Below the pieces are notes generated by a model, which was not told the DNA's origin, did not search any database, and saw only the letters and a program-made list of their open reading frames with translations. Below are positions 1 to 32,841 of a stretch of 32,841 nucleotides of DNA, one piece after another. Location of the stretch: NCBI GenBank assembly GCA_013297655.1, contig JAAFHV010000088.1, positions 1-32,841 on the forward strand, in the 5' to 3' direction. Origin of the DNA: Myxococcales bacterium. GTDB lineage: Bacteria > Myxococcota_A > Polyangia > Polyangiales > Polyangiaceae. Made by a program: the position numbers and the translations under genes. How positions within the stretch are numbered: the stretch's first letter is position 1; each line of letters starts with the position of its first letter.

Positions 1-1383
1 CGCGCCTCCGGAGCGACGCGAGGTCCCGCCTCCGGAGCGACGCGAGGTCCCGCCTCCGGAGCGACGCGAGGTCCCGCCTCCGGAGCGACGCGAGGTCCCG
101 CCTCCGGAGCGACGCGAGGAGCTTCCGTCACGATCGCGGGCGGGCTCGACGAGGGTGATGGGCTCCTCCTGTGGGCGCCGGCGCTCGTCGCGGCGGTGCG
201 TCGCGCGGGAGATGCGGGCGCGAGTGGACGTGCGCTCTTGTCGTTCGCTGAGGAAGGCACCGTGACCGCGATCGGGCTCGCCGCGGGCGGGAGCGAGCTC
301 GACGCGCTCGAGGACGACGCGCGGCACGCCGAGGCGCTCGCCTCACCCGAGCTCGCCGCCGCGTTCGAGGTGTACACAGGCGGACGCGACACCCTCGACG
401 ACGTGCCGGTGCCTACCGCGCCCGCGCCGGTGAAAGGGAAAAAGGCTGCGAAGGTCGTCTCGGGGCGCCCGCCGGCGGTGAGCCCGAAGTGGAAAGTGAA
501 GTGGACGCCGCTCTCGGTGCCGACCAAAGCGCGGCTCGACGGCGTGGCCCGCGCGCCGAACGATCGCGTCTGGATCGTGGGCGAGAAGGGCACCGTGTTC
601 GCGGGGCTCGTTCGCGACGACACGTGGCGCGCGATCGACGTGGGCACCACCTCGGACTTGTCCCGCGTCGTCGCCGCGCCGGACGGCACAATCTGGATCG
701 CGGGCAACGACGGCACGCTGCTTCGCGGGGACGACGGCGGCGCGGTGTGGTCGTCGAAGAGCCCGATCTCCGGAAGCAGCCACGCCGTCGGCGGTGTCGT
801 CGCCTTCGGCGACGTGGTCGTCGCGGTGGACAGCGAAGGGCTCGTTCATCGCTCCGAAGATCGCGGAGAACGATGGAGCGCGGTCCCCGTCGCGCCGCAC
901 CCGAAGACGGATGCCGCGGCTCCGCGGTGGGGGCTCATCGGCCTCGCGCGCGGCGCCGGGGACATGCTCTACGCGGTAGGCTTCGGGGGGATCGTGCTCG
1001 CGTCGGACGATCTCGGGCGCACGTTCCACACCCGCGTGCCGGGCCCCGCCCCTGCGCTCGGGTCGGTCGCGTGCGGGGACGGCGAGGTGTGGGTGGTCGG
1101 GATGGATAGGCTCCTGCGCGGCGCGGGAGGGCTCAAGGGTCCGCTCGTGTACGCGGGGCCGAAGCGCGAGCGCGACGCCACGTTCAGCGACGTCTCGGTC
1201 GCCGACGGCGCGGTGTGGGTGTGCCATTGGGCCATGGTGCTGCGCTCCTACGATCGCGGCGAGACGTGGGAAAAAGCTTACGATTTACGGTCGCTCATCG
1301 CCAACGCGATCCTCGCGCTCGGCAAGACCGAGGCGATCATCGTCGGCTCTCGTGGTCTCGCGATGGCATGCCGCGACCGCTGA
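1..1383 (+). CDS. Asp-box (BNR/Ycf48-like) beta-propeller protein, 5' truncated
   Basis: The reading frame is open from the first base of the window to the TGA at 1381-1383. Strong G/C third-position bias starts well before the first internal GTG (196), so the true start lies off the left edge. The visible part is 460 residues. It opens with five octapeptide repeats (PASGATRG), then an Ala-rich region, a Lys/Pro linker and a propeller-like C-terminal half. Three Asp-box-like motifs of the S-x-D-x-G-x-x-W type are visible (SEDRGERW, SDDLGRTF, SYDRGETW), along with repeated IWIVGE/IWIAGN blade strands. Asp-box propellers occur in sialidases, Ycf48 and many secreted proteins of unknown role; nothing here shows sialidase chemistry. 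The export signal, if any, is lost with the N-terminus. It converges with the next gene with only 4 nt between stops. Confidence 0.8.
   Translation, partial: RASGATRGPASGATRGPASGATRGPASGATRGPASGATRGASVTIAGGLDEGDGLLLWAPALVAAVRRAGDAGASGRALLSFAEEGTVTAIGLAAGGSELDALEDDARHAEALASPELAAAFEVYTGGRDTLDDVPVPTAPAPVKGKKAAKVVSGRPPAVSPKWKVKWTPLSVPTKARLDGVARAPNDRVWIVGEKGTVFAGLVRDDTWRAIDVGTTSDLSRVVAAPDGTIWIAGNDGTLLRGDDGGAVWSSKSPISGSSHAVGGVVAFGDVVVAVDSEGLVHRSEDRGERWSAVPVAPHPKTDAAAPRWGLIGLARGAGDMLYAVGFGGIVLASDDLGRTFHTRVPGPAPALGSVACGDGEVWVVGMDRLLRGAGGLKGPLVYAGPKRERDATFSDVSVADGAVWVCHWAMVLRSYDRGETWEKAYDLRSLIANAILALGKTEAIIVGSRGLAMACRDR
3..119. repeat. 24-bp tandem repeat, 5 copies, in frame
   Basis: Five head-to-tail copies of a 24-bp unit start at 3, 27, 51, 75 and 99. 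The last diverges after base 119. Each unit contains the palindrome CTCCGGAG. Twenty-four is a multiple of three, and the array lies in frame with the propeller gene, encoding PASGATRG. Copies are identical at the nucleotide level, which suggests recent expansion. The array touches the contig edge, so the real copy number is unknown. Confidence 0.9.
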
Positions 1384-1387
1384 GTCG

Positions 1388-1636
1388 TCAACGATACGGA
1401 GTCGCGTCGTCGAGGGGGCGCACGGTGACCGTGACGTGGAGGAGCGTGGTCTCTCCCTGCGGCGTGGGCTCGTCGAACGTCCAGAGCACGCTCGCCACGT
1501 GGTACGTCTTCGGGTTCGAGCGCCCCGCGCGCGAGAACGCGATGCGCTCGCCTTCGCGCGGCGCGTAGGGGAGCCGTAGCTTCCCGAGCCACCGCCCATG
1601 CTCGTCGGCGATGAAGACCATGACCCCTTCGGTCAT
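1388..1636 (-). CDS. Small conserved-looking hypothetical protein (82 aa)
   Basis: I do not recognise this family. The 82-residue product has no signal peptide or membrane segment. It looks like a small all-beta domain, with alternating strands around VMVFIADEHG, YHVASVLWTF and TLLHVTVTVRPLDD. The ATG at 1636 is supported by an AGGAG about 7 nt upstream (on the minus strand), better than the second Met five codons later. The gene lies 125 nt downstream of the six-gene lipid operon on the same strand, so it could be its distal member. It converges with the propeller gene, with 4 nt between the two stops and no room for a terminator. Confidence 0.65.
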   Translation of the reverse strand: MTEGVMVFIADEHGRWLGKLRLPYAPREGERIAFSRAGRSNPKTYHVASVLWTFDEPTPQGETTLLHVTVTVRPLDDATPYR

Positions 1637-1761
1637 CGTCCGACTCCTCTGGCGCTCATCGCTCGAAGGTACGGCACGAGGGTGCCGTCGTCATGGCTCC
1701 AGGCTCGGGGCTCGTCGCGTGCTCCGTTTTGCCGCGTTTCGTCGCGATCCGCCAGAGGCCG

Positions 1762-2835
1762 TCATGGCGAAAAACCGCGACCGGGGTCGGACACGGCCCG
1801 GTTCGGGACGCCGGCGCCCTCGTCGGGACGTCCCTCGGTCGTTCGGAGGAGGGGAACCAGGGCACCGACGGCGGTCCACACGAGATGAGCAGCGTGGAGG
1901 AGCAGCGCGACGCCGACCGCGTCGGCCCGGCTCACGCCGAGGCTCGGTGCGGCGAGCGCAAAACCGCCGTCCGTCGCGCCGAGCTGGAACGGAACCAGGT
2001 CGCCGGCGGAGCTTCCGACAAGATGCACGGCCTGCCCGACGAGCCCGCGCAGAAGCGTGGCCGGCCCGCGGCTCTCGGAGGCCGCGCCGAGCAGAAGGCC
2101 AATCCCGAGCGCCTGGAGCGCGCGCGCGACGACGTGGAGCGCGAGCGGGGCCCCTGGCAAGCCTTCGTGCACTCTGCATGCGTCGCGGGTGGCCTCGAGC
2201 GTCACAAGGAGCGCCTCCGCGCGCGGGCCCGGGGCGAGCGAACGTGCGGCGCGCTCGGCGACGGAGAGCGCCCAACGGCTTCGAGACACGAGGGTGAGCC
2301 CGATGGCGGCGAGGCCGACCATCGTCGTGTGGATGCCAATCGCGATCGTGAGAGCCGACATCCCCGTGAGCGCGCACGTCGCGAGGAAGCACACCGCGCC
2401 GACCAGCGCGTTCGCGGCCAAGGCGATCGTGTGGCTCACCGCCGCGACCGAGGCCGCTTTCGCAGGGGTCGAAAATCGGGAAAGGGTCGCCGCGACGTAG
2501 GCCTCGGCGACGGTGCGCCCTGCGGGAAGCGCGGTGGTCATCGCGTATCCGACGAGGTGGGATCGGACGAGCGCACCGAGCGGGATACGAACGCCGAGCG
2601 CGCCGTAAAGCGCCCGGGTCGCGCGAAGCTCGACCGCGATCCGCGCCCCCTCGCATACGAGCACGAGCGGCACGACGAAGGCGCACCGCCCGAGGACCTC
2701 CGCCACCTCGTCGGCGCCCACGAGACGAACGAGGCCCGTCACCGCAGCCGCCGCGAGCGCGAAGAGAGCGACGCGGGCGATGCACGTGCGCACGGACTTC
2801 CCTGCGCCGGTGGCAGACGGCGCGGACGAGGTCAT
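1762..2835 (-). CDS. Multi-pass membrane protein, LPG-synthase-TM/flippase-like superfamily
   Basis: The 357-residue protein has a short polar N-terminus followed by about eight hydrophobic segments. It carries features of the lysylphosphatidylglycerol synthase transmembrane (YbhN/AglD-like, UPF0104) superfamily: an early segment with a conserved-looking EGARIAVELRATR stretch, a cytoplasmic VRSHLVGYAMTTALPAGRTVAEAY region, and a late VHLVGSSAGDLVPFQLGATDGGFAL motif resembling the family's P-x-G-x-G-x-x-E region. Family members flip or move lipid-linked substrates, or form the membrane half of aminoacyl-lipid synthases; no soluble synthase domain is attached. The start is the ATG at 2835, which overlaps the stop of the CDP-alcohol transferase as ATGA. 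It is the sixth gene of the operon. An inferred role is moving the operon's lipid product across the inner membrane. The tail after the last segment is polar and Pro/Arg-rich. Confidence 0.75.
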   Translation of the reverse strand: MTSSAPSATGAGKSVRTCIARVALFALAAAAVTGLVRLVGADEVAEVLGRCAFVVPLVLVCEGARIAVELRATRALYGALGVRIPLGALVRSHLVGYAMTTALPAGRTVAEAYVAATLSRFSTPAKAASVAAVSHTIALAANALVGAVCFLATCALTGMSALTIAIGIHTTMVGLAAIGLTLVSRSRWALSVAERAARSLAPGPRAEALLVTLEATRDACRVHEGLPGAPLALHVVARALQALGIGLLLGAASESRGPATLLRGLVGQAVHLVGSSAGDLVPFQLGATDGGFALAAPSLGVSRADAVGVALLLHAAHLVWTAVGALVPLLRTTEGRPDEGAGVPNRAVSDPGRGFSP

Positions 2836-3857
2836 GACGGATCGGCCTTCGGGGCCAGCAAGCGCCACCCGCCGTGAAGCGTCCGAGCATAGGCAACGAT
2901 CACGACGAACAGGGAAATGAAGGCACAAACGCTCGCGCTCGAAGGTACGAGAGCGGCGACCGGGAGCGGCACGAGCGAGAGCCAGAGCGTGCGCGGGAGC
3001 CCTCGCTCGCGCCCGTCGCCATGATGGCGCGCGACGACGAGGTGGCCCACGAAGTGTGCACACGTGAGGCCCAGCAGGCCGCCGACGAGCGGGCCGGGAG
3101 CGCCGAGGAGCACGAACCCGAAGAGCCCGGCGAGCGCGACTCCGAGAGGCGCGAGCTCACGTAGCGGGAAGCCTCGACGACGGGCACGAACGAGCGGCGA
3201 CACCACCGCTACCGCGTGAACGGTGACCAAAATCCCTACGAGCACGGTGCCGAACGTCACTCTCTCTCGCGACACGCGGAGCCACGACGGATCCCCGAAG
3301 AGCGCGACCAAGATCTCCACCACGACGAGCGCGGTCACACCTTCGGTCGGCCCGACGGCAGGCAAAATCAAGCGTCCCGTGCGTGACTGTTCCCAGAAGG
3401 TGCTCGCGAAGGTCAGGGCGCCGAGCAGAGAGAGCGCAGCCATCCCTACCGCGTCGAGGTGGAGCAAGAGCCCCGTCGACACGAGTACCGACGTCGACGT
3501 CACGCCGTCGAGCCCATGATCGAGGAGCTCGCCACGGGGGCTGGTCTGGCCCGTCCGACGCGCGTGCGCACCGTCGACGTTGTCGAGGGTGAGGCTCGCG
3601 AACATGCAGAGCGCGGCCAACCCATAGAGACCGGGCGCACCGCGGCTGGCGGCGATGGCGCATGCGGCAGACACCACCCCGAGGCACTGCGCGGCGACCG
3701 TGAGGGTGTTCGGCGTGATACGCGCCGGAATGTGGGCCACCATCGGGTCCCACAAGAGCCGACGATAGATTCCAATCAGCAGCGACTGATCGGTGACCTC
3801 GTACGAGGCCACGCCGCGGCGCGCTTGCGGATCGAGCTGCGAGGCTGCGAGAGTCAC
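2832..3857 (-). CDS. CDP-alcohol phosphatidyltransferase, choline/ethanolamine phosphotransferase type
   Basis: The 341-residue integral membrane enzyme carries the complete CDP-alcohol phosphotransferase signature D95-G96-x2-A99-R100-x8-G109-x3-D113-x3-D117, which binds two divalent metals and the CDP moiety. The N-terminal block (Y-E-V-T-D-x-S-L-L, then IPARITPNTLT) resembles eukaryotic-type choline/ethanolamine phosphotransferases more than the short bacterial PgsA/PssA enzymes. Length and hydrophobic segments on both sides of the motif also fit that class. The expected reaction is transfer of a phospho-alcohol head group from a CDP-alcohol onto a lipid hydroxyl, releasing CMP. The start is the GTG at 3857, overlapping the Coq4-like gene's stop as GTGA. 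It is the fifth gene of the operon. The substrate cannot be read from the sequence. Confidence 0.88.
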   Translation of the reverse strand: MTLAASQLDPQARRGVASYEVTDQSLLIGIYRRLLWDPMVAHIPARITPNTLTVAAQCLGVVSAACAIAASRGAPGLYGLAALCMFASLTLDNVDGAHARRTGQTSPRGELLDHGLDGVTSTSVLVSTGLLLHLDAVGMAALSLLGALTFASTFWEQSRTGRLILPAVGPTEGVTALVVVEILVALFGDPSWLRVSRERVTFGTVLVGILVTVHAVAVVSPLVRARRRGFPLRELAPLGVALAGLFGFVLLGAPGPLVGGLLGLTCAHFVGHLVVARHHGDGRERGLPRTLWLSLVPLPVAALVPSSASVCAFISLFVVIVAYARTLHGGWRLLAPKADPS

Positions 3858-4609
3858 GACGCCTCTTCGGCGAGACGGAGGCGGACACGGAGCGCTTCGA
3901 GCGGCTCTTCCCAGTGATCCTCCCAGCGCATCGAGAGGAGAAACCGAGCTTCTTTTCCGCGTCGATAGGCCGCGTAGGCCGCGCGCGGGAGCGAAGGATA
4001 GGAGCGCACCCACTGCATGCACCCGACCACCGCCGCGAGCCGGGGCGCCGGCGTACCGAGCTGCCCGTGGGTAAAGGCCTGAAGGAGAATCTCTCCCGGG
4101 ACATCGGGCGCATAGCCGGTGAGCACGTGCCAGATGTCGTGCGACTGCCGGAACCGCTGTGCGAAATAGGCAATCGCGGGGGGCAGGCCGGGCGGCGCCT
4201 GGAAGATGTCCGGATCGAGGGCACCGTCGAGCACGTGCTTCGCGTACGCGTGACCGAGAGTGCCCACCGCGCATCGTGAGAGCGCGCCGAAATCGAGCGT
4301 GCTCGAGTCGAGGACGGGCATGTCGCGCATGAGGTCGAGGCCCCCCGGCTCGCACAAGAAGCGGGTGAGCGCGGCGGGGACGTGGTCTCGATCGAGGGCG
4401 ACGGCGAGCACGAAGATCTGCGCCGTGTCGTTCGGATCGCGGACGAGACGCGCGAGCGCGCCGAGCGCCACCCGCGCACGATCCATGTTCGACCCGTGCA
4501 AGATCGCGTGAACCGCGTCTGCTTCGTCGGGGGCTCCGCGCGACGCCGCGTCGAAACGCGGCGGGCGCGAGGCGGAAGGGAGCACACGAGCTTCGGTGGA
4601 CGGCATCAT
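3854..4609 (-). CDS. Coq4-family protein
   Basis: The 251-residue soluble protein has the Coq4 hallmark HDxxH-x11-E: H157, D158, H161 and E173 in SHDIWHVLTGY...PGE. Upstream is a family-like GTLGHAYAKHVLD stretch (about residues 117-129). Coq4 binds a metal and prenylated quinone-like lipids, and is linked to C1 decarboxylation/hydroxylation in ubiquinone biosynthesis. No ubi or coq partner is near, and the neighbours are lipid enzymes, so a different long-chain lipid substrate is inferred. The start is the ATG at 4609 (ATGA overlap with the hydrolase gene; a second Met follows directly). Length is typical for the family without a mitochondrial leader. It is the fourth gene of the operon. Confidence 0.88.
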   Translation of the reverse strand: MMPSTEARVLPSASRPPRFDAASRGAPDEADAVHAILHGSNMDRARVALGALARLVRDPNDTAQIFVLAVALDRDHVPAALTRFLCEPGGLDLMRDMPVLDSSTLDFGALSRCAVGTLGHAYAKHVLDGALDPDIFQAPPGLPPAIAYFAQRFRQSHDIWHVLTGYAPDVPGEILLQAFTHGQLGTPAPRLAAVVGCMQWVRSYPSLPRAAYAAYRRGKEARFLLSMRWEDHWEEPLEALRVRLRLAEEAS

Positions 4610-5706
4610 GAAAACCTCGACGAAGGGACGGGAGAACAACGAGCGGAGGCGGTGGACGAGAGCGGATCGAGACCCCCTCGCGGGATCTCGGGTGGCGATC
4701 GCGGTATGGCGTCGACGAGACGATCGATCGCGCGCAGCAGGCGGCCGTGGCTCGGCTGGAGCAAGTGCCCGCCGGCGAAGACCTCGAGCTCGGCGTCGAA
4801 GTGCTTCGCGATCTCGATCGCGTGCGCGACCGGCGCGATGCGATCGCCGCGTGCGGCGAGCACGATCATGCGGTGTCGTAAGAGCTGCGAGGGGCGAGCG
4901 AGGAGGCTCGCGCCCACCGCTGGTGCGCGCGGCGGTTCCGACGATGCGAGCTGTGACCGGCACGCCGGATCAGGCACGTTCCCTCGAGAGAAATCCGTCA
5001 GATCGGAGAGCGGAACCACGGGGACCGCGAACGAGAGGCGCGCCTCCACCGTCGCGAGCAGCGCGACCAGGTAACCGCCGAGGCTCGCGCCTGCCGCGCC
5101 GACCATCGCGGCGCCGCGTGCTCGAAAGAGCTCGAGGAGCCCGCGCAGCTCGAGGACGATGCGTCGTGTCTGCTCGAAGGTGGCGATCGGATCGGGGCTC
5201 GGATACCTCGGTCGACCGTCGCTCGGCGCGCGCACCCCGTGGCTAGGCAATGTCACGAGCGCGACGTCGTGCCCACGCTGGAAGAGCCTACGTACGGGCC
5301 ACAACCATCGCTCGACGCCGTAATGTCCGCCGCGATACCCATGGACCAGCATCACCGCGGAGCGCGCCGGCGCGCGATGCAAGAAGAGCCGTGCCGCCGC
5401 CGGATCGCGCGCCGTGGTGTGCGTATCGGCGTTCCAACGCGCGTCCCACACCTCGTCCGCGAACGCCGTGCCCATGCTCGCGACGCGTTCGAGGTGCGGC
5501 TGTGGAAGCACGGGGAGCGGAAAAGGGTCGACCTCCGGCGCGAGCCCTTCGTTCGCGCGCGACCGACGAGCCAAGGGGTGCTCACTGGCGCCGGCCCGCG
5601 CGAGGCTAGGGCGAACGAGCGCCCGCGCGGCGAGGACGTCCACCTTCCCGGCCACTCGCGAAAAGGTGTCCTCGAGGCTGGCCCACGATGGCCATGCCCG
5701 CGTCAC
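4606..5706 (-). CDS. Alpha/beta hydrolase
   Basis: The 366-residue alpha/beta hydrolase has an oxyanion-hole HG (residues 122-123 in LVHGYRGGHYG), a nucleophile elbow GASLGG with S208, a likely acid D288 (AARGDRIAP) and a likely catalytic H314 (FAGGHLL). An N-terminal extension of about 100 residues, Arg/Pro-rich and without a signal peptide, precedes the fold. Such enzymes cleave esters, thioesters or amides; the substrate is not evident. Its place between the GMC oxidoreductase and the Coq4 gene suggests a lipid ester. The start is the GTG at 5706, forming GTGA with the oxidoreductase stop. It is the third gene of the operon. A non-hydrolytic role cannot be excluded, but the triad looks intact. 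Confidence 0.85.
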   Translation of the reverse strand: MTRAWPSWASLEDTFSRVAGKVDVLAARALVRPSLARAGASEHPLARRSRANEGLAPEVDPFPLPVLPQPHLERVASMGTAFADEVWDARWNADTHTTARDPAAARLFLHRAPARSAVMLVHGYRGGHYGVERWLWPVRRLFQRGHDVALVTLPSHGVRAPSDGRPRYPSPDPIATFEQTRRIVLELRGLLELFRARGAAMVGAAGASLGGYLVALLATVEARLSFAVPVVPLSDLTDFSRGNVPDPACRSQLASSEPPRAPAVGASLLARPSQLLRHRMIVLAARGDRIAPVAHAIEIAKHFDAELEVFAGGHLLQPSHGRLLRAIDRLVDAIPRSPPEIPRGGLDPLSSTASARCSPVPSSRFS

Positions 5707-7241
5707 GCGGTCTCCCTTCGGATGCGGGCAAAACGATCGCGCAGGCGCCACGCGATCCGCGTCGCGGAGGCCATGATCGGCACTTGCGCGTTCACGCCGA
5801 GAGAGCTCCGGAACACGCTCCCGTCGGCGACGTAGAGGTTCTCGACCTCGTAGGTCTCGCCGCTCTCGTCCACCACGTCGTGCGAAGGGGACAGGCCCAT
5901 CCGCGCGGTGCACAGGGGATGAAACGAGATCGACTCGAAACGAGCGCCTTCGATGGGCGAACGCGCGAGCACGCGGAGCGCGTCGACGTCGCGGATGGGT
6001 GCCTGGCCGCGGAGCGGAACGAGCACCTCTTTTGCGCCCCCCGCGAGGGCCATTTCGGCGACCGTGCAGAAGCCGCGGACGAACGCGGCCTTGTCGACGG
6101 GGTCCATGCGATAGGTAACGATCGGCTCCCGACCGAAGCCGCGCCGAACGGAGCCTCGGCCTCGATCGCGAAGGAGCCCGGCGAAGAGCGCCGTGCTCGG
6201 CACCTGCTCCACGTACGCACGATGACGCGCTCCGACGCCCGGCATGCGACTCGCCACGAGGCTCGGATCGGCGAACATGCCCAGGAGCAAAACGCCGTCC
6301 TTCACGAGGTGGTCCGAATAGACACTTTGCAGTGCTCCTTTCCAACCTTCGACGCGTGACGGAGCGATCGCGCCGACCCCGAAGCCGGGATGGAGGGTGA
6401 GGTTTTCACCGAGCGCTTTCGACCGGCGACCGAGCCCGGAGGCACGCAAAAGAAGCGGCGTGTGGAGCGCGCCCGCGGCGACGACGACCACCTTCGCGTG
6501 GACCCGAAAGGCAGCCCCGGGCGCGCCACGACTGCCGCCGAGCACGCGGCCCGATACGCCGATGGCCTTTCCTCCGCGCGTGACGACGCGCTCGACGAGG
6601 CAATCGGAGTAGACCACTGCACCGTGGGCGCGCGCTTTTCGTAAGTAGGTCACGTCGACCGATTTTTTCGCGCCGGTCGGACAGCCGATGGTGCAGCGCC
6701 CTTGGCCGGTGCAGTGCTCGACGTTCCGCCGCATGGGCGAGATCGCCATTCCGAGTCGGTTTGCCCCCGCGACGAAGAGAGCGGTCGAGCCGGATCGGAG
6801 ATTTTCACTCGTCTCGGAGACTCCGATCTCGCGTTCGACGTGCGCGAAGATAGGCTCCATTCGCTTCGGCGAGAGGTCTTCGAGGCCGTCTTTGCACCAC
6901 TCGTCGAGCACGGAATCGGGGACACGAAAGCAGACCCCTCCGGTAAGGACGGAGCCTCCGCCGACCACACGACCGGTCACGATTTGCACCGCCGGCGAGT
7001 CGCCGATTCCGAGCGCGATCGTGGCGCCCGCGCCGCGGTACATCCGGCGCGTGCTCTCCGCGAACGAGAAGCTCCGGTAGTCCTCCGGAGCGTAATAACC
7101 GCCCTCCTCGAGCACGCACACCGTGAGCCCCGCCTCGGCGAGCTCCTTCGCGACGACGGCGCCGCCGGAGCCGGAGCCCACGACGCACACGTCGACGGAG
7201 CACTCGAATCCGCCCGCGAGCTCGCGCCCGACGACGATCAT
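5703..7241 (-). CDS. GMC-family FAD oxidoreductase (alcohol/sterol oxidase-like)
   Basis: The 512-residue flavoprotein has the N-terminal Rossmann dinucleotide motif G22-x-G24-x-x-G27 followed by an acidic strand end (LEEGG). A VTGRVVGGGSVLTGG segment follows, and then a Cys-containing block (C-T-G-Q-G-R-C-T-I-G-C-P-T-G) seen in long-chain alcohol oxidase and cholesterol-oxidase-like members. The C-terminal active-site pair is His (SFHPLCTARMG) and Asn (SLGVNAQVP), the His/Asn arrangement of cholesterol-oxidase-like GMC enzymes. It should oxidise a hydroxyl on a hydrophobic alcohol or sterol to aldehyde or ketone, with oxygen or another acceptor. No Tat or Sec signal is visible, so it is probably cytoplasmic. 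The start ATG at 7241 overlaps the preceding stop as ATGA. It is the second gene of the operon. Confidence 0.9.
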   Translation of the reverse strand: MIVVGRELAGGFECSVDVCVVGSGSGGAVVAKELAEAGLTVCVLEEGGYYAPEDYRSFSFAESTRRMYRGAGATIALGIGDSPAVQIVTGRVVGGGSVLTGGVCFRVPDSVLDEWCKDGLEDLSPKRMEPIFAHVEREIGVSETSENLRSGSTALFVAGANRLGMAISPMRRNVEHCTGQGRCTIGCPTGAKKSVDVTYLRKARAHGAVVYSDCLVERVVTRGGKAIGVSGRVLGGSRGAPGAAFRVHAKVVVVAAGALHTPLLLRASGLGRRSKALGENLTLHPGFGVGAIAPSRVEGWKGALQSVYSDHLVKDGVLLLGMFADPSLVASRMPGVGARHRAYVEQVPSTALFAGLLRDRGRGSVRRGFGREPIVTYRMDPVDKAAFVRGFCTVAEMALAGGAKEVLVPLRGQAPIRDVDALRVLARSPIEGARFESISFHPLCTARMGLSPSHDVVDESGETYEVENLYVADGSVFRSSLGVNAQVPIMASATRIAWRLRDRFARIRRETA

Positions 7242-7771
7242 GACGGCCTCCCTTCTCGAATCGATTCGGGCCGCGCCCGCCGGTGCGAAGGTGTGGAACG
7301 AGCCCGACCCGCGCCGTCGATCGGTGCGCTTTCTCGTAGCACCGTGAGAACGACGCTCCTCGCACGCGCCTCACGCGTCGACGGCGAGCGCGTCTCGTTC
7401 GTCGTCGCGGGAGCACGCCCGAAGTGGGCCATCCCGAGGACCGATTTCCACACGTCGAGCGCGAGCGTGCCCGCGGCGTCGAGCGCGACGAGGTAGTCCG
7501 CCCGCTCGCGGAGCGGAAGCGCGCTCATGGCACGCAGCCCATATCCGAAGCGCACCGGGGAGAGCTCCACCACCGCGAGCATCCCGAGAAGGACGACCCG
7601 AGTCGTGCGGTTCGGGGTGCCGAGCCAGCGACCTACGTCGGACGCCAGCTCCGCGAACCGAGAAGGGGATTCGGCGGCACGTGGCTCGGGCTCGTAGAGC
7701 GCCGCGGCGAGAGCCTGCACCACACGTCGTTCGCGCGGCCCGAGCTCGTGGTCTTGCCAGTCGCGGATCAT
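7238..7771 (-). CDS. Small helical protein like the N-terminal domain of long-chain alcohol oxidases
   Basis: The 177-residue protein begins MIRDWQDHELGPRERRVVQA and continues with helices (ALAAALYEPEP, RFAELASDVGRWL, TRVVLLGMLAVVELSP). These resemble the short helical domain found at the N-terminus of long-chain fatty alcohol oxidases, where it precedes the GMC domain. Here that domain is a separate gene directly in front of the GMC gene, so it is inferred to be its partner subunit. The start is fixed by a GGAGG about 6 nt before the ATG at 7771. In-frame starts farther upstream (7843, 7882) lack a ribosome-binding site. It is the first gene of the six-gene operon and ends with an ATGA overlap. 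The C-terminus is Arg-rich. The family match is from memory of residue patterns. Confidence 0.65.
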   Translation of the reverse strand: MIRDWQDHELGPRERRVVQALAAALYEPEPRAAESPSRFAELASDVGRWLGTPNRTTRVVLLGMLAVVELSPVRFGYGLRAMSALPLRERADYLVALDAAGTLALDVWKSVLGMAHFGRAPATTNETRSPSTREARARSVVLTVLRESAPIDGAGRARSTPSHRRARPESIREGRPS

Positions 7772-7777
7772 GCTCGC
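7772..7777 (-). promoter_or_regulatory. Spacer of the strong ribosome-binding site that fixes the operon's first start
   Basis: On the minus strand, GGAGG is followed by a spacer of about 6 nt and the ATG at 7771-7769. It is one of the few clear Shine-Dalgarno sites in the window, and it decides between three in-frame starts. Confidence 0.6.
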
Positions 7778-7950
7778 CTCCGGGCCTGACGGGCCACGGG
7801 CAGGGAGCGGGGTCCGCTCGTGGAGGGGAGGATCGCGTTCCATGACGGCGCTGGGTCGTGAGGCATAGGCCGCCTTCAGCACGGGCCGTGCCCAACGAGG
7901 CGACCTAGGTTTTTACCGAAATTTCGCCATTTCCACCCGAACACTCATCA

Positions 7951-7965
7951 ACTGGTTGAACCAGT
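7951..7965. promoter_or_regulatory. Perfect palindrome, putative operator (ACTGGTTGAACCAGT)
   Basis: Two perfect 7-nt arms, ACTGGTT and AACCAGT, surround one central base, about 180 nt upstream of the first operon gene. With one flanking base on each side, it agrees with the E. coli FadR consensus (AACTGGTCNGACCAGTT) at 13 of 16 defined positions. FadR itself is not expected in this lineage, so another GntR or TetR-type regulator is more likely. No regulator gene is adjacent. Confidence 0.5.
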
Positions 7966-8131
7966 GTAACCCGGCGTTCGCGGGTCGAGCGTGCCGTCGA
8001 GCGACGAGATCGGCGCCGTCGTCCCCCATCGCCACAGCGCACCTCAGCAGCGCGTCGATGGCCACGTGAGGGATGTCCGCGTCGCTGCGAATCAGCGCGA
8101 GGCGATCTACTCCCAGTGCCCTCGACCTCGC

Positions 8132-9361
8132 TCAGTCGTGGCTCGTGGGGGCGAGGAACTCGGGCGGGGGCGCGGGGCAGTCGAGGGTGCGGAGGAAGGC
8201 GACGAGCTCGTCGACCTCGCCGCCGTTCACGTTGACGCCGTTCAAGAGCGGATCGCGGGTGCCGACCGTGGCTCCGTTGTTTCCGTTTCCATTGCGGTTT
8301 CCGTTTCCTCGACGTCCGCCGTTGTACACGTCGAGGATGAAGCCGCGGAGAGTGCGCTCGTGGCTGGCGTGGCCGAAGAAGGTGCGTTGGCCCACTCCGC
8401 GGAGGCTCGCGGTACGGAACGCGCCGCGCTGGGCGGTCTCCTGCGCGATCGAGGCGAGCTTCGTGGCTCCGGCGGCGGGCTCGTCGGAGTAGGGGCCCGA
8501 TCCGCGGAAGGGATCGTCGTGGAGTGAGGGCGCGGCGAGGAGACGGCCCTCGTCCGTCGAGGGGATCCCGATGTCGTGAAAGGCGCCATCGGAGAAGCTC
8601 GGCCCGGAGTGGCAACGCGCGCAGTTCGACTGTTCGAATACCGCGGCCCCGGCTCGCTCGGCGGCGGTGAGCTGCTCTTCTCCTCGTAGCCAACGATCGA
8701 AGCGGGTGTCGGCGCAGAGGAGCTTGCGCTCGTAGGCCTCTATCGCTTTGCCTACGTTCGCGAAGACGCGCTGTACGTTATCCCGTGTCGCCTCCGGCAT
8801 GAGTGCCCACTCCGGGGTTCCTGGCTTGGCGCGCGCGGGAACTTGGGAGAGATCGGGGAGCGCTCCGAAGACCGCTTCGTATTCGGCGCGGTAGCTGTCA
8901 CTCACGCGGCGCGCCACCTCGACGCGCGTAAAGTCCATTTCTTTCGGATTCTCGATTGCCTTGAGCGGCTGCGACCACGCCGAGTCGGCTTTTCCGTCCC
9001 AAAGCAAAAACGGGTGCATGACGGCGGCCGTGATCGGCATCGAGTGACGATCGCCGAGCTGCCCCCGGACTCCTATCGATCGCGCGCGCGGATCGGAGAA
9101 GCCGTGCTCCGGATCGTGGCAGCTGACGCAGCCTACGGTGCCGTCGGAGCTCATTCCGCGATCGAAGAAGAGGGCGCGACCGAGGGAAGAAGCGCGGGCG
9201 TCGTCCGCCACCGCGTTCGTGGGCGAAGCGGGGAGTTCGGTCGGCGAAAGTGCCATTCCCGAAAAGTCGGTCGTATCCACGTTGCGATCGGCGCACGCGG
9301 CGGTCGCGACGCCGAGCGCGACCGCGAAGCCCATGAAGGAAAACATGGCTCTGACGTTCAT
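8132..9361 (-). CDS. Di-haem cytochrome c peroxidase / MauG-family lipoprotein
   Basis: The 409-residue exported protein has an N-terminal hydrophobic segment ending at a possible lipobox cysteine (C23, VATAAC). Two c-type haem sites are visible: C78-x-x-C81-H82 (CVSCH) and C247-x-x-C250-H251 (CARCH). Residues between and after them (GRALFFDRGMSSDGTVGC, MHPFLLWDGKADS, GAFRTASLRGVG, RTFFGHA) match the bacterial cytochrome c peroxidase/MauG family, which reduces peroxide or performs radical oxidations in the periplasm. Near residues 366-380 lies an Asn/Gly-rich low-complexity insert, unusual for this family. The ATG at 9361 has a GAGG about 7 nt upstream and is preferred to an upstream in-frame start. 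It lies 117 nt downstream of the anti-sigma gene and may be in that sigma factor's regulon. Confidence 0.9.
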   Translation of the reverse strand: MNVRAMFSFMGFAVALGVATAACADRNVDTTDFSGMALSPTELPASPTNAVADDARASSLGRALFFDRGMSSDGTVGCVSCHDPEHGFSDPRARSIGVRGQLGDRHSMPITAAVMHPFLLWDGKADSAWSQPLKAIENPKEMDFTRVEVARRVSDSYRAEYEAVFGALPDLSQVPARAKPGTPEWALMPEATRDNVQRVFANVGKAIEAYERKLLCADTRFDRWLRGEEQLTAAERAGAAVFEQSNCARCHSGPSFSDGAFHDIGIPSTDEGRLLAAPSLHDDPFRGSGPYSDEPAAGATKLASIAQETAQRGAFRTASLRGVGQRTFFGHASHERTLRGFILDVYNGGRRGNGNRNGNGNNGATVGTRDPLLNGVNVNGGEVDELVAFLRTLDCPAPPPEFLAPTSHD

Positions 9362-9478
9362 GATGTTGCCTCGAGCGGAGCGGCACCTCGCGCCTTCGCG
9401 AGGTCTCTCGTGCTCCACGACAGGTACTCTCCGGACGACCCACGACCCTTCGCGAAAAAGGGATCGCGGTCGCGCTTT

Positions 9479-10285
9479 TTATTCGCCCGCGATGCGCTCG
9501 GCTTGCGTGCGATGCGCGCCGGCGGGGTAACGCCCGAGATAGCTCCGCGCTGCCGCGCGTGCCTCGGCTTTGCGGCCCGCGCGCTCGAACGCGATCGCGC
9601 GCAGGTAGACCGCTTCTTCCACCCGCGCGTCGGCGGGGTACGTCGTCGCGAAACGATCGAGCATCGCCGCGCCAGCCCCGAAGTCTCCGCGCGAGATCGC
9701 GTCCATCGCTTCTGCGAACGCGCGCGACGCGGGGGACGACGACGACGACGATGACGCCGCGCTCGGCGCTTCGACGTGCTTCAGGTGCGTGGACGATGCG
9801 GACGGCGCGGACGCGACGAGCTTCGTCGACGAGGGATCCGGCGTGGGCACGGGCAGCTCGTCCGACGGCGCGTTCGGCGTCGTGGAGAGCGGCGCGGGGT
9901 GCGAAGGCTCGAGGGTCGGTGCGCTCGAGGGCACGCTCGGCGTGGGAGCTCCTCCGCGCGACGAGGAGTACGACGCGGCGGCGAAGACCAGCGCGGGGAC
10001 GAGCACGAGCGCGGCGGCGACCAACGCGAGCGGACGACGCGCGTTCGGTCGCGGATCGGGGCTCGCCGCGGCGCGGAGGAGGGCGAGGCGCGCGCGTTGA
10101 TGAGCGAGAGGCGCGATCTCCTCGCGCGGCGCGCGGAGCGTGTCGCGGGTGGTCGTGAGATCGGCGAGGAGCTTCGTGCAGGTCGCGCACGTCATCAGGT
10201 GACGATCGAGCGACGCGCGCTCCGACGCTCCGAGGCGCTCGTCGAACGCGGCCTCGACCAACACGGCGCTCTCGCAGGGGGTCAT
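9479..10285 (-). CDS. Anti-sigma factor with zinc motif and TPR-like tail
   Basis: The 268-residue protein has an N-terminal cytoplasmic zinc anti-sigma motif H29-x3-C33-x2-C36 (DRHLMTCATC), then one transmembrane segment (about residues 84-104, LALVAAALVLVPALVFAAAS). A Ser/Pro/Thr-rich linker with a polyserine run follows, and then a C-terminal helical tail resembling a tetratricopeptide or outer-membrane-assembly repeat (AFAEAMDAISRGDFGAGAAM, EAVYLRAIAFERAGRKAEA). It should hold the ECF sigma factor encoded just upstream and release it on an envelope signal. The start ATG at 10285 overlaps the sigma stop as ATGA. The tail is probably periplasmic. Confidence 0.85.
   Translation of the reverse strand: MTPCESAVLVEAAFDERLGASERASLDRHLMTCATCTKLLADLTTTRDTLRAPREEIAPLAHQRARLALLRAAASPDPRPNARRPLALVAAALVLVPALVFAAASYSSSRGGAPTPSVPSSAPTLEPSHPAPLSTTPNAPSDELPVPTPDPSSTKLVASAPSASSTHLKHVEAPSAASSSSSSSPASRAFAEAMDAISRGDFGAGAAMLDRFATTYPADARVEEAVYLRAIAFERAGRKAEARAAARSYLGRYPAGAHRTQAERIAGE
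9735..9755. repeat. GAC trinucleotide repeat in the anti-sigma linker
   Basis: Seven GAC units, one changed to GAT, lie inside the anti-sigma gene. On the coding strand they give the polyserine run of the linker. Slippage could change its length without breaking the frame. Confidence 0.75.
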
Positions 10286-10872
10286 CGTGTCCTCCGTTCG
10301 ATCCGGGAGCGGAGCTCCGCGCGTGCGTCGTGGAGCCTTCGCCACACCGTGCCCGCCGGCACACCGAGAGCCTTCGCCGCGTCGACCCCGGACAGACCAC
10401 CGAGGTCCACCAGGAGCACGATCTCACGGTGATCGTGGGAGAGGCGCGCGAGGGCCTCGTCCATCATCGCGAGCTGCTCGTTCTTCTCCAGATCGTCCTC
10501 CGGGCTCGCGCGCGGCGAGGCCGGGGCGCGGGAGAAGCCCTCCAGCATCGCGCGGAGACGGGCGAACGTCCGCCGACGTCGACGCGCGAGCTGCGCGCAG
10601 ATCCCTAGCAAAAATGGGCGCGCGGTGGCCCCCGCCTCGAACGAGCCTGCCGCGCGCGAAGCGGTGAGGAACGTCTCTTGGACCAGATCGTCGGCGTCCG
10701 ACGCGCCGCCGAGGAGGCGCACCGCGAACCCTCGCACGCTCGCGTGGTGGCGATCGAACAGCTCCCCGAGCGGACCGAGCTCGCCGCGCGCGAGGCGCTC
10801 GAAGAGCTGCGTGTCGGTCTCTTTCGGGAGGGCCGGATCGTGCGCCGGGCCACGTAGCTTCGAGGCCGTCAC
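10282..10872 (-). CDS. ECF-type RNA polymerase sigma factor
   Basis: The 196-residue protein has sigma region 2 (LFDRHHASVRGFAVRLLGG, then DADDLVQETFLTA at about 59-71) and region 4 (about 135-185: LSHDHREIVLLVDLGGLSG, then GVPAGTVWRRLHDARAELR with a helix-turn-helix). A short variable linker joins them, and no region 1 or 3 is present, as in ECF sigma factors. Its start GTG at 10872 overlaps the outer-membrane protein stop as GTGA, and its stop overlaps the anti-sigma start as ATGA, so the three proteins are probably translationally coupled. It likely transcribes its own operon and perhaps the following haem peroxidase gene; no target promoter was identified. Confidence 0.92.
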   Translation of the reverse strand: MTASKLRGPAHDPALPKETDTQLFERLARGELGPLGELFDRHHASVRGFAVRLLGGASDADDLVQETFLTASRAAGSFEAGATARPFLLGICAQLARRRRRTFARLRAMLEGFSRAPASPRASPEDDLEKNEQLAMMDEALARLSHDHREIVLLVDLGGLSGVDAAKALGVPAGTVWRRLHDARAELRSRIERRTR

Positions 10873-11849
10873 AGCGGCACCTCGACGCCGACGTTGCCGC
10901 CCAAGGTGTACGTCGGAAACTCGGTCAGCGTGGTCGACGTGGTGGTCGTGGAGGTCGCGTCGGCGGTGCGCGCCGCGGCGAGCACCACGTCTCCGTCGAG
11001 GCCGACCACGATCCGCGCCCAACGCGCCACCGGCACCACGAGCGCTCCACCGAGCCCGCCGCGCGCCTGAATCTCGGCTTGTTGCCCTTGCGGACGCGGC
11101 AGGTCACGGAGCACCAACGCGCCTCGCAGCGCCACGCCTCCGCGCACCTCCACTGGCCCTATCGGGATGCGCCGCGCGAAGCCGAGGGCAAAGGAAAAAT
11201 CCCCGATCGGCGCGCCTTCGGATCCGACCGACGATTGCCCACGGAGCGCGATGCTCGGGAGCCAAAGTCCGAGCGGCACCGCCGCGCTCACCGAAGGCCC
11301 CACGAGCGCGACCCCCGAGCCTCCTGCACCGCGCACGTCGAGGCTAGCGCCGAAGAGAAGACGCGGGTGCTCCTCACGCGTCGCGAGCGCAGGCGCCGCT
11401 GCGGGCGCGACGGGTTTCGGCGCTTGCGGCGCGGGAGGGCTCGGCGCGGGCGCAGGCTCCGGCGCCGGTCCCGGCGTGGGCTCGGCCGCGGGCGGAGCCT
11501 GCGGAACGGGCGCAAACGCCGCCGCGAGCAACGCTTGTCCGAGCGGGAGCACGTCCTCCGGCGAAACCACCCGTCGCGCGATCGGGCCCTCACCCTCGGG
11601 GGTCACGTGGAGGGTGGCGCCGTTCTTGGTGAGCTCGAGCGCGACCTGTCCGCCGTTGCAGCTCCACGGGTGGCCGGGCTCGCTCGTGGAGCGCACGAGA
11701 TCGTCGATCGCGGCGCGCCACGACGCCGGCAACCGCGTAGCCGAGACGTCTCGCACGGGGGCACACTCGGCGTGCGCGGGATGCACCGACGCCACCGTCG
11801 CGAGTAGCGCGACGAGGAGTAGGAGCGGGATGCGGACCGACGGGTGCAC
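10869..11849 (-). CDS. Secreted protein with proline-rich linker and outer-membrane beta-barrel-like domain
   Basis: The 326-residue protein has a clear signal peptide (IPLLLLVALLATVASVHPAHA, cut near A27). A Cys-containing N-terminal domain (two Cys, C29 and about C64) follows, then a long Pro/Ala linker (about 115-155). The C-terminal half consists of amphipathic strands with Gly and aromatic ends (LLFGASLDVRGAGG, DFSFALGFARRIPIGPVEV, TYTLGGNVGVEVPL), fitting an outer-membrane barrel of about eight strands. The start is GTG at 11849; no ribosome-binding site is obvious and no better start exists. It is the first gene of the operon with the ECF sigma and anti-sigma genes, and is inferred to be the envelope component or sensor of the module. 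Its plan parallels the protein at 19450-20490. Confidence 0.75.
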   Translation of the reverse strand: MHPSVRIPLLLLVALLATVASVHPAHAECAPVRDVSATRLPASWRAAIDDLVRSTSEPGHPWSCNGGQVALELTKNGATLHVTPEGEGPIARRVVSPEDVLPLGQALLAAAFAPVPQAPPAAEPTPGPAPEPAPAPSPPAPQAPKPVAPAAAPALATREEHPRLLFGASLDVRGAGGSGVALVGPSVSAAVPLGLWLPSIALRGQSSVGSEGAPIGDFSFALGFARRIPIGPVEVRGGVALRGALVLRDLPRPQGQQAEIQARGGLGGALVVPVARWARIVVGLDGDVVLAAARTADATSTTTTSTTLTEFPTYTLGGNVGVEVPL

Positions 11850-12037
11850 GGGGTTTAGAGCGTATTGCCCGGAAGCGACGAGACCCTTCGATCTTTCTTC
11901 GAGGAGAACCCGGACGTCTCCATCGACGTTCGGAGGGCCGCGGAAAGTACTGAAGGATCGCGGGGTTGGGAGTCGCCTTCGTGTGCCGCGGGGCTCGCGT
12001 GGCGCTCGGACGCGGTTCTGTGCCCGCCGCCCACGGG

Positions 12038-12084
12038 TCTCGTCTTCTCTCTTCTCTATCCTCTATCCTCTCTCCTCTCCCTCT
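12038..12084. repeat. Polypyrimidine tract with short direct repeats
   Basis: About 47 nt are almost purely C and T on the plus strand, with repeated CTATCCT and CTCTCCT units. It lies just before the left arm of the inverted repeat. Its function is unknown. Confidence 0.6.
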
Positions 12085-12107
12085 GCGCGTGACGTGGGAA
12101 GGCCGTG

Positions 12108-12264
12108 GGGTGGGCGCGGTTTTTGGGGCGGGGGTGGTGGGTCCTGTGTCTGAGGCAGAGGTCCTGTTCACGCGAGCCAGGCGCACTCGTTCGCGACCCC
12201 TTCGAAGAGCCGTCAGCGGCCGAGGCCGGGGGGACCACCCCCGCCCCAAAAACCGTGCCCACCC
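12108..12264. repeat. 31-bp inverted repeat, one mismatch, 95-nt spacer, G-quadruplex potential
   Basis: The left arm is 12108-12138 and the right arm 12234-12264. Thirty of 31 bases pair, the mismatch being the G/A at the ninth base of the arm. Similarity continues imperfectly for about another 14 bases outward (around GGGA and GGCCG). The left arm with its flank (12107-12141) has five runs of three or more G (GGGG-T-GGG, GGGG-C-GGGGG, GGG), which can form a G-quadruplex; the right arm has the matching C runs. The spacer holds no gene. It could be a small mobile repeat or a large transcribed stem-loop. Confidence 0.75.
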
Positions 12265-12937
12265 GCGGCCGTCTCCCGCCGGCCCCGCGCCTTCTCCCTC
12301 TCCCCACAGGCCCCGTGCGCCCCGCGCACAAAACCCCCTGTCTAAGCCCCGCGCCCCCACCGCGAGCCCCGAGATGAGCGCGACGTTCTCCGCTCGACCG
12401 GAGCGCGCCGAGAAATGGCTCCAGGCAGATCATCAAAATCATTCCAGAAACGCGACGAAGAACGTCGTGAAGAACGTGCCGCTCGTGCCGGCGAACGCCC
12501 CTCGCGTATAGCCCGCTCTGACCGTCACGATTTTGGCCGTCGACGCTCCGCCACTCGAGGCAAGCTGCGACTCTGGGTGATGATGGCGGCCTCGTCGTCC
12601 GCACCTCACCAGACGTGGACGAGCCGCACGGCTCCGGCGACGACACCGAATCGAAAGCTCGTGCACTGGGCCTGGTGCGTGTGCAGAGAAGGCCTGCGCT
12701 CGTCCCTCAGCGCGGGGGCTTGGGAACCGGCGTCGGCTCGGGCGTGGTCTTGGAGTCGGGGAGATGGCGCGGACAGCCCATACCGAAGTTGCCCCTCCGC
12801 GATCTCGGTATCCGTCGCCAGGGACTTCCAGGCGCGCGTCGACGCGTAACGAGTATAGTCGCGTTCGTGCGAGCGCTGCATTTCGCGATCTGCCACACGT
12901 GCCAACCCGGACGACGCCTGAACGGAGCCTATCGAAC

Positions 12938-13498
12938 ATGATGCTCAACCGAACACTTGCTGCAGTCATTCTCGCGCTCGCCTTCGTCGCATGCGACGAG
13001 AAGAAAGAAACCCCGAGCTCCGTCCCCAGCACTTCCGCGTCCGCGTCCGCGTCGGCGAGCGCCCCCCCGCTCGCAGCGGCGAGCGCGCCCACTGCTCCCT
13101 CGCCGACGGGCTCCGCGTCTGCGGCGCCCAGCAGCAGCTCGAGCTCATCGATGATCACGGGCGATGCGAAGGACGTGGTGCTCACGGTGAAGGACCCGAA
13201 GGCGCAACCGGACAAGGTGATAAAGGCCGCCCCGGGCGGCAGCGTGACCGTGTTCCTTCCCGACTTCCCGGGAACGGTCTGGTCGGTCACCACGGTCGAC
13301 AAGACGCTCGGAAAAGCGAAGGAGGAGGTTATCCCTGGCTTCGCGCCTGGCACGAGCGGCCACCAATTCAAATGGACCACGAGCGGCCCGCTCATCAAGT
13401 CCGGCGGAAAGCACCGGGTGGAGCTCGGGAACAAGAAGGTCGGCGACAAGAATGGCAAGCCGACGGAAACCTTCGTGCTCACGATCGAGATCACCTGA
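12938..13498 (+). CDS. Small lipoprotein with Ser/Ala linker and all-beta C-terminal domain
   Basis: The 186-residue protein starts MMLNRTL and has a short hydrophobic signal ending in a lipobox (LAFVAC, C20). A low-complexity Ser/Ala/Pro linker (about residues 25-70) follows. The C-terminal domain of about 110 residues is rich in beta strands (DVVLTVKD, GGSVTVFLP, VWSVTTVD, HQFKWTTSG, HRVELGNKK, FVLTIEIT). The PGTVWSV and GTSGHQFKW pieces weakly recall chagasin-type (I42) protease inhibitors, but the diagnostic motifs are not clear and I do not assert that function. The ATG at 12938 has GGAG about 10 nt upstream, and a possible TATAGT -10 box lies at 12854. It is probably anchored in the envelope. 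Confidence 0.75.
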   Translation: MMLNRTLAAVILALAFVACDEKKETPSSVPSTSASASASASAPPLAAASAPTAPSPTGSASAAPSSSSSSSMITGDAKDVVLTVKDPKAQPDKVIKAAPGGSVTVFLPDFPGTVWSVTTVDKTLGKAKEEVIPGFAPGTSGHQFKWTTSGPLIKSGGKHRVELGNKKVGDKNGKPTETFVLTIEIT

Positions 13499-13941
13499 CG
13501 CGGGCATTCAGGCTCGAGCCAAAACGCGGCACGAACCGTTCGTGCCAACCGGACGAGCGAAGCTCGGACGGAGGGCACGATGGACCGTGGGGAGGGAGGT
13601 CCGAAGGACCGACCGACGCCACGACCGTGACGTCGCCCGCGTGAAGCTTGCCGTTTCGCCGCTCTCTTCGCCGCGTTTTTGCAGTCGCGCGCGAGCTCCT
13701 CGGCATGGACCTGCGCGAGGGGCGCGTTACTGCTGCGTTACGGCCGCCTGCAGGGTGCTCGGGTTCGGCAACATGGTGCGCGGGCGAACTGCGCGAAGCG
13801 GAACAAGAACAACCTCAAATCGATGATTTAACGGCACTGTGGCGTCCGTGGGTGTTGGCGCCCGAGCCGACGGCGACAGTGCCAGCGGCGAGGCGCGGGC
13901 TCGCGGTGGCTCGCGGTGGCCGCGGGGGCGTTCAGACGTGC
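13499..13941. other. 443-nt region between convergent genes
   Basis: No gene is supported. Noted items are a tandem duplication of GCTCGCGGTG (13900-13919), a small palindrome AAATCGATGATTT (13817-13829), and a short hairpin-forming GGTCCGAAGGACC near 13600. One plus-strand frame ending at TAA 13831 has a peptide-like tail (KRNKNNLKSMI) but no credible start. Confidence 0.5.
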
Positions 13942-15054
13942 TCAGGGCAACCGGCTCCGGGCGTAAATCGCGTTGGGCTCGCTCGTGGCCCAGTACAGGT
14001 TGCACGCGTCGGTTGCGAGCGGGCGCACGTAGCCCGCAGCCTCGATGCGCTCCGTAGGCCCGCCAGTGAGCCGCGCGCGCGCGATCGCCCGCGCGGAGAT
14101 TCCATCGGTCCACGTCACGTAGTCCGGATCGACGATCGCGTCGCCGGCGAAACCAGGGATCGTGACGACGACGCGCTCGCCGCTACCGTCTCTGCGGATC
14201 GCGAGGACGTCACCGTCGTTGAACGTGCCGTGGCCGATGGGTGACGTGCGGGCGACAAAAACTTCGTTGTCGTCGACGCCGATCACCCGGTGCCCATCGT
14301 TCACCGAAGCGCCGAAATCCTTGACGATTCGGGGGCTGCTCCCGTCTTGGAGGGAAGCCGATTCGAGCACGCGGTTCGCGGTGCTCGTTGCGTATCGAAC
14401 ATAGAAGACCTCACGCCCGTCGGTGACGAACGTGAGGGGCGATCGGAGGGAGCTCACCGGCTTCGCGCGAGTGCCATCGAAGTACGCGATGCTGCCTGCT
14501 ACGGTGTTTGGATCTTGGGTCGCGTAAAAGAGACCCGACGGGGTCGTGCGGAGTGCGCCGAGTCGCTGTTTCGAAGGGACCGTCACCGAGATCTCGGCGC
14601 CCGTGTTGCGGTCGCGCACAACGAGCGACTCGAGCCACGACGAGGGGGCCACGTCGGTGACCCGCACCACCGCGAGCTTGGCTCCGGAGACCGCGAAGGC
14701 CGCCCCGATCCGGCCCACGCTTGGCTCGATCACCGGTGTGCCCCCCGCAGTGGCGACGCGATAGAGCCCTACGCTCAACGAGGCCGGCGACGCGTCACCG
14801 CGCGTCGTCGCGGTGAACCAGAGCTCGGGTCCGTTCGGCACGAGGACCTCGGGGCTCGCGTCTCCCAAGTCGGCGATGCGCTTCACGACGGGCCCCACCG
14901 AAGTGCACGCAGCGCTCGGCGCCCACGGACCCGCCGCTGCCGTGGGCGTCGCGGGGTTCGCCTGCGGCTCGCCGGATGCGCCATCGGTGGCGATGGCCCC
15001 GCCGCACGCGGTGAGCGAGAGACCAAGGGAAAGTGCGGCCAAGCGGTGGTTCAT
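13942..15054 (-). CDS. Lipoprotein with beta-propeller-like repeats
   Basis: The 370-residue protein starts MNHRLAALSLGLSLTAC and has a lipobox (SLTAC, C17) followed by Gly/Ala/Pro spacer residues. The rest is a repeated pattern of about 40-50 residues with strands such as ELWFTATTRG, LYRVATAGGTP, KLAVVRVTD, LFYATQDP, EVFYVRYATS, EVFVARTSP and NLYWATSEPNAIYA. This fits a six- or seven-bladed propeller common in myxobacterial secreted proteins, often annotated as TolB-like or hypothetical. No catalytic motif is visible. The ATG at 15054 begins the signal peptide; upstream in-frame sequence is Arg-rich and implausible. It is divergent from the broken zinc-ribbon gene, with a 239-nt shared region. 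Confidence 0.8.
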   Translation of the reverse strand: MNHRLAALSLGLSLTACGGAIATDGASGEPQANPATPTAAAGPWAPSAACTSVGPVVKRIADLGDASPEVLVPNGPELWFTATTRGDASPASLSVGLYRVATAGGTPVIEPSVGRIGAAFAVSGAKLAVVRVTDVAPSSWLESLVVRDRNTGAEISVTVPSKQRLGALRTTPSGLFYATQDPNTVAGSIAYFDGTRAKPVSSLRSPLTFVTDGREVFYVRYATSTANRVLESASLQDGSSPRIVKDFGASVNDGHRVIGVDDNEVFVARTSPIGHGTFNDGDVLAIRRDGSGERVVVTIPGFAGDAIVDPDYVTWTDGISARAIARARLTGGPTERIEAAGYVRPLATDACNLYWATSEPNAIYARSRLP

Positions 15055-15258
15055 GACCAGGGCTAGGGTCGAGGGGGGCGAATCCGTGTCGGAATCGTCC
15101 GTCGCTCGAAGAAAAGCGCGAGCGCGGCCCCATTCTAGAGCGCCGACACCTCGCTCGCACCGTGCAACGCTCGCACCTCGGACGCGGTACGCCGCCGCGA
15201 GAGGCGATCGAGACCTCGCGCCGAGGCACGCCGCATCGCGCGAGGCGGGGAGTAGGAC

Positions 15259-15272
15259 TTTGGCATGCCAAA
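15259..15272. promoter_or_regulatory. Perfect 14-bp palindrome, putative operator (TTTGGCATGCCAAA)
   Basis: A perfect palindrome lies 21 nt before the GTG of the zinc-ribbon reading frame, in the divergent region between two genes. A further GGCATG half-site occurs at 15280-15285, one and a half to two helical turns downstream. The arrangement suggests a dimeric repressor or activator site. The regulator is unknown. Confidence 0.5.
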
Positions 15273-15293
15273 CCTTCATGGCATGATCGGGCG

Positions 15294-15984
15294 GTGTCGA
15301 TCCCGTGTCCGAAGTGCGGTGTTGCGCTGTCCCCGTTCGAATCGGCGAGGGCCGATTGCCTCGCCTGCGCAGCCGACGAGGAGGGCCGTGGTGGTTCCGG
15401 CGCGGAGGTAGCGGTCATCGCGCCGCCGAAGCCGAGCTCGCTCGTGTGCCTCGGGACGAACGGCGAGCATGGGTCGGCGAAGGCATGACCGAGCGCGACG
15501 CCGGCCGCCGCCACGAAGGCCGCGCCCACCACGCCGGCTGGGATCGCGCGCGCCCCCTTCGGAAGCAGCTTCAGCTCGTGGGAACACTTGGGCGTACGTG
15601 GTCGCCGTGGTCCAGGGGGTGCTCGGCCTCGCCGTGGTCTACCTGTCGGTCGCGGCCGGGCTCAACACGCGACGCGTCTCGATCGAAGGCGGAACGTTCT
15701 CCGCGCGCACGGGCCCGGTTCCTACGTTGATGTCCCCCCTCTCGATTCCGTTCGCCGATCTCGCGACGCTCGGCACAGAGATCCCCGGGAGCGACAAGCA
15801 GGATCCCGACCGCATTTACGTCAAAACGACGGACGGTACATTCCACTCGATCGACCTCGATCTCGAGCCTGGAGAAGCCGCATACCTCGCCTTCGCCCTC
15901 GGGGCCGCGGTGCGCGACGAGCGGCTGCGGGTGCGGGAACGCGGCGAGCAGAGCACTTACCGTGAGCCTCCGAAGCTGCGCTGA
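15294..15984 (+). pseudogene. Zinc-ribbon + one-TM protein, apparently interrupted by a stop and a frameshift
   Basis: From the GTG at 15294, a 64-residue frame encodes a zinc ribbon (CPKCG, then CLAC: C-x2-C...C-x2-C) and a Pro/Ser linker, ending at TGA 15486-15488. In the same frame, beyond that stop, codons stay G/C-ending and give an Ala/Thr/Pro linker (PSATPAAATKAAPTTP). From about 15570 the sense passes to another frame, with a transmembrane segment (YVVAVVQGVLGLAVVYLSVA) and a C-terminal domain (RRVSIEGGTFSARTG, IPFADLATLG, RIYVKTTDGTFHSIDLDLE) resembling a PH-like/SHOCT-type membrane protein, to the stop at 15984. It may be one gene broken twice. Alternatively, it may be two ATGA-overlapping genes (15485) with one frameshift. 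Sequencing error is possible. Confidence 0.5.
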
Positions 15985-16086
15985 TGTAGGAGCGCAGACG
16001 GACGACATGCGCGAGCGTGTATCCGATTAAGGCCGAGGCGCTGCCCGACTGGCGCGGGCGATCGCGGTCGGGGCCGAGCTTATCCT

Positions 16087-16375
16087 TCACGAGTGGTCGG
16101 TGAGCGCGTCGAGGTCGTTCGGGCGGGCGCTTTGGAACCGGAGCTCCGCCACCACGTCGACCGGGCGGCGTCGCGAGCACGAAGTGCACCGTGTCCTCGA
16201 CGAAAATCGGGACTCTCGCCCGTACGGCACGCCGAGCGCCGCGTCGGGGTGGTGTTTGGATCGTCCGAGCGGGGGGAGCCGGAAGCGCGGCCCGAGCGGC
16301 GCCGTCGCGAGGTGCTCGCGCGTCCGACGGCACGGCGCGAGCCAGCGAGCGTGACGAGGGGCTGAACATGCCGTC
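16087..16375 (-). pseudogene. Possible decayed gene with several frameshifts
   Basis: Reading the minus strand, plausible protein pieces occur one after another in alternating frames: REHLATAPLGPRFRLPPLG, then VPIFVEDTVHFVLATPPG, then RPVDVVAELRFQSARPNDL ending in TDHS at the stop 16087. Each piece has G/C-rich third positions and ordinary amino-acid composition, while the same positions in other frames are Arg-rich. Joining them needs at least two frame changes over about 200 nt. I do not recognise the family. It may be a degraded gene or a coincidence of high GC content. Confidence 0.3.
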
Positions 16376-16637
16376 GACGTGCCCGAAGAGCGCAAAATCA
16401 CCACGAATTGGAGCGAATCGACCGAGACACGATCTTTTTCCCCCTCCCTCGCGACGGAATCTCGCGCGACGCGACAACAGCGGGGCACGATGACCCTCGA
16501 GCCTTTCGGTTTTCCCCGCGCCTCGTCGTGGAGCCACGGTCTCGGACGCCGTCTGGTGAACGAGCCGGCGCCCGAACGCGTTCCGTCGGCGGGGAGATAG
16601 CTCGAGACCATCGGAGCCGACCGCGCGAGCGGCGGCG

Positions 16638-16651
16638 CGTTGCACGCAACG
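16638..16651. promoter_or_regulatory. Short palindrome upstream of the Cys-rich gene (CGTTGCACGCAACG)
   Basis: Six-base arms flank a 2-nt centre, 46 nt before the ATG at 16698. It could be an operator; no other support. Confidence 0.25.
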
Positions 16652-16697
16652 TGTCGACCACCTCTCCTTTTCCTTTTACCCAGACAGAAGAAGACAA

Positions 16698-17003
16698 ATG
16701 CGTTTCCTTATCTCGATTTCGCTCGTCGCTTGCGTCATCGTCGCCGGGTCCGTGGCTTGCGGCTCGGGCTCCGAAGCGGCGTGCGACCGTGTCAAAACTT
16801 ACTGCGCAGTCTCCGCGAGCAAAGACGCTGACTGCCGAACCGGCGCAGCCGCGGCGCGCGACAAGGGGTGTGAGTCCTCTTTTGCCGAGCTGCTGGATTG
16901 TTTGGTAGACCAGGGCGCAAAGTGCAACGCGGCAGGCGAGCTCGAAGACGACACACCAGCCTGCAGCGCCGCGAAGAACGCCTACGCGACCTGCTCGAAG
17001 TAG
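16698..17003 (+). CDS. Small exported Cys-rich protein (101 aa)
   Basis: The 101-residue product begins MRFLISISLVACVIVAGSVACG, a signal peptide with a possible lipobox (GSVAC, C21). The mature part has eight further cysteines at fairly regular spacing (AACDRV, YCAVS, DCRTG, GCESS, DCLVD, KCNAA, ACSAA, TCSK), suggesting a compact disulfide-bonded or helical-hairpin domain. Similar small Cys-rich lipoproteins of unknown role are frequent in myxobacteria; I do not assign a function. The ATG follows a purine-rich stretch (AGAAGAAGACAA). It converges with the anti-sigma gene at 17105, with 101 nt between and a weak hairpin at 17035-17050. Confidence 0.75.
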   Translation: MRFLISISLVACVIVAGSVACGSGSEAACDRVKTYCAVSASKDADCRTGAAAARDKGCESSFAELLDCLVDQGAKCNAAGELEDDTPACSAAKNAYATCSK

Positions 17004-17034
17004 AGCCCGCGCCGACGGCGTTCGAACGCGAACA

Positions 17035-17050
17035 CCTCGAGATTTCGAGG
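17035..17050. terminator. Weak hairpin between convergent genes
   Basis: A six-base stem CCTCGA/TCGAGG with loop GATT lies between the convergent stops at 17003 and 17105. No T-tract follows on either strand. Confidence 0.3.
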
Positions 17051-17104
17051 ACGAACACGCTGCGACGACGCTCACCTGGAACCACGCTCGGGTGACGCCC
17101 TCGT

Positions 17105-17860
17105 TCAACGCGCGCCGAGAATGCCCAACGCACGTTCGCGATAGAGCCCCGGCTGCTCGAGGAGCGGAGCGGCGCGGCGATTCGCGGCGTCATGGCGTCC
17201 GAGCCGCATCAGGGCGTCAATCGCGATGAGATCGCGCTCTGGCCCGAGCTGACCGCCCGGAAAGGTTTGCCGATGCTCCTCGGCCAACTGCAGCGCGCCG
17301 CTCGGATCGCTCGTGAGGTGTTGGCGCGCCTGCTCGAGGAGGGCCGCCTCGGCGGCGAGCGAAGGTGCCTGTCTCTTCAGCGGCGCGACCACGGGCTCGG
17401 GCGTTGGCTCGTGCGCGGACGGAGACGGAGACGGAGACGGAGACGGAGACAGCAAAGAACGTGGCGACGGAGGACGCGCCGTCACTTTCGACGAAGCGCT
17501 CGCGGCGATCGTCGGGGCCAGCGCCGTCGTGCTCGTTGCGGCGGGCGGAGCAATGGCCTCTACGGGCATGACGGTAGACCGCGGGCTCGCAGGCGGGATG
17601 GTGAGACGCGCGGACTCTTCCGCCGGCCCGCCGCCGCGCGCGACCACCCAGGCGGAGGTGCCGGCCATCGCCAACGCCGCCGCGAAGAGGCCGGCCTTTG
17701 CCCACGACCCGAGCCCGGCCGCGAGCGGCGCCATCGTGGCTCGCAGACGTGTACGGCTTCGCGCTCGCTCGTCGGGTCGCATTTGCCGCGGCGTTCGCGC
17801 TCCGTCGAGGAGGTCGCGTACGGCTTGGGGGGCCCCATCGTCGAGCCATCGCTTCGTCAT
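17105..17860 (-). CDS. Anti-sigma-like membrane protein with Ser-Pro linker and helical tail
   Basis: The 251-residue protein has a short charged N-terminal region (MTKRWLDDGAP to about residue 60, Arg-rich), one transmembrane segment (GLFAAALAMAGTSAWVVARG), a long Ser/Thr/Pro/Ala linker with an SPSPSPSPSP run, and a helical C-terminal tail (AAEAALLEQARQHL, GALQLAEEHRQTFPGGQLG, IAIDALMRLGRHDAANRRA). It has the same plan as the zinc anti-sigma factor at 9479-10285, but the N-terminal H-x3-C-x2-C motif is absent. Its gene directly follows an ECF sigma gene with an ATGA overlap at 17857-17860, so an anti-sigma role is inferred from position and topology. Confidence 0.72.
   Translation of the reverse strand: MTKRWLDDGAPQAVRDLLDGARTPRQMRPDERARSRTRLRATMAPLAAGLGSWAKAGLFAAALAMAGTSAWVVARGGGPAEESARLTIPPASPRSTVMPVEAIAPPAATSTTALAPTIAASASSKVTARPPSPRSLLSPSPSPSPSPSAHEPTPEPVVAPLKRQAPSLAAEAALLEQARQHLTSDPSGALQLAEEHRQTFPGGQLGPERDLIAIDALMRLGRHDAANRRAAPLLEQPGLYRERALGILGAR
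17421..17450. repeat. Hexanucleotide repeat (GGAGAC)x5 coding for Ser-Pro
   Basis: Five perfect GGAGAC units lie inside the anti-sigma-like gene. On the coding strand they encode the alternating Ser-Pro part of the periplasmic linker. Copy changes would keep the frame. Confidence 0.85.
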
Positions 17861-18432
17861 GACGGGCCTCGTTCTCCGCGTTGGCGCCGGCGCTCGGCGG
17901 ACTGCTCGAACTTTTTGCGTGCATAATGCAATCGCGAGTACACGGTGCCCACCGGAACGCCGGCGACCTCGCCGATCTCCTTCGCGCTGAGCCCTTCGAT
18001 CTCGAACATCACGAAGATCGCGCGGGCGTCGACGTCGAGCGTCGCGAGCACTTCGTCGAGGGCCTGGGCGCGCCGCGCCGACACCAAGTCGCACTCGGGT
18101 GAGCTCTCCGTTGCCTGGTCGGGCAGCACCTCCGTGGGCTGCTCGCGCCGCACCCAGGCACGCCTCCGGTAGCCTGCGGCGACGCGCATGGCGATACCGT
18201 AGAGCCAGGTCGTCAGCTTCACGTCTGCCTGATACGTGGTCCATTTCCGAACCACCACGACGAACACCTCTTGTGTCATGTCCTCGAGGTCGGCTTCGCG
18301 AACACCGAAGCGCTGGAGAGTGCGAAATACGAAGTCCCCGTGCGCTTCGTGGGCACGACGCACGAAGGCCTCGCCGCTCTCTACTGGAGGGCGGAGGAAT
18401 CCAAAAAAGGATGGCAAGGCCTTGAGGTTCAC
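17857..18432 (-). CDS. ECF-type RNA polymerase sigma factor (second copy)
   Basis: The 191-residue ECF sigma factor has region 2 (AHGDFVFRTLQRFGV, READLEDMTQEVFVVVVRKW, KLTTWLYGIAMRVA) and region 4 (LDVDARAIFVMFEIEGLSA, then GVPVGTVYSRLHYARKKFE). The linker is short. The start is GTG at 18432; it has no good ribosome-binding site, but no better in-frame start follows. It ends with an ATGA overlap into the anti-sigma-like gene and starts 27 nt after the preceding lipoprotein stop, so it is probably in one operon with the two envelope genes upstream. Sequence differs clearly from the sigma at 10282-10872, so they are not a recent duplication. Confidence 0.92.
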   Translation of the reverse strand: MNLKALPSFFGFLRPPVESGEAFVRRAHEAHGDFVFRTLQRFGVREADLEDMTQEVFVVVVRKWTTYQADVKLTTWLYGIAMRVAAGYRRRAWVRREQPTEVLPDQATESSPECDLVSARRAQALDEVLATLDVDARAIFVMFEIEGLSAKEIGEVAGVPVGTVYSRLHYARKKFEQSAERRRQRGERGPS

Positions 18433-18459
18433 GCGGTGTTCATTTCGGGCGGCGAGGGC

Positions 18460-19389
18460 TCAGGGGGAGACCTCCGGCGACCAGGCGGGACCGCCCACGA
18501 CCGCCGTTAGATTCACGCGATAGCCGTCCACGACCAGCGCTTTGCTCGTCGACGTGGACACTTGCAAGCTGCGCTGCGGGCCCGCTACCGCGCTGAGGTC
18601 GCGCAGCGCCGCCGCTGGGACCGTGAAGCCGGCGGACGGCCCCGGCACCGTGCACGTCACGCTGGTCGAAGCGCCGGCGCCGGACTCGGAGAGCGCGATA
18701 GTCACGTTGCTCGTCGTGCTCGCCCAGGTGAGAGGAATGCCGACTGCCTTCGAGACCGCGAGCGGAGTCGAGAGGCCCGGCGAGTACGCCGGCGCGGTCA
18801 CCGTGAGCGCCTCTGGGAACGTGAGCTTTCCGGAGAACGCCGAGAGATCTCCGCCTGACGCGCTCAGGGTGATCTCTTGTCCTGCGGTCCACGCTGCGCC
18901 CGATCGCGAGACGTACGAATACCGCTTTTGGCTCGGGTCCCACTGCACCTGGACGCCTGCGACGTCGACCATGCCGGCATGTTTGGGCACCTTCGTCGAA
19001 GGTGGCAGGGCGCCGGGGCACGTGGTGACACGACAGGGCCCTTCGTCGCGATCGACGCACGTGCTCGTGCTGGCGGTGGTGACGCTCTCCTCGAAGAACG
19101 CGAACGCGGTGCTCTTGCCGCTCGGGTCGCCGGGAGAAGGCGGAGTGAACGAAGCGAACACGGCGCCCGCTTTGGTCGGATTGCCCGCGACGGCGCCGTC
19201 CGTGCCGGGATTGCCAGCATCGGGAGTGGTCGACGTGGCGTCGGCGGCAAGGCTTCCATCGCGGTCGGAGTTGCCACCGTCGACGTTCGTGGCTCCTTCG
19301 GGGGGAGAGTCCTTCGCGATCGACGCGTCGACGACGCACGCGGCGAGACCGAGCGGGGAGAGGATCGCGAGAAGGGTAAAAAAGCGCAT
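18460..19389 (-). CDS. Lipoprotein of unknown function in the second ECF operon
   Basis: The 309-residue protein starts MRFFTLLAILSPLGLAAC and has a strong lipobox (LGLAAC, C18). A Gly/Asp/Thr-rich spacer (about 20-75) follows, then a globular part rich in beta strands, including GVQVQWDPSQKRYSYVSRSG, ITLSASGGDLSAFSGKLTF, LTWASTTSNVTIALSES and SLQVSTSTSKALVVDGYRV. Cysteines occur around 110-125 (CVDRDEGPC, TTC) and 255. An AGGAG lies about 8 nt before the ATG at 19389, one of the better ribosome-binding sites here. The gene sits 60 nt after the outer-membrane protein gene and 27 nt before the sigma gene. I do not recognise the domain; an envelope-signal or substrate-binding role is only suggested by context. 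Confidence 0.75.
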   Translation of the reverse strand: MRFFTLLAILSPLGLAACVVDASIAKDSPPEGATNVDGGNSDRDGSLAADATSTTPDAGNPGTDGAVAGNPTKAGAVFASFTPPSPGDPSGKSTAFAFFEESVTTASTSTCVDRDEGPCRVTTCPGALPPSTKVPKHAGMVDVAGVQVQWDPSQKRYSYVSRSGAAWTAGQEITLSASGGDLSAFSGKLTFPEALTVTAPAYSPGLSTPLAVSKAVGIPLTWASTTSNVTIALSESGAGASTSVTCTVPGPSAGFTVPAAALRDLSAVAGPQRSLQVSTSTSKALVVDGYRVNLTAVVGGPAWSPEVSP

Positions 19390-19449
19390 CGAGAAGCTCC
19401 TTGGTTGGAGGGTGAATGCGCGCACCCCCGCGAACCCTTCAGACTATTT

Positions 19450-20490
19450 TCAGAACCTCGCGAAGAGGCCGAGCGACCCGCCACCACCCGCAGCGGGCAC
19501 GGTAAACACCGTCTCGTTGGTGCCCGAGACGAAGAACCGCGGGCGCACGAGCGAGGTGAGCGCGAAGGCGCTCGCTTCGAGGCCGAACGGTCCGGCGAGC
19601 CGCAGCTCCGCGGACGCACCGAACGTCGCCGCGGCCCACAGGCGCTGTCCGGGCTCGGTGGGCTCGAGCCGATAGACGACGGCGTGCATCCCTCCGACGA
19701 GCGCTCGGCCACACGCGGCGATCCAGAGGCGGTCACCCTCCGCCTCGCTCTCGCGGCCGCCGAATCCCACGCCGACGCACGCGCCTCCGCTGCCAGCGGA
19801 GAGTCCGAAGGCGTAGCTTCCGTCGCGCATCTCGGGCTGCACGAGGCCACCGAGCAACACGCGCGCGTAGCGGCCGAGGCGCACGTGCCCCTCGAGGCCC
19901 GCACCCATGCTCGGGCTCGGGAGCACGTTGCCGAGCAGCGTCGCGCGCGCGACGAACCCGGCGTGGAGGCCATCGCGCGCGGGGGAGATTGGCACTTCCC
20001 TTCGTGGCAGAATGTTGGCAGTTCCCGTGGAGCTTACGGGGGCGGGTGGTGGCGGCGGGATCGAGGCTTTCGGCGACCCGGGGTCTGGCGCAGCGAGCGC
20101 CGTAGGATCGATCGTCAGGGCGATGGCGAGCACCACCGCGCCGTCGAGCGACGCGCAGCTCTCTGCGTCGCCCACGAGCTCACGAACGACCCGCGCGCAC
20201 TCGCCGCGCGCGCACGAGGGTGGTTCGGCATAAATGCGAGCTCGATATGCTCCACCGGGCGCACGATCGACCACCCCCTCCAGCGTGAGCGCGCCCTCCG
20301 TCGGGCCGGACACGAAGGGATCTCGCCCGAGGCGCTTTGCCACCCGGCGGGCGATCTGCGCGCGCGTGGCGCATTCATCGGCGCCATCGCTCCGTGTCCA
20401 AGAGAGCTCCGCGCGCTCTTCGGCGTGAGCGGCGGTCGCGAAGAGGAGGAGGCTCGGGGCGAGGAAAGAAGCGAAGGAAGATAAGCGCAT
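19450..20490 (-). CDS. Secreted protein with N-terminal Cys-domain and outer-membrane barrel-like domain
   Basis: The 346-residue protein has a signal peptide (LASFLAPSLLLFATAAHAEE region, cut near A23). An N-terminal domain of about 110 residues with four cysteines (ECATRAQIARRVAKRLG, SCARGECARVVREL, SCASLDGAVVLAIALTIDP) follows, then a Pro-rich linker, and then a C-terminal half with alternating strands (GFVARATLLGNVLPSP, GAGLEGHVRLGRYARVLLGG, RLWIAACGRALVGG, FGASAELRLAGPFGLEA) ending in aromatic-rich LGLFARF, as in outer-membrane barrels. The ATG at 20490 begins the signal. It is the first gene of the second ECF operon. The overall plan matches the protein at 10869-11849, which heads the first one. 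Confidence 0.75.
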   Translation of the reverse strand: MRLSSFASFLAPSLLLFATAAHAEERAELSWTRSDGADECATRAQIARRVAKRLGRDPFVSGPTEGALTLEGVVDRAPGGAYRARIYAEPPSCARGECARVVRELVGDAESCASLDGAVVLAIALTIDPTALAAPDPGSPKASIPPPPPAPVSSTGTANILPRREVPISPARDGLHAGFVARATLLGNVLPSPSMGAGLEGHVRLGRYARVLLGGLVQPEMRDGSYAFGLSAGSGGACVGVGFGGRESEAEGDRLWIAACGRALVGGMHAVVYRLEPTEPGQRLWAAATFGASAELRLAGPFGLEASAFALTSLVRPRFFVSGTNETVFTVPAAGGGGSLGLFARF

Positions 20491-20775
20491 CGTAGGCGGT
20501 GCATGGATGCCGCGCGGGAAGTGGGCATTCACGCGTGGGAACATTTTTGGATGCGGTCCCGGCTCCGACGCGAGCTACGTGAGGCGCGGGTGTGCCGACC
20601 CTTCGTCGGACCTCGCTCGCCATCGCCGATGCCTCGGCCGCGGCCGCGGAGCGGAGATCGACTTCGGTAGATCCGCCGTTTCGCCCATGAGCTCGATCCG
20701 GCCGACAATGCTCGCGTGGCAGCGGGACGCCACACGACATGCCATTCCGAGCGACCTTCGCTACGCTCGTGGGCG

Positions 20776-21369
20776 GTGCAACAAGCCCCCGTCGTTTTGG
20801 TTCACGGTATTTGGGATTCGTCGTCGCGCCTCGCGCCGCTTCGCGCGGGCCTCGTCCTGCGCGGTGTCGAGAACGTGCACGCGATCGACCTCGTGCCGAA
20901 CGACGGCCGCGCGCCGCTGCCCGAGCTCGCCGCGATCGTGGCGCGCGAGGTGGCTCTAGTTCGATCGTCAGCGGGAGCGTCGCACGTCGACGTCGTCGGG
21001 TTCAGCATGGGAGCGCTCGTGGCGCGTTGGTTCCTTCAGCGCGGAGGCGGCAAAAACGTAGTCCGGCGCTTTGTCTCGATTTCCGGGCCACACCAAGGAA
21101 CGCTCACGGCCTATGCCCTCCCCTTCGCCGGCGCGCGCGACATGCGCCCCAAGAGCGCACTCCTCCGCGATCTGGAGAGCGACGACGATCCGTTCGGGGC
21201 GACCGAGGTTCACGGCGTGCATACCCCTTTCGACGTCATGATCGTGCCCGCGAAGAGCAGCATCCTCGCGCACGCGACGAGCCACCGCGCGATCCCAGTG
21301 CCGCTTCATCGCTGGATGATCACGGACCGGCGTGTGCTCGATCATGTGGCGGGTTTGCTACTTGGGTGA
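20776..21369 (+). CDS. Lipase/esterase of the alpha/beta hydrolase fold
   Basis: The 197-residue product (from GTG 20776; an in-frame GTG at 20716 would add 20 residues) begins VQQAPVVLVHGIWDSS, the HG oxyanion motif of triacylglycerol-lipase/LipA-EstA-like enzymes. It has the nucleophile elbow GFSMGALVARWFL and FVSISGPHQGT, a usual lipase feature. A distal Asp and His are plausible (HTPFDVMIVPAKSS, VPLHRWMITDRRVL). No signal peptide is visible, so it may be cytoplasmic, or the true start may lie farther upstream. No clear ribosome-binding site supports either start. It is divergent from the second ECF operon across about 285 nt. Confidence 0.85.
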   Translation: MQQAPVVLVHGIWDSSSRLAPLRAGLVLRGVENVHAIDLVPNDGRAPLPELAAIVAREVALVRSSAGASHVDVVGFSMGALVARWFLQRGGGKNVVRRFVSISGPHQGTLTAYALPFAGARDMRPKSALLRDLESDDDPFGATEVHGVHTPFDVMIVPAKSSILAHATSHRAIPVPLHRWMITDRRVLDHVAGLLLG

Positions 21370-21616
21370 GTGCAACGGGAGGGTCGTCGGCGCGCCGCAC
21401 GATTACCCTCCTCGCCACATGTCGCTTGAATCGGTCATCCTGCCGTCAGGCAAGTTGCACGGCCGCGAAGACCGATAAGGAGCATTCGTATCTCGCTGAG
21501 CCCGCGACCGCGCACGACGTCCGCGGGTGCACGGAAGCGACAACTAGCACGAAGAAGCTGGGTTTCGCGCAGGCCCCCCTTGACGCCCCCTCTCCCCTCA
21601 TGTGCCTCTTCACCTC

Positions 21617-22474
21617 ATGACGAACATCGCTTGGCTCGGCACGGGCCTGCTCGGGGCCGGATTCGTGGAGTCCCTCCTCGCCCGCGGCGAAACGGTCGCG
21701 GTATGGAATCGCACTCCCGAGAAGGCCGCCCCGCTCGGGGCGAAAGGCGCGCGCGTCGCGTCTACGATCGCCGAGGCGGTGCGCGGCGCCGAGCGGGTGC
21801 ACCTCTGCCTCTCGGACGACGCGTCGGTCGAGGCGGTGCTCCCCGAGGTGCTCGCCGCTCTCGCCGAAGGCGCGACGATCGTCGATCACACGACGGTCTC
21901 GCCGACGGGTGCGCGTGAACGGGCGGCGCGGCTCGCGGCACGTGGCGTGGGCTTCCTCGCCTGCCCCGTGTTCATGGCCCCCGCGGCGGCGCGCGCGGCG
22001 AGCGGTCGGATGTTGTGCGCCGGCCCGGCCCATCTCACCGCAGCGCTCACCCCTGCCCTCCGCGCGATGACGGGCGATCTCGTGCAGCTCGGAGAAGACA
22101 CCGGTCGCGCGGCGGCGACGAAGCTGGTTGGCAACACGCTCATCCTCGGCATGACCGCGGTCTTCGCCGACGCGCTCACGGTGGGGGTCGCGGCCGGCCT
22201 CGACGCGGCGGAGGTTCATGCGTTCGCGCTAGGTTTCCCGCTCGCCGGCACCATCCAAGGTCGCGGCGCGAAGATGGCCGAAGGCGACTTCGCGCCCAGC
22301 TTCGAGCTCACGATGGCGCGCAAAGACGTTCGCCTCATGCTCGACGCCACGAAGGGCCGCCCGCTCGCGACCCTCCCCTCCCTCGCCGCGCGCATGGACA
22401 CGCTGGTGCAAGAAGGCCAAGGCGCATGCGACGTAGGCGTGCTCGCGATCGACGCCGTTCGCCCCGAGCGTTAA
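21617..22474 (+). CDS. NAD(P)-dependent 3-hydroxyisobutyrate-dehydrogenase-like oxidoreductase
   Basis: The 285-residue protein has the Rossmann motif G8-x-G10-x-x-G13 (LGTGLLGAGF), the WNRTPEKAAPL segment binding the cofactor ribose/phosphate (Arg after Asn suggests NADP), and the family's lysine region (AATKLVGNTL). The C-terminal helical domain ends with the usual EFxxxLxxKD-like stretch (SFELTMARKDVRLMLDATK). The substrate loop, usually DAPVSGG, reads ACPVFMAPAAARAASG here, so the substrate may differ from hydroxyisobutyrate, for example another beta-hydroxyacid or an imine. The ATG at 21617 is chosen over the GTG at 21602 because it starts the first strand directly. No clear Shine-Dalgarno is seen. 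It converges with livH. Confidence 0.88.
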   Translation: MTNIAWLGTGLLGAGFVESLLARGETVAVWNRTPEKAAPLGAKGARVASTIAEAVRGAERVHLCLSDDASVEAVLPEVLAALAEGATIVDHTTVSPTGARERAARLAARGVGFLACPVFMAPAAARAASGRMLCAGPAHLTAALTPALRAMTGDLVQLGEDTGRAAATKLVGNTLILGMTAVFADALTVGVAAGLDAAEVHAFALGFPLAGTIQGRGAKMAEGDFAPSFELTMARKDVRLMLDATKGRPLATLPSLAARMDTLVQEGQGACDVGVLAIDAVRPER

Positions 22475-22598
22475 TCGCGCTCCATCTCGCCGGCCGCGAG
22501 CTCTGCGCCTCCCCCTATTCCCTCGCAGGCTTTGCTCGTGCCGTATCGCGACGAGTCACGACGAAGCAAAGCCGAGAAGGAATTTTGGGGGAGGCCGA

Positions 22599-22685
22599 CA
22601 CGGAGAAAGAAGCAAAATCGCGGGCCACGCTTAGGCCGATGGAAACCCTGCCGCGGCGCGGGTCCCATAGGCTTTTTTCTCCGTG
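22599..22685. terminator. Inverted repeat with T-run, possible terminator of the dehydrogenase gene
   Basis: Arms at 22599-22613 and 22671-22685 pair at 14 of 15 bases. The T-run is inside the right arm, not after it, so intrinsic termination is uncertain. Confidence 0.35.
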
Positions 22686-22689
22686 GCGG

Positions 22690-22765
22690 GTGGGGGCAGC
22701 GAAGTCTCGCTCTCCCTCTCCCCTCTCGGTGCGACGTGGGGGCAGCGAAGTCTCGCTCTCCCTCT
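22690..22765. repeat. 30-bp exact direct repeat
   Basis: Identical 30-bp units occupy 22690-22719 and 22736-22765, each starting GTGGGGGCAGCGAAG and ending in a CT-rich stretch. They are 46 nt apart and end 3 nt before the livH stop. Confidence 0.9.
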
Positions 22766-22768
22766 GCG

Positions 22769-23791
22769 TTAAACCTTTTCGGCTCGATTCGAGCCCAAGA
22801 GCCCCGCCGGCCGCACCAAGAGCACCGCAATCAACACCACGAACACCGGAGCATCGATGCTTCCCGAGTAGCTCGAGAGCTTCACGAGCTCGCCGAGGAC
22901 CCCCAGGAGCAAGCCGCCCAACATCGCGCCGGGAATGCTGCCAATGCCACCGAGCACCGCCGCGACGAAGGCGCGAGTGCCAATCGCGGTGCCCATGGTG
23001 GGATATACGGAAGACTGGTCGATGCAAAAGAGCACCGCGCCCACCGCCGCGAGCGACGAGCCGAGCGCGAAGGTAGAAGAGATGACCCACGACGTGCGTA
23101 CGCCCATGAGCCGCGCGGCCTCTTCGTTCGAGGAGAGCGCACGCATGGCCTTGCCGAACCAGGTCTTCTTCACGATGAGCTCGAGCCCAATCATGACGAG
23201 CACCGCGACCACCAAAATGATGACTCGCGACTTGCCGACAGGGCCGACACCGGGAATATCCATGCTCCCCGTGATGAGCTGTGGATACGAGCGGTAACGC
23301 GCCGAGAAGAAGAGCTGCGCCGCGTTTTGGAGGAGCACCGACACACCGAGCGCGGTGACGAGCGGCGTGACCCGCACCAGCGCGCCGCGCCCACGCCCAC
23401 GAAGCGGCCTATAGGCGATGCGCTCTACCGTGATGCCGAGGAGCGAAGAGCCGATGATCGCGACGACGATGGTGCACACGAACGACAGGAGCGGGTTCGC
23501 GATCCCGATCGCGCCGAGCACGAAGACGCCCACGTACGCGCCCATCATGAACACCTCGCTGTGCGCGAAGTTGATGAGCTTCAGCACGCCGTACACCATC
23601 GTGTAGCCGAGGGCGACGAGCGCGATCATGGCGCCCTGGGTGAGGCCCGTGACGAGCGTCTCGCCGAGCTTCTGCGGGCCGACCGAACGCGCCACGTAAA
23701 TGAACAGGAGCAGGCCGAGCGCCATGGCCCCCAGCCGCAAGAGCCGCGCTCGCGACGCACCCGCTGCTTGATTGTCAGGGACGGCGACCAT
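22769..23791 (-). CDS. livH: Branched-chain amino-acid-type ABC transporter permease (LivH-like)
   Basis: The 340-residue polytopic protein has about eight hydrophobic segments and LivH hallmarks: LVTGLTQGAMIALVALGYT and MVYGVLKLINFAHSEVFMMG near the N-terminus, the GVRTSWVISSTFALGSSLA coupling region, and VLGGIGSIPGAMLGGLLLG with LLVRPAGLLG near the C-terminus. LivH forms the inner-membrane channel together with LivM. The ATG at 23791 lies 2 nt past the stop of the binding-protein gene; a GTG at 23797 would give a GTGA overlap and is a real alternative. The livM, livG and livF genes expected next are absent: downstream is the repeat region and an oppositely oriented gene. Confidence 0.93.
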   Translation of the reverse strand: MVAVPDNQAAGASRARLLRLGAMALGLLLFIYVARSVGPQKLGETLVTGLTQGAMIALVALGYTMVYGVLKLINFAHSEVFMMGAYVGVFVLGAIGIANPLLSFVCTIVVAIIGSSLLGITVERIAYRPLRGRGRGALVRVTPLVTALGVSVLLQNAAQLFFSARYRSYPQLITGSMDIPGVGPVGKSRVIILVVAVLVMIGLELIVKKTWFGKAMRALSSNEEAARLMGVRTSWVISSTFALGSSLAAVGAVLFCIDQSSVYPTMGTAIGTRAFVAAVLGGIGSIPGAMLGGLLLGVLGELVKLSSYSGSIDAPVFVVLIAVLLVRPAGLLGSNRAEKV

Positions 23792-23793
23792 CG

Positions 23794-24957
23794 TCACTTG
23801 CTCATGAGCTGGGCTGTGTACTTGAACGCGCCGCCCTTCACCTGAACCACGACGATGGGCTTGTTCGCGTTGTGATCTTTGTCGATCGTCAGCGAGCCCG
23901 TCGCGCCGGCGAAATCTTTGGTTTCGGCGAGCGCGGTCTTGATGTTCTCGCGCGTGACCTCGGGGGTGCGTTTCATCGCGTCGAAGAGCAGCTTCGCGGC
24001 GTCGTAGCCTTGCGCGGAGAGGCTCGTGGGCTCCTTCGGCTTGCCCTTGTACGTGTACTTCGCCTTGTACGCGGCGACGAACGAGGCCGAGTTGGGCCAG
24101 GGCACGTCCGGGGCGTAGTGGTTCGTGAAATAGGCTCCCTCGAGCTCCGCCCCCGCGCCGTCGAGCAGCTCGTGCGAGTCCCACCCGTCGCCGCCGACGA
24201 ACATGGTGCCCGGGACGCCGGCCTGTTTGGCCTGGCGCGCGATCTGCACCATCTCGTTGTAATATACAGGTACGAAGATGATCTCGGGCTCCTTCGACTT
24301 GAGCTCCGAGAGGTAGGTCGTGAAGTTCGTTTCGTTCTTCTGGTAGCCCTTGTCGACGACGATCTCGCCGCCGAGCTTCTTGAAGTGGTCTTTGAACGAA
24401 TTCGCGAGCCCTGACGAGTAGTTGTCTTGCGCGGCGTAGAAGAGGCCGGCCTTCTTCTTCTTGAGCGTCTCCCAGACGAAGCGGGCAGCGACGTCGCCCT
24501 GCTGGTCGTCGGTGAAGCACACGCGAAAGACGTAATCGCGATCCTTCGTGACCTCGACCGCGGTCGACGAGGGCGTGATGAGCGGCACCTTCTTCGTGTT
24601 CGCGATGAGGCCGCCCGCCATCGTGCGGCTCGAGGCCACCTCGCCCAAGATCGCGAGCACGTTGTCGCGATCGATGAGCTGACGGACCTTGTTCGACGCC
24701 TCTTGCGGCTGCGACTTGTCGTCCTCGTAGAGGACACGAACCTTCTTGTTCTTGATGCCGCCGGCCTTGTTCAGCTCCTCGACGGCGAGCTCGATGCCTT
24801 CCTTGGTGTCCTCACCGAAGGTGGCGTCGCTGCCGGAGAGCGAGAGGAACGCACCGACCACGAGGTCGTCGGTCTTCTTTTCGCAGCCGGCGGTGCCAGT
24901 GGCAGCGAGGAGACCGAGGGTGACGACCGAGAGTGAAAAGGCGCGACGCGTGAGCAT
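23794..24957 (-). CDS. livJ: Branched-chain amino-acid-type ABC transporter substrate-binding lipoprotein (LivJ-like)
   Basis: The 387-residue periplasmic-binding protein has a signal peptide with an Arg pair (MLTRRAFSLSVVTLGLLAA) and a lipobox cysteine (C25, GTAGC). The class-I fold starts at DLVVGAFLSLSGSDATFGED, with characteristic KEGIELAVEELNKAGGI, LYEDDKSQPQEASNKVRQL, LITPSSTAVEVT and YVFRVCFTDDQQG segments. It binds a small substrate, probably an amino acid or similar carboxylate, and delivers it to the LivH/LivM channel. GGAGG stands about 6 nt before the ATG at 24957, the strongest ribosome-binding site in this part. It is the first gene of a two-gene operon with livH. Confidence 0.95.
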   Translation of the reverse strand: MLTRRAFSLSVVTLGLLAATGTAGCEKKTDDLVVGAFLSLSGSDATFGEDTKEGIELAVEELNKAGGIKNKKVRVLYEDDKSQPQEASNKVRQLIDRDNVLAILGEVASSRTMAGGLIANTKKVPLITPSSTAVEVTKDRDYVFRVCFTDDQQGDVAARFVWETLKKKKAGLFYAAQDNYSSGLANSFKDHFKKLGGEIVVDKGYQKNETNFTTYLSELKSKEPEIIFVPVYYNEMVQIARQAKQAGVPGTMFVGGDGWDSHELLDGAGAELEGAYFTNHYAPDVPWPNSASFVAAYKAKYTYKGKPKEPTSLSAQGYDAAKLLFDAMKRTPEVTRENIKTALAETKDFAGATGSLTIDKDHNANKPIVVVQVKGGAFKYTAQLMSK

Positions 24958-25105
24958 GAGGAACCCTCCGAAGGTGCCTCGTTAGCACGAGCGGCGCGAC
25001 TTTGAGACGACGATGGACCGCGACGGGATCGGAACGACCCGCGCACAACGCGCGGCGGCCACGACGCTGCGCAAATGAGCCGTAGCCGCAGGCCCGGGAT
25101 GCCTC

Positions 25106-25666
25106 TCAGAAGCGGCGGCAGGTCTTGAAGCCACCGAACACGGCCTGGCACGTGGCAGGCGCGGTGCACTCGGCGTTGGTGCCACAGAGCTGAATGGTGC
25201 CCGGCGCGCACGAGGGCTGACACGACGCGCCACCGGTGCTGCCGTTGAACTGCGCGCAGCACACGCTCGCCCCGGCGCAGCTCGCCTTGCCCGAGCAGGA
25301 GAGGGTGCCACCTTGGCAGTCGTCGCCCTTGGCGATGCAGGCGGCGCCCCCTTGTGTGACGCAGCACTCTTGGCTCGCGGCGTTGCAGCTCGCGGTGCCG
25401 CAGGAGATGACCGCGACCGAGCCGTCGACCGAGGGGCTGGGCGGCACGCTTCCGTCTCGCGGCGGGGGGCTCCCGTCGGGGATACCCGGCGACGGCACCG
25501 TCGTGGGGATGGTCGTGCTGGTGGTGGGCGGGCTCGGCGGGCTCGACGTGCCGGTCGAGCTCGTGCCCGAGTCTGCCTCGTCAGGAATGCTGGCGAGCGA
25601 GCCACCGCACGCGGCAAAGGCAAGAGAGAGCGCGACGAAAGAACCAAGAGCGACCACGCGTTTCAT
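25106..25666 (-). CDS. Cys-rich lipoprotein (16 Cys in the C-terminal half)
   Basis: The 186-residue protein starts MKRVVALGSFVALSLAFAAC with a good lipobox (AFAAC, C20). A Ser/Thr/Pro-rich linker to about residue 85 follows, and then a C-terminal domain of about 100 residues with 16 cysteines, including ECC and VCC pairs and repeated GxxSC/GxxxC spacing. Such disulfide-rich domains are frequent on myxobacterial surfaces; the function is unknown. The ATG at 25666 starts the signal. It is divergent from the redoxin lipoprotein gene across 102 nt, and 148 nt upstream of livJ on the same strand. Confidence 0.78.
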   Translation of the reverse strand: MKRVVALGSFVALSLAFAACGGSLASIPDEADSGTSSTGTSSPPSPPTTSTTIPTTVPSPGIPDGSPPPRDGSVPPSPSVDGSVAVISCGTASCNAASQECCVTQGGAACIAKGDDCQGGTLSCSGKASCAGASVCCAQFNGSTGGASCQPSCAPGTIQLCGTNAECTAPATCQAVFGGFKTCRRF

Positions 25667-25768
25667 GGGCGAAACCTTGAGAGGCGCACCGCACGAAGTA
25701 AAGCCAAAATCGCTAGCACGAGCCGCGCCCGCATCGAAAAAGTGCGAGCGACATCGTAGGCTTCGCCC

Positions 25769-26515
25769 ATGCGCCCCTTCCCCTACATCCATTCGCTCTC
25801 GCTCGTCGTCACGGTGCTCCTCGCCTCTGCGTGCAATGACGCAGCGTCACCACCGAAGGTCGCCGCCGAGCCGCCGAGCGCGCCTATCTCGCCCGTGTCG
25901 GTCGCGAGCGCAGTCGCGAGCGCATCCACGCCGGCGACTCCCGCGGCCCCCGGAGCTGCAATCGCGAAAGCCGAAGTCGGAAGAGCGGCCCCCGATTTCG
26001 AGCTCCGCGACATCGACGGAAAAGCGGTGAAGCTCTCGGCCTTCAAAGGCAAAGTGGTGGTGCTGGAGTGGTTCAACCCAGGTTGTCCGTTCGTGAAGGC
26101 GGCGCACACCAAGGGCACCCTCAAGACCGCCGCGAAAGACGCGATGGCCAAGGGCGCGGTTTGGCTCGCCATCAACTCGGCAGCCGAGGGCTACCAGGGA
26201 TTCGGGCCCGAGGCGAACCGCGACGGCGCGAACAAGCTCGGGTTGACGCACCCCATCCTGCTCGATCCGGCGGGCGAGGTGGGTCACGCCTACGGCGCCA
26301 CGAACACCCCGCATTTGTTCGTGATCGACGAAGCCGGGACACTGGTTTATCGCGGAGCGGCCGACAACTCCCCGGATGGCGAGGGGGAGTCTCCCACCGC
26401 GGGAAAGCTGGTGTCTTACGTGAGCACCACCTTGGCCGACCTGGCCGCGAAGCGCCCGGTCAGCGTGGCGACCACCCAGGCGTACGGATGCAGCGTCAAG
26501 TACGCGAAAAAGTAG
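25769..26515 (+). CDS. Redoxin (thioredoxin-fold) lipoprotein with a single active-site-like Cys
   Basis: The 248-residue protein has a signal peptide and lipobox (LLASAC, C22), an Ala/Pro/Ser linker to about residue 68, and an AhpC/TSA-redoxin domain: VGRAAPDFELRDIDGKAVKL, FKGKVVVLEWFNPGCPFVK (C106), then AVWLAINSAAEG, LLDPAGEVGHAYGATNTPHLFVID and VYRGAADNSP. This fits the redoxin subfamily with a CPFV motif (N-P-x-C-P-F-V) instead of CxxC. C106 is the only cysteine of the active site; another lies near the C-terminus (AYGCSVKYAKK). It is likely periplasmic and may act as peroxiredoxin or thiol reductant. The ATG at 25769 is used. Confidence 0.88.
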   Translation: MRPFPYIHSLSLVVTVLLASACNDAASPPKVAAEPPSAPISPVSVASAVASASTPATPAAPGAAIAKAEVGRAAPDFELRDIDGKAVKLSAFKGKVVVLEWFNPGCPFVKAAHTKGTLKTAAKDAMAKGAVWLAINSAAEGYQGFGPEANRDGANKLGLTHPILLDPAGEVGHAYGATNTPHLFVIDEAGTLVYRGAADNSPDGEGESPTAGKLVSYVSTTLADLAAKRPVSVATTQAYGCSVKYAKK

Positions 26516-26835
26516 GCCACCCGTCTCATCGAAACGCCTACGCAAAGTTCGCAGACTGTCCGCCGCGGCGCACACCACGACGCATAGGCGCCAATCACCG
26601 GCTCCGCGCGACCGTCAAAAGATGCAATCGAAGCAACGAGTTACGCCAAAGTCGGCGCGGCGTCGGTGGAGGGTTCTGCGGGCGGCACGCGGCCTGGCGG
26701 CCTTATCGCCGAGCGCGCCCGAGAAACCCGGTTCCAGTGTAGGCGGCGATTCCCGGTTCCGGTCGGACGGACAATCGACACGACGCTCCTTCGCTGTACT
26801 CGACATTCACGAGCCGACCGCGCGATGCTCGGAGG
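26516..26835. other. 320-nt intergenic region
   Basis: I see no gene, repeat or clear promoter here. Arg-rich open frames on both strands look like GC-driven noise. It separates two co-oriented genes. Confidence 0.5.
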
Positions 26836-27276
26836 GTGAACCCACGATCGTCCTCGGGCTCTCTCGAATCCACGTTGAACGCGATGGCGATGGCATTCGC
26901 GACGAACATGGTGGCCCTCGCGCGAACATCGTCGATCGACGCGATCGTGGCGCTCGAGCCCGGGCCCGCAGCCTCGACGGTGAAGACCCCTGCCGCTCCG
27001 TCCGCCGACGATTTGCAAGGTCTCGTTCCGCGCCCGTTCGCGCCCCTCGAGAGGGGTAGAACGCGGTCGGCTGCGCTCGTCAAGCGAATGGTGAAGCTGG
27101 TCGAGACCATGCCGTGGCCTGCCCGCTCGCGCGAGCTCCAGGCCCTTTTGGGTATCTCGAAGGACCGATTCCTCCGCGTCGCGAACCTCGCCCTCGACAT
27201 GAACCTCGTGCGCCGAACGGGGCAAAAGGGCGGCGTCAAATACCTGCCGATCAAGGGCCGCTCGAACGGCGAGTGA
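26836..27276 (+). CDS. Small putative winged-helix DNA-binding protein
   Basis: The 146-residue protein has an N-terminal helical part (LNAMAMAFATNMVALARTSSIDAIVAL), a Pro/Ala linker, and a C-terminal domain of about 60 residues (MVKLVETMPWPARSREL, QALLGISKDRFLRVANLALD, MNLVRRTGQKGGVKYLPIK). The pattern 'helix, ARSRELQALLGISKDRFLRVANLAL, LVRRTGQKGGVKYLP wing' fits a winged helix like those that read promoters or nucleoid sites. The GTG at 26836 overlaps a GGAGG that stands too close to it; the Met at 26884 is a possible alternative. The family was not recognised by name. The regulon is unknown. Confidence 0.65.
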   Translation: MNPRSSSGSLESTLNAMAMAFATNMVALARTSSIDAIVALEPGPAASTVKTPAAPSADDLQGLVPRPFAPLERGRTRSAALVKRMVKLVETMPWPARSRELQALLGISKDRFLRVANLALDMNLVRRTGQKGGVKYLPIKGRSNGE

Positions 27277-27380
27277 GGCGGGCGCATGAGCGAGCGCACG
27301 AGCGGTTTGCCGCGCCAACTTTGGCGGCTAGCGAAGACCAGGCGGCGCGAGGCACCGAACGATTGGCGCCCCAAAAGAGA

Positions 27381-27410
27381 CGCGGGTACGAGCGCTTGCC
27401 CGTACCCGCG
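27381..27410. terminator. Perfect 10-bp stem, 10-nt loop terminator between convergent genes
   Basis: CGCGGGTACG and CGTACCCGCG pair perfectly around a 10-nt loop between the convergent stops at 27276 and 27432. On the minus strand the hairpin is followed by a T-richer stretch (TCTCTTTT), so it most likely ends the dihydropyrimidinase transcript and may act on both sides. Confidence 0.7.
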
Positions 27411-27431
27411 ACGACACGACGTTAGCAGCCG

Positions 27432-28949
<1,518 letters not shown>

Positions 28950-29083
28950 TCAAACGGAGAACCGAAGCGAGATCCCTTTTGGGCCTATTTTTTCCCAGTG
29001 ACGCAACGCTTCCGAACCGGCGCATGCCGCGCGCGGGCTCGAATGAAACGGCCCCGAGCGACACCGGCCGAGGGATGCGGGAC

Positions 29084-30706
29084 TCAGGGGCTCTTCGCGA
29101 ACGCAGCCCGCGCCGCGCGGGTCGCGGTGGTGAAGCGGGCCGGCATCGGGGCGGTCACGAAGCGATCGCCGCGGAGCTCGAAGACCTCGGGCGGCCAGGG
29201 AAACGGCGCGCCAGCCTCACGATCACGAGAGACGCCGAGCAACCCGTCGCGCGAAGCGCCGAGCGGAACGACCCGGTTCGCCGAAGGGGCCGCGAGCAGC
29301 TTGCCGCCGCGTACGAGCGCCGCCACGTGCGGCATCGACGTCATCGCTCCGCCTTCGATCTCGCTGCCTCCGAAGAGGGTCTCGCGCTCGCCGTCGCCGT
29401 CGAAGTCGCCGGAATGATCGAGGGTGAGGGACTTCACGTGGTGCCACTCCCCGCGCCATCGCGAGCGCGCGCCGGCGATCTTCGTCGTGCGGTCCTTCGT
29501 GTGGAGGAACAGCTCGGCGTGGCGGAGGGAGGGCGTATCGGCGGAGCGCTCGGCGTGCTCCACGAGGAACGGCGTCGCTCCTTGGCTACGACACCCGAAC
29601 GTGACCGTGACGGGGCCATCGAGATCGGCGAGCCGCGCCGTCGCGCTCGCACGAACCCTCGCGATCGCCTCCGCGCGCAGCTCGGTCGCGGGCTTCCCGG
29701 CGGGTTCTTTGCACTCTGCAACGATCGCCGGGGGGAGCGCTTTCCATACGTCGGCGGAGGGATCGGGGCGCGCGTCCGTCGCGGCGCTGGGGGGTGTCGG
29801 CTCGTCGTAGCGAGGGAGTGAGGCGAGGATCCGCGCGGCTTCGGGATCGGACGCGCCGAGAGCGACGAGGCGCCCGCGCCGGGCGGAGAGGTCAAAGGTC
29901 GATACACCATCTCCGCAGAGCTCGAGGGCATAAGAGCGACGCGCTGCGGGGAGGTCCTTCGCGAAGCGTTCTTGCCCGTCGCTCCTATTCGCGCCGGTGC
30001 GCGCGAAGCTGACCCGTGTCACGTCCTCGGGGAGGGCGAGCTCGCCGAGATTGGCGTCGGCGGGGACGATGTCGAGAACGAAGCGCGCGCCGCTCGTCGC
30101 CACCTCGAAGGTGCGATCGCCGGTGAGGTGCTCGCGGAGCTCGACCGTGCCGCTCGCGAACCAAACGGCGAAGGAGCAGTCCTGTCCGAACAGCGGCGAA
30201 GGAGCGCAGCGCGACACGAGCGCCTCGTCGGTCCCGTCTCCGTCGAAATCGCGTACGTCGACGAGCGTCCCTTCGACCTTCGACACGGCGCCGGACGACG
30301 CGAGCAACACGAGCGCGCCACTCTGCCCCGAAGCGTTTCCGGCCATCGGATCGTCGTACGAGACGTCGACGAGGCGTCCACCTCGGGCCGACGGCGCGCG
30401 GCCTACCCGAAGCCCCTGCCGGCGCGGGAACGACGTCCGAATCGCACGAACGAGCGCCTCTCGCGCCTCGTCGTCGAGCGGATCCCGAGCGGTAGGGAGC
30501 GACGCGGGCGGGTGGTCGGGCGAGGCTTTCATTTTGGTGCAGAGTGCAACCAACACGTCCTCCGCCGTCGGGGCGGCCGTCGCCACGCTCGGCGACGGGG
30601 CGACGGAGACAGTCACCGGAGGCGCGGGATCGGCCGGCGGGGCGCAGGCGACGGCGACGGCGACGAGGCCGAGAGCGAGGACGACGGGGGCGAGCACGAG
30701 GCGCAT
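29084..30706 (-). CDS. Lipoprotein with VCBS/FG-GAP-like calcium loops
   Basis: The 540-residue protein starts MRLVLAPVVLALGLVAVAVAC (lipobox VAVAC, C21), followed by a Pro/Ser/Val-rich spacer. Two calcium-loop-like motifs stand out: VDVRDFDGDGTDEAL and HSGDFDGDGERETL, as in FG-GAP/VCBS propeller repeats or EF-hand-like loops. Between them lie strand-rich stretches and further Cys (SRCAPSP, GQDCSFAVWF, LELCGDG, ECKEPAG, FGCRSQG), so disulfides are likely. The C-terminal part (VPLGASRDGLLGVSRDREAG, WPPEVFELRGDRFV) has a similar repeated-strand character. The function is unknown; it is a probable surface or periplasmic lipoprotein. The start ATG at 30706 is divergent from the TVP38-like gene, 147 nt apart. 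Confidence 0.8.
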   Translation of the reverse strand: MRLVLAPVVLALGLVAVAVACAPPADPAPPVTVSVAPSPSVATAAPTAEDVLVALCTKMKASPDHPPASLPTARDPLDDEAREALVRAIRTSFPRRQGLRVGRAPSARGGRLVDVSYDDPMAGNASGQSGALVLLASSGAVSKVEGTLVDVRDFDGDGTDEALVSRCAPSPLFGQDCSFAVWFASGTVELREHLTGDRTFEVATSGARFVLDIVPADANLGELALPEDVTRVSFARTGANRSDGQERFAKDLPAARRSYALELCGDGVSTFDLSARRGRLVALGASDPEAARILASLPRYDEPTPPSAATDARPDPSADVWKALPPAIVAECKEPAGKPATELRAEAIARVRASATARLADLDGPVTVTFGCRSQGATPFLVEHAERSADTPSLRHAELFLHTKDRTTKIAGARSRWRGEWHHVKSLTLDHSGDFDGDGERETLFGGSEIEGGAMTSMPHVAALVRGGKLLAAPSANRVVPLGASRDGLLGVSRDREAGAPFPWPPEVFELRGDRFVTAPMPARFTTATRAARAAFAKSP

Positions 30707-30853
30707 GTGGACTGCCGAACGCCGAACGCGAAGGCCATATTCCGTCGCTCGATCCGCGGTCCGGGCTCGAAATTCGTCCGATCTCCGTCTCGACTACGTA
30801 GCTTTACGCGTGGCTCGTGGCCCGGCCCGGCGCGCGGTGGTAACGCTGAGTCG

Positions 30854-31564
30854 GTGCAGATACGCGCGTCGAGAACCGTGGTGTGGGCGCGCATCGGGCT
30901 CGTGCTGTTCGTCGTGGTCGTCGCGATCGTGGCACAGCGGCTCGGCCTCTACACGGAGCTCGCGAATCCGGCCGCGCTCCCGGCGAAGATCGCCGCCCTC
31001 GGCGCCCTCGGGTATCTCGCCTTCGTCGTCACGTACGCGCTCGTTCAGCCGTTCGGACCTCCCGGCACGCTCTTCGTGGTCGTCGCGTCGCTGGTGTGGC
31101 CGTGGCCAATCGCGTTCACCCTCTCCATGCTCGGGACGATGGGAGCGAGCGTGGTGGGTTTCTCGTTCGCGCGCTTCGTCGCCCGCGACTTCGTGGAGAA
31201 GCGCATCCCCGCGCGCTTCCGCAAATACGACGAGGCGCTCGAAAAGCGCGGGTTCGTCACCGTCGCGATCATGCGCCTCGTGTTCTGGATGCCCCCCCTC
31301 CTCCACGCCTTTTTCGGAGTCTCGAAGGTGCGCTTTTGGACGCACTTCTGGGGCTCGTTCGTGGGCTATCTGATTCCGCTCTTCGTGATGAGCTACTTCG
31401 GCCCGAAGGCGCTCGGATTCATCAAAGATTTGCCCCCTGCGGCGTGGGCGGCGGTCGTGGCCACGCTGCTCTTCGTCGTGCTCGTCACGCTCGGTATCCG
31501 AAAGATGAGGGCGCGCCGCGAGAGCCTCGCGACACGCCCCGATTCGGCACGAACGCCGACGTGA
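30854..31564 (+). CDS. TVP38/TMEM64 (DedA-like) family membrane protein
   Basis: The 236-residue polytopic protein has five or six hydrophobic segments. The TVP38/TMEM64 pattern is visible: VQPFGPPGTLFVVVASLVWP, the GASVVGFSFARFVARDFVEK segment with re-entrant character, and MRLVFWMPPLLHAFFGVSK followed by FWGSFVGYLIPLFVMSYFGP. Family members include lipid scramblases or flippases and envelope-homeostasis proteins; the substrate here is unknown. The GTG at 30854 is chosen (a GTG at 30878 is possible). No ribosome-binding site is clear. It converges with the propeller gene at 31575, with 10 nt between stops. The C-terminus after the last segment is basic and likely cytoplasmic. Confidence 0.9.
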   Translation: MQIRASRTVVWARIGLVLFVVVVAIVAQRLGLYTELANPAALPAKIAALGALGYLAFVVTYALVQPFGPPGTLFVVVASLVWPWPIAFTLSMLGTMGASVVGFSFARFVARDFVEKRIPARFRKYDEALEKRGFVTVAIMRLVFWMPPLLHAFFGVSKVRFWTHFWGSFVGYLIPLFVMSYFGPKALGFIKDLPPAAWAAVVATLLFVVLVTLGIRKMRARRESLATRPDSARTPT

Positions 31565-31574
31565 CCGGCCTCGC

Positions 31575-32824
31575 TCAGGGGATGTCGCGGATGAAGAGGC
31601 CCTTCGCCGCTTCCGTGTAGACGATCTGCTTTCCGCCCGGGGCGACGAGGGCGCCGATCTCCGCGCCCTTCGTGAGCGACACGGATGCGGTCGGGGCGGC
31701 GGGGTCGAGCGTCTTGAAATCGACGACGTCGACTTGGCGGCCGTCGACCGTGATTTCTCGCTGGTTGTCGCCGACGACCACCTTGTCGGTGCCGTCGATC
31801 TTGCCGAGGAACACGGCGATCGCGCCGAGATCGACCTCCGCTCCGGCGGCGACCGGCTTTGCCTTGAGGGTCGCCGCGGCCGGGTTCGGGACCCAAAGCG
31901 CGTACTTGCTGCCGAGGGTGAACCCGAAGTCGATCGCGGTCGCGGTGGGCACGAGCGTGACCGGCACTGCGGCGGCGGCGGTGGCCGAGAGCTGAAGATC
32001 GAACAGGGTGCCGAACTGGCCACCAGGGGCGAGCTTGTGCGAGAGCACGGTCTTGAAATCGGGGGCGACACCGAGAATGCCGAGGAGCCCAGAATTGGCC
32101 ACGAGCTCGGTGGGGTTCGCGGGGGCGACGGCGGCCGCCTTCTTGAGCGCGCCGAGGCGGGTGCGATAGACCACTTGGCTGCCGTCGGTCGAGATCACGC
32201 CCTCGGCGACGCCGGCCGCTTCGATCGCGAGCTCCGTCACCGCGGTGGCGCCGAGGGAGTAAACGGCAGCGTCCCCGCCGGTGCCGCCGGCCGTGATGCG
32301 TTTGGCGGAGAACACCTTGTCGCCAGTGCCGTTCATCGAAAGGAAGCCGGGGGCGAGGCCGGTGTCGATTTGGAGGATCTCGCCCGCGGCGTTGGTGCGG
32401 CGCGCGGTGGCGGTGATCACGTTGCCGGTGCAGGTGCTGGTGAAGAGGTTCTGCGCGACGAACGTGTAGAATGCAAAACAAGGGTTCGTGTCGCTGCCGT
32501 CGCCGAGGTTCGCCTGCACGACGACGGGGCTATTCGCGGCGAGGGTGGAGGGGCCGGTCACGAGCTCGAGCGTCGCGGAGGCGCCGGCGCCCACTTGGCG
32601 CACGAACGCGACCCGCGCTCCGTCGTTGGTCCCGTCGACCTCGAAGATGGGAGACACCGCGGCGGCCTCTTTCAAGCCGTTCGCCTTCGACCAAATCGAG
32701 AGCTTGCCGAGCTCGGTGTCGCCGTCGACCCCGGTCCAAATCCCGACCACACCGCCGATGACGCTGACCACGTCGTCGGTCGCTTCGCCCTCGATTTTCA
32801 GGTCCGGAACGATCACCGTGGGGG
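31575..32824 (-). CDS. Beta-propeller-like protein, 5' truncated by the contig end
   Basis: At least 413 residues are visible from a GTG at 32816 to the stop at 31575. The frame stays open to the right up to the adapter at 32825, so the true N-terminus, and any signal peptide, is missing. The protein consists of repeated units of about 40-50 residues with strands such as VVGIWTGVDGDTELGKLSIW, ARVAFVRQVGAGASATLELV, KVFSAKRITAGG, SQVVYRTRLG, KYALWVPNP, KVVVGDNQRE and KQIVYTEAAKGLFIRDIP. This fits a TolB/YVTN-like propeller, similar in style to the lipoprotein at 13942-15054. Two cysteines occur in the visible part (NPCFAF, STCTG). The function is unknown. Confidence 0.75.
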
Positions 32825-32841
32825 AGATCGGAAGAGCGTCG
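32825..32841. other. Illumina TruSeq adapter sequence at the contig end (artefact)
   Basis: The last 17 bases, AGATCGGAAGAGCGTCG, equal the start of the standard Illumina TruSeq read adapter (the reverse complement of the universal adapter). They are not genomic and should be trimmed. Any translation through them is invalid. Confidence 0.95.

Follow-up and report, generated by a model that had tools for sequence, protein, structure and literature searches.

CDP-alcohol phosphotransferases of the CHPT1/CEPT1 type are known from the Kennedy pathway, and a CDP-choline pathway has been described in Treponema denticola (PMC6805115). For the eukaryotic enzymes an extended signature, G2ExxD3HxxD4, has been proposed; most bacterial relatives are reported to be without the Glu/His catalytic pair, and the choline (quaternary-ammonium) contacts of xlCHPT1 are given as Trp50, Phe186 and Glu43 (PMC10182977). 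Nucleotidyl-activated phosphonate pathways have been described as well (PMC6697681), and human COQ4 has been reported as a C1 oxidative decarboxylase (PMC11495197). Here we analyze a bacterial locus in which a CDP-alcohol phosphotransferase and a Coq4-family protein are encoded together with a GMC-type oxidoreductase. We found no description of this gene set in the open-licence literature, and none of the open-licence literature found on GMC, CDP-alcohol and hydrolase gene clusters included Coq4.

The window, i.e. the whole stretch of DNA analyzed, comprises 32,841 nucleotides from a Myxococcales bacterium. On the minus strand between positions 1762 and 7771 it carries six intact genes linked by five successive 4-nt overlaps, with a palindrome upstream:

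7951..7965, no strand: perfect palindrome ACTGGTTGAACCAGT, candidate operator, an exact inverted repeat 180 nt upstream of the first ATG
7238..7771, minus strand: small partner protein of the GMC oxidoreductase (P0001), 177 aa, without Pfam family; ATG start
5703..7241, minus strand: GMC-type FAD oxidoreductase, 512 aa; ATG start; Pfam GMC_oxred_N and GMC_oxred_C
4606..5706, minus strand: alpha/beta hydrolase (P0003), 366 aa, GASLG nucleophile elbow; GTG start; motif, weak Pfam
3854..4609, minus strand: Coq4-family protein, 251 aa, HDxxH-x11-E; ATG start; Pfam
2832..3857, minus strand: CDP-alcohol phosphotransferase (P0005), CHPT1/CEPT1 type, 341 aa; GTG start; Pfam, PDB
1762..2835, minus strand: LPG_synthase_TM-type membrane protein, 357 aa, flippase-like; ATG start; marginal Pfam

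The overlaps read ATGA at 7238, GTGA at 5703, ATGA at 4606, GTGA at 3854 and ATGA at 2832, and both positions and letters match the original prediction exactly. All six reading frames have a valid start, a TGA stop and no internal stops, and GC content (0.68-0.73) and GC3 (0.78-0.84) are similar across the genes. Homologue alignments are consistent with the starts of the small protein (beginning at residue 2-5 in 20 of 26 matches), the GMC oxidoreductase (best alignments from residue 2-6), P0005 (best alignments from residue 4-18) and the Coq4 protein (mostly from residue 20-30). For the two membrane genes a simple gene caller preferred antisense frames, which were overruled by homology. The promoter scan returned no sigma-70-like site, and terminator-like sites were not in excess (3, where shuffled sequence averaged 4.4). 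Five 4-nt overlaps in a row strongly indicate an operon, although such an organisation is ordinary in compact GC-rich genomes. Collectively, the sequence supports a single operon of coupled genes, most of them from lipid-related families.

The family assignments originally predicted held to different degrees. Pfam supports the GMC oxidoreductase (165 bits for GMC_oxred_N and 63.6 for GMC_oxred_C), which has the GxGxxG FAD motif, HPLCTARM at 441 and GVN at 482, as well as the Coq4 protein (PF05019, 102.3 bits against a cut-off of 22.9) and P0005 (CDP-OH_P_transf, 47 bits). The LPG_synthase_TM assignment (PF03706) is marginal with 35.4 bits against 33.4. The hydrolase P0003 falls under every Pfam cut-off, but it has a GxSxG motif, and a homologue, L283, passes Peptidase_S9 (23.8 against 22.6). 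The “alcohol-oxidase-like” label of the small protein, by contrast, found no backing: P0001 has no Pfam match, an 18-member alignment of its family (A3) gave no credible match in Pfam or PDB, and no described small-subunit family was matched. Folded alone, it gave an uninformative predicted structure (mean pLDDT 45.6).

The CDP-alcohol phosphotransferase P0005 carries the signature D1xxD2G1xxAR...G2xxxD3xxxD4 as D..DG..AR.{8}GE..DH..D at 92, and the catalytic Glu/His pair corresponds to E110 and H114 within G2ExxD3HxxD4; the residues of the extended signature are invariant in 19 aligned sequences (A1). In the PDB it matched CEPT1 and CHPT1 (E 8.2e-16 for CEPT1), and the profile of its family scored 119.7 bits with CEPT1 against 30.9 bits with AF2299, placing P0005 closer to the eukaryotic than to the archaeal and bacterial solved members. 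The NCBIfam ranking, in contrast, puts archaetidylinositol phosphate synthase first, with 45 bits where the cut-off is 180. When the choline contacts given for xlCHPT1 (PMC10182977) were transferred by pairwise HMMER alignment, the Trp aligned with W36, and the Phe and the Glu with Leu and Gly. Being of the CHPT1/CEPT1 type and having the Glu/His pair, P0005 probably couples a lipid alcohol with a head group activated by CDP.

Recurrence of the gene set was examined in 126 homologue neighbourhoods from the phylum (40 Coq4, 20 GMC, 20 CDP transferase, 20 LPG_TM, 20 hydrolase and a further six Coq4 neighbourhoods taken at class or phylum level) and in 43 CDP-transferase loci that a pattern-based scan across 84,980 species retrieved and that include one match over 117 bases only (L343) and many loci apparently on the same contigs as the order-level ones. 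The full six-gene set was present in none of the 126 neighbourhoods and in none of the 43 loci. Only two modules recur. A small-protein homologue lies directly upstream of the GMC gene in all 20 GMC neighbourhoods, and searching 7,823 ORFs from 120 loci with the small-protein profile returned only those 20 and L279, also beside a GMC gene. An LPG_TM-type gene lies downstream of the CDP homologue in 6 of 20 neighbourhoods, one of the six having been covered by the Pfam scan, and near it in L330 among the 43 loci. Homologues of the hydrolase and the LPG_TM protein occur in 138 and 51 of 183 order genomes, respectively, and no neighbour recurs at a fixed position in at least 4 of their 20 loci. 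GMC genes were found within 10 kb of CDP homologues at L251 of the 20 order loci and at L305, L315 and L331 of the 43, and 6 of the 40 Coq4 loci, all from genus g36, have a GMC gene at such a distance; weak GMC profile matches of 20-36 bits were seen at L035, L048, L065 and L292. L251 and L315 are probably one contig.

In the Coq4 protein the HDxxH-x11-E motif at 157, which we take to be the Coq4 metal motif, has its H, D, H and E invariant across 21 sequences (A2). Solved relatives are 6e12 and 3msq, and the genome holds two further Coq4-family matches. Close relatives are mostly found beside a TetR-type gene, unlike the operon protein. Many close Coq4 relatives in Polyangiales form a divergent pair with TetR, which was also seen in other members of the phylum and constitutes a separate lead from the neighbourhood data. 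We do not claim descent of the operon protein from the TetR-linked clade because its placement in the tree has a long branch and weak forks.

The original prediction read the six genes as a conserved pathway, running from oxidation of a long-chain or sterol-like alcohol through ester cleavage and a Coq4 step to head-group attachment and translocation. Gene content and coupling speak for such a pathway, as does the partial proximity of GMC genes to CDP and Coq4 loci. However, the set occurs in no other examined neighbourhood and therefore has little appearance of a conserved pathway: homologues are largely scattered and, among the loci examined, the order is seen here only. Since GMC genes are numerous, a single genome having as many as 8 strong matches, occasional proximity to other anchors is expected. 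The Coq4-GMC proximity in g36 looked promising but was set aside, as these GMC proteins are distant (25-31% identical to that of the operon) and, in both loci scanned, the two genes are separated by a protein kinase gene on the opposite strand. Beyond family names, nothing was found that supports the proposed chemistry. We consider a conserved pathway very unlikely, while the coupled operon and its lipid-related families stand. No second genome with the set was found in the neighbourhoods examined, so the data do not demonstrate that the genes were selected to function jointly. The genes might form a loosely related or neutral operon, i.e. a common promoter for separate roles (redox, hydrolysis and lipid head group) gathered by rearrangement in one lineage. 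The unconserved synteny agrees with this, as do the TetR genes adjoining most close Coq4 relatives and the variable neighbours of the hydrolase and LPG_TM homologues, but the five successive overlaps, the several families known for acting on lipids or membranes and the palindrome that the operon has in common with other lipid-type genes argue against it, leaving it a possible, lesser reading. We lean towards a lineage-specific, probably co-transcribed lipid-tailoring operon, built from genes and modules which, in the other genomes examined, lie separately.

The palindrome bears on what such an operon may be regulated with. The first, unrefined pattern showed no excess at up to two mismatches (12 sites against 15 for the control), whereas the family ASTGGTTNAACCAST, at up to one mismatch, occurs 12 times in this genome and its reversed control 2 times. 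Some of the other sites adjoin genes for a PEP mutase-NTP transferase, LGT and PAP2_3, which hints at a regulon for lipid head groups. The palindrome was absent from the fetched homologue loci of other genomes. Across 177 genomes of the order the control ranged from 0 to 27, and in genus g36 the palindrome exceeded the control in 7 of 12 genomes listed (e.g. 12 against 3, 11 against 4 and 7 against 0) and did not in 5; because controls equal or exceed the counts in many genomes, we claim enrichment for this genome only. One could go further and take the operon as the tailoring and assembly arm of an undescribed, lineage-specific head-group regulon under the ASTGGTTNAACCAST operator, acting jointly with the PEP mutase-nucleotidyltransferase (CMP-phosphonate supply) and the Lgt-type and PAP2_3-type enzymes, the product being an unusual, possibly phosphono-, membrane lipid with an alkyl part processed by the GMC oxidoreductase, hydrolase and Coq4 protein; we regard this as rather unlikely. 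A narrower phosphonolipid unit, in which P0005 uses a CMP-activated phosphonate made by the similarly controlled fusion on contig C546, would draw on that fusion with its one-mismatch palindrome about 350 nt upstream, on such fusions lying roughly 3 kb away from the CDP homologue in one of the 20 order loci (L260) and in two of the 43 (L307 and L340), and on weaker nucleotidyltransferase matches beside L309, L325, L335 and L337. However, operon and fusion lie on different contigs, a single-site palindrome may be coincidental, and the closest relatives of P0005 (L301-L306) are without a PEP mutase match nearby; we regard such a unit as very improbable.

For the lipid-tailoring operon that we favour, we infer substrate, head group and regulator as follows. 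P0005 would take a phospho-alcohol head group from a CDP-alcohol and attach it to the hydroxyl of a lipid alcohol, diacylglycerol-like or other, and the LPG_TM protein would move or present the lipid made. The GMC oxidoreductase with its small partner may oxidise a hydrophobic alcohol, and the hydrolase and Coq4-family protein may trim or bind hydrophobic intermediates. Expression would probably be governed via the upstream palindrome and in concert with further lipid genes of this genome. If the operon does make a lipid, it would represent a new gene context in which bacteria use CDP-alcohol phosphotransferase chemistry of the eukaryote type (Glu/His). The palindrome offers a handle for seeking co-regulated genes. 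A conserved pathway would have mattered more, but that reading fails on synteny.

Compared with the Kennedy-pathway enzymes CHPT1/CEPT1 and the T. denticola CDP-choline pathway (PMC6805115), P0005 has the same CDP-alcohol signature and Glu/His pair, but differs at two of the three aligned choline contacts, and the operon is without a choline kinase or cytidylyltransferase gene, the partners of P0005 being the GMC oxidoreductase, Coq4 protein and hydrolase. With the nucleotidyl-activated phosphonate pathways (PMC6697681), the genome has a PEP mutase-NTP transferase fusion in common, but the fusion is outside the operon and tied to it by the palindrome only. The operon Coq4 has the Pfam Coq4 family and HDxxH-x11-E in common with known Coq4 proteins, but differs from them in that no ubiquinone gene is among its five operon partners and its relatives are mostly TetR-linked. 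The LPG_TM protein aligns over nearly the full transmembrane model of the MprF-type flippase-like proteins, but no second domain was found by Pfam. Finally, the GMC oxidoreductase has the GMC domains of the cholesterol-oxidase-like, choline dehydrogenase-like and MftG-like proteins, but scores far under their NCBIfam cut-offs (93/850, 85/605 and 61/387 bits, respectively). As in all 20 relatives examined, it is preceded immediately 5' by a conserved small gene, whose product matches no known family in Pfam or PDB.

On re-reading of the frames, the six minus-strand genes (1762-7771) and the five overlaps of the original prediction were all borne out. Internal stops are absent from all six frames, and GC and GC3 are alike among the six genes in the window sequence. 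The genome carrying them amounts to 9.9 Mb in 546 contigs, the window being one entire contig, and is the sole representative of its genus among the 177 order genomes listed. Upstream of the operon on the same strand lies a di-haem cytochrome c peroxidase/MauG-type gene (8132-9418, Pfam 137 bits), and the contig end holds a perfect tandem repeat (3-119, period 24, 4.9 copies).

Homologues of the six genes in 183 Polyangiales genomes, the window's own genome counted in each
Small protein (P0001): 25/183, cut-off 0.001
GMC oxidoreductase: 160/183, cut-off 1e-50
Hydrolase (P0003): 138/183, cut-off 1e-8
Coq4: 74/183, E<=1e-10
CDP-alcohol phosphotransferase (P0005): 37/183, cut-off 1e-8
LPG_synthase_TM-type membrane protein (LPG_TM): 51/183, cut-off 1e-5

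To follow the set elsewhere, order-level neighbourhoods of up to 20 kb were retrieved, 40 around Coq4 among the places listed and 20 each around GMC, CDP, LPG_TM and the hydrolase. These are mostly best matches and a non-random sample, many of the contigs are short, and five are own-genome paralogues (L239, L254, L259, L279 and L299). A wider contig scan took the CDP family alignment as its anchor, worked with two short peptide patterns and yielded 43 loci. The conserved pathway that had been proposed is not supported by the co-occurrence check: the complete set was found in none of the sampled order-level neighbourhoods, whether these were queried with all six proteins or by profile (five of the proteins), in none of six further Coq4 neighbourhoods at class/phylum level, and in none of the 43 CDP loci. 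The six closest CDP relatives (L301-L306, 37-43% identity) are likewise without the other five genes and have different neighbours, such as a two-component system in L301 and L303.

Partial matches were found. GMC at 25-31% identity lies within 10 kb of Coq4 in 6/40 neighbourhoods, every one from a single genus (g36); GMC is near CDP in L251 and near an LPG_TM paralogue in L279 of the own genome, and weak GMC profile matches (20-36 bits) occur in L035, L048, L065 and L292. Among the 43 CDP loci, profiles detect GMC in L305, L315 and L331, and LPG_TM in L330.

Certain pairs recur. By iterated search, the small protein is directly upstream of GMC on the same strand in 20/20 GMC neighbourhoods, and among 7,823 ORFs from 120 loci the search recovered nothing beyond these 20 except a single one in L279, where GMC is present too. 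Directly downstream of CDP, on the same strand, six of the 20 CDP neighbourhoods hold a gene of one related group, one of which was Pfam-scanned as LPG_synthase_TM (81.7 bits); since the window-type profile misses it, it belongs to a different LPG_TM subfamily. No fixed-position neighbour in at least four loci was found for hydrolase and LPG_TM homologues in their sampled neighbourhoods.

Motif searches found HPLCTARM and GVN in the window GMC, GASLG in the hydrolase and HDxxH-x11-E in Coq4. With a TetR query taken from L037, itself among the 26 closest-relative Coq4 neighbourhoods (L034-L059), a TetR-type gene was found in 23 of these, immediately divergent in 21 and 2.6-4.5 kb from Coq4 in L044 and L059; none was found in L048, L050 (a contig edge) or L052. 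The single gene that was Pfam-scanned (L056) was confirmed as TetR_N. The 14 remoter relatives (L060-L073) gave weak matches (37-59 bits) in four, two of them adjacent and divergent, and class/phylum-level neighbourhoods had the gene in 4/6 (L344-L346, L349). A search of the window found none. Human COQ4 is reported to be a C1 oxidative decarboxylase (PMC11495197).

A palindrome lies in the gap that precedes gene 1. In the own genome, ACTGGTTNAACCAGT at up to two mismatches gave 12 sites (8 of them with at most one) against 15 for the reversed control, and therefore shows no overall excess. The refined pattern ASTGGTTNAACCAST at up to one mismatch gave 12 sites against 2, a contrast inflated because the pattern was refined after the first sites had been seen. 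Surroundings were read for seven of these 12:

Window 7951-7965: ACTGGTTGAACCAGT, in the gap upstream of gene 1
L350: PEP mutase-NTP transferase fusion gene ~350 nt downstream
L353: LGT gene directly downstream (78.8 bits)
L354: 35 nt past a gene encoding a DAO domain and an alpha-glycerophosphate-oxidase C-terminal domain
L355: flanked by a GST gene and by an ORF that gave no Pfam match
L356: both ORFs checked without Pfam match
L357: PAP2_3 gene ~150 nt downstream (55 bits)

As raw counts, none of the seven lies within a Pfam-matching gene among the genes scanned, and several own-genome sites adjoin lipid-type genes. In 3.43 Mb of loci plus window, overlaps included, the motif occurs only in own-genome sequences (control matches, 2); its 12 own-genome sites tie with those of G125 for the highest number among 177 order genomes, where controls range from 0 to 27. 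The TGGT-N3-ACCA shape presumably resembles GntR/FadR-type operators. The fusion of PEP mutase to nucleotidyltransferase in L350 (contig C546, 1468-3096) implies that this organism synthesizes phosphonates.

As far as searched, the operon is ordinary-looking, made of known families and lineage-restricted; the parts worth following are the palindrome family and the CHPT1/CEPT1-type enzyme P0005. The latter carries the general CDP-alcohol signature and the extended G2ExxD3HxxD4 form (motif search). Used as a single-sequence query it matches CEPT1 at E 8.2e-16, and its family profile scores CEPT1 at 119.7 bits versus 30.9 for archaeal AF2299. In other genomes, L260, L307 and L340 have CHPT1/CEPT1-type genes ~3 kb from a PEP mutase-NTP transferase fusion, which suggests phosphonolipid loci. 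According to PMC10182977, xlCHPT1 residues Glu129 and His133 show high conservation among eukaryotic enzymes, their equivalents are missing from most bacterial CDP-APs, and their mutation almost abolishes activity. In our reading of the pairwise alignment with xlCHPT1, the choline-contacting Trp50 corresponds to W36 of P0005, and Phe186 and Glu43 are replaced by Leu and Gly, so that choline would not be favoured as head group. Treponema denticola provides an earlier bacterial example of a CDP-choline pathway (PMC6805115), and the enzyme type as such is therefore not new to bacteria.
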